Assembly: GCA_903922605.1 (NCBI GenBank)
Contig: CAIXUG010000089.1
Coordinates: 1 to 64,000 of the forward strand
Length of the DNA: 64,000 bases
Direction: 5' to 3'
Origin: an uncultured Verrucomicrobiota bacterium
GTDB lineage: Bacteria > Verrucomicrobiota > Verrucomicrobiia > Limisphaerales > UBA9464
Below the pieces are notes generated by a model. It did not search any database, was not told where the DNA came from, and worked only from the letters and a program-made list of their open reading frames with translations. Both the position numbers and the translations under genes were made by a program. The stretch's first letter is position 1. Every line of letters starts with the position of its first letter. Shown piece after piece: positions 1-64,000 of the stretch.

Positions 1-158
1 AGTTTAGCACGACAGTATCCCCGTCAATTACGCGGGATAGAGTAGGTAAATCTAATTTCGGGGATTGTTGCGGAAATTGCTTCTGTGGCGTGCGTGTCAG
101 AAGCACGACAACTGCCGCGAGTAGGCAGTAAACAAAGACCCAAGCGAAAAACTTTCGC

Positions 159-1022
159 TTATCGTCCACAAGATTTAAAGAGTATGATTACCACGGCAAT
201 CATAAACAACCACCCTACTGTAGTTTGGAAGTTTTGCTTTCTGGCTTCTGCTAGTCTCTTTTGCTCTTCTGCAAGCCTGTTTTGCTCTCTGACTTGGTTT
301 ACGGTTGCAATGTCAGGCTCACCTTCAACAAGATGAGTGCATTTAATCTCAACTACGTGATTCCCAAGCTTTACCGTCTGAAGCACATGGTCTTCCGGGC
401 AGTTTGTTAAATGCGAAGAAACAACTTGAAGCCGCTCTTTTAATGCTTCAGCAAGACAAGCTCGTTTAAGTTGCTGAAAATGGTTCTGCAACTGTAGGCG
501 CACTACAACATCTCCAGCCGATAACCAATCAAACCGTTTCGATAGTGCTTCTGAAATTGTGTAATTCTGAACCACCTTCTCAAGATGAGCTGAAACCTTC
601 CCGTGCAATATATCCGTGTTTGCTCCATTGCCGACGTAGAAGACCTCGTGCGTTTTTGGGCAAAAATGGTCCCATAGTTTTCGGACCAATTCGTACTTCT
701 TTGGCAACGGCATTCGTTTAGGCAATAGGTCAAACAACCTCTTTGCAACATCGCCGCTCATCTGCCGCGTACCTGACTTCCAAAATGGATATGCGTCTAT
801 TGCATATAGTCTTCTGTCTTCTCCATACTTCTCACCGTATTCGATAAAGAGAGCGTCGCGTTCGTACGAAGAAAGTGAGAAGAAGAAACTTTTAACGTCC
901 TTGTCAACACCGCCCACTTCATTCGAAAATTGCTTCGCTTCGGCAATATGAATAAGTGCGGCAGAATTGGGCCGACGGCCGCCCGACCTCCTGTAGCCAC
1001 GTGAGTTTCGATACCTTGCCAT
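159..1022 (-). CDS. Hypothetical tail-anchored protein, 287 aa
   Basis: I do not recognise this family. The N-terminus is basic (MARYRNSRGYRRSGGRR); the middle is soluble with no motif I can name; residues about 235-262 are charged and Q/E/K-rich (probable helix with repeats of RLAEEQKRLAEA type), followed by one hydrophobic segment at about 267-282 (VGWLFMIAVVIILF) and the tail KSCGR. It therefore looks like a cytoplasmic protein anchored by its C-terminus. It is the last gene of a minus-strand run: the gene before it ends 7 bp upstream. Base composition is AT-rich compared with the rest of the window, suggesting transfer. Coding status is supported by the long open frame and tight spacing; function is unknown. 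Confidence 0.65.
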   Translation of the reverse strand: MARYRNSRGYRRSGGRRPNSAALIHIAEAKQFSNEVGGVDKDVKSFFFSLSSYERDALFIEYGEKYGEDRRLYAIDAYPFWKSGTRQMSGDVAKRLFDLLPKRMPLPKKYELVRKLWDHFCPKTHEVFYVGNGANTDILHGKVSAHLEKVVQNYTISEALSKRFDWLSAGDVVVRLQLQNHFQQLKRACLAEALKERLQVVSSHLTNCPEDHVLQTVKLGNHVVEIKCTHLVEGEPDIATVNQVREQNRLAEEQKRLAEARKQNFQTTVGWLFMIAVVIILFKSCGR

Positions 1023-1029
1023 ACTTCAC

Positions 1030-1290
1030 TTACTTAAACAAGCGCGCCCAAAGCTTCGGAACGAACCCGTAAACAGTGCCCGCCCTTACCGACACGGTCT
1101 CGCGGCCAATCTTGAACGTCTTTTCTAGCTGAACGCTTGCCCCAACTGACTGCATCCGTTCCATCCGAGCTTTAACTTCATCCACAAAGACGAGCAATGC
1201 TTGTGCATCGGTCGTATTTGAAGCAAAGCGAGTTGCTAAACTGTTTTTGAGTGCGTCAATGTCCGTAAACTGAGTAATGACAATCCGCAT
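1030..1290 (-). CDS. Hypothetical small protein, 86 aa
   Basis: Unrecognised small soluble protein beginning MRIVITQFTDIDALKNSL, with no signal peptide or membrane segment. A helical N-terminal half is followed by a segment with beta character (KTFKIGRETVSVRAGTVYG). The start codon overlaps the stop of the upstream gene in the arrangement TAATG, so the two are probably translationally coupled. It sits between two genes that both encode C-terminally anchored membrane proteins, which suggests a common complex or process. Nothing in the sequence gives the activity. Confidence 0.6.
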   Translation of the reverse strand: MRIVITQFTDIDALKNSLATRFASNTTDAQALLVFVDEVKARMERMQSVGASVQLEKTFKIGRETVSVRAGTVYGFVPKLWARLFK

Positions 1291-1730
1291 TATCGTTTCA
1301 AGAGAAGAGCCAAGAATATAACGATGACCACGGCAGCAATGATGTAGGCCAGCGTGTAATCGGGCAGTCCCGCTTGGGAACGTGTGAGCTTGCCTTTTTT
1401 GGCTGCATCCGTGTTCCCCATGATTACTTCAGTTTTGCCAAGAGAGTCTTCTTGAAAGCGGGTGGCTGTGATTTGCACATTTTCTTTTGCAGCATTGACC
1501 GTTTCGTCGGACATGTTGCGCAGGACGTTAGCGAGGGCTTTAGTTTCGACTCCGTATTTCGCAGCCAGAATGGCAACTTCGCTCATTCCCTTTATGTGTT
1601 CAGCGCGCAATTGCTGAACCACTTCGGGAGGCAATCCTTCAAGTGAAATCTGGTTCGTGGGAGTCAGGTCAAGACTGTTTGGCTGGTCCCTTCGCGCAGG
1701 CAAGTTGCTGTTTTCGCGTTCGTTGCTCAT
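1290..1730 (-). CDS. Hypothetical tail-anchored protein, 146 aa
   Basis: Unrecognised protein. Residues 1-35 are polar and probably disordered; residues about 30-100 form an amphipathic helical region (EVVQQLRAEHIKGMSEVAILAAKYGVETKALANVL) that could be a small helix-turn-helix-like or coiled domain; one transmembrane helix lies near the C-terminus (YIIAAVVIVIFLALLLKR). No signal peptide is present, so the topology is N-in tail anchor. Its stop codon overlaps the start of the 86-aa gene. It is the first confidently coding gene of a three-gene minus-strand operon in AT-rich DNA. Confidence 0.6.
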   Translation of the reverse strand: MSNERENSNLPARRDQPNSLDLTPTNQISLEGLPPEVVQQLRAEHIKGMSEVAILAAKYGVETKALANVLRNMSDETVNAAKENVQITATRFQEDSLGKTEVIMGNTDAAKKGKLTRSQAGLPDYTLAYIIAAVVIVIFLALLLKR

Positions 1731-1767
1731 AGAAGATTCAGGGCGTTTTCCCTTTTATGCGGGTTTT

Positions 1768-2037
1768 TCAAGGCAATACCAACGAAATCTGGAATCCCAC
1801 CTCTCCGTGAAATGCAGCAACACCAATCGAACCGGATTCCACGAACAGGACATCCATCTCGCCCAAGAGCGGGGTTTTCCAAGTTAGGGCAATCGCGACT
1901 AGCAGCAGGGTGGACTCATCATCCGGTAGTCCACGCGTGAGCAGCGTCAACCTCCAACTGTGCAATGAGTTTGTGCCGAATCGGCTCCCTTTGCACTTGC
2001 AGCCAACTTGGAGCAGTTGAGGCCAAATACGCGTCAA
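1768..2037 (-). CDS. Possible small ORF upstream of the left-edge operon
   Basis: An 89-codon frame opening with TTG ends 37 bp before the 146-aa gene on the same strand, so it could be the first gene of that operon. The C-terminal half (DDESTLLLVAIALTWKTP, then a mixed hydrophobic stretch) looks somewhat protein-like, but the N-terminal half runs into the repeat region next to the broken tRNA and does not. It may be a gene remnant or chance. Otherwise bases 1731-2257 hold no gene I can see. Confidence 0.22.
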   Translation of the reverse strand: MTRIWPQLLQVGCKCKGSRFGTNSLHSWRLTLLTRGLPDDESTLLLVAIALTWKTPLLGEMDVLFVESGSIGVAAFHGEVGFQISLVLP

Positions 2038-2129
2038 TTGTGGCGCAATACTAGGCCGACGTGAGCGGGGGCATCGGCAAACGTCATTGGGGCAATCTGA
2101 TACCGCAATCTGCTACCGGTGGCAGGAAA

Positions 2130-2222
2130 ACCCGGCAAAGTCTGTCCAAACCCGGCCAAGTCGGCAGCAGTTCAAAACGCTACTTCGCGCAAGCCTGTCG
2201 GGGTTTGTCCAAGCTTGTCCAA
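2130..2222. repeat. Short repeated words beside the broken tRNA-Val
   Basis: The word TGTCCAA occurs three times (2143-2149, 2206-2212, 2216-2222), the last two in direct tandem at 10-bp pitch. The word AACCCGGCAAAGTC at about 2129-2142 recurs as AACCCGGCCAAGTC at about 2148-2161. Repeats of this size within 150 bp of a tRNA break resemble arm-type integrase sites of an attachment region. The repeats are seen; the role is inference. Confidence 0.4.
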
Positions 2223-2257
2223 AACAGGGAAAAAGCGCCCAAAAACAACAAAACCAA

Positions 2258-2295
2258 GTGTAAAGCAGCTGCGCTAACCACTGCGCCAACCGCCC
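2258..2295 (-). pseudogene. 5' half of tRNA-Val (UAC), broken in the anticodon loop
   Basis: Reading the minus strand from 2295: acceptor strand GGGCGGT, TG, D-stem GCGC, loop, GCGC, A, anticodon stem GCTGC (2269-2265) and loop TTTACAC (2264-2258), which carries anticodon TAC for valine. A tRNA would continue with GCAGC, a variable loop, T-arm and ACCGCCC, but the sequence turns into unrelated TTGGTTTTG and no matching 3' half is found in the next several hundred bases. Not a usable tRNA unless it contains a long intron, for which I see no 3' exon down to 1731. Confidence 0.7.
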
Positions 2296-2432
2296 ACTCC
2301 AAAATCGCGCGGCGTGCTACCATCCGCCCGCGCCCTTGGCGACTGCATTTTGCAGCCGTGCCGCTTCCGCCAGCCCCAAACGTACCCTCTCGCCGGGGTT
2401 GTCAGCGCGCACGCCATCGCTAGCATCCGCCC

Positions 2433-4544
2433 ATGACTCACCATGCGCGCCGGCTGGTTCTTGCTCTCGCTCTCGCTCTTGCTCCCGCTCACGGTGCCGC
2501 CCTGTGGGCCGCCGGCCCGCGAGTGCTGCCCGCCGGTCAGCTGCCCGACGACCACCGGCTGGAGCCGCTGAAGGATCTCGACGGCTACTTCCCCTTCACT
2601 CCGCCGACCTCCAAGGTGGCCTGGGCCAAGCGCACCGAGCGCGTGCGCCGGCAGATCCTCGTCTCGCAGGGCCTGTGGCCGATGCCCACCAAGACGCCGC
2701 TCAACGCCGTCATCCACGGCCGCATCGAGGGCGACACGTACACGGTGGAGAAGGTCTATTTCGAGAGCGCCCCGGGCTTCTTCGTGACGGGCAACCTGTA
2801 CCGCCCCAAGAACATCACCGGCAAGGTTCCCGCCGTGATGTTCGCCCACGGTCACTGGACGGATGCGCGGCTCTCCGAGACGGGCGACGAAGAGCTGCGC
2901 CAGGAGATCGCCACCGGACAGGAACGCTTCGAGGTGGGCGGCAAGAGCCGCTTCCAATCCCTGTGCGTGCAGGCGGCGCGCATGGGCTGCGTCGTGTGGC
3001 AGTGGGACATGCTGAGCGATTCGGACTCGGTGCAGTTTTCCCGCGCGCTCGTCCATGGCTTTGCCAAGCAGCGTCCCGAGATGAACACGACCGAGAACTG
3101 GGGCCTCTACAGCCCGCAGGCCGAGACGCACCTGCAGAGCATCATGGGCCTGCAGACGTGGAACGCCATCCGCTCGCTGGACTTCGTGCTCAGCCTGCCC
3201 GAAGTGGACCCCGAACGCATCGCCGTGACCGGCGCGAGCGGTGGCGGCACGCAGACGATGATCCTCTCGGCGATTGATCCGCGCGTGACGCTGTCGTTCC
3301 CCGCCGTGATGGTGAGCACCGCGATGCAGGGCGGCTGCACCTGCGAAAACGCCAGCCTGCTCCGCGTCGGCACCGGCAACGTCGAGTTCGCCGCGCTCTT
3401 CGCCCCGAAGCCGCTCGGCATGACGTGCGCCAACGACTGGACACGTGAATTTTCAGCGAAAGGATATCCCGAACTGCAGCAGCTCTATGCGTTCCTCGGT
3501 GTGCCGGACAATGTGATGCTCAACCGGGGCGAACAGTTTCCGCACAACTACAACGCCGTCTCCCGCTCGGCCTTTTTCACCTGGCTGAACCATCACTTCA
3601 AACTCGGCCAGACGGAGCCGGTCATCGAGCGCGACTACCAGCGGCTATCCCGCGAGCAACTCACCGTGTGGGATACGCAGCATCCCGCGCCCAAGGCGGC
3701 CGATCCCGATTTTGAGCGCGGCCTGCTGCAGGCGTGGCACAAAGACTCCGAGAAGCAGCTTGCGGCGCTGGCGGACAAGTCGCCGGACAAATACCGCGAA
3801 ATCCTGCGCGGCGGTTGGGACATCGTCCTCGATGGCGGTCTGTCCGAAGGCGGCGAGGCTTCGTGGAAAGTGACGGACAAGCAGGACAAGGGTGGCTGGA
3901 TCCAAATGGCCGGCCTCCTACGGAACACGAGCTACCACGAGGAACAGCCGGCGGTCTTCTGCTACCCGAAGAACTGGAACGGCCACACCGTCATCTGGCT
4001 GAGCGCCGAGGGCAAAGCGGGCCTCTTCGCCAACGACGGTTTCCTCAAGCCCGAGGTGCAGAAGCTGGTGGATTCCGGTGCGACCGTGCTCGGGCTGGAT
4101 CTGCTGTATCAGGGCGAATTTCTGGCCGATGGCAAATCCTTCACCCAGACACCCAAGGTGCGGAACCCGCGAGAGGCGGCCGCCTATACCTACGGCTACA
4201 ACTCGGCGGTGTTCGTCCACCGCGTGCAGGATGTGCTCACCGCGGTGAAATACATCCACGGCCACGAGCGCCCGTCGAAGCGCCTCAGCCTCGTGGCGCT
4301 CGACAGCACCGGCCCCATCGCCGCCGCCGCCCGGGCCCAGGCCGAGGGCACGATTGACCAGGCGGCCCTCCACATCGGTGATTTCCGCTTCGGCAAGGTG
4401 CTCGACCTGCGCTCGCCGGATTTTCTGCCTGGCGGCGCGAAGTACGGGGACGTGCCGGCGCTGCTGGCGCTGGGTAGGGGTGAACTGAAGGAAGTCGCCG
4501 GCCAGGATGACGCCATGGCGGCGGCGGAATGGCTGGCGAAGTAA
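2433..4544 (+). CDS. Secreted alpha/beta hydrolase, acetylxylan-esterase-like, 703 aa
   Basis: A large exported hydrolase of the type common in Verrucomicrobia and Planctomycetes. Residues 1-27 form a signal peptide. The N-terminal catalytic domain (about 60-400) has an HGHW oxyanion-region motif and the nucleophile elbow GASGGG with its Ser; a candidate catalytic His lies in FPHNYN about 100 residues later. The C-terminal half (about 480-690) reads like a second, degenerate alpha/beta fold. The family contains acetylxylan esterases and prolyl-oligopeptidase-like enzymes acting on plant or algal glycans; the precise substrate cannot be read. It stands alone, not in an obvious operon. Start chosen because the signal peptide follows directly; no clear ribosome site. 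Confidence 0.8.
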   Translation: MTHHARRLVLALALALAPAHGAALWAAGPRVLPAGQLPDDHRLEPLKDLDGYFPFTPPTSKVAWAKRTERVRRQILVSQGLWPMPTKTPLNAVIHGRIEGDTYTVEKVYFESAPGFFVTGNLYRPKNITGKVPAVMFAHGHWTDARLSETGDEELRQEIATGQERFEVGGKSRFQSLCVQAARMGCVVWQWDMLSDSDSVQFSRALVHGFAKQRPEMNTTENWGLYSPQAETHLQSIMGLQTWNAIRSLDFVLSLPEVDPERIAVTGASGGGTQTMILSAIDPRVTLSFPAVMVSTAMQGGCTCENASLLRVGTGNVEFAALFAPKPLGMTCANDWTREFSAKGYPELQQLYAFLGVPDNVMLNRGEQFPHNYNAVSRSAFFTWLNHHFKLGQTEPVIERDYQRLSREQLTVWDTQHPAPKAADPDFERGLLQAWHKDSEKQLAALADKSPDKYREILRGGWDIVLDGGLSEGGEASWKVTDKQDKGGWIQMAGLLRNTSYHEEQPAVFCYPKNWNGHTVIWLSAEGKAGLFANDGFLKPEVQKLVDSGATVLGLDLLYQGEFLADGKSFTQTPKVRNPREAAAYTYGYNSAVFVHRVQDVLTAVKYIHGHERPSKRLSLVALDSTGPIAAAARAQAEGTIDQAALHIGDFRFGKVLDLRSPDFLPGGAKYGDVPALLALGRGELKEVAGQDDAMAAAEWLAK

Positions 4545-4626
4545 GGACCCGGGGGGCCGCAGCCCCTCCCGCGACACGATCTGACGAAGGTCCGATCTCC
4601 GTTCGCCGCGGACGAGCTAACACGAT

Positions 4627-4666
4627 GCGCTGGTGGGGTAATGCTGCTGCGTTACCCCACCAGCGC
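4627..4666. repeat. Perfect 15-bp inverted repeat with 10-nt loop
   Basis: GCGCTGGTGGGGTAA at 4627-4641 is followed after TGCTGCTGCG by its exact reverse complement at 4652-4666. It lies 80 bp past the esterase stop but lacks a T-run, so it is not a typical intrinsic terminator; it may be a REP-like element. The rest of the 4545-4860 gap contains no gene, only GC-rich DNA and the repeat at 4782. Confidence 0.75.
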
Positions 4667-4781
4667 TCCGTTAATCTTCCGGTCACGAACGGCGACCGAA
4701 CCGTCGCCGGAGTGAAGCGGCGAAAGCTGACGCTTACGATCCAGACTGATCACCGCCCATCCAAAACGGCAACCTCGGCAG

Positions 4782-4813
4782 ATTATCAGTGCGGATCAGC
4801 GCCAATCAGGGGT
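4782..4813. repeat. TTATCAGTGCRGATCAG-type repeat, upstream copy
   Basis: TTATCAGTGCGGATCAG at 4784-4800, followed by GCCAATCAGGGG, closely matches the right arm of the hairpin at 7022-7053. The two copies are in the same orientation and bracket the secreted protein gene 4861-6966. Confidence 0.6.
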
Positions 4814-4860
4814 TAAAACTTTTTGAAAAAAGGTGCCCCGGGCCGACGAACCTATGGCGT

Positions 4861-6966
4861 ATGAAGCACTGTCTGCCTGTCGTTCTCACCGGCCTCATGG
4901 CCTCCCTTTCCCTGATGGCGGAGGAGAGTCACATCGCCAAAGCGCGGTTTCTGCTCCAGACCTCCGCGGCGGCTCCCGCCCCGGTTGCGTCGAATGGGTT
5001 CGGCTTCGAAGCCAGCCTGGTGGTGACCGCTCCCGGCTTTGAAACGATCACCTCGCCGCAACTGAAGCTGCCCGGCGGCAGCTCCCAGAATTTCACGCTG
5101 AACGCCACTGGCGACGTGTTCAACATCCAGGCCGGATTCGACAGCCTGGCCGCACTGGAGGCCGCCTATCCGGCCGGCAACTACGCTTTCACCGGCACCG
5201 ATTCTGTTTTCAGCAGCTTCAACACCACGCTCGCGTTGCCGGCCACCGCCTTTCCGGTCGCTCCGCAGATTGCGAACTTCACCGAGTCCCAGGCGGTGGA
5301 TGCCAGCCAGAACTTCGACGTGACATGGGCGGCCTTCACCGGGGCCGATCCGGATCAGGATTACATCAACTTCACCATTGTGGATGACCAGGGGAACAGC
5401 GTGCTGGATCAGGAGCAGCTCTCCGCCACCGAGACCTCGGCCACCATTCCCTCGGAAGAGCTGGCGCCCGGCAAGACCTACCATGGCACGCTGAGCTTCA
5501 TCCACGTCGCGGGCGCCGCCTTCACCGGCTTCCCCTTCCCCAAGGCCGGCTTTGCCAGCGAAACGCAGTTCACGGTGCAGGCCAAGACCAGCGGTGGCAC
5601 AGTGGACACCACACCGCCCTCGCTCACCCAGAGCGTTCCCGAAACAGGTACGACGCTCATCAGCCAGTACCAGGGTGCGGCCTTCCTTTTCAGCGAGCCG
5701 ATGGACCAGTCGAAGATCGGCATTGCCTGGTCGGCGACCCTGAACGACCAGCCCTACCCGCTCGACCCGGCGAAATTCCAGACCTTTTGGGATAGCGAGG
5801 GAAAAACCCTCGCCGTGAACTACGGCATCACCTCCGGCGGCTGGCCCAATGGGCTGACCGTGATGTGGACCCTCCGCCCCGACCCGAATGCGGCGAACGC
5901 CTTCCGCGACCTCGCTGGCAACGTGCTCGATGCGTCCTATTCGGGCTCGTTCTATACGGTAGGCGGCACACCGGGCTGCACCGGCGAAGACCCGGTCGAG
6001 GCGGCGGCGTTCGGGGTGTTTAAACTGGGCTCCCATCTTCAGACCGGTCCCGGCGCGGCCACGGACACGCCTGCCGAAGGCGGCGGCATGTTTCTTTCCT
6101 TCTTCGGCAAGGCGGTCGTGGGCAACATCACCTTAAACCCGACCATCACGCTGGAGTTCCCGGCTCCTCCGGCACCGTTGCCGCACCAGTTGAAGGCGTT
6201 TTCGCAGCTCGCCGTCGGCTTCTCCGTCTTCTCGCAGAACTTCGCGACCCAGGCCGATTTGGATCAGAACTATCCCGCCGGGACCTACGCTTTGGAGATC
6301 CGCAACCTGCTGAATCCGGTGAACCAGCAGGTGACGAACAGCGTCGTGTTCGACCTCGGGACCTCCGGTTATCCCGTGATCCCGCATTTCGCCAACTACG
6401 CCGCCGCGCAGGCGGTCGATCCCAACGCCGACTTCACGCTGCAATGGGATGCCTTCACTGGGAACAATGCCGCCTCGGCCATCGGGCTGAAGATCGAGGA
6501 TGCGGATGGAAAACAGATCTTTTCCGCACCGAATACCTGCGGTGGCCTCCCGCTCGCGCCGACCGCGCTTTCGATCAAGATCCCTACGAACACCTTGGCG
6601 GCAGGCAAGACCTACAAGGTCACCCTCTCCTTCCAGCAGGCCGTTGAGCAGGGCAAGACGATGCCAAATGTGCCCGGCAAGGGTGTGGCCGTGCTCGGCA
6701 GCGCGACCGAGATGACGCTCAAGACCATCGGCGGCACGGTGGTGACCGCGCCGGTGTTCCGCAGCATCGCCACCGCCGGAACGGGAAATCTCACGTTGGT
6801 GGTGGATTGCACCGTCGGCGCCACCCTCACCATCAAATCCGCCGCGACACTGGACGGTCCCTTTTCGGTGAACCTGCTGACGACGAACCCGCCGGTATCG
6901 CCGATCAGCCTGACACTGCCGGTGTCCGGCTCGGCCCAAGGCTTTTTGCGCGCAGAGTCGAACTGA
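4861..6966 (+). CDS. Secreted Ig/fibronectin-like repeat protein, 701 aa
   Basis: Exported surface or cell-envelope protein of unknown binding target. The start at 4861 is chosen because a signal peptide follows (MKHCLPVVLTGLMASLSLMA); the frame is open 24 codons further upstream but that extension is not signal-like. The protein has an internal duplication: residues about 100-260 and 470-625 share AxYPAGxY, IxxFxxxQAVDxxxxFxxxWxAFTG and LxxGKTYxxTLSF. Between them (about 275-390) is an Ig-like segment starting TTPPSLTQSVPE with an EPMD motif, as in bacterial Big_5-like domains. The C-terminal 60 residues resemble a beta domain common on Verrucomicrobial secreted proteins. No enzymatic motif and no PEP-CTERM tail. 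Confidence 0.7.
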   Translation: MKHCLPVVLTGLMASLSLMAEESHIAKARFLLQTSAAAPAPVASNGFGFEASLVVTAPGFETITSPQLKLPGGSSQNFTLNATGDVFNIQAGFDSLAALEAAYPAGNYAFTGTDSVFSSFNTTLALPATAFPVAPQIANFTESQAVDASQNFDVTWAAFTGADPDQDYINFTIVDDQGNSVLDQEQLSATETSATIPSEELAPGKTYHGTLSFIHVAGAAFTGFPFPKAGFASETQFTVQAKTSGGTVDTTPPSLTQSVPETGTTLISQYQGAAFLFSEPMDQSKIGIAWSATLNDQPYPLDPAKFQTFWDSEGKTLAVNYGITSGGWPNGLTVMWTLRPDPNAANAFRDLAGNVLDASYSGSFYTVGGTPGCTGEDPVEAAAFGVFKLGSHLQTGPGAATDTPAEGGGMFLSFFGKAVVGNITLNPTITLEFPAPPAPLPHQLKAFSQLAVGFSVFSQNFATQADLDQNYPAGTYALEIRNLLNPVNQQVTNSVVFDLGTSGYPVIPHFANYAAAQAVDPNADFTLQWDAFTGNNAASAIGLKIEDADGKQIFSAPNTCGGLPLAPTALSIKIPTNTLAAGKTYKVTLSFQQAVEQGKTMPNVPGKGVAVLGSATEMTLKTIGGTVVTAPVFRSIATAGTGNLTLVVDCTVGATLTIKSAATLDGPFSVNLLTTNPPVSPISLTLPVSGSAQGFLRAESN

Positions 6967-6973
6967 ACACCAA

Positions 6974-7053
6974 CCACTGATCTGCACTAATAAACACTGA
7001 TAAGAACGGCGACCGTTCCGATTTATCAGTGCAGATCAGTGCAGATTAGCGGT
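6974..7053. repeat. Nested hairpin with TGATCTGCACT arms
   Basis: CTGATCTGCACT at 6977-6988 pairs with AGTGCAGATCAG at 7028-7039; CACTGATAA at 6995-7003 pairs with TTATCAGTG at 7023-7031, so alternative pairings exist; the centre GAACGG-CGA-CCGTTC at 7004-7018 forms its own hairpin. It lies between two convergent genes (stops at 6966 and 7054) and could stop transcription from both sides, although no T-run is present. A related copy is at 4782. Confidence 0.75.
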
Positions 7054-7965
7054 TTACTTCTTCTTGGCCTTCTTCGGGCCGCGGCCCTTGAAGGTCAGTT
7101 CGGCCACGCCGGACTTGTCGAGTTCGCCGAGGCCGAGCTTCACCATCTTGCGGTACTGGCCGAGCGCAGCCTTGGCGAGGGGCAACTCCAGCTTGGCCTG
7201 CTGGCCGAGGGCGTAGGCAATGCCGCTGTCTTTGGCAGCGTGGGAGGCGCTGAAGAAGCAGGAGTGGTCGCGGTTCACCATGTCCTCGCCGTCAGTGGCG
7301 AGCACCCGACTGTTGGCCCCGGTCTGCGAGAAGACTTCCATCAGCGTCTTGAGGTCGAGGCCCAGCGCGGCACCGAGGCCGAGGCCTTCGGCGAGCCCGG
7401 CGGTGTTGATGTTCATGACCATGTTCACCAGCGCCTTCACCTGCGCGGCCTGCCCGGATTTGCCGATGTAGCGGAGCAGCTTGCCTCCGTCGGAAAGCTG
7501 GGTGAGGAGCGGCTTCACGCGCTCAAACACCGTCGGCTTGCCGCCAACCATGAGGTACAGGGTGCCGGCGCGCGCCTGGTTGATGCTGGAAGCCATGCAG
7601 GCTTCCAGGCTGTCGGCCTTGGCCTTGTTCGCCCGCTTCTCGACCTCGACGTGCGTGGCCGGGGAAACCGTCGCGCAGTTGATGAACACGCGGCCCTTCG
7701 CCCCGACCAGCAGGCTGTCCCCCTTGGTCGCGAAGACCTTTTCCATCGCCTTGTCGTCGGTGACCACGGTGATGACCACATCGGCCAGCGCGGTGACATC
7801 GGCCAGCTTCAGCGGGTTGGCGCAGCCGAGTTCCTTGGCCAGCGCCTCGGCGACTTCGGCCCGCACGTCGTACACGGCGGTCAGGTTGTGGCCGGAATCC
7901 TTGAGGCGGCGGGCCATGTTGGCACCCATGCGGCCCAGACCAACGAAAGCAATGCGTTCATTCAT
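7054..7965 (-). CDS. NAD(P)-dependent beta-hydroxyacid dehydrogenase family protein, 303 aa
   Basis: Oxidoreductase of the 3-hydroxyisobutyrate / tartronate-semialdehyde reductase / 6-phosphogluconate-like family. The Rossmann loop GLGRMGANMARRL is at residues 8-20. The usual substrate-binding DAPVSGG motif is replaced by ASSINQARAGTLYLMVGG, as in plant glyoxylate-reductase-like members, so the substrate is uncertain. The catalytic Lys is in QVKALVNM. The C-terminus is a basic tail (GRGPKKAKKK). The start at 7965 is chosen because MNERIAFVGLG is the canonical beginning; a longer frame to 8388 is a shadow of the Fic gene. It follows the Fic gene on the same strand by 62 bp. Confidence 0.85.
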   Translation of the reverse strand: MNERIAFVGLGRMGANMARRLKDSGHNLTAVYDVRAEVAEALAKELGCANPLKLADVTALADVVITVVTDDKAMEKVFATKGDSLLVGAKGRVFINCATVSPATHVEVEKRANKAKADSLEACMASSINQARAGTLYLMVGGKPTVFERVKPLLTQLSDGGKLLRYIGKSGQAAQVKALVNMVMNINTAGLAEGLGLGAALGLDLKTLMEVFSQTGANSRVLATDGEDMVNRDHSCFFSASHAAKDSGIAYALGQQAKLELPLAKAALGQYRKMVKLGLGELDKSGVAELTFKGRGPKKAKKK

Positions 7966-8027
7966 AGTGTGTACCGCAAAGCATGGCCCACCCAGGACGG
8001 GAAATGCACGCAGAGAGTGAAGCGCGG

Positions 8028-9182
8028 CTAAGAGCCCGCCGGCGTCAAATGCGCCGGTTCCTCCAAAATAGCTAGCAACGCCTGCGCACAGTAAACCCGA
8101 TCGCGTTTGGCGCTTCCCACCTGCTGGAGAATGCCGAGCTGGACGAGCCGTTCGATGGCGCGCTGCGACGTGGTGAAGGCGACCCCGAGTTTTTCGGCCC
8201 CCGCCTTGGCGGTGATGAATGGATTGGCCGCCAGCAGTTCGACCAGGCGCGCAGGGAGTTTCGAAGATTCCCCGGCCACCAACCGCTGCCATTCCGCGAG
8301 CTTGCCGTTGATCCTTCCGGACCGGTTCAGGGCGTCTTCCGACATGCGCGCGATGCCCAGCAGAAAATATTCGAGCCACTCCGTCCATTCGCCCCGTTCG
8401 CTCACCCCCCGCAGTGATTCGTAGTAATCCCGCCGCGACGCCTCGAAAAACGCGGACAGGTAGAGCAGCGGCGTGGGCAGGATTTTGCGTTCGATCAGGA
8501 ACAGGGTGATGAGCAGGCGGCCGACGCGGCCGTTGCCATCCAGAAACGGATGGATGGCTTCAAACTGGTAATGCGCGAGCGCGATGGTGACGAGCGGCGG
8601 CAGGTCGGAGGCGTGCAGAAATTTTTCCCATTCGGCCAGGCAGGGCTCCACCTCGTCGGGGGGCGGCGGAACGAAGGAAGCCGTGGCCGGGGTGCAGCCC
8701 GGACGGCCAATCCAGTTCTGGATCTTGCGGAACTCGCCCCGGGTCGCGTGGTGGCCACGCGCACCGGCCATCAGCTTTTCGTGCAGTTCCCGGATGACGC
8801 GGACGCAGAGAGGAAGCTCCTTGAGCAGTTCGATCCCGTGTTCCAGGGCGACCACGTAGTTGCCCACTTCGCGCAGATCGTCCGGGCTGCGCTCTACGGC
8901 GATGCCCGCCTCGGCGGCCAGCAATTCGCCAAGTGTGGCCTGGGTGCCCTCGATCATGCTGGAAAGAACCGCCTCCCGCCGGGTGAATGGCCGCAGCAGC
9001 ACATGCGGATTGGGCAATCGCGCGCCTTCCCAGGCAAGCTGACCAATCAAGCGGTCGGCATCGGACAACAGTCGGAGCAGGCGGGGTGTCCAATCGAGCC
9101 GGGGTGGCAACGGTGCCGGCACGAAGGCGGAGAACGCGCCTTGCGAGACCCTCCGTCCGGGAACATTGATCTTTTTGGCCAT
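8028..9182 (-). CDS. Fic family protein with N-terminal inhibitory motif, 384 aa
   Basis: Probable protein AMP-transferase (transfers AMP from ATP to hydroxyl side chains). The Fic core HPFLDGNGRVGR is complete, with catalytic His and the phosphate-binding GNGR. An inhibitory helix motif of class II Fic proteins, (S/T)xxxE(G/N), is present at about residues 74-79 (SSMIEG), so activity should be self-restrained by Glu78. The Fic_N region precedes the core; the C-terminal about 80 residues (AGAEKLGVAFTTSQRAIERLVQLGIL) look like a winged helix, suggesting DNA binding and autoregulation. An inverted repeat lies directly before the start. The full length and architecture match chromosomal Fic regulators rather than short FicT toxins. 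Confidence 0.88.
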   Translation of the reverse strand: MAKKINVPGRRVSQGAFSAFVPAPLPPRLDWTPRLLRLLSDADRLIGQLAWEGARLPNPHVLLRPFTRREAVLSSMIEGTQATLGELLAAEAGIAVERSPDDLREVGNYVVALEHGIELLKELPLCVRVIRELHEKLMAGARGHHATRGEFRKIQNWIGRPGCTPATASFVPPPPDEVEPCLAEWEKFLHASDLPPLVTIALAHYQFEAIHPFLDGNGRVGRLLITLFLIERKILPTPLLYLSAFFEASRRDYYESLRGVSERGEWTEWLEYFLLGIARMSEDALNRSGRINGKLAEWQRLVAGESSKLPARLVELLAANPFITAKAGAEKLGVAFTTSQRAIERLVQLGILQQVGSAKRDRVYCAQALLAILEEPAHLTPAGS

Positions 9183-9187
9183 TTTTT

Positions 9188-9204
9188 ACTATTCGGGCGA
9201 TAGT
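9188..9204. promoter_or_regulatory. Inverted repeat in front of the Fic gene
   Basis: ACTAT at 9188-9192 and ATAGT at 9200-9204 flank a GC-rich 7-bp centre, ending 5 bp from the Fic start codon on the minus strand; a further ACTAT half-site follows at about 9215. Position fits an operator for autoregulation by the winged-helix tail of the Fic protein. Site seen, role inferred. Confidence 0.35.
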
Positions 9205-9465
9205 AGCTCTGAACACTATTAGCGCAATTTGAATAAATAGCTAACAGCCAGGCTCGCTATTAGCACCCGCTGCCGCTGTGCCAGCCTGCCACGCCATCTG
9301 TGCCAGACGGCGCATTCCTGTCACAGCCAGAAGCCTGCAAGTGGCAAGACGCACAAACCCGATGTCGCGCGATTGCTCAGCAATTCCGCATGATTCAGCG
9401 AATGTAGGCTTCGTCGGCCATCCGGCATCCAGCTTGCAGAGGGGGCAGGCACTACTTTCGATTTT

Positions 9466-11403
9466 ATGGCTAAAGTTCTCGGCATTGATCTTGGCACTAC
9501 CAACTCCTGTTTCGCGGTCATGGAAGGCGGCGAACCCCTCGTTCTGGAAAACTCCGAGGGCAAGCGCACGACTCCGTCCGTCGTCGCCTTCACCAAGGGC
9601 GGCGAGCGGCTGGTCGGTGAGGCGGCCAAGCGCCAGGCCGTCACCAATTCGCGCAACACCGTCTATTCGGTGAAGCGCTTCATGGGCCGCAAGTTCGACG
9701 AAGTCCAGGAAGAGATCAAACGTGTGCCCTACAAGGTGGTGCGCGCCAGCAATGGCGACGCCCACATCGAGGTCGAGGTCGACGGCAAGCCCAAGGCTTT
9801 CAGCCCGCAGGAAATCTCCGCGATGATCCTCGCGAAGCTCAAGGCCGACGCCGAGACCCGCCTCGGGGAGACGGTCACGCAGGCCGTCATCACGGTTCCT
9901 GCTTACTTTAACGACACCCAGCGCCAGGCCACTAAGGACGCGGGCAAAATCGCCGGTCTCGAGGTGCTCCGCATCATCAACGAGCCCACCGCCGCCTCGC
10001 TCGCCTACGGTCTCGACAAGAAGAAGGACGAGAAGATCGCGGTGTACGACCTCGGTGGCGGCACTTTCGACATCTCCGTGCTGGAAATCGGCGACGGCGT
10101 GTTCGAGGTCAAAGCCACCAACGGTGACACCCACCTCGGCGGCGATGACTGGGACAACACCCTGATGGACTGGGTGCTCAACGAATTTCAGCGCGACGCC
10201 GGCATCGACCTGCGCAAGCAGCCCGACGCCCTCCAGCGCATCAAGGAAGAGGCCGAGAAGGCGAAGATCGCCCTCTCGAGCTCACAGAGCTACGACATCA
10301 GCCTGCCCTTCATCACGGCGGACGCGAGCGGCCCGAAGCACATCCAGAAGACGCTCACCCGCGCCAAGCTGGAGCAGCTCTGCGACAGCCTGTTCGAGCG
10401 CACGATCACGCCGACCAAGGCGTGCCTCAAGGACGCCGGCCTGAGCACCGATAAAATCGACGAACTCGTGCTCGTCGGCGGCATGACCCGCATGCCCCGC
10501 GTCGTCGAAACCGCGCGCACGCTCGTCAACAAGACCCCGCACCAGGGCGTCAATCCGGACGAGGTCGTCGCGATCGGCGCGGCCATCCAGGGCGGCGTGC
10601 TCAAGGGCGAGGTCAAGGACGTGCTCCTGCTCGACGTGACCCCGCTGTCTCTCGGCATCGAGACGCTCGGCAACGTCACCACCAAGCTCATCGAGCGCAA
10701 TACGACCATTCCATCGCGGAAATCGGAAATTTTCTCCACGGCCAGCGACAGCCAGCCGGGCGTGGAAATCCACGTGCTGCAGGGCGAGCGCCAGTTTGCC
10801 CGCGACAACAAGTCGCTCGGCAAGTTCCAGCTCACCGACCTGCCACCCGCCCCGCGCGGTGTGCCGCAGATCGAGGTCACCTTTGACATCGATGCGAACG
10901 GCATCCTGAACGTCAGCGCCAAGGATCTCGGCACCGGCAAGGAGCAGAAGATCGTCATCACCGCCTCGGGCGGCCTGTCCAAGGACGAGGTCGAGAAGAT
11001 GCGGAAGGATGCCGAGGCCCATGCCGACGAGGACAAGGCCCGCCGCGAGGAGGTCGAACTCCGCAACGAGGCCGACAACACGGTGTACCGCAGCGAGAAG
11101 CTGGTGAAGGACAACGGCGACAAGCTCGGGGCCTCCAAGGCCGCGATCGAGACCGCCATTGCCGCCACCAAGGACGCGCTGAAGGGCAGCGACATGGCCG
11201 CGCTCAAGAGCAGCCTGGAAAAGCTGAACGAGACCGTCCAGGGCGCCAGCGCCGAGCTCTACAAGGCCGCGCAGGAACAGGCCGCCAAGGCCAAGGACGG
11301 CGCCGCCGGCCCCACCCCCGGTGCCGAACAGGCCAAGGCCGACGACAAGAAGGGCGACGGCCCGATCATCGACGCCGAGGTTGTGGACGAGAAGAAAGCC
11401 TGA
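9466..11403 (+). CDS. dnaK: Chaperone protein DnaK (Hsp70), 645 aa
   Basis: ATP-dependent cytoplasmic chaperone. It starts with the canonical [15 protein letters not shown]; the nucleotide-binding domain shows the phosphate-2 motif [16 protein letters not shown] and the adenosine motif [11 protein letters not shown]; the linker [16 protein letters not shown] is intact, followed by the peptide-binding beta domain and a helical lid. The C-terminus ends [16 protein letters not shown], close to the usual EEVD-like conserved bacterial tail. Length is normal. It is followed after 75 bp by groES, with neither grpE nor dnaJ nearby, which differs from the common hrcA-grpE-dnaK-dnaJ order. I see no perfect CIRCE operator in the 280 bp before it. 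Confidence 0.98.
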
Positions 11404-11479
11404 CACTTTGCCCGGCCGCAGGTACGGCGGGCTTTGATTACACATCAAAAAACAGCAGAACACACAGAGACAAAACACT

Positions 11480-11773
11480 ATGGCACTCAATGTGAAACCT
11501 CTCGGCGACCGCGTCCTCGTGGAGCTCGTCGAAGAGAAGGAAACCAAAAAGGGCGGCATCATCATCCCCGATTCCGCCAAGGAAAAGCCGACCGAAGGCC
11601 TCGTGAAGGCGCTCGGTACCGGCAAGACGGATGACGACGGCAAGAAGGTCGCCTTCGAGGTCAAGGTCGGCGACCGCGTGCTTGTCTCCAAGTATGGCGG
11701 CACCGACATCAAGATCGATGGCAACGAATACAAGATCTTCAACTCCGACGACCTGATCGCGATCGTCGGCTGA
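11480..11773 (+). CDS. groES: Co-chaperonin GroES, 97 aa
   Basis: Forms the heptameric lid of the GroEL folding chamber. Canonical features: [10 protein letters not shown] near the start, the mobile loop [18 protein letters not shown], and the conserved [12 protein letters not shown]. Length is typical. It lies 76 bp after dnaK and 41 bp before groEL in the same direction, so the three are probably one heat-shock transcription unit ending at the terminator 13488-13522. No strong Shine-Dalgarno precedes it (ACAAAACACT), as is usual in this window. Confidence 0.98.
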
Positions 11774-11814
11774 TCCCACCCACCACTCTCAAATTTTAAT
11801 CATCCACTAAGACT

Positions 11815-13452
<1,638 letters not shown>

Positions 13453-13487
13453 TTCAGTCCCGGTTCGGAGGAACCAACACACAAAGC

Positions 13488-13522
13488 AAAGGCGGCGTTG
13501 CGCGAGCAACGCCGCCTTTTTT
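13488..13522 (+). terminator. Rho-independent terminator after groEL
   Basis: Fourteen-base perfect stem: AAAGGCGGCGTTGC at 13488-13501, loop GCGA, then GCAACGCCGCCTTT followed by a T-run at 13517-13522. It ends the chaperone block. Confidence 0.92.
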
Positions 13523-13632
13523 GCTGCCCTGCCCGAAATCCCTTTAGGATTTCCGGAGCTTCAAAAGTCGGACGTCCACCTTCGTGCCGGCAAGCCGCCG
13601 TTTAACGAATGCTTGGTCGAAAATACGACCCA

Positions 13633-14268
13633 TCAATTAACAAGGAAAGATTCGCGAATCCGAAAATCCGAGACAATGCCCGCCGGAGTCACGACTACAT
13701 CAAGCATGTCAGGAAATTGTTCCGAGCCATCTTTTTTGCGAACCAGCCAGTTGAGAATACGTTGGCCAGCCGCATCGGTGTGCTCATGAACCGGATCGCC
13801 GAACCGCCGTATCAAGGTGTCGCGTGACGTACTGTTGATGACGATGAACTTCAATTGCTCGGGCTGAAGTCCAGGACCCAGCTTTTTGTGGATGGGAACA
13901 ACAGTGAAACCAGTATCCGACATCATGGAACGATGCTCCTCGACCCGCCCGTCCCGATCGTAGAGAACGCAAATGATACGCTGTCGCAAATGCCGCCTAG
14001 AATCTGACCCGGCGGCTTCAGGAGGGACGACATTGCCAGGCGGTGCATCAGTTGGCAGATCAGACTGAAAGGTCGTGTAGGTAGCCTCCGATTTGCCATC
14101 GGCGCGGACGTCCTTGCGACGGGGCAGACCCAGCATCCGCTCGACGTCCTGTTCGGTCGAAACCCCATCTTGGATTTCAGCGATGACCGGCTTGTCCGGT
14201 TTGCGTTCCGGGGAAGCACAGCCGGCAAGGCCTAAAATCAGAGCCAGAAAGACGACCAGTCTTTGCAT
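13633..14268 (-). CDS. Lipoprotein with two SmpA/BamE-like motifs, 211 aa
   Basis: Lipid-anchored envelope protein of unknown function. The start at 14268 gives [17 protein letters not shown], a type II signal peptide with lipobox LAGC. Two segments have the helix-loop pattern of SmpA/OmlA domains: [19 protein letters not shown] near residue 40 and [18 protein letters not shown] near residue 150, suggesting an internally duplicated scaffold. It is divergently transcribed from carA across about 155 bp and convergent with groEL. No partner gene indicates which complex it belongs to. Confidence 0.7.
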
Positions 14269-14423
14269 TGGGAGAGAAAACAAACGATCACTCCGGCGAG
14301 CAAGGCCCCTCTCAGCAAAATGCGTTACCCGGGCAATCCGGCATGAGAAACTGTTGCGTCGCCGACGCGCACCCGCACACTCCCCGCGCGCCGCAGGGTC
14401 AGCTCCCTTCGCGGCCCATCACG

Positions 14424-15587
14424 ATGACGGCAATTCTCGCGCTCGAAGACGGTACAGTGTTCTCCGGCCAGGCCTTTGGCGCCCGCGCCACGGCGACCGC
14501 TGAGGTGTGTTTCAACACCTCCATGACCGGCTATCAGGAAATCCTCACCGACCCGTCCTACAAGGGGCAGATCGTGACGATGACCTATCCATTGATCGGC
14601 AACTATGGCGTGAACGAGCAGGATGTCGAATCCTGGGCCCCGCACGTCGCGGGCTTCGTCATCCGCGAGCTTTCCCCCGTGGTCAGCAACTGGCGCGCGG
14701 ACTCCTCGCTCGCCGAGTATCTGACCAAATACGGCATCCCCGGCATCCAGGGCATCGACACCCGCGCGCTGACCAAAAAGCTCCGTGTCACGGGCGCGCT
14801 CGCGGGTTGTCTTTCCACCGAAGGCCTCACCGCCGAGGAGGCAGTCGCCCGGGCCAAGGCCTGGGGCGGCATGGCCGGCCGCGACTATGTGACCGAGGTC
14901 ACGCACAAGGAGGCGTTCCTGTGGGATGCGAAGGACGAGCAATCCGCCTCGTTCGGCCTCACCCAGAGCCATCGCAGCGCCAGCGACCCGCGCCAGGTGC
15001 GCCAGCCGCTGCCGCCGGCCGACATCCCGATCGTCGCGTACGACTTCGGCCTGAAGTACAACATCCTCCGCCGGCTCCGGCAGAAGGGCTTCAAGGTCCA
15101 GGTCGTGCCTGCGCACACTTCCGCTGCCGAGGCCCTGAAGTACAAGCCGGCCGGCATCTTCCTCTCGAACGGTCCCGGCGATCCCGCCGCGTTGGGCGGC
15201 ATCGTCCGCGAGGTGAAGACCATCGTGGACACCGGAATCCCGGTCTTCGGCATCTGCCTCGGTCACCAGCTCCTCGGGCAGGCCTTTGGCGGCAGGACCT
15301 TCAAGCTCAAGTTCGGCCACCGGGGCGGCAACCAGCCGGTGAAGGATTTCGAGACGGGGCGCGTGGAAATCACGTCGCAGAACCATGGCTTTGCCGTGGA
15401 TGCCCACTCCCTGCCCAGCGACGTCTCGGTCAACCGCGTGAACCTGAACGACCAGACGGTCGAGGGGTTGCGGCACAAGACGAAGCCGGTTTTTTGCGTC
15501 CAGTACCACCCCGAAGCGTCACCCGGACCGCACGATTCGACGCCGCTGTTTGATGAGTTCCGCACACTGATTTTACAGCGTGGTTGA
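14424..15587 (+). CDS. carA: Carbamoyl-phosphate synthase small (glutaminase) subunit, 387 aa
   Basis: Supplies ammonia from glutamine to CarB for arginine and pyrimidine synthesis. The N-terminal CPSase domain has the diagnostic [16 protein letters not shown]; the class I glutamine amidotransferase domain has the nucleophile region [25 protein letters not shown], and the catalytic pair in [10 protein letters not shown]. The start at 14424 is chosen because [13 protein letters not shown] is the conserved beginning; the upstream open frame is not conserved-looking. An insertion-like low-complexity segment (about residues 185-205, [17 protein letters not shown]) sits between the domains. carB is not in the window. 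Confidence 0.96.
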
Positions 15588-15651
15588 CAATTGTTTCGGG
15601 GAAACCGTTTGACGGGTTGTCACTGCGGGAGATAAACACTCACACCGACCT

Positions 15652-16155
15652 ATGCCTAAGCTGGTAGTTCTGACCGTTGGTTTTAACGACCGCTCTCTCG
15701 AAGTAAAACCCGAGAAGACGACGGTCGGGCGCGTGGAGGACAACCAGTTCCAGCTGGTGGAGCCCAGTGTCTCCAGCCACCACTGCGAAATCTGGGCGAA
15801 AGGTGATGACATCATCATCAAGGATCTCGGCTCGACCAACGGCTCCTACGTCAACGAGAAGCAGCTCGAAGCCAACAAGGAAGGCACCCTGCGTCCCGGC
15901 CAGGTGCTCCGCCTCGGCCAGATCGAGCTCCGCTACGAGACCGGCAAGAAGCAGACCGACCAGCCGCGCCAGACCGTCAAGATCCCCGCCGGTGGCACCG
16001 GCCAGACGCTGGTGATGTCGAAGAACTCGGCCTTCACCAAGAAGGACAACAAGACCAACAAGATCTTCCTGATTGTTGGAGGCGTGCTGGTGGTGGCCAT
16101 CATCATCCTGCTCGTCATCGCCCTGACCAAGGTCAGCGGCGGCCCCGGGCAGTGA
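15652..16155 (+). CDS. FHA-domain membrane protein, 167 aa
   Basis: Phosphothreonine-peptide-binding protein anchored in the inner membrane. Residues 1-100 form a forkhead-associated domain with the signature GR (in VGRVEDN), SxxH (VSSHHCEI) and DLGSTNGSYVN. After a linker, one hydrophobic helix lies at about 139-162 (IFLIVGGVLVVAIIILLVIAL), followed by a short tail. It presumably reads Ser/Thr-kinase phosphorylation; an atypical kinase gene is at 46694 but not adjacent. It follows carA by 64 bp, perhaps with its own promoter. Confidence 0.9.
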   Translation: MPKLVVLTVGFNDRSLEVKPEKTTVGRVEDNQFQLVEPSVSSHHCEIWAKGDDIIIKDLGSTNGSYVNEKQLEANKEGTLRPGQVLRLGQIELRYETGKKQTDQPRQTVKIPAGGTGQTLVMSKNSAFTKKDNKTNKIFLIVGGVLVVAIIILLVIALTKVSGGPGQ

Positions 16156-16164
16156 GCCCCGGAT

Positions 16165-16188
16165 GGAGCGCCGGTCTCCGACCCGGCG
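16165..16188. repeat. Copy 1 of the GGAGCGCCGGTCTCCGACCC dispersed repeat
   Basis: The 24-base word beginning GGAGCGCCGGTCTCC and ending GACCCGGCG recurs exactly at 37698 and, inverted, at 37830-37853. Here it stands 10 bp after the FHA gene stop. A REP-like single arm. Confidence 0.8.
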
Positions 16189-16326
16189 TGTCTGCACGTG
16201 TCGAAGGCACGAAGGAAACTGGTCTGCTCACGCGAACCGCGCCGGATCGGTGATCGGCACTCAGTAGTTATCGCCGTTTTTTCGCCGGCTTTTCTTCCTG
16301 AGTTGCGGTGTTAGCGTCGCGTCGCC

Positions 16327-19302
16327 GTGTCGCTACCCCTACTCAGATTCTACACCTTCGCGACGGCCGCGCTCGCCCTGCCTCTGTGGTTGGCGGCCAG
16401 CCCGCCGAATCGCGCCGACTTCCAGCTCGACCCCCGGCTGGAAATCAAACTCTGGGCCGCCGAACCGCTCGTGGTCGATCCGGTCTCGATCTGTTTCGAC
16501 GCCGACGGCCGGGCCTACGTGGCCGAATGCCGCGACTATCCCCTCGGCGTCGGGCCGGATGGCAAGGTCGGCAGCACCGTGCGCCTGCTGGTGGATACCG
16601 ACGGCGACGGCCACGCGGACAAATCCACCGTCTTCGCCCATGACCTGAGCTTCGTCACCAGCGTCACCCCGTGGCGCGACGGCGTGCTCGTAATGGCCCC
16701 GCCCGACCTGCTGTTTCTTCAGGACACCAACCACGATGGTGTGGCCGACGTGCGCGAGGTGGTGCTAACCGGCTTCACGCGGGGCGTGTCGGACAGCCTG
16801 GCCAACGGGCTGCGCCTGTCGATGGACGGGCGCATCCACGGGGCAAACGGCGGCAACGGCGGCAAGCTCTCCTCGCCCAAGCGGCCTGGAGTTGAAACCG
16901 AGCTGGGCGAGAATGATTTCGCGGTCAATCCCGACACCGGCGAAGTGGAACTCACCGCCCACACCGGCGGCGGCTTCGGGCTCGTGTTTGATGATTTCGG
17001 GCACGCCTTCACGACCTACAACATCAATCACCTCCAGCACTACTTCATCCCGCGCCGCTACGCGGACAGGTTCCCCGGCTTTCCGCCGGTGGAGATCACG
17101 GGCTCGATCTCGGACCACGAGGAGATGAGCCGCATCTTCCCCATTTCGGTCGCGCAGACGCGGCCGAACCATCCTGAGCAGGCCGGCCACTTCAGCGCGG
17201 CCGGTGGCATGGGCCGGATCGCCTCGCCCTACTTCCCCGAGGACCTGCAGGGCTCCGTGCTCGTCTGCGACGTGGTCGGCAATCTCGTCCACCGCGACGT
17301 CATCACGCCGGATGGCCCGGTCTTTATGGCCTCCCGCGCCACGAACGAGCTGGACCGCGAATTCATCTCCGGCCGCGATCCCGCCTTTCGCCCGGTGGGG
17401 CTGGAAACCGGCCCGGACGGCGCGCTCTACCTGCTCGACATGCAGCGCGACGTGATCGAGCACCCCGACTACATCCCGGACAAGGTCAAGGCCAAGCTCG
17501 ACCTGCGCGCCGGGGCCGACCGGGGACGCATCTGGCGCATCACGCCGAAGGGCGGTCTGGCCCGCGCCACGCCGGCCCTGTCCAAGGCGCCCGACAGCGC
17601 GCTCGTGGAGCACCTGAACAATCCGATCCGCTGGTGGCGGCTCACCGCGCAACGGCTGCTCATGGAGCGCGGAGCCACCGGGGCAATCCCGCAAATCCGC
17701 CGCTTCTCCCGGGAAAGCGCCGATCCGCCCAGCCGCGTCCAGGCGCTTTGGACTCTGCGCGGACTCGGCGCCCTCAACGAGGGTGACGTGGCGAATGCCC
17801 TGCACGACGCCAGCCCGGGCGTGCGCGAGAACGCGCTCATCCTCGCCGAGCAGTTCCCGCCCGCCGAATCCCTGCAGGGTCCCGTGCTGGCGCTGGCCCA
17901 GGACGCTTCGCCCCGCGTGCGCTTCCAGTGCGCCCTGACCCTGGGCCGGCTAGATTCTGCCGCCGCCAACGAGGCCCTCCTCACCGTCTTCGCGGAGGAC
18001 GCCAGCTTCCGCTGGAGCCGGCTGGCCGTGATCGCCTCCCTTCGTCCCAACAACACGCGCTTCCTGCTCAGCCGGCTGCTCCAGCTGGACCGTTTCCGCT
18101 TTGCGGCGATCGACAGCCCGGCGGTTGCCTTGGCGGATCTGGCCGAACTCGTCGGGGCCCGCGGCGCGATCATGCCCGAAGACGTGTCGTGGCTGGCGCT
18201 GAAAATGGACAGCCAGCTCAACCGCCGTTCCCGTATGGCCCTCCTCAATGGCCTGATGACCGGTCTGACCCGCTCCGGCGCCAAACCCAAGCTGTCGTCC
18301 CTGGCGGAACGCCATCTGAGCCGCCTCACCCTCGGCGTGGATGCGGAGGAACTGCGCGCGGTCTGGCTGGTCACCCGCTGGTTTGGCCTGCCCGAAAGCG
18401 AGGCGCAACGCCGCGCACTCGCCACCGCCATGAAGACTTCGGCGGAAACGGCCGGCCCGCTTCCCGAACGGATTGCCGCCATTCATCTGCTCGGATTGGG
18501 TTCCGTCACGACGGTAACCAATGCCCTCGTCAGCCTGCTCGACAGCCTCCAGCCGGTGGAAATCCAGACCGCCGCGCTGGCCACCCTTTCCGGCTTCAAG
18601 GATGCCGAGATCGGCAGCCAGTTGGTGACATGCTGGCGGACCGTTTCCCCGACGCTCCGGGCTCCCCTGCTCGCCACGGTGCTGGATCGCCGGGCATTTC
18701 ACGAACCACTCGTGGCCGCACTGGAAGGCGGGCGCATTTCAGTCGGTGAGCTCAACCTCGACCTGGAACAGCGCCGCCGCCTGCTCCGCGAAAGCACACC
18801 GGAAATCCAGGCCCGGGCCGCCAAGTTTTTTGGCGACGAGGAATACAGCAACCGCAAAGCCGTCGTGGCCGAGTGGCTGCCCAAGCTGCCCGCTACCGGT
18901 GACGCGGCCCGCGGCCGGAAGATTTTTGAGGAAACCTGCTCGCGCTGCCACTGGGCGGGCGGCTTCGGCCACAAGGTCGGGCCGGAGCTCAGCGGCGTGG
19001 CCCACCGCAGCGTCGAGGATATCGTCTCCAACATCCTGGACCCCAACATGGCCATCAATCCCGGCTTCGTTGCCTACATCGCCGAGACCAAGGATGGCGA
19101 AAGCCAGACGGGCCTGCTCACGGCGGAGAGCACCGAAAGCATCACCCTGCTGCAGGCCATGGAGGTCAAAGTCGTCATCCCCCGCAGCCAGATCGTCAAG
19201 CTGGGCTCCAGCGGCCAGTCGCTCATGCCGGAAGGGCTGGAGGCGGGCAAAACTCCGCAGGACCTGCGGGATCTCGTGGCTTTCTTGCAGGAATCCAAGT
19301 GA
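16327..19302 (+). CDS. PVC-type membrane-bound dehydrogenase / HEAT-repeat / c-type cytochrome, 991 aa
   Basis: A giant periplasmic redox protein typical of Planctomycetes and Verrucomicrobia. The start is GTG with a signal peptide (residues 1-25, LPLWLAASPP). Residues about 30-400 form a beta-propeller of the soluble glucose dehydrogenase-like kind (DADGRAYVAECRDYP, DTDGDGHAD, LETGPDGALYLLDM). Residues about 415-840 are alpha-helical HEAT-like repeats. The C-terminal cytochrome domain has one haem site CSRCH (near residue 879) with a plausible Met ligand in DPNMAINPGF. The substrate is unknown; such proteins are suspected sugar or alcohol dehydrogenases. It is a single-gene unit between repeats. 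Confidence 0.9.
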   Translation: MSLPLLRFYTFATAALALPLWLAASPPNRADFQLDPRLEIKLWAAEPLVVDPVSICFDADGRAYVAECRDYPLGVGPDGKVGSTVRLLVDTDGDGHADKSTVFAHDLSFVTSVTPWRDGVLVMAPPDLLFLQDTNHDGVADVREVVLTGFTRGVSDSLANGLRLSMDGRIHGANGGNGGKLSSPKRPGVETELGENDFAVNPDTGEVELTAHTGGGFGLVFDDFGHAFTTYNINHLQHYFIPRRYADRFPGFPPVEITGSISDHEEMSRIFPISVAQTRPNHPEQAGHFSAAGGMGRIASPYFPEDLQGSVLVCDVVGNLVHRDVITPDGPVFMASRATNELDREFISGRDPAFRPVGLETGPDGALYLLDMQRDVIEHPDYIPDKVKAKLDLRAGADRGRIWRITPKGGLARATPALSKAPDSALVEHLNNPIRWWRLTAQRLLMERGATGAIPQIRRFSRESADPPSRVQALWTLRGLGALNEGDVANALHDASPGVRENALILAEQFPPAESLQGPVLALAQDASPRVRFQCALTLGRLDSAAANEALLTVFAEDASFRWSRLAVIASLRPNNTRFLLSRLLQLDRFRFAAIDSPAVALADLAELVGARGAIMPEDVSWLALKMDSQLNRRSRMALLNGLMTGLTRSGAKPKLSSLAERHLSRLTLGVDAEELRAVWLVTRWFGLPESEAQRRALATAMKTSAETAGPLPERIAAIHLLGLGSVTTVTNALVSLLDSLQPVEIQTAALATLSGFKDAEIGSQLVTCWRTVSPTLRAPLLATVLDRRAFHEPLVAALEGGRISVGELNLDLEQRRRLLRESTPEIQARAAKFFGDEEYSNRKAVVAEWLPKLPATGDAARGRKIFEETCSRCHWAGGFGHKVGPELSGVAHRSVEDIVSNILDPNMAINPGFVAYIAETKDGESQTGLLTAESTESITLLQAMEVKVVIPRSQIVKLGSSGQSLMPEGLEAGKTPQDLRDLVAFLQESK

Positions 19303-19371
19303 CCGACTGCAAGCCTATGAACCCTGATTTGAAATTGTTTCTCCTTCCCCCCCGGCCCAGAAGGAAATGTT

Positions 19372-19654
19372 GTGTTCGGCTCGGCCAAGATTGTTGGCGA
19401 TGAGACTGTGGAGAATGTCTCGATTTACGGCGACCCAAATGGGCTCCGCTGGCTGGCCAAGGTCCTCCTGGCCATCGCCGACATTGATCAGCGCCAGATC
19501 CCTGACGACAACCTTCCCCCCGCAAGAAGGCTTCCACACGCACCTGTGTCCGGGAACAGACTGCCACCTGGAGTCGAAGGAGATGATTATTGGCCGGCTC
19601 GACGCCAAGTCGGACGGCTCCACCTCCTGGTTTTTGACTGGGGACGCCCGCTGA
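19372..19654 (+). pseudogene. Frameshifted Imm32-like immunity protein gene
   Basis: From the GTG at 19372 (preceded by AGAAGGAA at about the right spacing) the frame reads VENVSIYGDPNGLRWLAKVL then LAIADIDQRQIPDDNLPP. At the run of six C at 19516-19521 it must shift: removing one C continues as QEGFHTHLCPG, TDCHLESKEMIIGRLDAK to a stop at 19652-19654. The joined product of about 93 residues fits the Imm32 pattern (DPxGLxxLAxxL, then HxHL, then GRLDAK), a family of immunity proteins for polymorphic toxins. No toxin lies nearby. It could be a true pseudogene, a sequencing error in a homopolymer, or phase variation. Nothing else is seen in 19303-19848. Confidence 0.5.
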
Positions 19655-19848
19655 TGCCAGATGCTCCTATCTGAGCGGACTTCACCGCAAATCAGCCGCT
19701 TCCGCAGGCGCGAAACCATGCTTCCCGGCCCCGGCAAGTCCTTGGAGCCAAACGGGACTGCGATGGCCCGGCCATCTTTCCGCCGCCTTTCTGCGAGCCC
19801 GCCGTTGACAAACCTCCTGCGCATCCGCATTTTCCGCGCGCTTTCGAT

Positions 19849-19923
19849 GCCTCGGTAGCTCAATGGCAGAGCAGCTGACTCTTAATCAGTTTGTTGTCGG
19901 TTCAAGTCCGGCCCGGGGCACCA
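19849..19923 (+). tRNA. tRNA-Lys (CUU)
   Basis: Acceptor GCCTCGG pairs with CCGGGGC; D-arm GCTC/GAGC; anticodon stem GCTGA/TCAGT with loop CTCTTAA, anticodon CTT; T-arm GTCGG-TTCAAGT-CCGGC; discriminator A at 19920 and encoded CCA at 19921-19923. Confidence 0.95.
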
Positions 19924-19950
19924 CTTAGTCTGTCGGCCCGCCTAGCAACC

Positions 19951-20685
19951 ATGAACCTCCGCCCAAAATCGCTTTTTGCCTGTGGATTCGTTGCCGGTTT
20001 CGTGGCTGTTGCCTCCTCCGCGCGGGCGGAGATCGTTTACGACAACACCTCCAACAGCCGCACCAACGCCTTTTCCCCCAGCTCGCAGTTCCACGACGCC
20101 GTCGTCCGCACCTTCGGCGATGAGGTCAACCTTGCGGGGGTGTCACGGCAGGTCACGGAGTTCGTGGTGGGCTATGTCGGTGATTTCAACGCGCTTACCG
20201 CCGCCGACAAGGTCACGGTTTCTTTCTACGCCAACGACGGGGCCAATTACAGCGGACCAAACACTGAGAAGCCCAGCACCCTGCTGTGGCAGAGCAACCC
20301 TTTCCAGCTCGCCAACGGGGCCAATGAACTCACGATCGCGGTGCCCAATATCATGGTGCCGGGCCGGTTCACCTGGGTGGTTCAATTTGCCGGCACGACG
20401 GGCGCGGCCGGTAACAATGCCGGTCTGATTTTCTCCGATCCACCCACGGTCGGCGCGGTGCTCAACAACGGCAAAATCGGCAGCTACAACGACATCTGGA
20501 TTCAGACCGATCCCAGCAATGCCGATTCCTGGGCCCTCTTCACTAATCTCAAGGATGGCTCGGGCAACAGCCTCCCGGCGAACTTCTTCGCCCGGGTCGT
20601 GGCCGTGCCGGAACCGTCCACCTGGGCCTTGGCCGCGCTGGGCGGCAGCCTGCTGTGGTGGTCCAGCCGCCAGCGTCGCGGCTGA
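19951..20685 (+). CDS. PEP-CTERM sorted exported protein, 244 aa
   Basis: Exported protein delivered by the exosortase system. Residues 1-30 are a signal peptide (ending SSARA); the C-terminus has the sorting tail VPEPSTWALAALGGSLLWW followed by basic residues. The mature part resembles the PEP-CTERM protein at 49072: both contain VSxYANDGAN, a LxWQSNPF/LLYSSAPI-like segment, (T/L)FxVQFxG and an AGLxFxxxPxVG element, so they are paralogues. Start at 19951 is chosen for the signal peptide. Function unknown; such proteins may have roles in biofilm or extracellular matrix. No exosortase or exopolysaccharide cluster is in the window. Confidence 0.85.
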   Translation: MNLRPKSLFACGFVAGFVAVASSARAEIVYDNTSNSRTNAFSPSSQFHDAVVRTFGDEVNLAGVSRQVTEFVVGYVGDFNALTAADKVTVSFYANDGANYSGPNTEKPSTLLWQSNPFQLANGANELTIAVPNIMVPGRFTWVVQFAGTTGAAGNNAGLIFSDPPTVGAVLNNGKIGSYNDIWIQTDPSNADSWALFTNLKDGSGNSLPANFFARVVAVPEPSTWALAALGGSLLWWSSRQRRG

Positions 20686-20712
20686 TCGTCCGGAAAACCT
20701 CCGGGTGCCGCG

Positions 20713-22263
20713 ATGTCAACTGCTCCCGCTACCCCGGTCGTCGCTCCGCCAGTTCTGCGTCCCAGCCTCCGCGCCCTCATTGTCGAGGATTCCCCGACCG
20801 ATGCTTTTGCCCTCATCACCCTGCTCCGCACCGGCGGCTGGCAGGTGAATCACCGCCGCGTCGCCAGCGGCCCCGACCTGCTCGCCGCCCTCGCCGCCGA
20901 GCCGTGGGACATCATCCTGAGCGATCACACCATGCCCGGCTTCAGCGCGCCCGAAGCCCTGCGGCTCGTGCAGCAGACCGGCATCGACGTCCCGTTCATC
21001 ATCATCTCCGGCGGCATCGAGGAGGGCGTCGCCATCGAGACGATGAAGTCCGGGGCGCACGACTTCATCATGAAGGGCGCGCTGGGCCGGCTGGTGCCCG
21101 CGGTGCAGCGCGAACTGCGCGAGGCGGCCGTCCGCAAAGCCCGCCGCCAGGCCGAGGCCACCCTGCGCGAAAGCGAACTGCGCTACCGTTCCGTCTGGGA
21201 AAACTCCACCGACGCCGTCCTCCTGATCGATCTCGGCGGCGTCATCCATTTCGCCAGCCCAGCCGTCAACACCGTCTTCGGCTGGTCGCCCGAAGCGCTG
21301 GCCGGCCAGACCCTGGATGCGCTCCAACCCACCGAAGTCACTCCTGGCACATGGTGGCGACTCGCCCGGGCCACCAGTCAGGGTGCCCTGGAAACCGCCG
21401 GGCGCCGCCGCGACGGCTCGGCCGTGGAGGTGGACGTCGCCTTCAACGAGATGCGCATGGGCGAGGAGCTCTGGGTCGTCGCCTTTTTCCGTGACGTCAC
21501 CGAACGCCGCCGCGAGGAGGCCGAGCTGCAGCGCAACCGCGAGGAATTCGCCGCCGCCCGCGAAATCCAGCAGCGCCTTTTCCCCCGGGTTTCTCCCGAG
21601 GTTCCCGGCGTCGAGCTGGCCGGCGTTTCCCACCCGGCGGATGCCGCCGGTGGCGATTACTTCGACTGGCTGCCCATGCCGGAGGGTTCGCTCGGCCTGG
21701 TGATCGCCGACGTGAGCGGTCACGGCGTCGGCCCGTCCCTCCTGATGGCCGAGGCCCGCGCCTACCTGCGTCCGCTGGCCCGCCGCACCACCGACGTGGC
21801 GGAAATTCTCACCCGCGCCCAGGAACTGCTCGCGGATGATCTGGGCTCCCAGCGCTACATCACCCTGCTGCTCGTCCGGCTGGACCCCGCCAAGCGCACG
21901 CTCACCTATGCCAGCGCTGGTCATCCCTCCGGCTTCCTGCTGCGCGCGGATGGCTCTCTGAAGGCCGAGCTCAAGCGCACCGGCCGCCCGCTGGGACGCC
22001 AGGGCGGCAGTCCCTACGCCGCCGGCACCGAAATCGCCCTCGAAGCCGGCGACACCCTCCTGATGGTCACCGACGGCATCGACGAGGCCATGCGCGCGGA
22101 TGGCGAATGCTTCAGCCTCGCCCGCGCCACGGAATTCCTGCGCGCCCATCGCGGCCTGCCCGCCGGGGAGATTGTCGAGCGCCTCTGCCAGGCCGCCCGC
22201 GACTTCACCCAGCCCGAGCCACAGGCCGACGACCTGACCGTGGTCGTCCTCAAGGCGCTGTAG
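20713..22263 (+). CDS. Response regulator with PAS and SpoIIE-type phosphatase, 516 aa
   Basis: Two-component output protein that probably dephosphorylates an anti-sigma-factor antagonist. Residues about 17-140 form a receiver domain with acidic pocket VEDS, phosphoacceptor Asp in ILSDHTMPGF and Lys in FIMKGALG. A PAS domain follows (about 155-265, WENSTDAVLLIDLGG), then a coiled linker (EEAELQRNREEFAAAREIQQ) and a PP2C/SpoIIE phosphatase (about 285-515) with metal motifs GGDYFDW, VIADVSGHG and the late DGIDEA. RsbU-like logic is expected, but no kinase, sensor or anti-sigma gene is adjacent. It starts 27 bp after the PEP-CTERM gene. Confidence 0.92.
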   Translation: MSTAPATPVVAPPVLRPSLRALIVEDSPTDAFALITLLRTGGWQVNHRRVASGPDLLAALAAEPWDIILSDHTMPGFSAPEALRLVQQTGIDVPFIIISGGIEEGVAIETMKSGAHDFIMKGALGRLVPAVQRELREAAVRKARRQAEATLRESELRYRSVWENSTDAVLLIDLGGVIHFASPAVNTVFGWSPEALAGQTLDALQPTEVTPGTWWRLARATSQGALETAGRRRDGSAVEVDVAFNEMRMGEELWVVAFFRDVTERRREEAELQRNREEFAAAREIQQRLFPRVSPEVPGVELAGVSHPADAAGGDYFDWLPMPEGSLGLVIADVSGHGVGPSLLMAEARAYLRPLARRTTDVAEILTRAQELLADDLGSQRYITLLLVRLDPAKRTLTYASAGHPSGFLLRADGSLKAELKRTGRPLGRQGGSPYAAGTEIALEAGDTLLMVTDGIDEAMRADGECFSLARATEFLRAHRGLPAGEIVERLCQAARDFTQPEPQADDLTVVVLKAL

Positions 22264-22315
22264 GTAGAGCGGTCGTCGAAATTATGTAGTCGCTGACGAG
22301 TGGTTCGCGCCGTTC

Positions 22316-22470
22316 CCCCTCACCCAAACCCTCTCCCTCGGGGAGAGGGGACAGCCGGGTGGCCTGGACGGTGGTCTGGCCACGCGTCCGGCAACTCCAG
22401 CGGCAGCTTTCGCCAAAAGACAGGCGACGATTCTCCCTCTCCCTGAGGGAGAGGGCCGGGGTGAGGGGGA
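22316..22470. repeat. Inverted pair of CCCTCACCC...CTCTCCC palindromes
   Basis: Left unit 22316-22350 (CCCCCTCACCC, then CCCTCTCCCTCGGGGAGAGGG) and right unit 22432-22470 (CTCCCTCTCCCTGAGGGAGAGGG, then GGGGTGAGGGGG) are each palindromic and also inverted relative to each other with about 80 bp between. This sequence type is a widely distributed bacterial intergenic repeat. The rest of 22264-22642 holds no gene. Confidence 0.8.
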
Positions 22471-22642
22471 AGGCAACTTGCGCCCGTCGAAGACACCACT
22501 TCGCGAGGCGACTGCCCGACGGTCCATTTTCTTACCGCCAAGGGATTTCCAAACCAGCTCCAAGCCCCAAAAACTTCGGGAAGAAAACCGTTGAACCGAA
22601 GCCACCCACGCCTAGTATCCGCCCGCCTTCAAGGCAATCGGT

Positions 22643-22719
22643 CGGGGCGTAGCGTAGCTTGGTAGCGCGTCTGAATGGGGTTCAGAAGGTCGTGAGTTCA
22701 AATCTCACCGCCCCGACCA
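22643..22719 (+). tRNA. tRNA-Pro (GGG), copy 1 of 3
   Basis: Acceptor CGGGGCG/CGCCCCG; D-arm GCGT/GCGC; anticodon stem TCTGA/TCAGA with loop ATGGGGT, anticodon GGG; T-arm GTGAG-TTCAAAT-CTCAC; discriminator A and encoded CCA at 22717-22719. Preceded by the shared flank CCGCCTTCAAGGCAATCGGT that also precedes copies 2 and 3. Confidence 0.95.
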
Positions 22720-23106
22720 TCTTCCTCCTCAAGGACTTACTCACAAAGCACCTCCCCGTGGGCGAGTCAGCTCACGAACCCTTCAAAAAGCGGCGGGGAC
22801 ACCGGGACTTTCCACCCCAGCAACTGGAAACGGCCTGATACCGTGGCACCGCGATCAACCGGTGCAGCCATCGGAAATCTTCCCGCGTATCCCCAATGGC
22901 CTGACGGCGCGTACGCCGGTCGAGCTCGCCTTTCCGCGTCCCGAGCCCCTGATCCCGCGCTTGCACCGACCAAGGAATGTTCGGTCTTTGCCAAGTTACG
23001 GGTGGACATGACGGGCAAAAGAGCAGCCTATCGCATACATACCGTCAAAGGCGCTGCGCCTTTCAACTCGAAGCGACCGGCAACCTCTTCCCCCATCGTG
23101 GCAACC
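22720..23106. other. Gene-free leader of the cytochrome cassette
   Basis: No convincing coding frame. The only structure seen is a short hairpin AAAGGCG-CTG-CGCCTTT at 23047-23063, about 45 bp before the first cytochrome gene, which could act as an attenuator or weak terminator. Confidence 0.4.
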
Positions 23107-23466
23107 ATGAAGCGACACAAAACATCTGGGACGCCGTTGCGGACGCCGCTGGCCGCCATGGCCATCGGCCTGCTGGCCGCCGCGCTCTGCCTCGCCGAGC
23201 CGACGGCCCAGACGAATTCCGTCCCGGCCGGCACCAACGCAGCGACCGCCAAGGCCGTCGCGCCGGTCGCGCCGAAGAAGCAGCCGCTCTCGGGCGCGGA
23301 GCTTTACTCGATGCATTGCAACCGCTGCCACCCGGAACGCTACCCCACGGAGCGCACGGCCGCGCAATGGAAGTCCATCCTCCTCCACATGCAGGTGCGG
23401 GCGAATCTCCCCGGCCAGCAGGCCCGGCAGATTCTCAAGTATCTCCAGGAAAACAGCGGTCGCTGA
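23107..23466 (+). CDS. Small monohaem c-type cytochrome, 119 aa
   Basis: Periplasmic electron carrier. Residues 1-32 are a signal peptide (MAIGLLAAALCLAEP); an Ala/Pro-rich linker follows; one haem-binding site CNRCH lies near residue 74, followed by a single helical segment (AAQWKSILLHMQVRANLPGQ, then ARQILKYLQE) with a Met as a possible sixth ligand. The longer open frame upstream lacks a signal peptide, so 23107 is the start. It is followed after 25 bp by a porin gene and then by another cytochrome, all lying between two tRNA-Pro copies. Confidence 0.85.
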   Translation: MKRHKTSGTPLRTPLAAMAIGLLAAALCLAEPTAQTNSVPAGTNAATAKAVAPVAPKKQPLSGAELYSMHCNRCHPERYPTERTAAQWKSILLHMQVRANLPGQQARQILKYLQENSGR

Positions 23467-23491
23467 AATTCGGCACGCCCCACAACACCCG

Positions 23492-24847
23492 ATGAAAACG
23501 ACCCTGAAAACACGCGCCTGGACTTCCGGATTGGTGGCGGCCGGCTGCGCCCTGAGCGCGGCGCTGCCCGCCCAGACGCTGGCCGAGGTGAACGAGGAGG
23601 ACTTCAAGGCCCTCAAGGCGGTGGTGCAGCAGCTGAGCGAAAAGGTCCAGAAGCTGGAACAGACCCACCAGACCGACGAACAGACGCACCAGAAGGATCA
23701 GGAGCAGTTGCGGCAGCTCCAGGAACGGCTGGCTGACACTCAGAAGAGCGCCGCCAACGCCGAACAGCGGGGAGTGGCGGCGGCGCAGGCGCTCCCGATG
23801 CCCCGCGTGCCCCTCGACGAGGCCACCGTCAACCATAACTTTACGATCCTCGGCGACGCGGAGTTTCAATATGCCAAGACCTCGGGCCAGCACGGCTCGT
23901 TCCTGTTCGCCGACTTCGCGCCCATCTTCCTCTACCGCGGCGGGGACAACATCCTCTTCGAGGCGGGCTTCGACTTCACCATGCAGAATGTCGCGCCCAA
24001 CGGCGGCGGCTACACGACCGGGATCAACCTGAGCTTCGCCCAGCTGGACTATGTGGCGACCGACTACCTGACCATCGTGGCGGGCAACATGGTGCTGCCG
24101 CTCGGAACCTACAGCGAGCGGACCGCCGGCTGGCTGAACAAGCTCCCCGACGATCCCCTGGCGCGCGACTTCCTGCCGGGCTCCGGCGTCGGCGTGCAGT
24201 TGCGCGGCGCGGTTCCGCTGGGCGATGCCGGCAAGCTCTTCAACTATTCGGTATGGGGCGTGAACGGTGCCAGTTCGGCGGACGGCACGGGCAACGTCGG
24301 CTCTTTGGATCTCGGCGGCAACGTCGGCCTGCGCTCCGACAACGCGGTGGCCAACCTGCACGGGCATCCGTCCGGCGGGGCGCGGGTCGGGCTGTTTCTC
24401 CCGTTCAAGCCGCATTACGACCTGGAGGTCGGCCTCTCCGGGCAGTCGGGTGAATGGGATGACGCGGGCACCCACACCTGGTCGGCGGGGGTGATCGACG
24501 CGAGCCTGCACCTCGGACCCAACTTCGAGCTGAAGGGCGAGTATCTCCAGAGCCGTTACGGCAGCGACGATCTCGGCCTCATCAGCCAGCAGGGCTGGTG
24601 GGCGCAGGCCGGCTACAAGCTGGCGGGCCTGAACCTGGAACTGCCGCTCATCAACAACCTGGAGCTCGTGGGCCGCTATGACTTCGTGCGCGACGGCTTC
24701 GGCAGCCGGACCCACCGCTACAGCGTGGGCTACGTTTATTATGTCACCAACACCCTCCTCTTCGAGGGCGATTACGAGTTCTTCCACAGCAACGATCCCG
24801 CCCAACCCGACAACCAGCTGATCCTGCAGCTCTCCTACGGATTCTAA
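23492..24847 (+). CDS. Outer-membrane porin-like beta-barrel with coiled-coil, 451 aa
   Basis: Probable outer-membrane channel. A signal peptide (residues 1-32) precedes a coiled-coil (about 35-90: LKAVVQQLSEKVQKLEQTH, with Gln-rich heptads), then a barrel domain of alternating hydrophobic strands (FTILGDAEFQYAK, NILFEAGFDFTMQN) ending with a terminal aromatic (LQLSYGF). The architecture matches porins of the phosphate-selective/DcaP-like group. Its place between two c-type cytochrome genes suggests a porin-cytochrome conduit across the outer membrane, but this is inference; a solute porin co-regulated with redox genes is equally possible. Confidence 0.8.
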   Translation: MKTTLKTRAWTSGLVAAGCALSAALPAQTLAEVNEEDFKALKAVVQQLSEKVQKLEQTHQTDEQTHQKDQEQLRQLQERLADTQKSAANAEQRGVAAAQALPMPRVPLDEATVNHNFTILGDAEFQYAKTSGQHGSFLFADFAPIFLYRGGDNILFEAGFDFTMQNVAPNGGGYTTGINLSFAQLDYVATDYLTIVAGNMVLPLGTYSERTAGWLNKLPDDPLARDFLPGSGVGVQLRGAVPLGDAGKLFNYSVWGVNGASSADGTGNVGSLDLGGNVGLRSDNAVANLHGHPSGGARVGLFLPFKPHYDLEVGLSGQSGEWDDAGTHTWSAGVIDASLHLGPNFELKGEYLQSRYGSDDLGLISQQGWWAQAGYKLAGLNLELPLINNLELVGRYDFVRDGFGSRTHRYSVGYVYYVTNTLLFEGDYEFFHSNDPAQPDNQLILQLSYGF

Positions 24848-24893
24848 GGGGCGGACATGTGTCGCAACCGATCATTTGAAAGAAGGAACCGCC

Positions 24894-25679
24894 GTGAATA
24901 ATTCCAAGCTGTTGAAACCGCGTCCGCTGTGGTCCGCCGCGCTCGCGGCAGGCGGATTGATCCTCGGTGCCGGCGCGCTGGCGCAGGACGCGAGCGCGAC
25001 CAACGCGGCCCCCACCTATCTCCGCGATGTGCTGCCCATCTTCATGGGCAAGTGCTCGCGGTGCCACAACGAGCAGTCCCGCTTTGTTTACAACTGGCTC
25101 GACTACCGCACGGCGTTCACCGACCGCGGGGAGATCCGGCGGCGGATCTGGGACAGTTGGAAGGGCACGTATTTCAAGGAATCGATGCCCATCGCCAACA
25201 GCCCGGAATCCCTCGCGCTGACCGAGGCCGAACGCCTGACGATCCGCAACTGGGTGGCCGGCGGCGGCGTTCGCGGAGTCGCGCCCCCGCCGGGTGCGGA
25301 CAAATCCAAGGCGCAAAAGATCCCGCTGGGCAAACAGCTCTTCACCTCCATCTGTTCCGCGTGCCACCAGCCCACCGGCCAGGGGCTCCCCAACATGTTT
25401 CCGCCCCTGGCGGGCTCGGACTACCTGAACGCCGACAAGAAACGGGCGATCAAGCTCGTGATCAACGGACGGCAGGGAGAGGTGCTGGTCAACGGCCAGA
25501 AGTTCAACAACACGATGCCCGCGTTCCCGCTCAGCGACGACGACATCGCGAACGTCCTGACGTTCGTTTACAACTCATTCGGCAACTCCGGCCTGGAGGT
25601 GACCCCCGACGAGGTCAAGACGCTGCGGGCGGAACCGCCCGATCCCTCGGGCCCCCCGGCACCGAGCCAGTATGAATAG
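24894..25679 (+). CDS. Two-domain c-type cytochrome, 261 aa
   Basis: Exported dihaem cytochrome. The GTG at 24894 is chosen because AGAAGGA, one of the few good ribosome sites here, lies 6 bp upstream and a signal peptide follows (ending GALAQ). Domain 1 (about 35-130) has CSRCHNE and resembles the Planctomycete-type cytochrome domain; domain 2 (about 140-235) has CSACHQPTGQGLPNMFPPL and the Met ligand in NNTMPAFPLSDDDIANVLTF, very like the cytochrome domain fused to copper nitrite reductases. A Pro-rich tail ends the protein. It lies 46 bp after the porin gene in the same unit. Confidence 0.88.
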   Translation: MNNSKLLKPRPLWSAALAAGGLILGAGALAQDASATNAAPTYLRDVLPIFMGKCSRCHNEQSRFVYNWLDYRTAFTDRGEIRRRIWDSWKGTYFKESMPIANSPESLALTEAERLTIRNWVAGGGVRGVAPPPGADKSKAQKIPLGKQLFTSICSACHQPTGQGLPNMFPPLAGSDYLNADKKRAIKLVINGRQGEVLVNGQKFNNTMPAFPLSDDDIANVLTFVYNSFGNSGLEVTPDEVKTLRAEPPDPSGPPAPSQYE

Positions 25680-25715
25680 CCGAAACGATGGCAGCCCGCC
25701 TTCAAGGCAATCGGT

Positions 25716-25792
25716 CGGGGCGTAGCGTAGCTTGGTAGCGCGTCTGAATGGGGTTCAGAAGGTCGTGAGTTCAAATCTCACCGCCCCGACCA
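25716..25792 (+). tRNA. tRNA-Pro (GGG), copy 2 of 3
   Basis: Identical to copy 1 over the whole tRNA, including the CCA at 25790-25792, and over the preceding flank GCCCGCCTTCAAGGCAATCG. It starts 3,073 bp after copy 1 in the same orientation. Confidence 0.95.
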
Positions 25793-25910
25793 TCTTCTCC
25801 TGCAACTATTTGCATTTAGGAGCCCTCCCAGTAACAGCACCCAGCAATGACAAATCCCCTTTTGTCAGTATTTGCCGGTGTTTCGGGCGTCAACGTGGTC
25901 CGGCGGACTC

Positions 25911-25926
25911 GTGAAATAAATTTCAC
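25911..25926. promoter_or_regulatory. Palindrome GTGAAAT-AA-ATTTCAC
   Basis: Seven-base perfect arms separated by AA, 120 bp upstream of the PEP-CTERM gene at 26047. A plausible operator or short hairpin; the bound factor is unknown. Confidence 0.35.
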
Positions 25927-26046
25927 GGCAGCCTTCCAGAATACACCCAACAGTTTCTTGCGACGTTTTTGCTCGATATTTGAGGCCGGTTTCATCAGCT
26001 TCGTCCCAAGCCCAGTTCATTCAGCCCGTCAATAATATCAGTTCGC

Positions 26047-27045
26047 ATGAACCGCTCCTTCGCCCTGCCCCTGCTCGCCCTGGCCGCGCTGCCGTTACGC
26101 GCCGACCTGTTCACGCTCTCCGCCGTGAATGTGGACGCCCTCTTCAATCCCGGATCTGACCAGCAGACCTCGTTTGTCGGCGGCACCATGGCCGACGTTT
26201 CACGTACCAGCAGCTCCTACTTCTTCGGTCCCGGAGTCACCAACCTGCTCGGCACGGCAACCTCGACGGCTTTTGCCCGCGCCGACGCCGGCTCGCTGGG
26301 CGTGAGCACATCCGTGAGTATCCAAGCCACCGGCGCCACCGACCTGCTCAAGGCCAAGGCGGGCGCCTACGAGAATCCCGGCGCGGGGCAGTTCTTCGAT
26401 GCCTACGGCGCGCTGGCCAGGTTTTCCACCTCGGACCTCGCGATTACGCCGATTCCCGGCGCCGGGGTCTCGGGGTCTGGCTCCGTGACGGCCCGTCTCA
26501 ATCTGAATCTCGACGGGTCATTCACCTCCAACCCGGTCGTCAGTGCGTCCGGTACGGCCAGCCAGTCCACCACGGTTTACGTCAGCGTCGGCTTCAATTT
26601 CACCGACCCCGTCACGCATTTCCAAGGCGGCAACGGCTTCACCGGCTCGCTCCAGGTGACCCAGGCATTGGGCGGCGCGGTGACCTTCGGCGCGGGAACG
26701 GGCCTGCTTTCCGGCTACACCGGCGGTCCCTTGAGTCTCAGCACCGGTGCCACGGGGCTTCCGATCGGCACGCCGATCAGCCTGGACGTCAGCCTCTGGG
26801 CGATTACCGAAGTTCAGGCGGGCGGGACGCTCAATTTTGCCGGCGGCGCGGACTTCTATCACACACTGTCGCTGCCGACCTCGGGGAGCGTGATCGACCT
26901 GCCCGCTGGTTACACTGCCGACAGCCCGGACCTCCACGTCAGCGACAACAGCTACTCCGCCGTGCCTGAACCCCGAGGCTGGGCGGTGCTCGCCTCGGCC
27001 GGCCTGCTGGGCTTTGCCCTGGCGCGTCGCAAGTCGAACCGATAG
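26047..27045 (+). CDS. PEP-CTERM sorted exported protein, 332 aa
   Basis: Exported surface protein. A signal peptide occupies residues 1-20 (LPLLALAALPLRA); the mature chain is rich in Gly, Ser, Thr and Ala with alternating beta-type hydrophobicity; the tail VPEPRGWAVLASAGLLGFAL plus ARRKSNR is a clear PEP-CTERM sorting signal. It is not obviously similar to the other two PEP-CTERM proteins here. It is the only gene between tRNA-Pro copies 2 and 3. Confidence 0.85.
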   Translation: MNRSFALPLLALAALPLRADLFTLSAVNVDALFNPGSDQQTSFVGGTMADVSRTSSSYFFGPGVTNLLGTATSTAFARADAGSLGVSTSVSIQATGATDLLKAKAGAYENPGAGQFFDAYGALARFSTSDLAITPIPGAGVSGSGSVTARLNLNLDGSFTSNPVVSASGTASQSTTVYVSVGFNFTDPVTHFQGGNGFTGSLQVTQALGGAVTFGAGTGLLSGYTGGPLSLSTGATGLPIGTPISLDVSLWAITEVQAGGTLNFAGGADFYHTLSLPTSGSVIDLPAGYTADSPDLHVSDNSYSAVPEPRGWAVLASAGLLGFALARRKSNR

Positions 27046-27069
27046 CCGCCCGTCTTCAAGGCAATCGGT

Positions 27070-27146
27070 CGGGCCGTAGCGTAGCTTGGTAGCGCGTCTG
27101 AATGGGGTTCAGAAGGTCGTGAGTTCAAATCTCACCGCCCCGACAA
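27070..27146 (+). tRNA. tRNA-Pro (GGG), copy 3, probably degenerate
   Basis: Same orientation and same upstream flank as copies 1 and 2 (one C to T change), 1,354 bp after copy 2. Two differences matter: acceptor position 5 is C instead of G, making a C:C mismatch, and the 3' end reads ACAA rather than ACCA. It may be inactive or need CCA-adding repair. Right of it the sequence becomes AT-rich. Confidence 0.75.
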
Positions 27147-27593
27147 TCTTCCCCTGGAGCAGGCTTTTCGTGGAATGCGATAAAGATGACCTCTTCCATT
27201 ACATTTCTTTTTCGCGCCTGTCTTTCTTCGACGAATTTCTATTCCTTTCGACACGCTCTCCAACCGATGTTTTAGGTATTCTCTCAACACTGATTTCTGG
27301 GCGGAATTAGGACGGCAACGCTTTCAGATTTGCTATCGCTTTAAAAGCTAAGCGCACCACAAGGATACTATAGTTTTAGTATAGGTTACGTTCTATATTT
27401 TATTTCCCAAGTGAGCAAGGTCAGCGATATGCCAATACTCACGTTGCAACCTCGTCATTTGGATTGCGGGCAATCAACACTTCACCTCGACCCTGGAAAT
27501 ATTTTGCCGTGCAACGACTAGCATTCACAAGTAGCTTGAACGTACACGCGATGGCGCCACAGCATTAATGACGTCATCATGACTTAACATTCC
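27147..27593. other. Long AT-rich leader before the dCTP deaminase gene
   Basis: About 450 bp without a convincing coding frame. It contains ATACTA-TAGTTT-TAGTAT, a small stem-loop near 27365-27383, AT-rich promoter-like stretches, and a perfect palindrome at 27568. In Vibrio-type AvcD systems a small regulatory RNA (AvcI) is encoded next to the deaminase gene, so a non-coding RNA here is plausible but not shown. Confidence 0.35.
27568..27577. promoter_or_regulatory. Perfect 10-bp palindrome ATGACGTCAT
   Basis: Lies 17 bp before the deaminase start codon, inside a larger TTAATGACGTCATCATGACTTAA context with a second TGAC half-site. Possible operator or leader structure. Confidence 0.3.
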
Positions 27594-29393
27594 ATGTCGA
27601 CAAAAATAGTTTTTACCAAATCCTTTGCAGAGTTGAAGGATGCCCTGAAGTCCATTGGAGGCATTTGGAATGAATCACAACCAAGCAAAAAGGTTTTACG
27701 CCTAGATGGCGGAGTCATGACTTGGTTTGAGTCGACGGGTAGCCTTCAATTCCAAGGCAAAGAACCTTCCCGAGACGCTCTTGAAGGTAAGGTTAAGTCA
27801 ATTCTCAATCCTGAAATCTACACGGTTGTTCAAAAGCGGCCCATGGTGGAATTTAATCCTCCTAAACCTTCAACCTTGACTACACCGGTTAACAAGCAAT
27901 CTCAGGCGGTCGCTCAGTATCTTCAAGACAAGTTTTCAGAGTCGGAAGTCGTGTTAGGTATTGTGAGTGCTGTGGGCACTGATTCTAACAGAGTAATTAC
28001 GCCGTTTGAAAATCGAATCAGAAGCTTTGGCTACAATGTTAAGATAATTCGTGTATCAGAATTACTGCCAGTGCAAGTTCCCGCATCGGCTTCAGAATAT
28101 GATCGGATAAAAACATTAATGGCTGCCGGAGACACGTTGCGGGAAGGGAGCGGCCGAAATTCAATTCTCGCAGCAGGAATAGCTTCCAGGATCAAGTCAT
28201 TAAGAGATCCTTCCAAACCAAAGACTGCATTTATCATAAATTCTCTGAAGCATCCTGAGGAAGTCGAGTTGCTTCGAAGGATTTATGGCGAAGTGTTTTT
28301 CTTGGTTGGGATTCATGCTGGCGAGAAACGACGATTGTCATATCTACAAGAGGATCGAGGTTTAACGAGCGATCAAGCAGCGGAATTGACTCGAATTGAT
28401 GAAGATGAAGATGTGGCACATGGGCAAAGAACACGTGATACGTTTCATCTTTCGGATTTCTTCATAAATCTTGGCAAGAACGATGATCAGGTGAAGCATA
28501 CGGTTACACGATTTCTTGAACTGATTTTCGCACATCCCTACCGCAATCCCACTTTCGATGAATTCGCCATGTTCATGGCATTTTGCAGTTCCATCCGTTC
28601 AGGTGATCTTTCGCGCCAGGTTGGGGCCATCGTAGCCCGGGAGAAACAGATTCTTGCAACTGGAGCGAATGAGTGTCCCGCTTTTAAAGGAGGGCACTAT
28701 TGGGCTGAAGTCGACCCTTTGTCTGGCGAGGTGAAGGACCGCCCAGAAGGAAAAGATTACAAATGGGAGTTTGATTCAAATAGGGCTGAACAGAGGGAGA
28801 TCATTAAAGAGATCATTCACAATGCTTCACAACTGCCGGAAATTAGTGAGACTGTTAAAAATGGATTAGAAGCCATTTTGAATAAAAGCCGTATCAAAGA
28901 TTTAACCGAGTTTGGTCGAGTAGTGCACGCAGAAATGGCCGCGCTTCTGTCCTGCGCAAGGGCGGGAATTCCAACCCGAGAAGCGGTTTTGTTTTGCACC
29001 ACCTTCCCATGCCATAATTGTGCAAAACACATCATCGACGCCGGTATTGTGCGAGTGGTTTACGTTGAACCATACCCAAAAAGTAAAGCGCTTGAATTGC
29101 ATGATGACTCCATCGAGCTGAGAACAAAGTTAGATGAAAAGATTTCTGAAACAAAAGTTACCTTTGAACCGTTTACAGGTGTTGGGGCAAGGCGATTCCT
29201 TGACCTATTCTCCATGAGTTTGGGCGCTGGCTCAAAGCTCAAGAGAAAGGAAAGAGATGGCTCAATTGTCGATTGGAAGCCAGAGAACGCTCGAGTTCGA
29301 ATTCCCATGTTACCAATGGCATATCGAGATTCGGAAACCGAAGCTGAATCGCTATTCCATTCTGTAACCAAAGGCTTAAAAAGCAAAGCTTGA
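27594..29393 (+). CDS. Probable anti-phage dCTP/dCMP deaminase with TBP-like N-terminal domain, 599 aa
   Basis: Likely defence protein that depletes deoxycytidine nucleotides on phage infection. Residues about 90-300 form the P-loop-kinase-like domain of the AvcD/anti-phage dCTP deaminase family (GIVSAVGT at 122-129, then ENRIRSFGYNVKIIRVSELL and FIINSLKHPEEVELLRRIYG). The C-terminal deaminase has zinc ligands His445 (HAEMAALL), Cys473 and Cys476 (FPCHNC) with Glu447 as proton shuttle. Residues 1-72 are extra: FAELKDALKSIGGIWN and WFESTGSLQFQGK resemble the small TBP-like domain at the N-terminus of RNase HIII. The gene is markedly AT-rich against GC-rich neighbours and stands alone next to the tRNA-Pro repeats, signs of transfer. 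Family assignment is from motifs; activity is inferred. Confidence 0.82.
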   Translation: MSTKIVFTKSFAELKDALKSIGGIWNESQPSKKVLRLDGGVMTWFESTGSLQFQGKEPSRDALEGKVKSILNPEIYTVVQKRPMVEFNPPKPSTLTTPVNKQSQAVAQYLQDKFSESEVVLGIVSAVGTDSNRVITPFENRIRSFGYNVKIIRVSELLPVQVPASASEYDRIKTLMAAGDTLREGSGRNSILAAGIASRIKSLRDPSKPKTAFIINSLKHPEEVELLRRIYGEVFFLVGIHAGEKRRLSYLQEDRGLTSDQAAELTRIDEDEDVAHGQRTRDTFHLSDFFINLGKNDDQVKHTVTRFLELIFAHPYRNPTFDEFAMFMAFCSSIRSGDLSRQVGAIVAREKQILATGANECPAFKGGHYWAEVDPLSGEVKDRPEGKDYKWEFDSNRAEQREIIKEIIHNASQLPEISETVKNGLEAILNKSRIKDLTEFGRVVHAEMAALLSCARAGIPTREAVLFCTTFPCHNCAKHIIDAGIVRVVYVEPYPKSKALELHDDSIELRTKLDEKISETKVTFEPFTGVGARRFLDLFSMSLGAGSKLKRKERDGSIVDWKPENARVRIPMLPMAYRDSETEAESLFHSVTKGLKSKA

Positions 29394-29849
29394 CGCTGCT
29401 GCCCGGGTTTCGCTCAACCGTCCAATGAACGTAGTCTTTCCCGTCCCAAAACACGCCTCGACGCTGAACCCGCCGCGTTTGGTGGTGACAGGTTGGCACG
29501 GAGCGACCGCCCTTCCCATAGCGGTTTGAGAACGAACTGAGCCGTCTTCGTGGGCGGAGTCACGTTCGGGATGTTGCTGACATTCCTCGGCCCCATAACC
29601 TTCTACATTTTGATTCGAATCACTTTTAGTCCCACACTTAATCACGCTTTTCCGCAACGCCAACTTGCCCCGAAATCCTCGACGGGGACGGAGATGGTTT
29701 CAGCCCCGGTTTCGACCGCAGCGCACCTCCAATTCCTGTCTCGTCTGTAAGGTACTTGCCTCGGCTGCCACCGGTGCCACACACCAGCAAGCCGGCCCGT
29801 TGATGCGGCTTCCCATCCCGCGCTCATGGAACCAGCCGCGGCCAAAAAT
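29394..29849. other. Gene-poor stretch after the deaminase gene
   Basis: Short overlapping frames occur on both strands (for example minus 29376-29663) but none has convincing protein character; the minus-strand frame has a P-loop-like GTGKTTF by chance or as a remnant. Composition returns from AT-rich to GC-rich here, so it may contain the right boundary of the transferred segment. Confidence 0.3.
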
Positions 29850-29863
29850 ATGAGCGCACTCAT
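29850..29863. promoter_or_regulatory. TetR operator copy 1, ATGAG-CGCA-CTCAT
   Basis: ATGAGCGCACTCAT with 5-bp arms, flanked by a further T/A pair, identical to the copy at 29899; 49 bp centre to centre. Placement just before the TetR gene supports autoregulation. Confidence 0.65.
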
Positions 29864-29898
29864 ATTTGTTTGACGCCGGCCGTCTCCCGTGCTCATTT

Positions 29899-29912
29899 AT
29901 GAGCGCACTCAT
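29899..29912. promoter_or_regulatory. TetR operator copy 2, ATGAG-CGCA-CTCAT
   Basis: Identical to copy 1; ends 5 bp before the TetR start codon, so binding would block transcription start or translation initiation of the tetR-ubiB-like unit. Confidence 0.65.
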
Positions 29913-29917
29913 TTTTT

Positions 29918-30580
29918 ATGAAGCAACCGGCGGAAGCAAAAAAGGGCAAGGCGGCCCCGAAGGGAAAACGGAACCTCAACAAGGAGCGGACCAAGGAAAA
30001 GATCCTGGCGGCGGCCCTCGAACTGTTCCGCGAAAACGGCCTGGAAGGCACGACGACCAAACAGATTTCCCGGAAGGCCGGCATCGCCGAGGGCACGCTC
30101 TTCAACTACTTCAAGACCAAGGAGGATCTGGCGCTGTTCTTCTTCCAGAAGGAGACGAATGACCTGATCCGCTGGTACGGCCAGGCGGCCCGCCTGCAGG
30201 ATGCCCCCCTGCCCGAGAAGCTCTTCGCCATCATCCACCGGCAGCTGGAATACATCGCGCCCTACGAGGAGTTCATCGGGGCCGTGTTCTTCCGCTCGCT
30301 GCAACCCCGCTCCAAGCTCAGCCCGCTCAGCCTGGAATCACAGGAATTGCGGCTGAAATATCTGCGGTTCGTGAGCGACATCCTCGCGCAGGCCGAGGAG
30401 AAGAAGGAGATCCCGCCCATCGGTGAGCTGGGGGCCTATGCCGTGGGGCTTTTCTACATGGGCATCGTGACCCACTGGCTGCACGACCCTTCCGAAGGCA
30501 AGCAGAAGACCCTCGCGCTGCTGGACCGCTCGCTCCGACTCGGTACCACCCTGCTCAAGAAGGGGGGATGGGACTGGTGA
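29918..30580 (+). CDS. TetR/AcrR family transcriptional regulator, 220 aa
   Basis: Dimeric one-component repressor. After a basic low-complexity start (MKQPAEAKKGKAAPKGKR), the helix-turn-helix is canonical at about residues 22-68: KILAAALELFRENGLEGTTT, QISRKAGIAEGTLFNYFKTKED. The C-terminal ligand/dimer domain is divergent. Two identical palindromes precede the gene. It overlaps the following UbiB-like kinase gene by 13 bp, so the regulator and the kinase are co-expressed; the ligand is unknown but may be a lipid or quinone-related compound. Confidence 0.92.
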   Translation: MKQPAEAKKGKAAPKGKRNLNKERTKEKILAAALELFRENGLEGTTTKQISRKAGIAEGTLFNYFKTKEDLALFFFQKETNDLIRWYGQAARLQDAPLPEKLFAIIHRQLEYIAPYEEFIGAVFFRSLQPRSKLSPLSLESQELRLKYLRFVSDILAQAEEKKEIPPIGELGAYAVGLFYMGIVTHWLHDPSEGKQKTLALLDRSLRLGTTLLKKGGWDW

Positions 30581-31890
30581 AACCGAAACGCAGTTCCCTC
30601 GGCCGCGCCACGCGTCTGGCCCGGTTGGGCGCGGGTCTCACGGGCAGTTATCTGGCGTATCAGTTGCAGCGCCCCTTTCTGGACGACCGCGAGAAGGAAG
30701 TGCGCCGGCAGGCGTTGGGACGCAAAAGCGCGCGGCAGATTCGCGAGGACCTGCAGGACCTGCGCGGGCCGATCATGAAGGTGGGCCAGGCGCTGAGCAT
30801 GCAGACCCACCTGTTCGACGCCGACGTGGTGCAGGAACTGGCCGGGCTCCAGATGCAGGCCCCGCCGATGCACGGCTCGCTGATGCGCGCGCAGTTCAAG
30901 GGCGCCCTCGGCAAGTATCCCGAGGAGGTCTTCGCCTCGTTCGAGCCGGAGCCCTTCGCCGCCGCGTCGCTGGGCCAAGTGCATCGGGCAGTGACGAAGC
31001 GCGGCGAGGAGGTCGCGGTGAAGATCCAGTACCCGGCCATCCGCGAGGCGATCGAGACCGACTTCCGGATGCTGCGGACGGCCGGCTTTGCGGCCCGCCT
31101 GACCGGCCACCTCAAGGAATCCGTCATCCGTGAGGCCGAACGCGGGATCATCGAGGAGACCGACTACCGGATCGAGGCGCGCAACCTCCGGCACTTCGCC
31201 ACGCAGCTCGCGCCCCTGCCCTTTGTACGCGTGCCCAGGGTCTACGATGACCTCAGTTGCGAGCGGGTGCTGACCATGTCGCGCGTGCGGGGCGTGCGGC
31301 TCCAGGAGTTTCTGGAGACCAATCCCCCGCAGGAGTTGCGCGACCAGATCGGTACGGGGCTCACGCGGCTGTTCTTCTTCCAGCTCTTTCGTATCCAGGC
31401 GCTGCATGCCGATCCGCATCCGGGCAACTACCTGCTCGACCAGGACGGCACCATCGGGCTCGTGGATTTCGGCTGCGTGAAATATCTGAAGTCGGAGATC
31501 GTGCGTTGCTACGCGCAATTCTGGTCGCGCGAATGGACGAATGACCCTGCCCTCTTCGCGGAGATCATCCACGTGATCTTCGGGCCCGAGGTCTCCCCAG
31601 CCGAACCGCGGGTCCGGCGCTGCATGGCGGAAATCCGGAGCTTTTACGATGAGTTCCATCCGCTGGACGGGCCTTCGAGGGCGCTGGATCTGGCGGATTC
31701 GAAGTTCATGGACGGCCTGAACGCGCTCGCCAAGACGCTGCTGAAAAACAAATTTCTCGCCCCGGATTTCCTGTTCCTGTCGCGCACGGAGTCGGGCATG
31801 TGCAACCTGCTCCACACGTTGCAGGCGCGGGTGGCGACCACCCAGATCGCCCGCGAGTGGATGCCACCCATCCGGAAGACGGGGCAGTGA
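30568..31890 (+). CDS. ABC1/UbiB (AarF) family atypical kinase, 440 aa
   Basis: Protein-kinase-like ATPase family linked to isoprenoid-quinone synthesis and lipid homeostasis. The diagnostic motifs are present: KxGQ (MKVGQALSMQT), the Ala-rich loop replacing the glycine loop (AAASLGQVHRA), the ATP-binding Lys in EVAVKIQYP, the catalytic region LHADPHPGNYLL and VDFGCVK. No membrane segment is obvious at the C-terminus, unlike E. coli UbiB. It overlaps the TetR gene, so it is the probable target of that repressor. No ubiquinone or menaquinone biosynthesis genes are adjacent. Confidence 0.92.
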   Translation: MGLVKPKRSSLGRATRLARLGAGLTGSYLAYQLQRPFLDDREKEVRRQALGRKSARQIREDLQDLRGPIMKVGQALSMQTHLFDADVVQELAGLQMQAPPMHGSLMRAQFKGALGKYPEEVFASFEPEPFAAASLGQVHRAVTKRGEEVAVKIQYPAIREAIETDFRMLRTAGFAARLTGHLKESVIREAERGIIEETDYRIEARNLRHFATQLAPLPFVRVPRVYDDLSCERVLTMSRVRGVRLQEFLETNPPQELRDQIGTGLTRLFFFQLFRIQALHADPHPGNYLLDQDGTIGLVDFGCVKYLKSEIVRCYAQFWSREWTNDPALFAEIIHVIFGPEVSPAEPRVRRCMAEIRSFYDEFHPLDGPSRALDLADSKFMDGLNALAKTLLKNKFLAPDFLFLSRTESGMCNLLHTLQARVATTQIAREWMPPIRKTGQ

Positions 31891-31925
31891 CCTTGGCCAT
31901 CCGAACAGGGGGATGAGGCGCCTCG

Positions 31926-32216
31926 TTACGCGGACGCAATCACATGCGCCCGCTGGCGCTGGCGCCGCACGAGGGAGTAGATCTGATGGGTGATGATAAA
32001 ACCCCACACAACGACAGCGGATACAGAAATGGGAATGAACCCTCCCGAGGACAAAACGGCCAAGACCCCCATCGCAATCAGCCACACCCATAAGAGAAGC
32101 CGCAGCCAACCGGCCTGTGGGTGATAAAGGAACCGCTCGCCCTTCCGACAGTGGATGGTATTGATCACCACGAGGCAGAGGAACGCGATCGGAAGAATTA
32201 TTTGAACTTTGTTCAT
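31926..32216 (-). CDS. Small membrane protein, 96 aa
   Basis: Unrecognised. Starting at 32216 the protein begins with a hydrophobic helix (VQIILPIAFLCLVVINTI), has a second and third near 35-80 (LRLLLWVWLIAMGVLAVL, ISVSAVVVWGFIITHQIY) and a basic tail (RRQRQRAHV). Convergent with the UbiB-like gene (35 bp between stops) and 78 bp downstream of another small membrane gene on the same strand. Confidence 0.55.
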   Translation of the reverse strand: MNKVQIILPIAFLCLVVINTIHCRKGERFLYHPQAGWLRLLLWVWLIAMGVLAVLSSGGFIPISVSAVVVWGFIITHQIYSLVRRQRQRAHVIASA

Positions 32217-32294
32217 GACGATCCGGGCGCTGCCTGATCTCCAAGGGCATATGCCCGCTTGAGAGTGACTGGCCAGCTTCACTTCAGCGTGTGG

Positions 32295-32561
32295 CTAGGT
32301 ACGACCCAATTTGCGAAACCGCAAATCATAAGCAATCAGTGCCAAAACGAATACGACGACAAAGGCTGCCATCCCGCAAGGGAAGGCCAGCAGCCAAGCT
32401 GCCGAGGGTGGAAAGCTGGTGACATCTTCTGGCCAAGGTTGACCCGGCTCATGTGGTGGCTGATGGGCGAGCAACTGCAGATAGTGCACCAGGAAGACAA
32501 CACCGAAAATCAAAGCTCCAGCGACGCTGGCGGTGACGGCTGCTTTGGGCAAAGGCTTCAT
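32295..32561 (-). CDS. Small two-helix membrane protein, 88 aa
   Basis: Unrecognised. Two hydrophobic helices (about 8-30: VTASVAGALIFGVVFLVHYL; about 54-78: AAWLLAFPCGMAAFVVVFVL) separated by a Pro-rich loop. Pairs with the 96-aa membrane gene downstream; both are less GC-rich than flanking genes. Confidence 0.55.
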   Translation of the reverse strand: MKPLPKAAVTASVAGALIFGVVFLVHYLQLLAHQPPHEPGQPWPEDVTSFPPSAAWLLAFPCGMAAFVVVFVLALIAYDLRFRKLGRT

Positions 32562-32685
32562 AACGCGGAAAGACCGAAACTCAGATATCCGAACCGTTCG
32601 GGTAGCAATGGTAGTGGAGCTGTGCAGCCGCCGTTAGCTGCAGTGCATGGCCAGGCATCTTCTCAAGAGTCCTATGGGCCGGGTT

Positions 32686-32844
32686 TCATTTCGGGGCGAG
32701 TTCGCCGAACCAGTAGGCGGCGGTGACGCCGCCGTCCATGAGGAAGTCGCTGCCGGTGATGAACGCACCTTCCGGTCCCATCAGCAGAGCGCCGACATTG
32801 CCCACTTCATCCGGGGTGCCCGCGTGTCCGGCCGCTAGCCCGCC
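32686..32844 (-). pseudogene. C-terminal remnant of a short-chain dehydrogenase/reductase
   Basis: On the minus strand the frame ending with TGA at 32686-32688 reads GTPDEVGNVGALLMGPEGAF, ITGSDFLMDGGVTAAYWFGE, the typical SDR ending (E-V-x-L-LxS..-ITGxxxxxDGG). Upstream the frame runs immediately into the stop codon of the glycosyltransferase at 32845-32847, so roughly 200 N-terminal residues are missing. A deletion or insertion joined the two. The frame has no start and should be inactive. Confidence 0.7.
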
Positions 32845-33930
32845 TCACCGGACAGGGCGGCCAATCTGTGCAGACGGTGGAATCCGCTTTCGAAGTCCTG
32901 TCAAAACGCCCCGGATACGCGGGACGACCGTCAGCCGCTTCTCCCGGTAAATGTCCCGCAGGGCCCCCAGGCCGGAGTGGGTGACGAAATACGCCAGAAA
33001 CAACAGGTGGAGCGCCCGTGAATGATGCCGGCGTGAGGAGTAGATGACAGAGGCGGTATGCTCGATCCGGTTCCGGTCCGATTTGGCATGGGTTACGCCG
33101 CCCTCGTGGAGCACCACAAAGCGGGGAGAATGAAACACAGGCAGGCCCACGGTGACACACCGGAGCATGAGTTCCGCCTCCGCACCATTGATGAAAATCT
33201 CCCCGTCGAACAGGTCTTCCCAGGGAATCTCGGCCAGGTTCACGAGCACGGCGCAGCCGATGAAACAGTGAATTTCGCGGAGTTCATCCGGGCGCGTCTG
33301 GCTGGCTTCGGTTCGGATGACCGGCGATCCCCAGAACAGAGAATCGATGAAACGGTAAACCGGTTGAAGTTTATGCGGGTGCGCCTGGCTGGCTTGTGTT
33401 CGGGGGACGGGCGCTCCCCAGAACAGAAAATTCTTGAGAAACCAGCGATGGAACCCACGTCCCGCCACATCCATGGTGCCATGAAAAGTGCCGTGAAATC
33501 CAATGGACCGGTCGTCTCCCGGCCTCAGGAGAGTGGGAACCAGCAGCGGCATCCTTGGATTGGCACGCAGCAGATCGAAGAGGGGCCCGACGGAAGCGGG
33601 CTGGATTTCACTGTCGGGATTCAGGATCAGGGCATGCTTGAACCCGCACGAGCGGGCAATACGGATCCCCGCATTGTTTCCCTGACAGTAGCCACCATTG
33701 GCTCCGGTCTGATGGTAGTGGGCGTCGGGATAGGCCGCTCGGGCCCAGGTCAACGAAGCGTCAGCCGATGCGTTGTCCACAACGATGACCTGGCGAACGT
33801 CAAAACCACAGGCCAGGACCTTCCCCAGGCATTGCCGCAGATCCTCTCCCGAATTGTAATTCAGGATGACGATGACGATGCCTTGCCGGATCGGATCAGG
33901 AAGCAGCCCGCCATTTTCCTGCGTCATCAT
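32845..33930 (-). CDS. Family 2 glycosyltransferase, 361 aa
   Basis: Cytoplasmic or membrane-associated sugar transferase for a surface glycan. GT-A motifs: VIVILNYNSGEDLRQCL at the nucleotide-binding start, VVDNASADAS, NGGYCQGNNAGI, and the metal-binding LNPDSE, matching rhamnosyltransferase-like members. It contains a 29-residue tandem duplication (LFWGAPVPRTQASQ... then LFWGSPVIRTEASQ...) before the FIGCAVLVN segment. The start MM at 33930 overlaps the stop of the nucleotidyltransferase gene as ATGATGA, so the two are coupled. The longer frame up to 34143 is a shadow. The C-terminus abuts an SDR remnant. Confidence 0.88.
   Translation of the reverse strand: MMTQENGGLLPDPIRQGIVIVILNYNSGEDLRQCLGKVLACGFDVRQVIVVDNASADASLTWARAAYPDAHYHQTGANGGYCQGNNAGIRIARSCGFKHALILNPDSEIQPASVGPLFDLLRANPRMPLLVPTLLRPGDDRSIGFHGTFHGTMDVAGRGFHRWFLKNFLFWGAPVPRTQASQAHPHKLQPVYRFIDSLFWGSPVIRTEASQTRPDELREIHCFIGCAVLVNLAEIPWEDLFDGEIFINGAEAELMLRCVTVGLPVFHSPRFVVLHEGGVTHAKSDRNRIEHTASVIYSSRRHHSRALHLLFLAYFVTHSGLGALRDIYREKRLTVVPRIRGVLTGLRKRIPPSAQIGRPVR
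33253..33426. repeat. 87-bp tandem duplication inside the glycosyltransferase gene
   Basis: Two in-frame units, 33340-33426 and 33253-33339, encode LFWGAPVPRTQASQAHPHK... and LFWGSPVIRTEASQTRPDE..., 29 residues each with about half identical. The nucleotide units share GAACAGA and CCTGGCTGGCTT words. Confidence 0.75.
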
Positions 33931-34712
33931 CCGGCGACGGTGGGATGGGCGTGCAGGCCCAGGTTGGAGAACCAGGCGGAGGACCCACCAATGTCGTGAA
34001 AATAGGCCCCTTCCACGTCCTTCCGGATAAAGACCTGCCCAGCCTTCAACGATGCTTCGAGGAATGAAGGGAAATCGAGGCCCGGATCCCTCTGCACTTC
34101 CGCGCCTAGCCGTCTTGAAAAGGCGGGAGACCAGGCGATGCAACCCCAGGTATTTTTAATTTCCGAGGTGGCGGGTTTATCGCGGATCTCCACGATCCGT
34201 CCGCTCGCACCAGAAACCACCGGCGCCAGCTGCTCGGGATGTTCCGTCGGAAAGACGCCGAAAACCGCATCGCCACCCGACTGAAGCTCCAAGGCCAGAT
34301 CCCGGAGCACCGCCTCCGGCCCAATCACCGTATCGGGCAGGGCCATGAGGACGTTCCTGCCCGCGATCCACGGCAGTGCCGCCGCAATGGCCTGGAGCAG
34401 GCCGCGCGATTTTCCATGGGTGGGAAATGACTGCTGAATCGCGATCGCAAACCGGCAGCAATGGCCAAACGTGGCCACGATGTGCCGGACCACATCCAGC
34501 TTGTCGAGCCGGGCCACCAGCACGATTTCGGAAACGCCGGCCACGATCAGCCGGTTTACCGCGCATTCGCATACCGGTCTTAATTCGCCGTCCATTCGTA
34601 CCGGGAGGAGCTCCTTGGCGAACGGCAGGGGAAACCGTTCATTGCGTCCGGCACAGGGTAGCAGGCCGACGAAATTTCCGGCCTCCGGCGGAGTCTGGTA
34701 CTGAGTGGTCAT
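33927..34712 (-). CDS. Nucleotidyltransferase (sugar-1-phosphate type), 261 aa
   Basis: Activates a sugar-1-phosphate with an NTP to supply the adjacent glycosyltransferase. The signature LLPCAGRNERFPLPFAKELLPV is a variant of the GxGxRxxPxTxxxPK loop, with the catalytic Lys retained in FAKELLPV; LMALPDTVIGPEA supplies the metal-binding Asp. Short for the family (glucose-1-phosphate thymidylyltransferases are about 290). It is translationally coupled to the glycosyltransferase through ATGATGA. Sugar identity cannot be read. Confidence 0.85.
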   Translation of the reverse strand: MTTQYQTPPEAGNFVGLLPCAGRNERFPLPFAKELLPVRMDGELRPVCECAVNRLIVAGVSEIVLVARLDKLDVVRHIVATFGHCCRFAIAIQQSFPTHGKSRGLLQAIAAALPWIAGRNVLMALPDTVIGPEAVLRDLALELQSGGDAVFGVFPTEHPEQLAPVVSGASGRIVEIRDKPATSEIKNTWGCIAWSPAFSRRLGAEVQRDPGLDFPSFLEASLKAGQVFIRKDVEGAYFHDIGGSSAWFSNLGLHAHPTVAG

Positions 34713-35081
34713 TGGGGATGTCGCGAGGCAGATCAGGTACGACTATGTCTCGCCATCTGCTCTATACGGCAAATGGGCATGGCGGGTCACAAGTTTTCCC
34801 CATCGGCCGTGCCGGTCGTCCGCAGCTCAACCAAGGCGACAGACGATGCCCAAAGAGGAGCGGTATCAGCCGATTCGCCGAATCCTCCGGAGACCACCCC
34901 GGAGAATCCCGATCGGGTGATGTACACATTCAGGCGACGCGCATCGCCTCCCCACTCCGAGCGGCTCTGGCACGGCCCGATGAACCATTGCCGTCATTGG
35001 TGCCGGGGCAAGGGCTCCAGGTTAAGCCGCACAGCAACCTCAATAGCCTGCCCGGTACCGGGGCCAGGGCCCGGAATCCCA
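34713..35081. other. Intergenic stretch, no gene seen
   Basis: GC-rich DNA between two minus-strand genes. Open frames on both strands lack protein character. No hairpin terminator or repeat from the other families here stands out. Confidence 0.4.
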
Positions 35082-36287
35082 TCAGGGAAGGGTACGCACG
35101 CGATAGAAACGCGTGCCGGGCGCGGCGGGATCGGTGACGTCGGCGGTGCCGGCCGCCGTCGGCGGAGGCACGTTGGTGAGCGTGGACCAGTTCGCCGTTC
35201 CGAGGGTGTCGCGATCCTCAACCACGTAGCCCACCCCCGGCAGGACCGGGAAGCTCAGGCCGAAGCCTCCGGCGGCGGCCACGGTCGGGGTGAGCACCAG
35301 CGGACCCGGCAGCACGACAAGGTTCGCAACGCCACTCAGAACGTTGCTCGCCGAACCGGACACCTTCACCTGATAAGCCCCGGCCTGGTTGGTTGTGACG
35401 TGGGCGAGGGTCAGGGTGGCGTTGGTCGCTGCGGGAATCGCCGCCGTTTGGAACAGCCACTGATACGCGAGCGGTGCGGGGCCGGTGGCGGCCACGGTGA
35501 AAACGGCCGTGTCGCCGGCCATAACGCTGAGGCTGGCCGGCGGGCTGGTGATGACCGGCGGTTTGGGCGCGGCGATGACCGTGAGGGTCACGGGCGCGCT
35601 GGTGACGGCACCGGCGGAGTTCAGGGCGATGACGGCGTAGCTGCCGGCGTCCGTAAGCGCCGTCTTGGCGATCTGATATTGCGCGCCAACCGCGCTGGGA
35701 ATCTGGCCCTGGTTGAAAAGCCACCGGAAGGCCGGTGCGGGCGTGCCGGTCGCCGCCACCGTGAAGGTGGCCGGGTTGCCCTCCGTGACGGTGAGCGACT
35801 GCGGCGACTGCGTCAGCACCGGTGCGGTTGCGGGCGGATCATAGACCGTGAAAACGGCCCGACCCGTGTAATTGTGGCCGCTTCCCGGCGTGCTGTTTTT
35901 CCAGCCGGTAATGTAGGCGGTAAACGTTCCGGTTTGGTCCGGCGTGCCGGTGATGACGCCCTGTTTGCTGATCGCCAACCCGCCGGGCAGGCTGGTGGCG
36001 CTGTAAGATTTCGCCGTCCCGTAAAACCCGCTGCTGATGGAGGCACGCGCGCCGGCAAACAGCACGCCGTTGGTGCCGGTCGAGGTGCCCGTGAGCGTGA
36101 GGCCGGTCGCCGCGGAAACGGCATGGAAGCTTCCCGCCACCGCCGAGGCTCCCGCGAGCCAGCGCAACACCGCCACCAGCGGCGAGGCGACGGCCGCCGC
36201 CTCGGTGGAAGCGACGCGCAGGATCGGGGAAAGTTGCAGGAGGGCGGAGAGAAGCAGCGAAGGAAAACGAAACAGCCCTGATTTCAT
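35082..36287 (-). CDS. Secreted protein with tandem Ig-like domains, 401 aa
   Basis: Exported protein; MKSGLFRFPSLLLSALLQLS is the signal-like start at 36287. Residues about 45-150 form a first beta region with a putative-Ig pattern (LPGGLAISKQGVITGTP, as in Ig domains of outer-membrane autotransporter-like proteins). Two Ig_3-type domains follow (about 155-240 and 245-330), each with PxITSxPxSxxVxxGxxAxFTVxATGxxPxxxxWLF and an AGxYxVxxxNxxG ending. The C-terminal 70 residues are the beta domain often seen on Verrucomicrobial secreted proteins (VEDRDTLGTANWSTLTNVPP). It has no sorting tail. Likely adhesin-like or glycan-binding; no catalytic motif. Confidence 0.75.
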   Translation of the reverse strand: MKSGLFRFPSLLLSALLQLSPILRVASTEAAAVASPLVAVLRWLAGASAVAGSFHAVSAATGLTLTGTSTGTNGVLFAGARASISSGFYGTAKSYSATSLPGGLAISKQGVITGTPDQTGTFTAYITGWKNSTPGSGHNYTGRAVFTVYDPPATAPVLTQSPQSLTVTEGNPATFTVAATGTPAPAFRWLFNQGQIPSAVGAQYQIAKTALTDAGSYAVIALNSAGAVTSAPVTLTVIAAPKPPVITSPPASLSVMAGDTAVFTVAATGPAPLAYQWLFQTAAIPAATNATLTLAHVTTNQAGAYQVKVSGSASNVLSGVANLVVLPGPLVLTPTVAAAGGFGLSFPVLPGVGYVVEDRDTLGTANWSTLTNVPPPTAAGTADVTDPAAPGTRFYRVRTLP

Positions 36288-36375
36288 TACCGGCAACTAA
36301 GCACGACGCGTTCCATGGAAATCAGGAATGTGTCGCCAGATTTTGTCGTCCCCCCAGCAACAACGGGTCGATGCC

Positions 36376-36666
36376 TTACTGCCATGCCGGCGGCTGCAGT
36401 GGCGACGGCTTCGGTCGCAGCTCCGAGCGCGAATGCAGCGTGCGCTTCACTCCGAGAAGCGCCCGGGCCCATTCGGGCAGATAGCCCCGGCGGTTGCGGA
36501 GGATGAAGACTGCCACGACGGCCAGCAGCAGCCCGCCGCCGATCTCCCAACCCAGCGTGGGCACGGCGTATTCCGCGACGTTGCCGACATTCTTGAGCAG
36601 CTTTTCGCCGCCCTCGAGCACGCGGGCCTCGTCCACGGTGCGCTGATACTGGGCAATTTCACTCAT
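36376..36666 (-). CDS. Small single-helix membrane protein, 96 aa
   Basis: Unrecognised. A helical N-terminal half (MSEIAQYQRTVDEARVLEGG) precedes one transmembrane helix (about 40-57: GGGLLLAVVAVFIL) and a basic, Pro-rich tail. It lies between the Ig-domain gene and another small membrane gene on the same strand. Start ATG at 36666 fits. Confidence 0.5.
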   Translation of the reverse strand: MSEIAQYQRTVDEARVLEGGEKLLKNVGNVAEYAVPTLGWEIGGGLLLAVVAVFILRNRRGYLPEWARALLGVKRTLHSRSELRPKPSPLQPPAWQ

Positions 36667-36805
36667 GATACAGTGGGACTCAGCGGCACAGTCCCGTCGG
36701 AACTGTAACCGGGGAATTCGTGGGCAGGGTTAGCGCCCATCCTGGCGGAATTCAAATGCAAATTCTGCCACCCCGCTTCCCCAGACCGGACGCCCCCTGA
36801 AAACG

Positions 36806-36835
36806 AAAAGGCCGGGAATGGATCCCGGCCTTTTT
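36806..36835. terminator. Bidirectional intrinsic terminator
   Basis: AAAAGGCCGGGA, loop ATGGA, then TCCCGGCCTTTTT; A-rich and T-rich flanks let it work in both directions. On the minus strand it ends the 66-aa gene. Confidence 0.85.
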
Positions 36836-36859
36836 CGAAGACTTGGTGGACGCGGCGCC

Positions 36860-37060
36860 TTAGCGGGCAACCAGCATCGAGGTCGCATCCGGCGTGAGGC
36901 GGATCGATTCCTGGCGCTGTTCGATCATGCGACCGAAGGACACATGGGTCACTTCGGTCACCGCGGCGATTACCGCCAGCATTCCAACCAGCCACACGAA
37001 GCGGCGCAGCGTCTCGCGCAGCTCCATCTTCGGCATCGTTGTCATGTTGTTCGCAGTCAT
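36860..37060 (-). CDS. Small membrane protein, 66 aa
   Basis: Unrecognised. One hydrophobic segment (about 22-42: VWLVGMLAVIAAVTEVTHV) after a basic N-terminus; the tail is polar. A terminator follows 24 bp after the stop. The start at 37060 is chosen as the first Met with a plausible protein N-terminus; an in-frame extension upstream is not protein-like. Confidence 0.5.
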   Translation of the reverse strand: MTANNMTTMPKMELRETLRRFVWLVGMLAVIAAVTEVTHVSFGRMIEQRQESIRLTPDATSMLVAR

Positions 37061-37203
37061 AGCGTCTCTTGCTGGGCACAAAATGGCGGAATGACGCCTG
37101 ACTACGCAATCCGGCCAACAATAGGAGGGCACCCGAGAAAACTCCCCTACCCGCATAGGGATGGCTCAGGGAAAGCCTTAGAGGCGGTAGTGAGCCAAAG
37201 GGC

Positions 37204-37641
37204 TCAGGTACAGGGGGCAAAACCCTGCCTCAACCCCACCCACGGCGCATCGGTGGATACATCCACCATGCCCGGCTCGGCGGCGTTGGCCGGCGAGAGG
37301 ATCGCCAGGAACACCACCGGCTCGCGGAACGGGTTGTAGGTGCCATGCACCTCACCCTTGGGGATCAGCACCATCTCGCCGGGCTTCAGGATGCGGTACT
37401 CGCTCCCGCACCATTGCTCGGCCTGCCCGGAGACCACGTAGATGATCTCTTCCCGCGTCGGGTGGTGGTGAAACGGATGGCAACGCCCCGGCTCCATGGT
37501 CGCCCGCACCAGCAGCAGCTCGCCGCAGGGCACGATGTCGGGCCGGGACAGCCACGCATTGAGCGTGAACGGCGACGGCTCGGTGATGCTCTCGGCAGCA
37601 CCCACAAAGCGGCGTAACAGGACTTCAGCGGGATTGCTCAT
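37204..37641 (-). CDS. Cupin-domain protein, 145 aa
   Basis: Single-domain cupin beta-barrel. Metal motif 1 is HPFHHHPTREEIIYVVSGQAE (three His plus Glu) and motif 2 is PKGEVHGTYN. It is a paralogue of the cupin at 37860 (shared LKPGE, PKGxVHxTxN, AILSPA and a DVSxxxPWxxLR end). Such small cupins are isomerases, dioxygenases or sugar-binding proteins; neighbours (PEP-hydrolase-family protein, AraC) suggest carbohydrate or organic-acid catabolism. C-terminal Cys (FAPCT) is unusual for the pair. Confidence 0.85.
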   Translation of the reverse strand: MSNPAEVLLRRFVGAAESITEPSPFTLNAWLSRPDIVPCGELLLVRATMEPGRCHPFHHHPTREEIIYVVSGQAEQWCGSEYRILKPGEMVLIPKGEVHGTYNPFREPVVFLAILSPANAAEPGMVDVSTDAPWVGLRQGFAPCT

Positions 37642-37697
37642 GGACGGGGAAAGGATGGGTCAAGCGGCGGTGGTGAAGCAATCTCAGGCGGAGAGGC

Positions 37698-37853
37698 GGA
37701 GCGCCGGTCTCCGACCCGGCGCGGCCACATGCGGCGACTACCAGTTCGCCGCCGATTCATAAAATGGGAGAACGAAATCAATACCGGCCCATGACGACGT
37801 ACCGGGAACGAGTTCGGGAGAACCCGCCGCGCCGGGTCGGAGACCGGCGCTCC
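37698..37853. repeat. 27-bp perfect inverted repeat between the two cupin genes
   Basis: GGAGCGCCGGTCTCCGACCC plus GGCGCGG at 37698-37724 is exactly inverted at 37827-37853, 102 bp between. The first 24 bases recur alone at 16165. It occupies nearly the whole gap between the paralogous cupins and may result from duplication or be a REP/MITE-like unit. Confidence 0.9.
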
Positions 37854-37859
37854 AGCGCG

Positions 37860-38267
37860 CTACGCCTTCGCTCGCAGGGAGCGCCACGGCTCCTCGGCGC
37901 TGACATCCGCGGCGAACGGCCCCTTGAAAACCGCCGGCGATAGCACAGCGAGAATGACCGCGTCTTTGGTCGTGGAATTGAACGTGGCGTGGACAACGCC
38001 TTTCGGGATGTAGGCCACTTCACCGGGCTTCAGCATCCGACGCTCCTGCTCCACCCATTGCTCGACCTCGCCCTCCAGCACGTAGATGGCTTCTTCGAGC
38101 TCCGGATGTGTGTGAAAATCGTGTCCCTCACCTGCCGGCAGGATGGCGCGGCAAATTTGGATGTCCTTGGCCCCGCAAACCTCGGCATGGCAGAGCCAGT
38201 AGTTGGTGCGGCCCTTGAAGTCTTCCTTCAGGGCCTCAGCGGTGGTAATGAAACGATGCTCGCTCAC
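37860..38267 (-). CDS. Cupin-domain protein, 135 aa
   Basis: Single cupin with metal-binding GHDFHTHPELEEAIYVLEGE and PKGVVHATFN. Two His plus Glu in motif 1 instead of the three consecutive His of its paralogue, so the metal geometry may differ. It lies 73 bp downstream of the PEP-hydrolase-family gene on the same strand. Confidence 0.86.
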   Translation of the reverse strand: MSEHRFITTAEALKEDFKGRTNYWLCHAEVCGAKDIQICRAILPAGEGHDFHTHPELEEAIYVLEGEVEQWVEQERRMLKPGEVAYIPKGVVHATFNSTTKDAVILAVLSPAVFKGPFAADVSAEEPWRSLRAKA

Positions 38268-38340
38268 AGAGATAAAAAACGACGGAGCCGCCCGGAGGCC
38301 GGTGCTACCGGCTCCTGGAGCGACCGCGCCTCTTCAGGAT

Positions 38341-39231
38341 TCACTTGGCCTTTTTGCCGAACTTCTTAGCGGCGGGTGCCTTGAGCGACTTGAACTCCTT
38401 CGTGAGGTTCGTCAGCGACGCCTCGATGCCCATGCGTTCGAGGCTGGTGGCGCCGACAAAGCCGACGGCGTCCGTGGCCTTCATCACGCGGTCGGCATCC
38501 GCCGGCGTGTTGATGGGGCCGCCGTGGCACAGGAAGAAGATGTCCTTCCGCACGGTCATCGCGGCATCGATGATCTCCTGCGTGCGCTTGATGGTGAAAT
38601 CCCAGCTCTTGACGGCGCTCTTCACACCGATGCTGCCGCCGACCGTGGTGCCGACGTGGGCGATGATGGCATCCGCGCCCGCCTTGGCCATCTCGATGGC
38701 CTCTTCGGGCGAGCCGACATAGACGATCGAGAACAGGTCCATGCGGCGGGCCAGTGCAACCATCTCAAATTCCTTCTTCACGCTCATACCCGTCTCTTCG
38801 AGCACGCCGCGGAAATGGCCGTCCACGATGGTGTGCGTGGGAAAGTTGTTCACGCCGCTGAAGCCCATCTCCTTGACCTTGCCGAGCCAGTGCCACATGC
38901 GACGGCGCGGGTCGGTGGCGTGGACGCCGCAAATCACGGGGCACTCCTCGACCACGGGCAGCACCTCGTACTCGCCGATCTCCATGGCGATGGCGTTGGC
39001 GTCCCCGTAGGCCATCATGCCGGCCGTGGAGCCGTGGCCCATCATCCGGAAGCGGCCGGAGTTGTAGATGATGATCAGGTCGGCGCCGCCCTTCTCGATG
39101 AACTTGGCGCTGATGCCCGTGCCTGCCCCGCCGGCGATGATGGCGTCGCCCTTCTTGATGGTGCTCATCAGGCGGTCGCGAACTTCTTTGCGGGTGTAGG
39201 GATTGCCTTTGCCGGTCCAGGGGTTGGGCAT
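38341..39231 (-). CDS. Phosphoenolpyruvate-hydrolase-family TIM-barrel protein, 296 aa
   Basis: Member of the family found as the C-terminal half of Tm-1-like proteins (PEP hydrolase/aldolase superfamily). Motifs: IIAGGAGTGISAKFIEKGGADLIIIYNSGRFR near residue 28, GVHATDPRR near 100, GFSGVNNFPT near 122 and IIAHVGTTVGGSIG near 195. Typical length about 275. The usual upstream partner, an UPF0261/Tm-1 ATP-binding protein, is absent. Lys-rich tail (KKFGKKAK). Divergent from the AraC regulator across 182 bp, upstream of two cupins. The reaction is unknown; a role in sugar-acid catabolism is inferred. Confidence 0.85.
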   Translation of the reverse strand: MPNPWTGKGNPYTRKEVRDRLMSTIKKGDAIIAGGAGTGISAKFIEKGGADLIIIYNSGRFRMMGHGSTAGMMAYGDANAIAMEIGEYEVLPVVEECPVICGVHATDPRRRMWHWLGKVKEMGFSGVNNFPTHTIVDGHFRGVLEETGMSVKKEFEMVALARRMDLFSIVYVGSPEEAIEMAKAGADAIIAHVGTTVGGSIGVKSAVKSWDFTIKRTQEIIDAAMTVRKDIFFLCHGGPINTPADADRVMKATDAVGFVGATSLERMGIEASLTNLTKEFKSLKAPAAKKFGKKAK

Positions 39232-39413
39232 GTTAAAATCGGTGCTTTTTGCGTTACGGATAGCTGTGAACGAGCGCGCTTTGTAAGCGAAGCCGGGCCG
39301 GCCTGCAATGCGCGAGACGCACGGCGCAATGCCGGAGAACAACGATGACAGGAGCGGGGGAAACGGGTGTAGTTCCGTAACCGCCGCCGCCGAAGCGCAG
39401 TCAGTCTCACCGC

Positions 39414-40253
39414 ATGAAGCACCCGGAACTCGTCGAAACGCACCTCGTGGGTCCCCAGACCCACGAGCAGATTGTGCGCGCGGCGGAGTGCCATGCCCTC
39501 GGCCCTCACGGCATCGCGCACGTGGGCGTGGCGGATGCCGCGGCGCCTTACACGATGGTACGTACGGATCTGCCGGGCTCGTATTTCCTGGCGTGCTTCA
39601 CCGGCGAGGGCCGCATCCTGCTCGATGGCCGCTGGCAACGCTGCGTCGCCGGCACCGCCTGCCTCGCCCCGCCTCACGTCCTACATGCGTTTCACGCCGT
39701 GCCGGGCAAGCGCTGGGGCTTCGTCTGGGTGCGCTATGCCTCAGAGGCCGGCCATGGCCCGCTGATCAATTCCTCGGCGCCGGTGCTCGCGAAGTTCCCG
39801 GTCGAGCCGGTGCGGGCCGCCGTCGAGGGGCTTTACCAGGAGCAGGCGGCCGGGGCGCAGCCGGCGGCGCTGCATCACTGGGTGGAGCTGGTTCACGGCT
39901 ACGTCACGCGCTTCGCCCAGCCATGGCACGTGGAGGACCGGCTCGCGAAGCTGTGGGAAAGCGTCGCGGCGAATCCCGGCGCGCCGTGGTCGCTCGGCGA
40001 GCTGGCCCAGAGCGCCCACTGCTCCGGCGAGCATCTGCGCCGCCTGTGCCGCCGCCAGCTGGGCCGCACGCCCATGCAGCAAGTGACCTATCTCCGCCTG
40101 CGCCACGCCGCCAAGCTGCTCACGGAATCCGACGACAAGCTGGAGGTGATTGCCACCGCCGTGGGCTACGCAAATCCCTTCGTCTTCTCGAACACGTTCA
40201 AGAAGTGGACCGGCTGGCGGCCCAGCGAATACCGCGCGCGCAAGGCGGTATAG
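39414..40253 (+). CDS. AraC family transcriptional regulator, 279 aa
   Basis: Effector-binding cupin-like domain (about 20-150: GxGRILLDGRWxxCVAGTACLAPPHVLHAF) followed by two helix-turn-helix motifs (about 185-275: WSLGELAQSAHCSGEHLRRL, then KLEVIATAVGYANPFVFSNT with WTGWRPSEYR). It is divergent from the PEP-hydrolase-family gene, the usual arrangement for an activator of the operon it faces, so the cupin genes are probable targets. Confidence 0.92.
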   Translation: MKHPELVETHLVGPQTHEQIVRAAECHALGPHGIAHVGVADAAAPYTMVRTDLPGSYFLACFTGEGRILLDGRWQRCVAGTACLAPPHVLHAFHAVPGKRWGFVWVRYASEAGHGPLINSSAPVLAKFPVEPVRAAVEGLYQEQAAGAQPAALHHWVELVHGYVTRFAQPWHVEDRLAKLWESVAANPGAPWSLGELAQSAHCSGEHLRRLCRRQLGRTPMQQVTYLRLRHAAKLLTESDDKLEVIATAVGYANPFVFSNTFKKWTGWRPSEYRARKAV

Positions 40254-40346
40254 TGGTAGGACGGTGCCGCGGCCCGTTCTCTATTTCCCCTTTCCCTCAA
40301 AAGCACCGCTCAAGTCTCAGACAGCGAAAGGCTGCAGCGAGGTGCC

Positions 40347-40832
40347 TCAATCGGTCCCGTTGGTCTTGATCACCAGCCGGCCCTTTCGCAGGGCGGCCCC
40401 ATCCTTCGCCTCATAGCCAACCTCGTACTCCGCGATGAGCTTTCCCTCCTGCTCGTAAATCTTGAACGACGCCCGAGGACCAGTTCCGAACTCCGGGTTC
40501 GGCAATTGGCAGGAGACCGCATTCGCGCCAACGGCCGCCTGCAGGGTCGGAATCGAGAGCCGGTCAGACCCACTGCGAGTCTCGCCACTACTGGCTACGC
40601 CGGCATTCCTCTGAATGATCGCGGATTCCATCTTGTACCAGTGGGCTTTTCCCTCCACCGGCGAGACCTGGACCCGGATCTCGAAATCTTCCCGTTCGCC
40701 CGATCGGCTGAAATCCGGGTCGAGCGGCAGGTTGGGAAAAGCGTGTGGGTCGGATTGGCATCCTGAAACCAGAGCGGCACAGCCCATGAGCATCGCAGTA
40801 GGCCAGGCCAGTCCGAAGGTTTTCTTGAACAT
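40347..40832 (-). CDS. Hypothetical lipoprotein, 161 aa
   Basis: Type II signal peptide with lipobox LVSGC (Cys25). The mature chain is beta-rich with no family I recognise; a hydrophilic middle (ASSGETRSGSDRL) separates two halves, the second with TGPRASFKIYEQEGKLIAEY. It is convergent with the AraC gene and probably monocistronic. Confidence 0.65.
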   Translation of the reverse strand: MFKKTFGLAWPTAMLMGCAALVSGCQSDPHAFPNLPLDPDFSRSGEREDFEIRVQVSPVEGKAHWYKMESAIIQRNAGVASSGETRSGSDRLSIPTLQAAVGANAVSCQLPNPEFGTGPRASFKIYEQEGKLIAEYEVGYEAKDGAALRKGRLVIKTNGTD

Positions 40833-40915
40833 GTCCAGAAAATGGGTTCGCTGAGAATGTAAAGAAGACTCGGCGCCTAAGTGAACGTACTAGGCTAGAA
40901 TCCGAATCCAATCGT

Positions 40916-41503
40916 TCAGCATGAGCGAAGCCTTTGTATCTGCTTCTCAAGGAGGCGTGTACGCACAACTATTGTCTCAATTTCCAAAAACATAGCTGCC
41001 ATCAAGAAATATAACTTGGCCGTTTCACGAGAGTCGTCCGGTGAGTCGACCGCCCTTCTTTCCTCTTCCGTAAGATCAGTGACTTGGATTAGTTTAACAT
41101 TGCGCTTAGTCGCCTGCAAAGCAATGGCTTGCGCACGTAATTCTGGTAAATTGAAACTGACTTCAATTGAGCTATGTGCGGCGGCATTTCGCAACTCACG
41201 CATACGTTCAAAATCGTCAAACGCTTCTTTGCCAATCAACGCATATGCGCGTCCGATTTTAATCCTGGCGGCAAATGTTGAAAGTGGCGCGTATGCAGAA
41301 AACAGAGAGTCCACCAATTTGGGGGAGGATGACGATACCGACGCGATGTGGTTTCGATGCAGTTCCTCAAGTGCTTCATCGAGTCGTGCTACAGCAAGGA
41401 TTACGCAACCCCTGTCTGATTCCTCGAATAACAAACGGAAGTGTTGCACGAATGAGTCTTCGGGAGAGATCTCATTTGCGGGTGCTTTTTTGCGCTGTTT
41501 CAC
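40916..41503 (-). CDS. MltR-like protein (mannitol repressor superfamily), 195 aa
   Basis: The pattern RGCVILAVARLDEALEELHR, LFSAYAPLSTFAARIKIGRA and MRELRNAAAHS matches the MltR/DUF4145-like helical superfamily (LF...PLSTFSARI, IRNxFAH). MltR in E. coli represses mannitol genes; most homologues are uncharacterised and some lie in defence islands. It starts with GTG and overlaps the stop of the C45 gene by 4 bp, so it should be translationally coupled. The gene is clearly AT-richer than the upstream gene, an odd pairing that suggests later insertion of this gene behind it. Confidence 0.65.
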   Translation of the reverse strand: MKQRKKAPANEISPEDSFVQHFRLLFEESDRGCVILAVARLDEALEELHRNHIASVSSSSPKLVDSLFSAYAPLSTFAARIKIGRAYALIGKEAFDDFERMRELRNAAAHSSIEVSFNLPELRAQAIALQATKRNVKLIQVTDLTEEERRAVDSPDDSRETAKLYFLMAAMFLEIETIVVRTRLLEKQIQRLRSC

Positions 41504-43413
41504 TTCGCGTTCGCCTGCTGCTTGGGCGGTTCAGACTTCAGCAGCTCAGCGAGGTTGTAGTGCGTGTAGCGGGTATGGCTTGCGGGGTTCACGGAGTCGG
41601 AGTTGGCCACCCAAAAATCCAGCGTGTCGGGCTCAAAGAGCACGGAGTGGATGTTGGACTTCATGCACACGGGGCGCGTCATCAGGTCGCGCGCGGAATC
41701 GGCGTCGAACTGCCCGGTCCTGGCCTGCACGCGCCTGGCCAGCTCCTCATAGCGGTCGCCGGCGGACATCAGCACGGCGTCCTTGATGGCGTGCGGCAGC
41801 CGGGGGTGCGCCTCGCCGGCGTGGATGACCTCGAAGGTGGTCGGCGTGGCCGCGATACCCACGGCGGTGTGCGCGTTGCCGTCGCTGATGACGTAGTAGT
41901 ATTCGCAGGTGCGCGGCGCATCGCGCATGATCGCGATGGCCTCATCGAGCGTGGACGCCTTTTCCATCACCTCACGGATGAGCTGGGCCATGGGTTTGCC
42001 ATCCCACTTGCCTTCGCCGCGCCCGCCCATCTCGCCGATGGAGATGTGTTTGGCGTTCATCGCGGTGACGCTGCCGACAAAGCCGGCGTAGCTGATATCC
42101 ACCCAGGCGTTGCCCTGGTCGGGCTGGAAGACAATCACGACGGCGTTGTTCTCCAGGCCGATGCCGCGCATGTAGTCCAGGATGCGCCCGTGATACATGT
42201 GGCCGTCCTTGGTGCTGCTGCCGAGCACGCAGAATCCGGAGCAGTGGAAGAGCTCGGGGAAGAAATTCGCCAGACGCATTTCCTCGGGATCGAGCTTGGC
42301 GGCGAGGGCGATGGCGTCCATTTCGCGGGTGTAACGCGGGTCCACGAACTTGCTGATGCGGGCCTGGCATTCCTCAACCTCGCCGAAGAACCAGCGACCC
42401 TTCTCAAAGCTGCTGCCCACGCCGACGCCGTAAACCACCCGGTTCACGAGGTCACGGATTTCATGCCGCAGCAGGGTCCCATGCTGCTGGCCCATTTCCT
42501 CAGGCGTGCCCTTGAGGAAGAGCACGCGGGTGCCGTCCTGCAATTCCAGCCGGCCCTGGCCATGCGTGGCGACCAGGCGCTTCTCGCCCGTGGCCGGCCC
42601 CAGCGGCTCCACCTTGGTGGTGAGCACTTCGAAGGCAGCCGGAATGAACTTCTTCAAGTGCGACAGGGCGACGCGCTCGACCTTGGCTCCAGCGGGTGCG
42701 GGGATCTTCCACTGCGCCGCCGGCAGGGCCGCACCCATCCGGAGCTGATGCAGTGCCACGGTCGCCTTCACCCCATCGGGGCCGGCGTAACCGATCCGCA
42801 CGGGAAGCGAATCGGTTTCCCGCAGCCACAGCATGAGGGTGAAGTCGGGGAGTTGAAGGACGGCACGGGTTTCGGGCAGCGGTGCCGTCCGGAGGACATG
42901 GCATTTGACGCCTTCGACCTCCGCATCGGGCAGTGACTCCGACTTGAAGACGAACGGGAGCAGGGCCAGCTGCTGCGGGGACAGCGGCAACGTGATCGGC
43001 GCCAGCCGAGACGTGTCGAGGCTGTCCGCCCGAGTGGCGTATTTCTTCACGCCCGGCGCGCCGATGAGGCCGAAGCCTTTCGACGGCTCCCAGATCCACA
43101 TTTCCTGTCCGTCACGGCCGAGCTGAAACGCCTCCTTCTCGACCATCCCCGAGAGCCTGAGGCGGTCGGGCGCTTGGAACGCGAGGTCCAGCTTCTGACC
43201 GAGCAGCTCTTTGGGCAGGCCTTGCCCGTCCACCAGTTCCAGAGTGGTGACGAGGGATGCCGGGTTGCTCCCGGGATTGAACAGCGCCACGACCTTGCCG
43301 AAGGCGGTCGCGAAGCGCTGCTGCGCGACATCCGCCGCCGGCGAGCCCGCAGTTTGGGCGGTCACCTGCCAGGCCAGCGCGAGAACAAGCAGGAATTGGG
43401 CGAGCGGTTTCAT
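41500..43413 (-). CDS. Secreted LolA/DUF2092-like plus C45 acyltransferase/peptidase fusion, 637 aa
   Basis: Exported two-domain protein. Signal peptide MKPLAQFLLVLALAWQVTA. Residues about 25-250 have the half-barrel pattern of LolA/DUF2092 lipid-binding proteins (FQAPDRLRLSGMV, VEGVKCHVLRTAPLPET, VRIGYAGPDGVKATVALHQL). Residues about 300-630 are an Ntn-hydrolase of the C45 (acyl-CoA:isopenicillin acyltransferase / phospholipase B-like) type: GTPEEMGQQHGTLL, then HCSGFCVLGSSTKDGHMYHG with the probable nucleophilic Cys, DGKPMAQLIREV and a late NIHSVLFEPD. Self-cleavage before that Cys is expected. A start at 43431 is also possible. Coupled to the MltR-like gene. Confidence 0.8.
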   Translation of the reverse strand: MKPLAQFLLVLALAWQVTAQTAGSPAADVAQQRFATAFGKVVALFNPGSNPASLVTTLELVDGQGLPKELLGQKLDLAFQAPDRLRLSGMVEKEAFQLGRDGQEMWIWEPSKGFGLIGAPGVKKYATRADSLDTSRLAPITLPLSPQQLALLPFVFKSESLPDAEVEGVKCHVLRTAPLPETRAVLQLPDFTLMLWLRETDSLPVRIGYAGPDGVKATVALHQLRMGAALPAAQWKIPAPAGAKVERVALSHLKKFIPAAFEVLTTKVEPLGPATGEKRLVATHGQGRLELQDGTRVLFLKGTPEEMGQQHGTLLRHEIRDLVNRVVYGVGVGSSFEKGRWFFGEVEECQARISKFVDPRYTREMDAIALAAKLDPEEMRLANFFPELFHCSGFCVLGSSTKDGHMYHGRILDYMRGIGLENNAVVIVFQPDQGNAWVDISYAGFVGSVTAMNAKHISIGEMGGRGEGKWDGKPMAQLIREVMEKASTLDEAIAIMRDAPRTCEYYYVISDGNAHTAVGIAATPTTFEVIHAGEAHPRLPHAIKDAVLMSAGDRYEELARRVQARTGQFDADSARDLMTRPVCMKSNIHSVLFEPDTLDFWVANSDSVNPASHTRYTHYNLAELLKSEPPKQQANAK

Positions 43414-43548
43414 GGTGGAAAAGATGGTCATGGGCAGAAGACCATACCCGCGGTGACATTCAAGGCTGGGAAACGAAGAACAGCGAATGGCGGACGAGGG
43501 ACGCAATTGAATCCCGTAGTCAGCCCTCCAAAACCCGGCCCACGGTGG

Positions 43549-43614
43549 GGCGAGCGTCCTCGCGAGCCGAGGCGGCCTTGGTCTGGGGCGGCCCGGCTCG
43601 CGAGCACGCTCGCC
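43549..43614. repeat. Inverted repeat with GGCGAGCGTCCTCGCGAGCCG arms
   Basis: The 21-base arm at 43549-43569 matches the reverse complement of 43594-43614 at 20 of 21 positions, 24 bp loop. It lies in the 370-bp gap between the divergent C45 and aldolase genes; nothing else is seen in the gap. Confidence 0.8.
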
Positions 43615-43785
43615 GCACCGAGTTTCCTTTGCCTGCAACGCATCGCCCGGTTCGCCGTTCGCTGTTTCTTCAGTTCCCCGGTGTCCTCAGCCACCAGAAA
43701 AAACCGTTCCCATCCGCAAATCGGTCGCTTAGCGTTCCCGCTCGTTCGGCTCGTGCCGCACTGAACCAGAACCCGTTACCGTTTT

Positions 43786-44751
43786 ATGCCACTGACACAT
43801 ACTCGCGACCTGTTTGCGAAGGCCCTGAAGGGCAAATACGCCCTCGGCGCTTTCAACGTGAACAACATGGAGCTGCTCCAGGCGATCATTGAAGCCTGCG
43901 AAGAGGAGAAGGCTCCCGTAATGCTGCAAATCTCCAAGGGAGCCCGCGACTACGCCAATCCGGTCTATCTCCGGAAGCTCATCGAGGCCGCCGTCAGCCT
44001 CTCGACCATCCCCATCGCGGTCCATCTCGATCACGGCGACAGCTTCGAGCTGTGCAAGCAGTGCATCGACGAGGGCTTCACCAGCGTGATGATCGACGCC
44101 TCGCACGATCCTTTTGAGAAGAACGTCGAAGTCTGCCGCAAGGTCGTGGAGTACGCGCACAAGCACAACTGCGTCGTCGAGGGCGAGCTCGGCATGCTCG
44201 TGGGCGCGCAGCACGATGACGGCGAAGAGGGCGGCGCCTACTCCAAGGGCGGCGCTTACACGCACCCCGACGAGGCCGTCGAGTTTGTGAAGCAGTCCGG
44301 CGTGGATTCCCTCGCGGTCGCCATCGGCAACAGCCACGGCGCCTACAAGTTCAAGGGCGAACAGCACCTCGATCTCGAGCGCCTCAAGGCGATCAAGAAG
44401 GCGCTGCTTGACGCCGGCATGGGTGACTACCCGCTGGTGCTCCACGGTGCCTCCTCCGTGCCCAAGGACCTGGTGCTGGAGATCAACAAGTACGGCGGCA
44501 CGATGGGCGAGGAAACCGCCGGCGTGCCCGAGGCCGACATCGAAATCGCCCGCCGGGTGGGTTGCACCAAGGTGAACATCGACACCGACCTCCGCCTCGC
44601 GATGACGGCGGCGATTCGCAAGGTGTTCTCCGAGAAGCCGAAGGAATTCGATCCCCGCAAGTACCTCGCCCCGGCCCGCGCCAAGGTGAAGGAGCTCGTC
44701 CGCCACAAGGTGCGCAACGTCCTCTGCTGCTCCGGTCACGCGTTTGACTGA
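43786..44751 (+). CDS. fba: Class II fructose-bisphosphate aldolase, 321 aa
   Basis: Zinc enzyme cleaving fructose-1,6-bisphosphate to glyceraldehyde-3-phosphate and dihydroxyacetone phosphate (or a tagatose-type homologue). Features: GAFNVNNMELLQAI, HLDHGDSFELC (catalytic Asp and zinc His), EGELG, the metal-site AIGNSHGAYKF and PLVLHGASSVP, and NIDTDLR. Length fits class IIB. It is followed by an intrinsic terminator 29 bp downstream and stands alone. Confidence 0.95.
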   Translation: MPLTHTRDLFAKALKGKYALGAFNVNNMELLQAIIEACEEEKAPVMLQISKGARDYANPVYLRKLIEAAVSLSTIPIAVHLDHGDSFELCKQCIDEGFTSVMIDASHDPFEKNVEVCRKVVEYAHKHNCVVEGELGMLVGAQHDDGEEGGAYSKGGAYTHPDEAVEFVKQSGVDSLAVAIGNSHGAYKFKGEQHLDLERLKAIKKALLDAGMGDYPLVLHGASSVPKDLVLEINKYGGTMGEETAGVPEADIEIARRVGCTKVNIDTDLRLAMTAAIRKVFSEKPKEFDPRKYLAPARAKVKELVRHKVRNVLCCSGHAFD

Positions 44752-44779
44752 GCCGCGGCGCAACCGCGTTTTTCCAGAC

Positions 44780-44816
44780 GGGGCCGGAAGGGAACTTCCG
44801 GCCCTGTTTTCTTTTG
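44780..44816 (+). terminator. Intrinsic terminator after fba
   Basis: GGGGCCGGAAG, loop GGAA, CTTCCGGCCC then TGTTTTCTTTT. Confidence 0.85.
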
Positions 44817-44818
44817 TG

Positions 44819-44960
44819 AGCAGTAACCAGTGATCAGTGAGTCAGTGATCAGTAACCAGACACGACAAAGGCCGATAAGGATGTCGACTCCGGCCTCCGC
44901 CTCATTGCCCACTGACTCACGGTTCACTGATTACTGACCCACTGATTACTGATTACTGAA
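44819..44960. repeat. Inverted array of CAGT/GATCAGTGA words between fba and comF
   Basis: Left arm 44819-44859 is built from CAGTAACCAG, TGATCAGTGAGTCAG and TGATCAGTAACCAG; right arm 44910-44960 is built from CACTGATTACTGAC and CACTGATTACTGATTACTGA. Between them GGCCG...CGGCC adds an inner stem. The right arm runs into the stop codon of the comF gene (44953-44955). Confidence 0.8.
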
Positions 44961-45711
44961 CGACCTGCCCGCCAAGAACCGCCCTGGCCACCGACCACGC
45001 ACACACCCGCCCCGCCCCCATCTGCCGTAGCGTCCGCGCCACCGCATCGGTGGTTGCCCCGGTGGTCAGCACGTCATCCAACACGATCAGGGCTTCGCCG
45101 CTGAGCTTCGCCTCCGCCTTCGGCGCAAAGGCACGGCGGACATTTTGCACGCGTTCTTCGCGACTCAGCCGGGTCTGGGTCCGGGTGGGCTCGCTCCGGA
45201 TCACCAGATCGGTCCTGACGGGCAGCTTCAGCTTCTCGCCCAACTGGCGCGCAAGCCGTTCGGCCTGGTTGAACTCGCGTTCCCGCTGTTTCACCGGATG
45301 CAGCGGCACCGGCACGATCCCCTGCCAACCCCCATCCAGTAGTGCCGGCGCGGCCTCGCGGCATAGCAGGTCGGCCAGAAACGGCTCAAACCACAGCGCC
45401 CGGGAATATTTGTAGCGGTGGATGACGTCCAGCACGGCCCCTTCGGCCACGGCGGCCGCCCGGGCGGTTTCAAAGTGCAGTTCCCGATCCTGGCAGTTGG
45501 CACAGGTGAACGTATCGGTGATCGCCCCGGCAAAGGTCAGCCCGCAGCGCTCGCAGAAGGGCGGCCGGATGAACCGCACATCGCGCCAGCAACGGGCACA
45601 CACATAGCCCTCGTCCGCCCGCGCCCGCTCCACCCCGCAAAGCTGGCAGCACTCCGGGTAGATGAACCCCAGCACCGGCTCGGCCAGACGGCGTAACGCA
45701 GCCAGATTCAT
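44953..45711 (-). CDS. ComF family phosphoribosyltransferase-like protein, 252 aa
   Basis: ComF proteins help DNA uptake during transformation or carry out unassigned phosphoribosyl transfer. N-terminal double zinc ribbon: CCQLC, CARC, CERC, CANC (residues about 20-80). The PRTase fold follows, with the PRPP loop LIVLDDVLTTGATTDAV and VPVPLHPVKQREREFNQAE. The start at 45711 gives a conserved length; a longer frame to 46527 is a shadow of the protease gene. It overlaps the CPBP gene by 4 bp (ATGA). Confidence 0.92.
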   Translation of the reverse strand: MNLAALRRLAEPVLGFIYPECCQLCGVERARADEGYVCARCWRDVRFIRPPFCERCGLTFAGAITDTFTCANCQDRELHFETARAAAVAEGAVLDVIHRYKYSRALWFEPFLADLLCREAAPALLDGGWQGIVPVPLHPVKQREREFNQAERLARQLGEKLKLPVRTDLVIRSEPTRTQTRLSREERVQNVRRAFAPKAEAKLSGEALIVLDDVLTTGATTDAVARTLRQMGAGRVCAWSVARAVLGGQVVQ

Positions 45712-46595
45712 GAGGCCAATGGCGGTTGCGATCGCCAGCGCAGGGCCAGCGGGATCGAAACCAGGGAAAGCACGATCAGGGCTGACCAGCCGTCGTAAAG
45801 CTTGGCCGAACCCCAAAGCGAACCGCTGGCACCCGGTGCTTCCACCGTCAGAAAGCCGTAGGATTTCAGCCAGAAGATCCAGCCGGCATGCAGCCCCATG
45901 CCGAACCAGAGCGCGCCGGTCCGTTCCCGCGCCCATGCCAGCAGACCTCCCGCCAATGCCAGGGTCAGCAGGCCCGGAAACATCGCCGACGGGTCCATGA
46001 AACCATGGAGCATCCGCCCCAGCATGAGGAATCCGGTGGTGGCATCGACCTGGATCGGCTCCGGCGGCCGCTCGAAGAAATGCACCAGTGCATACACCCC
46101 GCTGCTCACGGCGGCCGCAAACGCAAAGGAACCCCCGCGCCGCAACGCGCTGAATACGGCCCCGCGAAACAGCAGTTCCTCCAGCACACTCACCAAGAGG
46201 GCGGAACCCACGGCATTGGCCAGGTGTTTGGCCCATTCGGCAATCGTGTGATCCCCCCGCCACTGGCGGCCGCCAAAAACCAGGGCCGCCACCGCCGCCA
46301 AGGCGAGCGAAACAAAGCCGAAGGCGAGCCCCGACCCGGCTTCCCGCCACCACGGGACTGATCGTTTCCAGCCAATTTCCGCCCAGGACCTCAGTCCGAG
46401 TGCCCGTACCAGCGGCCAGATGCCCGCCAGGGCCAGCACCAGCAGGCAGCGGTTCACGTAGCGGTGGAACGGCTGATGCGCGATGCCCGACCCGGGTGCA
46501 TAATGCTGCACCGCCAAATAAACCCATGGCGCGACCGCCGCCGCGCCCAGAAAGACGGCGGCGAGATAGCCGAGCAACGCGCGCAGTGGTTTCAC
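45708..46595 (-). CDS. CPBP (Abi) family intramembrane metalloprotease, 295 aa
   Basis: Integral membrane protease related to CAAX-processing enzymes. About 8 hydrophobic helices; the catalytic motif EELLFRGAVFSAL (EExxxR) is near residue 140, with later His in VYALVHFF and FGMGLHAGWIFW completing the site. It starts with GTG. The comF gene follows with a 4-bp overlap. Roles of homologues include protein maturation and bacteriocin self-immunity; here not known. Confidence 0.9.
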   Translation of the reverse strand: MKPLRALLGYLAAVFLGAAAVAPWVYLAVQHYAPGSGIAHQPFHRYVNRCLLVLALAGIWPLVRALGLRSWAEIGWKRSVPWWREAGSGLAFGFVSLALAAVAALVFGGRQWRGDHTIAEWAKHLANAVGSALLVSVLEELLFRGAVFSALRRGGSFAFAAAVSSGVYALVHFFERPPEPIQVDATTGFLMLGRMLHGFMDPSAMFPGLLTLALAGGLLAWARERTGALWFGMGLHAGWIFWLKSYGFLTVEAPGASGSLWGSAKLYDGWSALIVLSLVSIPLALRWRSQPPLAS

Positions 46596-46693
46596 CGGGC
46601 GGACTTTACCCGGCCTGGCCTTTCACGGCGAGCGGCGCATTTCCCTTTTGTCATGGAACTGCATCTGCTAGCTACCGCGCGCCTTTTATAGCC

Positions 46694-47515
46694 ATGCCAG
46701 TCTCCGGATCCAAATTGGGGCCCTACACCCTGCACGAGTTGATCAACTCGGGCGGGATGTCGGAAATCTGGCTGGCCACAGACGACGCGGGCCGCTCGTT
46801 TGCGGTCCGGACAATGCTGAACAACTCCACGTTTGCCTTCACCGAGCGGAAGCGTTTCAACACCGGCGCGGAGACCCTGCAAGCCTGCCAGGATGACAAC
46901 CTCATCATCGGCTACGTCGAGCATGGCAAGATCGGCGGCGAGCTGGCGCTGGTCATGGAATATGTGGAGGGCGAGAACCTGAAGCTGCTCATGGGGGCCA
47001 ATGACCCGGTGCTCACCGAGAACATCGCGCAGGTGCTCATCGACTTCGCCTCGGCGATGGAAGTCGTGCACGGCCGCGGCTTCATGCACCTCGACATCAA
47101 GCCGGAGAACGTGCTGCTCACCCGCAATGGCAGCCTGCGGCTGATTGATTTCGACCTGGCCCAGCCGATCCCGAACCCGCCCCGCAAGCTGGACAAGAAT
47201 CCCGGCACGCCCGCCTACATGGCTCCCGAACAGCTCTTGCGGCAGCCGGTCGATCACCGGGCCGACATCTGGGCCTGGGGCGTGAGCGCCTACGAACTGC
47301 TCACTTTCAAGAAGCCCTTTCCCGGCGAAAACCCCGACGAGGTGCTGCGTCGCCAGTTGGATCGCAAAGACTTCGTATCCCCGCGCGAGATCAATCCGGA
47401 TATCCCCCCGGCACTCGAGAACGTCGTCCTCCACTGTCTGGAAAAGGACATGGCGAAACGATATCCCTACACCAGCAAGCTGGTGCACGAGCTGAAGCAG
47501 GGGCTCTACGTCTGA
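46694..47515 (+). CDS. Serine/threonine protein kinase with altered catalytic motifs, 273 aa
   Basis: Kinase fold of PknB type without C-terminal sensor domain or membrane helix. Glycine loop LINSGGMSEIWLA; the usual ATP-binding Lys of VAIK is Arg39 (FAVRTML); catalytic loop HLDIKPENVLL (residues 132-142) has Leu instead of the Arg of HRD but keeps Asp134, Lys136 and Asn139; the DFG motif is DFD (152-154). APE (YMAPEQ) and the Asp-Trp helix (ADIWAWG) are intact. It may have low or altered activity, or be a pseudokinase-like scaffold. The start at 46694 gives MPVSGSKLGPYTL. A stem-loop and deoA follow 75 bp later. Confidence 0.88.
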   Translation: MPVSGSKLGPYTLHELINSGGMSEIWLATDDAGRSFAVRTMLNNSTFAFTERKRFNTGAETLQACQDDNLIIGYVEHGKIGGELALVMEYVEGENLKLLMGANDPVLTENIAQVLIDFASAMEVVHGRGFMHLDIKPENVLLTRNGSLRLIDFDLAQPIPNPPRKLDKNPGTPAYMAPEQLLRQPVDHRADIWAWGVSAYELLTFKKPFPGENPDEVLRRQLDRKDFVSPREINPDIPPALENVVLHCLEKDMAKRYPYTSKLVHELKQGLYV

Positions 47516-47526
47516 AGGACGGGCCG

Positions 47527-47566
47527 GCAAACCCCTCGTTTCGGGATAGCCCCGAAGAAGGTTTGC
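47527..47566. other. Stem-loop between kinase gene and deoA
   Basis: GCAAACC at 47527-47533 pairs with GGTTTGC at 47560-47566, with inner TTCGGG/CCCGAA. No T-run; possibly an attenuating or stabilising hairpin. Confidence 0.5.
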
Positions 47567-47590
47567 TGATCATGCTGGGCGGACCTGAAG

Positions 47591-48901
47591 ATGAATTTCC
47601 TGTCGCTTATCGAAGCCAAACGTGATGGCCACGCCCTCTCGCCGCAGCAGCTTCAGGATTTTGTCCACGCCCTGGTCGCCCAAGAGCTGCCGGAATACCA
47701 GATCGCCTCGTTTCTGATGGCGGTTTTCTTCCGGGGTCTGGATGCCACCGAACTGCCGGCGCTCACGCTGGCGATGCGGGATTCCGGTGAAAAGCTGAGC
47801 TTCCCCGAGGATCCCCGGCCGCTCGTGGACAAGCACTCCTCCGGCGGCGTCGGGGATAAGGTCTCCCTGCCCCTGGTGCCCTTGCTGGCGTGCCTGGGCT
47901 TCCGGGTGCCCAGCATCTCCGGCCGCGCCCTCGGGATCACCGGCGGTACCCTCGACAAGCTGGAGTCCATCCCCGGCTTCACCACGCAGCTGCCCCGTCA
48001 GCGCATCATCGAGCAGGTCCAGTCCCTCGGCCTGGCCATGGCCGGGCAGACGGAGCGGATGGTCCCGGCCGACCGGATCCTATACGCGTTGCGCGATGTG
48101 ACGGGCACCGTTCCCAGCCTGCCGCTCATCACCGCCAGCATCCTGTCGAAAAAACTCTCCGAATCGCTCGATGCGCTGGTGCTGGACGTAAAATTCGGCC
48201 GGGCGGCGTTCATGCAGACCAGGGAGGAGGCCCGGGCGTTGGCCCAGGCCATGATCGGGTTGGCCAGCTCCTGCGGGGTCAACACCCGCGCGCTGCTGAC
48301 CGATATGGACACCCCGCTCGGAGAGGCGGCGGGCAACTGGTTGGAAGTTCGCGAATCCGTCGACTGCCTTTCGGGTCATGGGCCCCAGGATCTGCGGGAA
48401 CTGGTGGTGGCCTTTGCCGCCCATCTGTTGTTGCAAACCCGCCGCGAAACTTCGCTCGCCGCCGCTCTCGACCGCGCCTCGGCATGCCTGGACTCGGGCC
48501 TGCCGTTGCAGAAATGGGAAGCCATGCTGGCCGCGCAGGGTGCGGATATGCACCGCTACCGGGAATTGCTGGGCCGCGACACCCTTGCCGACACCGTGGT
48601 GGAACTGCGTGCCGAGCGGGCCGGGTACGTCGCCCGCTGCGATGCCCGCATCATCGGCGAAGCCATCCGCGACTTCGGTGGCGGCCGTCTGAACAAAAAC
48701 ACGGTGATTCGCCCGGAGGTCGGCGTGGATCAGTTGGCCAAACCGGGACAACGCCTTGAAAAAGGGCATCTAATCGCAAGAATTCATGCGGCAAATAAGG
48801 AAGCGGGTGAGGTGATGTGCCACCGTATCGCCTCGGCGTTTTGCCTGAGCGAGGCAACCGCCCCCGGCCGGTCGCCAATTGCCGAGGTGCTCATGACGTG
48901 A
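47591..48901 (+). CDS. deoA: Thymidine / pyrimidine-nucleoside phosphorylase, 436 aa
   Basis: Phosphorolysis of (deoxy)thymidine or uridine in nucleoside salvage. The signature SGRALGITGGTLDKLESIPGF and the phosphate site KHSSGGVGDKVS are intact; small helical lid domain (residues 1-65) and C-terminal domain are of usual size. A purine counterpart (punA) lies at 60846 but not in an operon with it. Choice between thymidine (DeoA) and broad-specificity PyNP is not certain from sequence alone. Confidence 0.93.
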   Translation: MNFLSLIEAKRDGHALSPQQLQDFVHALVAQELPEYQIASFLMAVFFRGLDATELPALTLAMRDSGEKLSFPEDPRPLVDKHSSGGVGDKVSLPLVPLLACLGFRVPSISGRALGITGGTLDKLESIPGFTTQLPRQRIIEQVQSLGLAMAGQTERMVPADRILYALRDVTGTVPSLPLITASILSKKLSESLDALVLDVKFGRAAFMQTREEARALAQAMIGLASSCGVNTRALLTDMDTPLGEAAGNWLEVRESVDCLSGHGPQDLRELVVAFAAHLLLQTRRETSLAAALDRASACLDSGLPLQKWEAMLAAQGADMHRYRELLGRDTLADTVVELRAERAGYVARCDARIIGEAIRDFGGGRLNKNTVIRPEVGVDQLAKPGQRLEKGHLIARIHAANKEAGEVMCHRIASAFCLSEATAPGRSPIAEVLMT

Positions 48902-49071
48902 TTCAAAGGGATGGAAATCATCCATTTGCATGGTTTCAACTGGCCCTTTAATGCGGCCAAAATGAATCGTTTCAAAAATAATTCCCGCTTGACCTTATCT
49001 AGAAATACTGCCTAAATCTTACCAGCTAAAGCCTAAGCGGGCCCGGTTGAGTGCTCCTAACCCATGAACAG

Positions 49072-49722
49072 ATGAATACAATGAAACTCAAATATGGAAT
49101 TTTGTTTGCTGCTGTAGGTACCGCAGTTTCCACCTTCGTTTGCACGGCTGGCTACAGTGAGAACAGCGGTTTCGTTGCCTCTCTCTCCACTGGCTCCGGT
49201 GTGGCATACAACCTCGAAATCGGCGGCACCAGCTACCAGATCGCCCAATCGGGTGCCTACGGCAACCAGATCCAGCTCGCAGCCGGTTCTGATCTGCATC
49301 TCGCCAATTTCTCGGTTTCCTACGGTGCCAACTATGCTCTGGCCGGCGGTTTGCAGGTCTCGCTGTACGCCAACGACGGCGCTAACGGGACCCCGGGTCA
49401 GCTGCTTTACTCGAGCGCCCCGATCGACATCAACAACGGCGGCGGAACGGTCAGCATCAACTATGCAAACCCGCTGATTCCTAACGAACTGACGTTCTTG
49501 GTTCAGTTTTCCGGCCAGAGCGCCACGGATAAGGCCGGTCTGCTGTTCCCGAACTCTGATCCTTCGGTGGGAAGCCTCGCTTTCAAAGATTACTGGGTGA
49601 AGGACGGCAACAGCTTCACACTGCAGCATGCGGTCGTGCCCGAACCCAGCACCTACGCTCTCGCCGGCACCGCCGGTCTGGCCTGGCTCGCGTTCGCCGG
49701 CTACCGCCGCTTCCGCAAGTAA
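49072..49722 (+). CDS. PEP-CTERM sorted exported protein, 216 aa
   Basis: Exported protein with signal peptide (KYGILFAAVGTAVSTFVCTA) and sorting tail VPEPSTYALAGTAGLAWLAF plus YRRFRK. The body is a paralogue of the protein at 19951 (VSLYANDGANG, LLYSSAPIDIN, ELTFLVQFSGQ, AGLLFPNSDPSVG). Start may be 49072 or 49081. A weak TTGACC-18-TAAATC promoter-like pair lies at 48989-49018. A terminator follows. Confidence 0.85.
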   Translation: MNTMKLKYGILFAAVGTAVSTFVCTAGYSENSGFVASLSTGSGVAYNLEIGGTSYQIAQSGAYGNQIQLAAGSDLHLANFSVSYGANYALAGGLQVSLYANDGANGTPGQLLYSSAPIDINNGGGTVSINYANPLIPNELTFLVQFSGQSATDKAGLLFPNSDPSVGSLAFKDYWVKDGNSFTLQHAVVPEPSTYALAGTAGLAWLAFAGYRRFRK

Positions 49723-49750
49723 GCTCGTGTAAGAGTTAACTAATCTTTCA

Positions 49751-49782
49751 AAAGGCGCAGCCAAGGCTGCGCTTTTTTTATT
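49751..49782 (+). terminator. Intrinsic terminator after PEP-CTERM gene
   Basis: AAAGGCGCAGCC-AA-GGCTGCGC followed by TTTTTTTATTTT. Confidence 0.9.
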
Positions 49783-49853
49783 TTCCACGGCGGCTGCAAC
49801 CGCCCGCAAGGAAACCTTGGCGGGGGCAACCTTTCAGTCATGTTGTGAACGCT

Positions 49854-51953
49854 ATGAAGCTCCGTCAGTTATTCCGGCTACTTCTGGCACTGTCGCTGGC
49901 CCCCTGCATGGCCTGGGGACAGGCGCGGACACAGGTCCGCCTGCTATTGGATCAGACCACGGTCAAGCCCGGCCAGACCTTGATGGCCGCAGTCGAGATG
50001 CAGACGCCCGCAGGCTGGCACACGTATTGGCGGAACCCCAGCGAAGTTGGCGGTCCGGGCACGGCTACCAAGATCGTGTGGACACTTCCCACTGGCATCA
50101 CGGCCGGGGAAATCCAATGGCCGGTTCCTTCCAAACTTTCGGACCAGGCCGGTGACACCCACGTCTATCTGGGAACCGTGCGGCTATTGGTGCCGTTGAA
50201 CGTGGCCGGCGACGTCAAGCCGGGGCCGCAGGAGCTGAAAGCCCGCGTTTCCTGGCTGGAATGCGAGACCGAGTGCATTCCGGGGAAATCTTCCGTTACC
50301 GCTTCCCTGACCATTGGCGACGAGCCGCAAGCCTCCTGGGAGGCCGCCCCAATCACTGCCGCCCGCAGCCTGCTGCCGTCTTCGGCACCGCAGCACGCCA
50401 TCGCCGCGTGGGAGGGTGAAGCCACCGGAGATCAGCGGGCGCTGCTGCTGGAGTGGCAGACGGAGGCCAAAGCGGCTGACTTTTTCCCCTACGAAAACAA
50501 GGCCGTCGAAATCGGCTCCAAAACCGAGGTGCTTCCGTCCAATGGAGGGAAGCTGCGGTTGCGAAAGCTTATCAGCAAGACCGACGCCGGCTGGCCCATG
50601 AAGGTCACCGGCCTGCTGGTGGCCAACCCGGCTTCTCCCGAGCGCAAGGGTTACGAAGTCACCCTGCCCATCAGCGACGCGCTGATGGCCACCGCCGCTG
50701 CCAAAGTTGAGCCTTTTTCCCTGGTGTCGCTGTTGCCCATGCTGGGCTTTGCCTTCGTGGGCGGCCTGATTTTGAACATCATGCCCTGCGTACTGCCCGT
50801 GCTGGCGCTGAAGATCCTCGGCTTTGTACGGCAGGCCGGCAACAACCCCGGACAGGTCCGGCATCTGGGCCTCATGTATGGGGCGGGAGTGCTCACGTCC
50901 TTCCTGATCCTCGCCGGGGTGGCCTTGGCGGTGCAGGCGGCCGGCGGCGTGGCGGGCTGGAGCACCGCTTTCCAGAACCCGCAGTTCCGCGTCATCATGT
51001 GCGTGCTGCTCGTCCTGGTGGCGCTGAATCTTTTTGGCGTGTTCGAGGTGAATCTGGGTGGCGGCGCCTTGGGGGCGGCCGGTGATCTCTCCACGAAGGA
51101 AGGGGCCTCGGGGGCTTTCTTCAACGGCGTATTGGCCGCCGTGCTGGCCACTCCCTGTACCGCCCCGTTTCTGGCGACCGCTGTCACCTTTGCCTTCACC
51201 CAGCCGCCGCCGGTCCTGCTGGCCATTTTCCTGACAGTGGGGCTGGGACTCGCCACCCCCTTCGTCGTGCTGTGCTGGCAGCCCGCATGGCTGAAACTGC
51301 TGCCGAAGCCGGGTGCCTGGATGCTCCGCTTCAAGGTGGCCATGGGTTTCCCCATGCTGGGCACCGCCATTTGGATTTTCTGGTTCACCGCGAACCGGCT
51401 GGGCCAGTCCGGCGTGCTCTGGCTCGGCCTTTTTCTCGTGATCCTCGCCGCCGCCGCCTGGGTCTGGGGCGAATTTGCCCAACGTTCGGACCACCGGGGC
51501 GCGGCCGTCGGCATCGCGCTGGCACTGCTTGCGGCGGGCTACTTTGGCATCCTGGAGGGTGAGCTCGATTGGCGCACCCCGCAGTCGAAGAAAAAGCCGA
51601 AGCTGGACTGGCAGATCTGGAGCGCTTCCGCCGTGTCCCAGGCACGGATGGAGGGGCATCCCGTGCTGGTGGATTTCACCGCCGACAACTGCGCGAACTG
51701 CAAGTTCAACAAGGCCACCTCGATCGAGATCGGCTCCACCATCGCAAAGATCGAGGATCACAAGATCACCACGCTCGCGGGCGACTTCACCGACGCCGAC
51801 CCGGCCATCGCGGCCGAGCTGCAGAAGCACGGCCGCCGGGGCGTGCCGCTGGTGCTCGTCTATTCCCGCGACCCCTCAAAGCCGCCCCGCGCGCTGCCGA
51901 CCGTGCTGACTCCCACCATCGTGCAGGAGGCGCTCGACTGGGCGTCACAGTGA
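49854..51953 (+). CDS. DsbD-like thiol:disulfide interchange protein, 699 aa
   Basis: Passes electrons from cytoplasmic thioredoxin across the inner membrane to periplasmic disulfide partners. Signal peptide (residues 1-22), N-terminal DsbD-alpha-like domain (about 25-170) with a CETEC motif near residue 140, additional beta domain to about 280, then about 8 membrane helices with the paired Cys motifs NIMPCVLPVL and ATPCTAPFLA, and a C-terminal thioredoxin domain with DFTADNCANCKFN (Cys-Ala-Asn-Cys). It resembles ScsB/DsbD-type members longer than E. coli DsbD (565). A GTG 9 bp upstream is an alternative start. Confidence 0.9.
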   Translation: MKLRQLFRLLLALSLAPCMAWGQARTQVRLLLDQTTVKPGQTLMAAVEMQTPAGWHTYWRNPSEVGGPGTATKIVWTLPTGITAGEIQWPVPSKLSDQAGDTHVYLGTVRLLVPLNVAGDVKPGPQELKARVSWLECETECIPGKSSVTASLTIGDEPQASWEAAPITAARSLLPSSAPQHAIAAWEGEATGDQRALLLEWQTEAKAADFFPYENKAVEIGSKTEVLPSNGGKLRLRKLISKTDAGWPMKVTGLLVANPASPERKGYEVTLPISDALMATAAAKVEPFSLVSLLPMLGFAFVGGLILNIMPCVLPVLALKILGFVRQAGNNPGQVRHLGLMYGAGVLTSFLILAGVALAVQAAGGVAGWSTAFQNPQFRVIMCVLLVLVALNLFGVFEVNLGGGALGAAGDLSTKEGASGAFFNGVLAAVLATPCTAPFLATAVTFAFTQPPPVLLAIFLTVGLGLATPFVVLCWQPAWLKLLPKPGAWMLRFKVAMGFPMLGTAIWIFWFTANRLGQSGVLWLGLFLVILAAAAWVWGEFAQRSDHRGAAVGIALALLAAGYFGILEGELDWRTPQSKKKPKLDWQIWSASAVSQARMEGHPVLVDFTADNCANCKFNKATSIEIGSTIAKIEDHKITTLAGDFTDADPAIAAELQKHGRRGVPLVLVYSRDPSKPPRALPTVLTPTIVQEALDWASQ

Positions 51954-52002
51954 GGTCCGCCTCCATGGCGGCCTGACAGCCCCTTCAAAGGCTCGTGCCT
52001 AC

Positions 52003-52100
52003 GTAGGTGACGACGTAAGGAGTCTCTATCTTTCCATTTTCGCCCCCGTCACAGTCTGCATCACCGAGACCAGAGTGAGACTCGTCACCTCGTCTCCTAC
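52003..52100. repeat. Imperfect inverted repeat with GTAGGTGACGACGT arms
   Basis: The 24-base arm 52003-52026 (GTAGGTGACGACGTAAGGAG, then TCTC) matches the reverse complement of 52077-52100 at about 20 positions. It occupies the gap between the DsbD-like gene and miaB; nothing else is seen in this 215-bp gap. Confidence 0.7.
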
Positions 52101-52168
52101 CATCAGCGTGGAAAAAACCCGTTGGCGGGCCGATCCGGCTTCCCTACGTTGCGCGCCACTTTCGCTCC

Positions 52169-53524
52169 ATGCCGAGTGTTTTCATCAAGACCTTTGGTTG
52201 CCAGATGAACGAGCGCGACAGCGAGGCCGTCGCCGCGCAGCTCGTCGCGAAGGGCTATGCCCTGGCCCCCTCTGAGCACGTCGCGGATGTGGTGCTGCTC
52301 AACACCTGCTCGGTGCGTGATATGGCGGAGCAGAAGGCGCTCGCCAAGATGACCCACATCGCCGGGCTGGCGCGCAAGTCGGGCCGGGAACCGATCCTCG
52401 GCTTCATGGGCTGCATGGCGCAGAGCCGGGGAAAACAATTGGTCGAGGCGCTGCCCGATGTGGACCTGGTGCTCGGCACCCAGAAATTCCACCGCGCCGC
52501 CGAGTATCTCGATGAACTGCTGGCGGGCCGGCGCGAAAAGATCGTGGACACGGATGCCGAAGCCGGCAGCCAGGCCGCGATCCGCGAACATCTGCTGGCG
52601 GGCAATGACAAGAAAGCCATCAGCGCCTTTGTCAGCATCATGCAGGGCTGCAACCAGCACTGCACCTTCTGCATCGTGCCCTTCACCCGGGGCGCGGAAC
52701 GCAGCCGCGCGATCGAGGATGTCGTGGCCGAATGCCGCGAACTGGTCGGCCGGGGAGTGCGGGAGATCACGCTGCTCGGGCAGATCGTCACCAGCTACGG
52801 CAAGCGCGATTACCCGGTGAAGGACGGCCGGAGCGCCTTTGTACAGCTGCTCGAGGCCGTGCATGAAATCGAGGGCCTGGAGCGCATCCGCTTCACCTCG
52901 CCGCATCCGAAGGGCTACGGCGATGACCTGGTCGAGGCCTACGGACGCCTGCCCAAGCTGGTCGAGAGTGCACACCTCCCCGTGCAGAGCGGCAGCGACC
53001 GGCTGCTGAAGCTGATGCATCGCGGCTACACGCGCGAACGCTTCCTGGCCATCATTGATAAGCTGCGCCAGGTGCAGCCCGGCATGGGGCTGAGCACGGA
53101 CATCATTGTGGGCTTCCCGGGTGAGACGGAGGCGGATTACGAGGACACCGTGTCGCTCTGCCGTGAGGTTGAGTTCGACCAGGCGTACCTGTTCAAGTAC
53201 TCGCCGCGCCGGGACACCCCGGCAGCCACGATGCCCGACCAGTTGCCCGAAGAAGTGATCGAGGAGCGGCACCGGAAGCTGCTCGTGATCATCAACGACC
53301 TTGCCGCGCGCAAATACGAGGCGATGGTCGGCCAGACGGTGCAAATCCTGGCGGAAGGTCCCAGCCACCGGAATGCGGCCCGCTACGAGGGCCGCACGCG
53401 GTCCAACAAGATCGTCATCTTCGACGGCTCGGATCGGCATCGGGGCCAGCTGATGGATCTGCGGATCGAGCGTGCCGGCTCGTTCACGCTGTATGGCGAT
53501 CCGGCCGTGGTGGGCATGGAGTGA
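52169..53524 (+). CDS. miaB: tRNA-2-methylthio-N6-dimethylallyladenosine synthase MiaB, 451 aa
   Basis: Radical-SAM methylthiotransferase acting at A37 of tRNAs reading U-starting codons. N-terminal UPF0004 domain with Cys11 (IKTFGCQMN), Cys47 (NTCSVRD) and GCMAQSRG; radical SAM cluster CNQHCTFC; C-terminal TRAM domain (about 385-450). Length is typical. Its stop overlaps the GTG start of the acyltransferase gene. Confidence 0.96.
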   Translation: MPSVFIKTFGCQMNERDSEAVAAQLVAKGYALAPSEHVADVVLLNTCSVRDMAEQKALAKMTHIAGLARKSGREPILGFMGCMAQSRGKQLVEALPDVDLVLGTQKFHRAAEYLDELLAGRREKIVDTDAEAGSQAAIREHLLAGNDKKAISAFVSIMQGCNQHCTFCIVPFTRGAERSRAIEDVVAECRELVGRGVREITLLGQIVTSYGKRDYPVKDGRSAFVQLLEAVHEIEGLERIRFTSPHPKGYGDDLVEAYGRLPKLVESAHLPVQSGSDRLLKLMHRGYTRERFLAIIDKLRQVQPGMGLSTDIIVGFPGETEADYEDTVSLCREVEFDQAYLFKYSPRRDTPAATMPDQLPEEVIEERHRKLLVIINDLAARKYEAMVGQTVQILAEGPSHRNAARYEGRTRSNKIVIFDGSDRHRGQLMDLRIERAGSFTLYGDPAVVGME

Positions 53525-54681
53525 GCGCCCAACCCGCCAACCCGACCGGCGCAGCCGGCCCGACCACGGGGCGGAATCCTTTCGGCCCGCGCCTGCCCGG
53601 CCTCGATGGGCTGCGTGGTCTGGCCGCCGTCTCCATCCTGCTGCTGCATTCGGCCGGCTGCGTGGGCTGGCCCGACTGGAAGCCGCTGACCGGGGTGGTC
53701 CAGGCCTGCGGGCACACCGCCGTGCCGCTGTTCTTCGTGCTGAGCGGTTTTCTGATCACGCACCTGCTGCTCGATGAGGAGGAGCGCAACGGGCGGATCT
53801 CGCTGAAGAATTTTTATGCCCGGCGGGCCCTGCGAATCCTGCCGGCCTCGCTCTTCTATCTGGTCGTACTGGCGGCGCTCACCCCGCTGCTGAAGCTTTC
53901 GGTCGAATGGATCGAGATCATCGCCTCGGCCACCTGGTGGCGGAACTTCCTCTACAATGGCTGGGCCGCCTGGGCGGTGCATCCGACTGAGGGAATCCAT
54001 TACACGGGGCATTATTGGAGCCTGTCGGTGGAGGAGCATTTCTATTTCGTCTGGCCGCTGCTGCTGATCTGGCTGCCGCGCCGCTGGCGGCTCCCCTTGC
54101 TGGGCACCATGGTGGTGCTGGTTCCGCTCTGGCGTGCCTGGGGCATGCGGGTTCACGGCTTTGGCGGCCTCAACTACTGGCGCACCGATTACATGCTCGA
54201 CCACCTGCTGGGTGGGGCGTCACTGGCGATGTTGTTCCGCCTGGAGAGCGCCCGGAAATGGCTGCGCTTGCTGGCGACAAATCCCGTGCTGGGTCTGGCG
54301 CTGGCGCTGGGCCTGATCGCCCTGGTTTCCAGCACCGAATTCCTGATCGACCACGGGGTCACCAACAAGATCAAGACGCTGGGTGGCACGGTGCTGATGG
54401 CCGGCCTCGTGGTGCTGGTGGCCACGGCGGTGCAGATCCAAACCGGCTGGCTTCACCTCGCCCTGAACAACCCGCTGATGCTCTGGCTCGGGAAAATCTC
54501 CTTCAGCCTGTATCTCTGGCAGGAACTGTTCACCGGCCACGAGTTCCACGCGTGGCCTGAACAAGTTCCGGGAAACCTTGTCTGTGCCTTGCTGGCCGCC
54601 ACCGCGAGCTGTTATCTGATCGAACGTCCTTTCCTGAATCTCCGCGGTCGGTTTCATTCCCGTCCGCAATCCGTTGCATGA
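53521..54681 (+). CDS. Acyltransferase 3 (OafA/YrhL) family membrane protein, 386 aa
   Basis: Membrane O-acyltransferase modifying a surface polysaccharide, lipid or sugar. Starts at GTG overlapping miaB stop. Motifs: FGPRLPGLDGLRGLAAVSIL, LHSAG (catalytic His), FFVLSGFLITHLLLDEEERNG, FYARRALRILPASLFYL and HYWSLSVEEHFYFVWPLLL; about 10 membrane helices. Followed with a 4-bp overlap by a 180-aa membrane protein, so the two act together or are co-expressed with miaB. Confidence 0.9.
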   Translation: MSAQPANPTGAAGPTTGRNPFGPRLPGLDGLRGLAAVSILLLHSAGCVGWPDWKPLTGVVQACGHTAVPLFFVLSGFLITHLLLDEEERNGRISLKNFYARRALRILPASLFYLVVLAALTPLLKLSVEWIEIIASATWWRNFLYNGWAAWAVHPTEGIHYTGHYWSLSVEEHFYFVWPLLLIWLPRRWRLPLLGTMVVLVPLWRAWGMRVHGFGGLNYWRTDYMLDHLLGGASLAMLFRLESARKWLRLLATNPVLGLALALGLIALVSSTEFLIDHGVTNKIKTLGGTVLMAGLVVLVATAVQIQTGWLHLALNNPLMLWLGKISFSLYLWQELFTGHEFHAWPEQVPGNLVCALLAATASCYLIERPFLNLRGRFHSRPQSVA

Positions 54682-55220
54682 AGCTTTACGAACTTAGCCT
54701 GATCCTTGGCCTTGGCATGGTGCTGTCGCATTCCTGGGCGCTGATGAAACCAGTGGCCGCCACCCATTGGCTGCGGCGTTTTTCGCGCAACGTGCCCTTG
54801 GGGGTCTTCCTCATGCTGGTCGCCACCGGCTGGTTTGAGTGGAACCTGATGAATGAAAACCTTGAGGACATCGCCAACTATAAGAACATCCTCCTGATCT
54901 TCTTTGCAGTGCTCGGCGGCGCCTGCTGCGTCTATGCCCAGGATTTCCTGGCCGTCCGCGGCCTGACGGTGCTGCTGCTGCTGGCGGCCAACCTGACGCT
55001 CGAAACGGCCCGGTGGCATCCCAGCCTCTGGCGCGATGTCATCACCGGCTGGGCCTATGTGTGGATATTTTCGGCGTTGTGGCTCTCGGTGCAGCCGTGG
55101 CGGCTGCGCAATTGGATCACCTGGCTGACGGCCACCGAAAGCCGCCTCAAGCGGGGCGCATTCGTCGGTCTCACGTGGGGTCTGTTGGTCATCGCCCTCG
55201 GGGTGACCGTGTTCCGCTGA
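54678..55220 (+). CDS. Hypothetical multi-helix membrane protein, 180 aa
   Basis: Unrecognised. Five predicted membrane helices (for example LILGLGMVLSHSWAL, VFLMLVATGWFEW, ILLIFFAVLGGACCVYA, LTVLLLLAANLTLE, WGLLVIALGVTVF). The coupling to an acyltransferase suggests a partner role, but Verrucomicrobial genomes have many uncharacterised proteins of this kind. ATGA overlap with the preceding gene. Confidence 0.7.
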   Translation: MKLYELSLILGLGMVLSHSWALMKPVAATHWLRRFSRNVPLGVFLMLVATGWFEWNLMNENLEDIANYKNILLIFFAVLGGACCVYAQDFLAVRGLTVLLLLAANLTLETARWHPSLWRDVITGWAYVWIFSALWLSVQPWRLRNWITWLTATESRLKRGAFVGLTWGLLVIALGVTVFR

Positions 55221-55282
55221 ACGGCGGTTGGGGCCGCTCGGATCAACGTCGTGCGTTCCCCGCGCCTGCCCGTCTGCGCCGC

Positions 55283-56356
55283 CTATTTCGTCCCGAGGCC
55301 GATCTCGTCCCGGAGGAAACGGACACTCTTCTCCAGTTCCGCCTTCTGCCGCTCCTTGTCGTTGCCGTTGTACTGCTCGATCGGCTTGCCGCGCTTGGCG
55401 ACCGCCAGGAACTTGGCGAACTCGGACGCCGGCTTCTTCGGGAACGTGTCCCAGAACGACGGTTCCAAATAGGGGAAATCGACGACAAACCCGCCGATGG
55501 TCTCGATGTTCACCGGGATGCCCGGGCACAGCTGCGCGTAGCGGGCGAAGTACGCCTTGAGATCGCAGGCCGTGCCATCGCCGTGCGCGGTCCACTGAAC
55601 CCGGCAGCCTTTGGGGGTCTCCCACACGGTGCCGTCGCGCAGGCTCGTCGAGGCTGTGTAAGGCCCCAGCTTTTCCAGCGAGTCGAGCGGGTCTTCCAGT
55701 GTCCAGAGCGCGTTGCCCGAATCCATGTTGGCCCCGACGTAATCCCGGCCGGCCGCCTCCATGAGGCTGATCAGCTCGGTGGCCGTCATGTCGCCGGCGT
55801 GGTTCTCGATGGTCACTTTGATGCCGGAATCCACGGCCAGGCTGCGCTGGGATTTGAGCACTTTGACCGTGTCGGCGATGCGGGCCTCGATGCCGCCCGG
55901 CGTCTTGCGATCCTCACGCGTGCCCAGCACGGCGCGGAAAATGTCGGAGCCGACTGCCTTGGCCAGCCTGATGCCGAGCGCCAGGTGTTCCTCGGCCGTG
56001 CCCCAATCCTTCTTAAAGACCGTTGAGGTCGGGCAGACGCTCCAGGTGCCGAGCTGGATCTCGACGCCCTTGTCGGCGGCATACTTGCCCAGTTCGCCGG
56101 CGGCGCTTGTTTCCAGTGAGCCGAGGCCGGGCAGGTCGGTGATGAACAGCGTGTCGAGCTTCAGGCCGGCGGCGTAATCCACCAGCTCACGGCCCTTCCA
56201 GCCCGAGGCGCGCACGGCGAAATTGTCCATGCCGAGCTTGATGCGTTTGCCCTTGGCGTCGAGCAGGGGCGCGGCAGCGGCGCGGGCGGGAAGCTGTGCG
56301 GCAGCCAGGCCGGCGGCGGCAAGGGTGGTCGTGGCCAGAAAATCACGTCGGTTCAT
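55283..56356 (-). CDS. Tat-exported sugar phosphate isomerase/epimerase-like TIM barrel, 357 aa
   Basis: Xylose-isomerase-like TIM-barrel protein with twin-arginine signal MNRRDFLATTTLAAAGLAAA. Barrel motifs: KLGMDNFAVRA at strand 1, TIENHAGDMTATELISLM (metal Glu and His) in the middle, VGANMDSGNALWTLEDPL (metal Asp), NIETIGGFVVDFPYLEP near the end. This export route is typical of Planctomycete/Verrucomicrobial sugar metabolism proteins. Start at 56356 fits the Tat motif; convergent with the membrane-protein gene. Confidence 0.88.
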   Translation of the reverse strand: MNRRDFLATTTLAAAGLAAAQLPARAAAAPLLDAKGKRIKLGMDNFAVRASGWKGRELVDYAAGLKLDTLFITDLPGLGSLETSAAGELGKYAADKGVEIQLGTWSVCPTSTVFKKDWGTAEEHLALGIRLAKAVGSDIFRAVLGTREDRKTPGGIEARIADTVKVLKSQRSLAVDSGIKVTIENHAGDMTATELISLMEAAGRDYVGANMDSGNALWTLEDPLDSLEKLGPYTASTSLRDGTVWETPKGCRVQWTAHGDGTACDLKAYFARYAQLCPGIPVNIETIGGFVVDFPYLEPSFWDTFPKKPASEFAKFLAVAKRGKPIEQYNGNDKERQKAELEKSVRFLRDEIGLGTK

Positions 56357-56425
56357 AGGAAAGCTGGCAAGAGTTGTCGCACGCGGAAAATCGGACGGCA
56401 AGCGCTAGGGTTCGCGGAACCGGCG

Positions 56426-56496
56426 TCCTAATCGTAATCTTAATCGTTTAAAACCAGGCAGGACCAGGGTGATTAGGATTAAGATTACGATTAGGA
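56426..56496. repeat. Perfect 20-bp inverted repeat TCCTAATCGTAATCTTAATC
   Basis: Arm 56426-56445 is exactly inverted at 56477-56496 with a 31-bp loop. Made of TAATC/TAATCG words, unlike neighbouring GC-rich DNA. It lies between the Tat-protein gene start and the ferredoxin stop. Confidence 0.92.
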
Positions 56497-56513
56497 TTAG
56501 GAAATTGCACCGC

Positions 56514-56801
56514 TCAGTGCCCCGCCCGCAGCACCACTTCGCCCTTCAGGATCTTGTTGCAGCAGGTCAGCCGGAATTTCTCCGGGTCCTTGTTCCACTG
56601 GTCGAGCACGTCGAGCTCCTCATCGGTCGGTTCGGAAAGATTTTCCATCCCGCTGACCACCTCGGCCACGCAGGTGCCGCAGGAGCAGTTGAAACAGCCG
56701 GCCTCCATCTCGACGCCGGCCGCTTCGCCAGCCTCGATGAGGTTTTCACCGTCGGAGACTTCGGCGGAGACGTTGGCGGGCAGGATGGTGATTTTGGCCA
56801 T
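56514..56801 (-). CDS. 2Fe-2S ferredoxin, 95 aa
   Basis: Plant/chloroplast-type [2Fe-2S] electron carrier: ligands Cys in GCFNCSCGTC (positions C, C+5, C+8, with an extra Cys at +3) and the fourth in RLTCCNK. The start at 56801 (MAKITILPANVSAEV) gives the conserved length; an upstream in-frame extension is not conserved-looking. Redox partner unknown. Divergent from the hybrid kinase gene across a hairpin array. Confidence 0.9.
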   Translation of the reverse strand: MAKITILPANVSAEVSDGENLIEAGEAAGVEMEAGCFNCSCGTCVAEVVSGMENLSEPTDEELDVLDQWNKDPEKFRLTCCNKILKGEVVLRAGH

Positions 56802-56935
56802 GGCAGATGGCGTCGTGGGACGCGACGCGAGACATAGCTCCTCGTGCCGTGAAGTCAAAGCGCGCAGTTTGGCAGTGTATCAATTTGAGACAGCGAGAGG
56901 GCGGGCGGGTAGAGACGAAGTGTGGTGGCGTGTCC

Positions 56936-57057
56936 GTCAGTAGGTCGGGCCGCTGGCCCGACACCGTACGACGGGCTGCCAGCCCGTCGGGCACGGCAAG
57001 GTCGCTTTCGGCGGGCTGGCAGCCCGCCGTACCCGTCAGGCTGGCAGCCTGACCTAC
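56936..57057. repeat. Four consecutive 8-bp-stem, 3-nt-loop hairpins
   Basis: GTCGGGCC-GCT-GGCCCGAC (56944-56962), GACGGGCT-GCC-AGCCCGTC (56970-56988), GGCGGGCT-GGC-AGCCCGCC (57010-57028), GTCAGGCT-GGC-AGCCTGAC (57035-57053). All stems are perfect while their bases differ; TAGGTC/GACCTA at the outer ends can also pair. The rest of 56802-57122 holds no gene. Confidence 0.92.
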
Positions 57058-57122
57058 TGCGGAAATTTTCCCCGACTTGAGGCTTGGAGTTTTTCGGTGG
57101 ACGCCTTAATTGGCCCCGTCCG

Positions 57123-60100
57123 ATGACGAGCACCAGCCAGCCCGCGCCCACGCCCATCGGCGGCCCGTTCGACGACCTTGCGAACCTGGCCGCGCAGGTC
57201 GGCTTCGTGCCGGTCGCCATCGTGGCCCTGGCGGACGGCCCAGACCTGCGCGTGGACGGGCAGTTCGGCCTGGGCAGCGCGGAACTTCCCACGGCGCTGA
57301 ACTTTGCCCGGCGCGTGCAGGCTAGCCCCGACTGGCTGGAGCTGCGGGACGTGCCCGAAGGCGCCCCGGTGGGTCTGCGCTGGTTTGCCGGGCTGCCCGT
57401 GCACAACAATCAGGGCGAGTTTCTGGGCGTGCTGGGTGTGCTGGACCGGGCGCCCCGCCGGCTCACCACCCGCCAGCGGGCGGGCCTGCAGACCATCGCG
57501 CACGAGCTGGTGATCCATCTCGATCTGCGCCGGCATGCCACCAGCCTGACCCGCGCCACCGAGGAGCACCGCCGCACCGAGGCCGCGCTGCGCAACAGCG
57601 AGACCTTCTTCGAGGCGCTGGTGGAAAGCCTCCCGCAAAACATCTTCCGCAAGGATCTCACCGGGCGCTTCACGTTCGTGAACCGGCGTTTCTGCGAGAC
57701 CGTCGGCCGCTCCCGCCAGGAACTGATCGGGCTGACGGATTACGACCTTTTCCCGCGCGAACTGGCCGCCAAATACCATCAGGACGACGAACGCGTCCTG
57801 CACTCCGGCGAGCTGCTGGAAACGACCGAGGTCAACGTCACTCCCGACGGGGAATCCCACTGGTTTCACGTCATCAAGACGCCCCTGCTCGATGCCACCG
57901 GCCAGACGGTGGGGCTGCAGGGAATCTTCTGGGATGTGACCACCCAGCACCGGGCGCAGGCGGCACTGGCCCATGAGCGGGATCTGCTCCGGGCGCTGCT
58001 CGATTCCGCGCCCGACGCGATCTACTTCAAGGACCGTGACTCGAAAATCATCCGCGCCAGCCGGGCGCTGGCCCTGAAATTCGGCCTCACCGACGCCCGC
58101 CTGCTGGAAGGAAAGACAGACCACGACCTGTTCTCCAAGGAGCACGCCGATACCGCCCTGGCCGATGAACGGCGCGTGCTCGAAACCGGCGTGCCGCAGC
58201 TCGGCTTCACCGAAAAGGAGACCTGGAAGGACGGCCGCGTGACCTGGGCGCTGACCAGCAAGCTGCCGCTGCGCGATTCCTCCGGGAAGATCGTCGGCAG
58301 CTTCGGCATCTCGAAGGACATCACGGAGCTGAAGGCCGCGCAGGAGCGGCTCGAGCAGGCCGAGGCCAACTACCGCGGCATCGTGGAAAACGCGGTCGAA
58401 GGCATCTTCCAGACGACGCCCGACGGGCACTACCGCAGCGCCAACCTCGCCCTGGCCCGCATCTACGGCTTCGACTCGCCCCGCGAGCTGATGGCCAAGC
58501 GCACCGACATTGAGCACCAGCTCTATGTCGATCCCAACCGCCGCCACGAGTTCGCCAGCGCCCTCCAGAAGTCCGACAAGGTGGACAAGTTCGAGAGCCA
58601 GGTGTACCGCCGCGATGGCAGTGTCATCTGGATTTCAGAGAACGCCCGAGCCGTGCGCGACACGCAGAACCGGCTGCTCTACTACGAGGGTACGGTCGAG
58701 GACATCACGGCCCGCAAGCGCGCCGAGGAGGAGCTGAACCGCGCCTACGCCGCCCTGGCCGCCGCCCGCGACGCCGCGGTGCAGAGCGCCAACTCCAAAT
58801 CACAGTTCCTCGCCAACACGAGCCACGAGATCCGCACGCCGATGAACGCCATCATCGGCATGACGCGCCTGCTGCTCGACACACCGCTCACGGTCGAGCA
58901 GCGCGACTACGCCGAGATGGTGCGCGATGCCGCCCATTCGCTGCTCACGATCATCAACGACATCCTCGACTTCTCGAAGCTGGAATCGGGCAAGGTCACC
59001 TTCGAGTCCGTCGATTTCGATCTGCGCGACACGATCGAGGACACCGCCGAACTCCTCGCCGAGCGTGCCTACAGCAAGCAGCTGGAGTTCGCCTGCTGGA
59101 TCGACCACCGCCTGCCCGCCGTCGCGTGCGGCGACGCCGGCCGCCTGCGCCAGGTCGTCACCAACCTGCTGGGCAACGCGATCAAGTTCACGCCGCACGG
59201 GGAGGTCACCCTGCGGGCGGAGCTGGCGGGGGAAAGTGACAGTGACATCACCCTGCGTATCGAGGTGAAGGACACGGGCATCGGCATCCGGCCGGAGGCG
59301 CAGGCGAAGATTTTTGAGGCCTTCGAGCAGGCGGACGGCTCGACAACGCGGCGGTTCGGCGGCACCGGGCTGGGTCTGGCCATCAGCCGCCAGCTCATCG
59401 AGCGCATGGGCGGCAAGATCGGCCTGACGAGCGCCGAGGGAAAGGGCAGCGTGTTCTGGTTCACCGCGAAGCTGGGCCGCGCCGCTGCCGTCGCCGAAAG
59501 CCCGGCATCGGACACCGGAACCGCCCGGTTGCATGTGCTCGTCGTGGATGATCACGCGGCCACCCGCGAGGCGTTGCGGCACGAGTTTGAAGTGCTGCCC
59601 GTGGATGCCGAATTCAGCGTCACTGCGGGCGAGGCGCTGGACCGTCTGCGCCGCGCGGAACGGTCGGTCCGGCCATTTGACGCGGTGCTGATCGAGCTGC
59701 AACCGCCGGACATGGACGGCCTGACATTCGCCCACGAGGCGCATTCCCTGCCCGGCCTGGCGTCATTGAGCGTCGTGCTGCTCGCCCCGCTGGGGCAGCG
59801 GCTCGATCCCGGCCTGCTGCGCACAGTAGGCGTGGCCGGGCACATCGTGAAGCCCGTCAAGCAGGCGCGGCTGCGCGAGGTGGTCGGACGGCTGATCCGT
59901 GGTGAAAGCCTGCTCACCGCCGCCGACACGCGCCGCTTCAGCCAGAACGGCCTGGCGGGTCCGGCGGCCAACACCCGGCAGCTCCGCATTGTGCTGGCCG
60001 AGGACAACGTGGTGAACCAGCGCGTCGCGCTCATCATGCTCAAAAAGCTCGGCCACTCCGCCACGCTGGCCGCCAACGGTCTTGAGGTGCTCGACCTGCT

Positions 60101-60800
60101 CGCCCGCCAGCAGTTCGACGTGGTGCTCATGGACTGCCAGATGCCCGAGCTGGACGGCTACGAGACGACCCGCCGGCTGCGGCGTATCGAGGCCGACGGC
60201 GAGTTCGGCAATCGCGCTCCGCACTACGTCATCGCGCTCACGGCCAACGCTATGGCGGGCGACCGCGAACGCTGCCTGGCCGCCGGCATGGATGATTTTG
60301 TCACCAAGCCGCTCGACGAGGTGGCGCTCACCGCCTCGCTGAAGCGCGCCGCCAACTATCTTTCCGCCCTGTCGGCCCCGAATCCGCTCGCCGCCAAACC
60401 GCTCGCGGGCGCGCCCGCACCGGCAGCGGCAGCGATTGCCTCGGCACCGGCCGAGGATCTGCCCACTTTGAATCCCAAGGCGCTCGACGTGTACCGGATT
60501 CCCGAGGATCCCGGCGCGCTGGGGGAATTGATCGGGATGTTCCTCGGCGACATTCCTTCCCGGGTCGAGGCCATCCGCGCCGCAATCAACGCCCGCGACA
60601 TCGAGGCGTTGAAAGCCGCGGCGCACACGCTCAAGGGCAGTGCCGGCAACCTCGGCGGCCTGCGGCTTGCCAGCCTGTGCTCCGAGGTCGAAAAGCTCAC
60701 CAAGACCGGCGATTGGGAAAGCCTCCGTCCGCGCCTGGCGGAGATCGAAGCCGAGGCCGGCAGGCTGCTTACCGCCCTGACAGAAGTGGCCAAGCAGTAG
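57123..60800 (+). CDS. Hybrid sensor histidine kinase with three PAS, two REC and Hpt, 1225 aa
   Basis: Cytoplasmic phosphorelay kinase; no membrane helix seen. Residues about 10-150 form a GAF-like region (HEL in [10 protein letters not shown]), three PAS domains follow (about 165-290, 295-415, 420-540), then HisKA with His568 ([14 protein letters not shown]), HATPase ([43 protein letters not shown]), receiver 1 whose phosphoacceptor position is Glu858 ([13 protein letters not shown]), receiver 2 with Asp1004 ([13 protein letters not shown]) and an Hpt domain with His1168 ([14 protein letters not shown]). The ATG start at 57123 is preferred to a TTG 13 codons upstream. No cognate response regulator is adjacent. 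Confidence 0.93.
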
Positions 60801-60845
60801 GCACAGTAATCCCCGGCCACAGAGGCAACCCCGTCGGCGGACACT

Positions 60846-61679
60846 TCACACCGTCCGGCGCACAAATTCGCCGACGAACTTGGTGGCGAACGCTTCGCGC
60901 TGCTTGGCCAGCTCCAGCACTTCCAAGTGCGACACCACTTGTCCTTTCCCGCCTAGTCCGGCGGCGGCGTTGGTGATGCAGCTCACCCCGGCCACCTTGA
61001 GCCCACACTGCCGCGCCACGATTGCTTCCGGCACCGTGCTCATGCCGACTGCGTCGGCGCCCAGCGTGCGGAAGGCGCGGATTTCTGCCGGGGTTTCAAA
61101 GCTTGGCCCGCTCACCGCGAGATAGACGCCCTCGTGGCATTTGACGCTCGCCGCCTTGGCTGCCTGTTTCAGCTTCGCCCGCAGGGTCGGCTCGTAGGTG
61201 GCGGTCAGGTCCACGAAGCGGTTCAGCCCGGCCGGTTCGGGGCCGCGCAGCGGGTTGGCACCCATGAAATTGATGTGGTCCGTTAGCGCCATGAAGTCGC
61301 CGACGCGGAACTTCGCGTTGATGCCGCCCGCCGCATTGGTCAGCAGCAGCGTCTGCACGCCCACGGCCGCCAGCACACGAGTGGAAAAGGTGGATTCCAC
61401 CAGCTCAAAGCCCTCGTAGTAATGTGCCCGCCCCGCCAGCAGCGCCACCGGAACGCCCTGCCATTCGCCGATGATCAGCCGGCCCGCATGCCCCGGCACC
61501 GTGCCCACCGGGAAGCCCGGCAGATCACGGTACGGAAACTCGCGCTCCACGGTCACCGCCTGCGCAATCGCCCCAAAGCCGCTGCCGAGCACGATGCCCA
61601 GCTTGGGCCGAAGCTGGGTACGCTGGGCAATGAGGGCGGCGGTGGTGGCCGGATTGGGCAGGCGGCTTTTATTGGGCAT
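60846..61679 (-). CDS. punA: Purine nucleoside phosphorylase, 277 aa
   Basis: Trimeric-class PNP cleaving inosine/guanosine with phosphate in purine salvage. Phosphate motif GIVLGSGFGAIAQA, conserved GRAHYYEGF, the family signature LTNAAGGINAKFRVGDFMALTDHINF, purine-site VSGPSFETPAEIRAFRTLGADAVGMSTVPEAIVAR and the Asn in SCITNAAAG. Length is typical. Convergent with the hybrid kinase. Confidence 0.96.
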   Translation of the reverse strand: MPNKSRLPNPATTAALIAQRTQLRPKLGIVLGSGFGAIAQAVTVEREFPYRDLPGFPVGTVPGHAGRLIIGEWQGVPVALLAGRAHYYEGFELVESTFSTRVLAAVGVQTLLLTNAAGGINAKFRVGDFMALTDHINFMGANPLRGPEPAGLNRFVDLTATYEPTLRAKLKQAAKAASVKCHEGVYLAVSGPSFETPAEIRAFRTLGADAVGMSTVPEAIVARQCGLKVAGVSCITNAAAGLGGKGQVVSHLEVLELAKQREAFATKFVGEFVRRTV

Positions 61680-61712
61680 AAACGAAATCGCAGTTCGATT
61701 ATCGGCAGTAGT

Positions 61713-62093
61713 TCAGGGGCTCAGCACGATCATCAAAACCGCCAGGACCTTGAAGGCGATGAGGCACCACGCAAGGTACAAAGACAGTTTCGTGGAGGTA
61801 ATATGCGAATAAAACAGTCCGCCGCATCCGCCACAGCGGAGCCGCGCTTTTTTACCGCTGCGCCACAGCATCGCGCCAAACAGCCCGGTCAGCAGAAAGA
61901 CGACGAGGCTCCATGGGCGAACAAAAATGGCGACGCGTTCGTGCGCCGAAGTCTCACCACACGAGGGACACCGGGGTTGGCGAACAGGTTCCACGGGCAC
62001 CGGCGCGGGGTCTTCCGAAAGCAAGGTGCCGCATTCCTGGCAGATGTAGGCCGCCGGATCGTTTTCGCGACCGCAATAGGAACATTGCTTCAT
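61713..62093 (-). CDS. Zinc-ribbon membrane protein, 126 aa
   Basis: Unrecognised small protein with three CxxC pairs: CSYCGR, CQEC, CPSC near the N-terminus, plus CGGC, and two membrane helices (about 60-76: PWSLVVFLLTGLFGAML; about 105-125: LAWCLIAFKVLAVLMIVL). The N-terminal pairs form a zinc ribbon of the DUF-type often found at protein ends; the C-terminal pair (RCGGCGG) may bind a second metal. Divergent from the moeB-like gene. Function not evident. Confidence 0.65.
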   Translation of the reverse strand: MKQCSYCGRENDPAAYICQECGTLLSEDPAPVPVEPVRQPRCPSCGETSAHERVAIFVRPWSLVVFLLTGLFGAMLWRSGKKARLRCGGCGGLFYSHITSTKLSLYLAWCLIAFKVLAVLMIVLSP

Positions 62094-62160
62094 CCTGGTT
62101 TTGGAGCCGCCAAACTTCCCTTGCCCGCCCGACTTCGGCTTCTACGCTGCCGGGGCTTTT

Positions 62161-63312
62161 ATGATCGACCTTACGAACGAGGAAATCCGTCGTTACTCGC
62201 GCCACCTGATCCTTCCGGAAGTCGGCCTGGCCGGCCAAAAGAAAATCCGCAATGCCAGCGTCCTGTGCATCGGCGCGGGCGGTCTCGGCTCGCCCATCGC
62301 CCTGTACCTCGCGGCCGCGGGCATCGGCAAGATTGGCATCGTGGACTTCGACACGGTCGATTACTCAAACCTTCAGCGGCAGATCCTCCACAGCGACGCC
62401 GACGTGGGCGTGTCCAAGGCCGATTCCGCCAAGGCCACGATCAACGCGCTGAACCCGAACGTCGAGGTGGTGCTCTACAAGACGCGCATCTCGTCGGAGA
62501 ATGCCCTCGATATCATTCGTCCGTACGACATCGTCGTGGATGGCACGGACAATTTCCCGACGCGCTACCTCACCAACGACGCCTGCGTGCTGCTGAAGAA
62601 GCCGAACGTGTACGGCTCCATTTTCCGCTTCGAGGGTCAGGCCAGCGTCTTCGCGCCGCATCTCGGCGGGCCCTGCTACCGCTGCCTTTATCCCGAACCG
62701 CCGCCGCCCGGCATGGTGCCGAGCTGTGCGGAGGGCGGCGTGCTGGGCGTGCTGCCCGGCATCATCGGCTGCATCCAGGCCACCGAGATTCTGAAGCTCG
62801 CGCTCGGCAAGGGCACGACGCTCATCGGCCGTCTCATGCTCTTCAACGCGCTCGACATGAAGTTCCGCGAGCTGAAGCTGCGCCGCGATCCCAAGTGCCC
62901 CGTGTGCGGCGATCACCCGACCGTCACCGAGCTGATCGACTACGAGATGTTCTGCGGCGTGGTGCCCGAGCCCTTGAATCCGGGACAAAATCCCGACGAG
63001 GTGACCGTGCAGCAGATGAAGGCGGCGCTGGATGACCCGAAGCTGGGCATCAAGGTGATCGACGTGCGCGACCCCGACGAATACGAGATCGCCCACGTCG
63101 CCGGCGTGCCGCAGATCCCGCTCGGGACGCTGCCGCAGCGTTTCACCGAGCTGGACCCGAACACGCAGATCTACCTGCACTGCAAGTCGGGCAAGCGCTC
63201 GATGAAGGCGCTCGAATTCCTGCGCCAGCAGGGCTTCAAGTATGTGAAGAGCGTGAAGGGCGGCATCAGCGCCTGGAGCGACGAGATTGACCACTCGGTG
63301 CCGAAGTATTGA
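62161..63312 (+). CDS. moeB: MoeB/ThiF family adenylyltransferase fused to rhodanese, 383 aa
   Basis: E1-like enzyme that activates the C-terminal Gly of a sulfur-carrier protein (MoaD/ThiS-like) and delivers sulfur. ATP-binding GAGGLGSPIALYLAAAGIG, IVDFDTVDYSNLQRQI, zinc pairs CYRCL and CPVCGDH, and the Cys-containing MVPSCAEGGVLG. The C-terminal rhodanese (about 280-380) has the active-site loop HCKSGKRS, identifying an MOCS3/Uba4-like fusion. The start MIDLTNEEIRRYSRHLILPE is typical. No moa or thi genes are adjacent, so whether it serves molybdenum cofactor, thiamine or cysteine/tRNA thiolation is open. Confidence 0.93.
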   Translation: MIDLTNEEIRRYSRHLILPEVGLAGQKKIRNASVLCIGAGGLGSPIALYLAAAGIGKIGIVDFDTVDYSNLQRQILHSDADVGVSKADSAKATINALNPNVEVVLYKTRISSENALDIIRPYDIVVDGTDNFPTRYLTNDACVLLKKPNVYGSIFRFEGQASVFAPHLGGPCYRCLYPEPPPPGMVPSCAEGGVLGVLPGIIGCIQATEILKLALGKGTTLIGRLMLFNALDMKFRELKLRRDPKCPVCGDHPTVTELIDYEMFCGVVPEPLNPGQNPDEVTVQQMKAALDDPKLGIKVIDVRDPDEYEIAHVAGVPQIPLGTLPQRFTELDPNTQIYLHCKSGKRSMKALEFLRQQGFKYVKSVKGGISAWSDEIDHSVPKY

Positions 63313-63371
63313 AAGCTGAAGACTCGCTCGCCCGAATAGGAAGGCGACGATTTCATAGGCAGATGCAGAAT

Positions 63372-63513
63372 CGCGATAGCGTCTTGGACTGCGCGAGCCC
63401 TCTCGCGCTTTCGACTGCCGGATCGACGGACGATGGGCAGAAGCATGACTATCTCTTGTCGGCTGCCTCGACCAAAGCGGTAGAGGACTACCGCACTCCA
63501 AGACGCTACCGCG
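63372..63513. repeat. Long imperfect inverted repeat, CGCGATAGCGTCTTGGA arms
   Basis: Left arm 63372 to about 63420 (CGCGATAGCGTCTTGGACTG, then CTCTCGCGCTTTCG) pairs with right arm about 63460-63513 (reverse complement CGCGGTAGCGTCTTGGAGTG, then CTCTACCGCTTTGG). About 45-50 bp arms with a 40-bp centre, between convergent genes. Confidence 0.85.
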
Positions 63514-63542
63514 AACACTCACACCACAAGCCTGGTCACCCT

Positions 63543-64000
63543 TTACAGCACCAGCCGCCCGTGCTGCTTGAGCCAGGCCTCGGCGGCCTCGTAACCGGGG
63601 CAGAGGCTCTTCACCTCGGCCCAGAAGCGTGGGCTGTGGTTCATCTGCCGCAGGTGCGCCAGCTCGTGCAGGATGATGTAGTCGCTCACCTCGGGCGGGA
63701 TCTGCACCAGCCGCCAGTTCAAGGAGATCACTCCCCGGCGTGAGCAACTGCCCCAGCGCGTCCGCTGGCTGCGGACGCTCACGCGGCGCAAGCGCTCGCG
63801 GAGGCCGTGCTGACCGGCCAGCTCCAGCGCGCGGGCCGGCAGGGTCTTCGCCGCAAACCGGCGCATCGCAACCTCGACCTGCGGGCGGAGATCGGCGACG
63901 GCGGGATCGATCTTGAATTCCAATTCGCCCACGCGACCGGTGGCCGGATTTTCCCCTTCGGCCGGCTTCAACACCAGTTCCAGCTCCACGCCGCCGAACA
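63543..64000 (-). CDS. YgjP/SprT-like (DUF45) metallopeptidase, 5' end outside window
   Basis: Predicted zinc metallopeptidase. The metal site HELAHLRQMNHSPRFW (HExxH plus downstream His in NHSPxF) and the upstream RWGSCSRRGVISLNWRL are diagnostic of DUF45. The visible 148 residues end properly at 63543; a GTG at 63989 could be a start, but the family is usually about 230 residues and the frame is open to the window edge, so the N-terminus is probably missing. In other bacteria it is near restriction genes or housekeeping loci; role unknown. Confidence 0.85.
   Translation of the reverse strand, partial: FGGVELELVLKPAEGENPATGRVGELEFKIDPAVADLRPQVEVAMRRFAAKTLPARALELAGQHGLRERLRRVSVRSQRTRWGSCSRRGVISLNWRLVQIPPEVSDYIILHELAHLRQMNHSPRFWAEVKSLCPGYEAAEAWLKQHGRLVL

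Follow-up and report, generated by a model that had tools for sequence, protein, structure and literature searches.

Mobile DNA often inserts at transfer RNA genes, and annotation locates the end of an inserted element by searching for short repeats of the tRNA 3' end. At the attachment sites of SLP1 and phage HP1 the identity is said to span most or all of the tRNA gene, and each is a single, autonomous element encoding its own integrase. Additive flexible genomic islands at tRNAs have been described in Methylophilaceae (fGI-2; PMC10872708) and Alteromonas (PMC5217437); there, much as at the locus reported here, variable cassettes lie near one tRNA and are bounded by its repeats in free-living aquatic bacteria. 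What is repeated in those islands, however, is the final 20 bp of tRNA-Lys, or a duplicated 3' end, whereas here it is a whole tRNA with leader and trailer. The tandem ssrA islands of Dehalococcoides, some of which are proposed to be cis-mobilizable (PMC3146451), likewise follow a single RNA gene in series; some lack an integration module, and movement by accretion is proposed for them. Their repeats are 20-bp 3'-end sequences and sixteen islands have a CcrB-like recombinase module, whereas here the repeats are whole genes and our searches found no recombinase. Tycheposons too are islands that carry cargo and have a tRNA gene at their border, but as outlined in PMC10872708 they have a XerD-type recombinase and span 4 to 200 kb; at our locus the tRNA border is present, a recombinase was not found, and the cassettes are 1 to 3 kb.

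The window is a 64,000-nucleotide stretch of a contig from an uncultured Verrucomicrobiota bacterium. The original prediction placed three full tRNA-Pro(GGG) genes at 22643, 25716, and 27070 in the same orientation; ARAGORN agrees, reporting them at 22643-22719, 25716-25792, and 27070-27144, all on the forward strand. Each lies inside a 104- to 105-bp unit consisting of a leader (22 bp, where a common upstream flank of about 20 bp had been predicted), the tRNA, and a 6-bp trailer. The features of the array are as follows:

22591..22618, forward: probable promoter of the native tRNA-Pro (TTGAAC, 16 bp, TAGTAT), judged by eye, at copy 1 only
22621..22725, forward: unit 1, with leader, native tRNA-Pro(GGG) (22643-22719), and trailer (ARAGORN, unit comparison)
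22726..25693, forward: cassette A, between units 1 and 2, 2,968 bp, 65% G+C
23107..23466, forward: cytA, small protein with one CxxCH motif, seen by eye
23492..24847, forward: 451-amino-acid protein, middle gene of the operon (the predicted "porin")
24894..25679, forward: cytB, c-type cytochrome (Cytochrom_C, E 4.9e-13)
25678..25693, forward: upstream extension of copy 2, matching that of copy 3 (27032-27047) at 12 of 16 bases, absent at copy 1
25694..25797, forward: unit 2, complete tRNA-Pro(GGG) unit without promoter, with 100% identity to unit 1 across 104 bp
25798..27047, forward: cassette B, between units 2 and 3, 1,250 bp, 63% G+C
25798..25893, forward: post-copy-2 sequence, akin (by z-scores) to what follows the tRNA, or its remnant, in relatives G004, G003, and G011
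26047..27045, forward: 332-amino-acid PEP-CTERM-like protein, C-terminus judged by eye
27048..27152, forward: unit 3, decayed tRNA-Pro copy (acceptor-stem mismatch; CCA to CAA)
27153..29844, forward: segment C, 2,692 bp, 47% G+C, ending where synteny with G004 resumes
27594..29393, forward: anti-phage dCTP deaminase gene (NF041025, 452.1 bits against a cut-off of 400)

The units are sharply bounded. Units 1 and 2 differ solely in the last base (25798 in unit 2). Unit 3 departs from unit 1 at three positions, including the two changes listed, and its tRNA has a lower RF00005 score (57.9 versus 63.3 bits) and a weaker predicted folding (-23.4 versus -30.6 kcal/mol); it looks like a damaged copy. 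Searching the whole genome with the copy-2 region gave the three array sites and one 89% relative, the genome's own tRNA-Pro(CGG), and nothing else, which excludes chance as the origin of the units. The same search also aligned the upstream extension of copies 2 and 3; among about 200,000 randomly paired window positions, a match as good or better occurs at a frequency of 5.5e-4, to be read with three pairs of copies having been compared.

The probable promoter is missing from copies 2 and 3; the original prediction mentioned neither this nor the damage to copy 3. A consensus promoter scan did not list the TTGAAC/TAGTAT pair before copy 1, and the same boxes also stand upstream of tRNA-Pro(GGG) in all six congeners having a copy. 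The array units begin about 4 bp upstream of the transcription start expected from these boxes. At 24 of 30 loci the predicted fold of the leader is stronger than the mean for shuffled sequences, and the leader may function within the tRNA precursor. The leader of unit 2 is the same as that of copy 1 in this genome (G000) and that of the sister species G004; other congeners differ, G006 and G007 by one base.

Cassette A measures 3,073 bp with its tRNA unit, and the stop codon of cytB lies 14 bp upstream of unit 2. The prediction of a cytochrome-porin-cytochrome cassette is borne out for the three-gene operon and its outer genes, but not for the porin: the 451-amino-acid protein matched no family in Pfam, PHROGs, NCBIfam, or PADLOC. 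A Pfam search with CytA gave no match either. This operon is already known from other families of the order; the 451-amino-acid protein has a relative with 77% identity in G173, a member of another family, and no match in any of seven congeners, G004 included, where cassette A content is likewise not adjacent to tRNA-Pro. Nine operon loci with flanks (L089-L092 and L094-L098) were chosen among the top scorers of 50 genomes with a match, and their flanks range from practically nothing to about 9 kb. Within them cytA adjoins the 451-amino-acid gene in every case and none has a tRNA, and we rejected a donor with the order "operon then tRNA-Pro." The 19 shorter operon loci (L070-L088) yielded a single tRNA, a tRNA-Met in L083.

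Cassette B (1,354 bp with its tRNA unit) contains the gene that had been predicted as PEP-CTERM between copies 2 and 3. A PEP-CTERM-like end is recognizable in its product, which has no Pfam match at E <= 0.001, and its stop codon lies 2 bp upstream of unit 3. Among 50 genomes this protein has one long relative (41%, in G016) and only short or C-terminal matches in 10 others. The sequence following copy 2 resembles the corresponding arms in G004, G003, and G011 (z of 7.3, 8.2, and 5.0, respectively, over 60 shuffles), whereas sequences after copies 1 and 3 show no likeness to any arm compared. Within this arm, GTTACAACA is a direct repeat in G003, G011, and G034 and appears by eye to be decayed in this genome. 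Because of its similarity to the arms in G003 and G011, the post-copy-2 sequence may be, instead of native downstream sequence, an old arm of an element predating the split between G000 and G004, and its relationship to the sequence after the G004 remnant implies that cassette A occupies the site of G004's own element.

The AT-rich defence gene predicted to follow copy 3 is probably just that. It scores above the curated NCBIfam cut-off and has a PADLOC dCTPase match (3e-160); matches within the family are short and confined to the deaminase domain. Segment C, which contains it, is without a right-hand repeat: between 27154 and 29900 no tRNA remnant was found (best score 17, with shuffles reaching 27), and contig C31 of G004 (L032) matches from its position 1561, equivalent to window position 29845.

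The same tRNA is a site of insertion in relatives. Six of the seven congeners have tRNA-Pro(GGG), each in a single copy, and G001 (54% complete) shows a tRNA-Pro(CGG) gene only; the 89-90% relatives of the unit in congeners are also tRNA-Pro(CGG). No full-length relative of any of the three cargo proteins tested was found in the seven congeners, several of whose assemblies are fragmented, and the three-copy arrangement without variation, which would speak against insertion, was seen in none of them. In G004 the left flank is about 93 to 95% identical up to the tRNA, where a recombinase gene follows, and a 54-nucleotide match to the tRNA 3' end lies on the contig carrying the right flank. This tyrosine recombinase is 98.3% identical over 411 amino acids to one in G010, a member of another genus, and has therefore moved recently; in G010 it likewise lies beside a tRNA-Pro 3' remnant. 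G003 has an occupied site, with a 35-nucleotide remnant 99 bp from a 392-amino-acid recombinase, and G002 has an empty one, whose flanks (91 and 92% alike) share a single contig, with no element. Linkage across the elements of G004 and G003 is probable rather than direct, because the two sides of each sit on separate contigs. G011 has a probable tRNA-Pro(GGG) element whose recombinase is represented by an N-terminal fragment where a contig ends. These same-family elements share with the array their target tRNA and, in G003, G004, and G011, the sequence akin to that after copy 2, but they have a recombinase gene and 3'-end matches of 35 to 55 nucleotides (the recombinase-proximal remnants), whereas here the repeats are whole units; this genome's own tRNA-Met element (contig C39) has a 30-nucleotide repeat.

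Taken as a tRNA-targeting integrative element, the array thus shows insertion at a tRNA with presence/absence in relatives, but its inner boundaries are whole units instead of a full tRNA and a partial 3' repeat, and no encoded integrase was found. The prediction that no integrase is visible held in searches of the spacers with two relatives' integrases and of contig C89 with PF00589 (E <= 1e-8), although weaker relics could escape either search. Neither the gene list nor Pfam gave any gene for integration or transfer in cassettes A and B, which are flanked by units, as expected of cis-mobilizable elements or additive cassettes.

These comparisons support the tRNA-Pro(GGG) of this lineage as an insertion hot spot. 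Of the two origins first predicted, serial insertion at a hot spot gains from the presence/absence variation, from the recombinase and remnant of G004, and from the G003/G002 pair; duplication-mediated capture stands beside it, and neither is proved, because the relatives' elements leave partial 3' copies. The explanation that we favor, with confidence evenly poised, is that the cassettes lack an integrase, use the whole tRNA unit as a recombination site, and are moved by RecA or by an integrase acting in trans. Ordinary tyrosine-recombinase elements of relatives use tRNA-Pro(GGG) and leave a partial 3' copy at the far end, whereas here the serial addition of at least two cassettes lacking an integrase (A and B) is proposed, and a third addition, the segment with the anti-phage deaminase, is probable. 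Each of A and B terminates in a whole, promoterless tRNA unit, and the likely mobile form would be a small circle bearing one complete unit, inserting by a crossover anywhere in the 105 bp of identity with the help of RecA or a tyrosine recombinase in trans. The newest insertions would enter closest to the promoter, so the native tRNA would stay working and the downstream copies would be redundant and free to decay. The identity of units 1 and 2 and the damage to unit 3 are the pattern expected if additions come at the promoter end. Against this, ordinary integration yields no whole copies, and no strain of the species free of the cassettes was seen. With two insertions ending in a whole promoterless tRNA and not the usual short scrap, the array appears to be an uncommon variant of a widespread process.

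Other origins have to be weighed against it. Local duplication with illegitimate insertion, in which incoming DNA pairs with the tRNA on one side and an illegitimate join forms just upstream of the unit on the other, so that the unit is duplicated, would need no mobile element or recombinase, and insertion with one-sided homology is described (PMC3240628). Unit 2 would then have been copied in this lineage, as its leader suggests; since that leader is this lineage's own and the cargo has its relatives in other families, unit 2 probably did not arrive with the cargo, and the tRNA-free surroundings of the nine operon loci agree. Moreover, G002 has a whole second tRNA-Pro(CGG) with a tRNA-Leu alongside, its own upstream region included, so tRNA regions do duplicate in the genus and a whole tRNA may arise here by other means. 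Two such events, however, must break at nearly the same base (22621 and about 22619), an objection that lifts if copies 2 and 3 stem from one junction, as their common extension hints, and the recombinase elements at the same site in relatives are left to coincidence; we consider this origin rather unlikely. We are yet more doubtful of an integron-like system, in which the promoterless tRNA unit would replace attC, a recombinase would act in trans, and an excised circle with one unit could enter any unit; if true, such an exchange system would place genes behind a tRNA while the essential tRNA is never broken. A conventional integron array was rejected. The attC core motifs are RYYYAAC and GTTRRRY; neither is present on either strand of the three units or of the 20 bp flanking each, and the lack of a PF00589 match on contig C89 extends to integron integrases.

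All evidence for the array comes from one draft genome of 90 contigs, probably metagenome-assembled, and the 104 bp of identity between units 1 and 2 might have let pieces of different strains or species be joined across the unit. Copies 2 and 3, however, each have their own upstream sequence, with gene ends running into the leader, and their junctions should therefore exist somewhere; A and B match their flanks in G+C (65 and 63% versus 65 and 64%), and the unit is on no other contig of this genome. We consider an assembly artefact improbable. Least credible, to the point of being barely tenable, is that a precursor tRNA, from its start to the trailer, was carried in a longer transcript, copied to DNA, and inserted. 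The unit edge about 4 bp before the expected start, the promoterless copies just behind stop codons (14 and 2 bp), and a leader that may act in the precursor would all fit, but a recombination edge at the same position explains the unit start equally well and the common trailer is just 6 bp. We know of no bacterial precedent for RNA-borne tRNA copies.

A phage or plasmid source of the tRNA was also rejected: the unit finds matches in 59 phage and 10 plasmid records, at identities of 80 to 90% at most and none over 80% of its length, and viral contigs contain no exact match to a 45-base core of the unit. No second whole-unit array appeared among the matches listed for 293 sampled genomes of the order, with three candidates scored per genome; a further array search covered exact matches only and may omit the window's own genome. 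The array could therefore be a one-off accident. Under the circle-insertion explanation, cassettes of 1 to 3 kb could enter an essential single-copy tRNA without harm, and if whole tRNA units also mark cassette ends, some integrase-less islands may have been missed or read as tRNA duplications. The site can be tested with the pairs G002/G003 and G000/G004. G002 and G003 also show a second difference, with about 5.4 kb in G003 (L039, 2485-7865) versus about 130 bp in G002.

The original prediction of three tRNA-Pro(GGG) copies in one orientation is borne out by ARAGORN, which places all three on the + strand, and comparison of the repeats shows that the repeated unit exceeds the tRNA, adding a leader of 22 bp and a trailer of 6 bp. 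The locus is laid out as follows.

22591-22596 and 22613-22618, + strand: putative promoter boxes TTGAAC and TAGTAT before copy 1 (by eye)
22621-22725, + strand: unit 1 (repeat comparison)
22643-22719, + strand: tRNA-Pro(ggg) copy 1 (ARAGORN)
22726-25693: cassette A, with cytA, a gene for a 451-aa protein, and cytB
25694-25798, + strand: unit 2 (repeat comparison)
25716-25792, + strand: tRNA-Pro(ggg) copy 2 (ARAGORN)
25798-27047: cassette B, encoding a 332-aa protein with a PEP-CTERM-like C-terminus
27048-27152, + strand: unit 3 (repeat comparison)
27070-27144, + strand: tRNA-Pro(ggg) copy 3 (ARAGORN)
27153-29844: segment C, with an anti-phage dCTP deaminase gene

Units 1 and 2 are identical except for their final base. 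Relative to unit 1, unit 3 has three changes, one each in the leader, the acceptor stem (leaving C opposite C), and the encoded CCA, which has become CAA. Because copy 3 has a lower tRNA family score than the intact copy (57.9 versus 63.3 bits) and a weaker predicted fold (-23.4 versus -30.6 kcal/mol), unit 3 is probably decaying. The promoter boxes of copy 1 are not among the listed results of a consensus promoter scan; by eye, they also precede the tRNA in all six congeners having a copy. At copies 2 and 3 their place is taken by gene ends, with 14 bp and 2 bp, respectively, between stop codon and unit, and the unit starts ∼4 bp upstream of the transcription start predicted from the boxes. 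Many tRNA-Pro(GGG) leaders have a small predicted hairpin (window 22621-22642; relatives' loci L001-L030), and because leaders fold better than the shuffled mean at 24 of 30 loci (in the best tenth at 11; 200 shuffles each), the leader may have a function within the precursor.

A tRNA probe matches all 58 genomes searched, including the genome under study (G000), which alone has more than one full tRNA-Pro(GGG) copy on a contig. The original prediction proposed comparing relatives for a single-copy tRNA-Pro, and six of seven congeners indeed carry one full copy (97-100% identity); the seventh, G001 (54% complete), shows a CGG gene only. The 89-90% matches checked in congener genomes are tRNA-Pro(CGG), and G007 has another match, which is tRNA-Pro(TGG). 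No second array appears among the matches listed for an order-wide sample of 293 genomes (139 matching at E ≤ 1e-24, with three candidates scored per genome), and an exact search of a species-level genome set with the tRNA 3′ half gave 22 stretches with one match each. The left flank is vertically inherited, as judged from the SpoIIE-type gene that precedes the tRNA in G004 (the sister species), G005, G006, G007, G011, and G030. Within the window, 22313-22471 holds a 37-bp inverted repeat whose arms are 85 bp apart, perhaps a dispersed repeat, since similar stretches occur elsewhere in G004 and G117. Two G212 contigs (L101 and L102) end within this tRNA-Pro and contig C38 of G020 (L019) starts within it; the site may be one at which assemblies break.

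Insertion at tRNA-Pro(GGG) is well supported, and the proposed hot spot is corroborated by recombinases and tRNA remnants at the same tRNA in relatives, with the site occupied in G003 and empty in G002. On contig C48 of G004, the left flank is 93-95% identical up to the tRNA, which is followed by a 415-aa tyrosine recombinase (Phage_integrase, 30.8 bits; cut-off, 27.1). On C31 of the same genome, a 54-nt match to the tRNA 3′ part and trailer begins at tRNA base 30, within the anticodon arm, and the match to the window resumes at 29845, ∼620 bp past this remnant; because the stretch between C48 and C31 is unsequenced, the size of the element and the linkage of the contigs are inferred. The G004 recombinase is 98.3% identical over 411 aa to one in G010, of another genus, which likewise follows a tRNA-Pro 3′ remnant. 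In G003, the full tRNA and a 35-nt remnant are on different contigs, the remnant 99 bp from a 392-aa recombinase, and congener G002 has both matching flanks (91 and 92%) on a single contig without an element. In G011, an N-terminal recombinase piece, truncated by the contig end, follows the full tRNA (PHROG integrase, 1.2e-6; Pfam matches under cut-offs), and there are two more matches to the tRNA 3′ part, 52 and 48 nt long. G034, G040, G045, G047, and G054 also have short 3′ matches (25-49 nt), with the surroundings viewed in G034 only. Within G000, a recombinase-bearing element at a tRNA-Met on C39 leaves a 30-nt repeat. Partial copies are thus what we found at other loci, and whole units are the exception. 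At a tRNA-Met on C71 of G000 (L130, 1849-3411), a 32-nt repeat of the tRNA 3′ end (94%) lies 1.5 kb later, with a recombinase gene on the opposite side of the tRNA.

We compared the arms following the tRNA and its remnants (17 sequences, all pairs, 60 shuffles each, listing threshold z > 4). The stretch following copy 2 is related to the sequences after the G004 remnant (z 7.3), the G003 full tRNA (z 8.2), and a G011 remnant (z 5.0); those following copies 1 and 3 have no partner with z > 4 among the 17. This likeness suggests that the G000/G004 ancestor probably had the tRNA followed by the arm now after copy 2, and that cassette A probably entered G000 at the point where G004 acquired an element of its own. 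An older element may have left this arm behind as a relic, because by eye a GTTACAACA direct repeat is present in it in G003, G011, and G034.

A plausible route to whole-unit boundaries is that each cassette arrived as a circle with one complete unit (3073 bp for A, 1354 bp for B). One crossover at any point of the unit would give exactly the observed array, leaving the promoter before the leftmost copy and displacing older copies rightward, which fits copy 3 being the damaged one. Of the 16 bases directly upstream of the unit, 12 are common to copies 2 and 3 but not copy 1, and an own-genome search also aligns this extension; 5.5e-4 of random pairs extend equally well, with three pairs compared. 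This is modest evidence that both boundaries derive from one junction. The crossover could be effected by RecA or by a recombinase in trans: the window's contig has no PF00589 match at E ≤ 1e-8, in line with the remark that no integrase is visible, and G000 has six such matches, one of which (C7) is 36% identical to the G004 recombinase.

The first whole unit could have been made by one-sided illegitimate insertion with local duplication. The unit 2 leader is identical to those of copy 1 and G004 and one base from those of G006 and G007, which suggests, without proving, that the unit was copied within the G000 lineage. Counting against the cassette reading, G002 has two tRNA-Pro(CGG) copies, on C62 (L139/L149) and C56 (L140/L150, at the contig end), ∼90% alike over 198 bp including upstream sequence and the start of an adjoining tRNA-Leu, so whole-tRNA duplication that keeps the upstream region can apparently also occur in the genus. 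RecA, a trans-acting recombinase, and illegitimate insertion are candidate mechanisms for the whole-copy boundaries.

Long attachment sites that cover a tRNA gene are found in SLP1 and HP1. The open-licence literature searched gave no account of boundaries formed by whole tRNA units that lack a promoter. Cassettes added in series beside an RNA gene, with short 3′ repeats as their boundaries, are already known: Methylophilaceae fGI-2, with 20-bp tRNA-Lys repeats (PMC10872708); Alteromonas additive islands, with a duplicated tRNA-Met 3′ end (PMC5217437); and the ssrA islands of Dehalococcoides, which have 20-bp repeats and for which accretion is proposed (PMC3146451). The present array is a variant of this arrangement, known from one draft genome.

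In cassette A, whose operon spans window 23107-25679 (cytochrome, 451-aa protein, cytochrome), cytA has one CxxCH motif (by eye), cytB matches Cytochrom_C (E 4.9e-13), and family searches with the 451-aa protein gave no match. The trio is kept in order at nine of nine loci from other families of the order, drawn from the best matches, with the last gene truncated by a contig end in one. The 451-aa protein reaches 77% identity in those families and matches 50 of 293 sampled order genomes at E ≤ 1e-20 (G000 counted); within the window's own family (50 genomes), it has, besides itself, one distant match (31%). The 332-aa protein of cassette B matches 11 of the 50 family genomes besides itself, with a full-length relative in G016 alone (41%) and short C-terminal matches in the other ten. 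Segment C has 47% G+C versus 65 and 64% in the flanks, and its deaminase gene (27594-29393) is assigned an anti-phage function by family match (NF041025, 452.1 bits, cut-off 400; PADLOC dCTPase, 3e-160); elsewhere in the 50 family genomes there are only short deaminase-domain matches, in four congeners. Beyond segment C, two near-identical palindrome-like 19-bp repeats (29849-29916) precede a TetR-type gene and are perhaps its operator; by eye, G004 has a similar pair at about 1565 and 1613 of locus L032.
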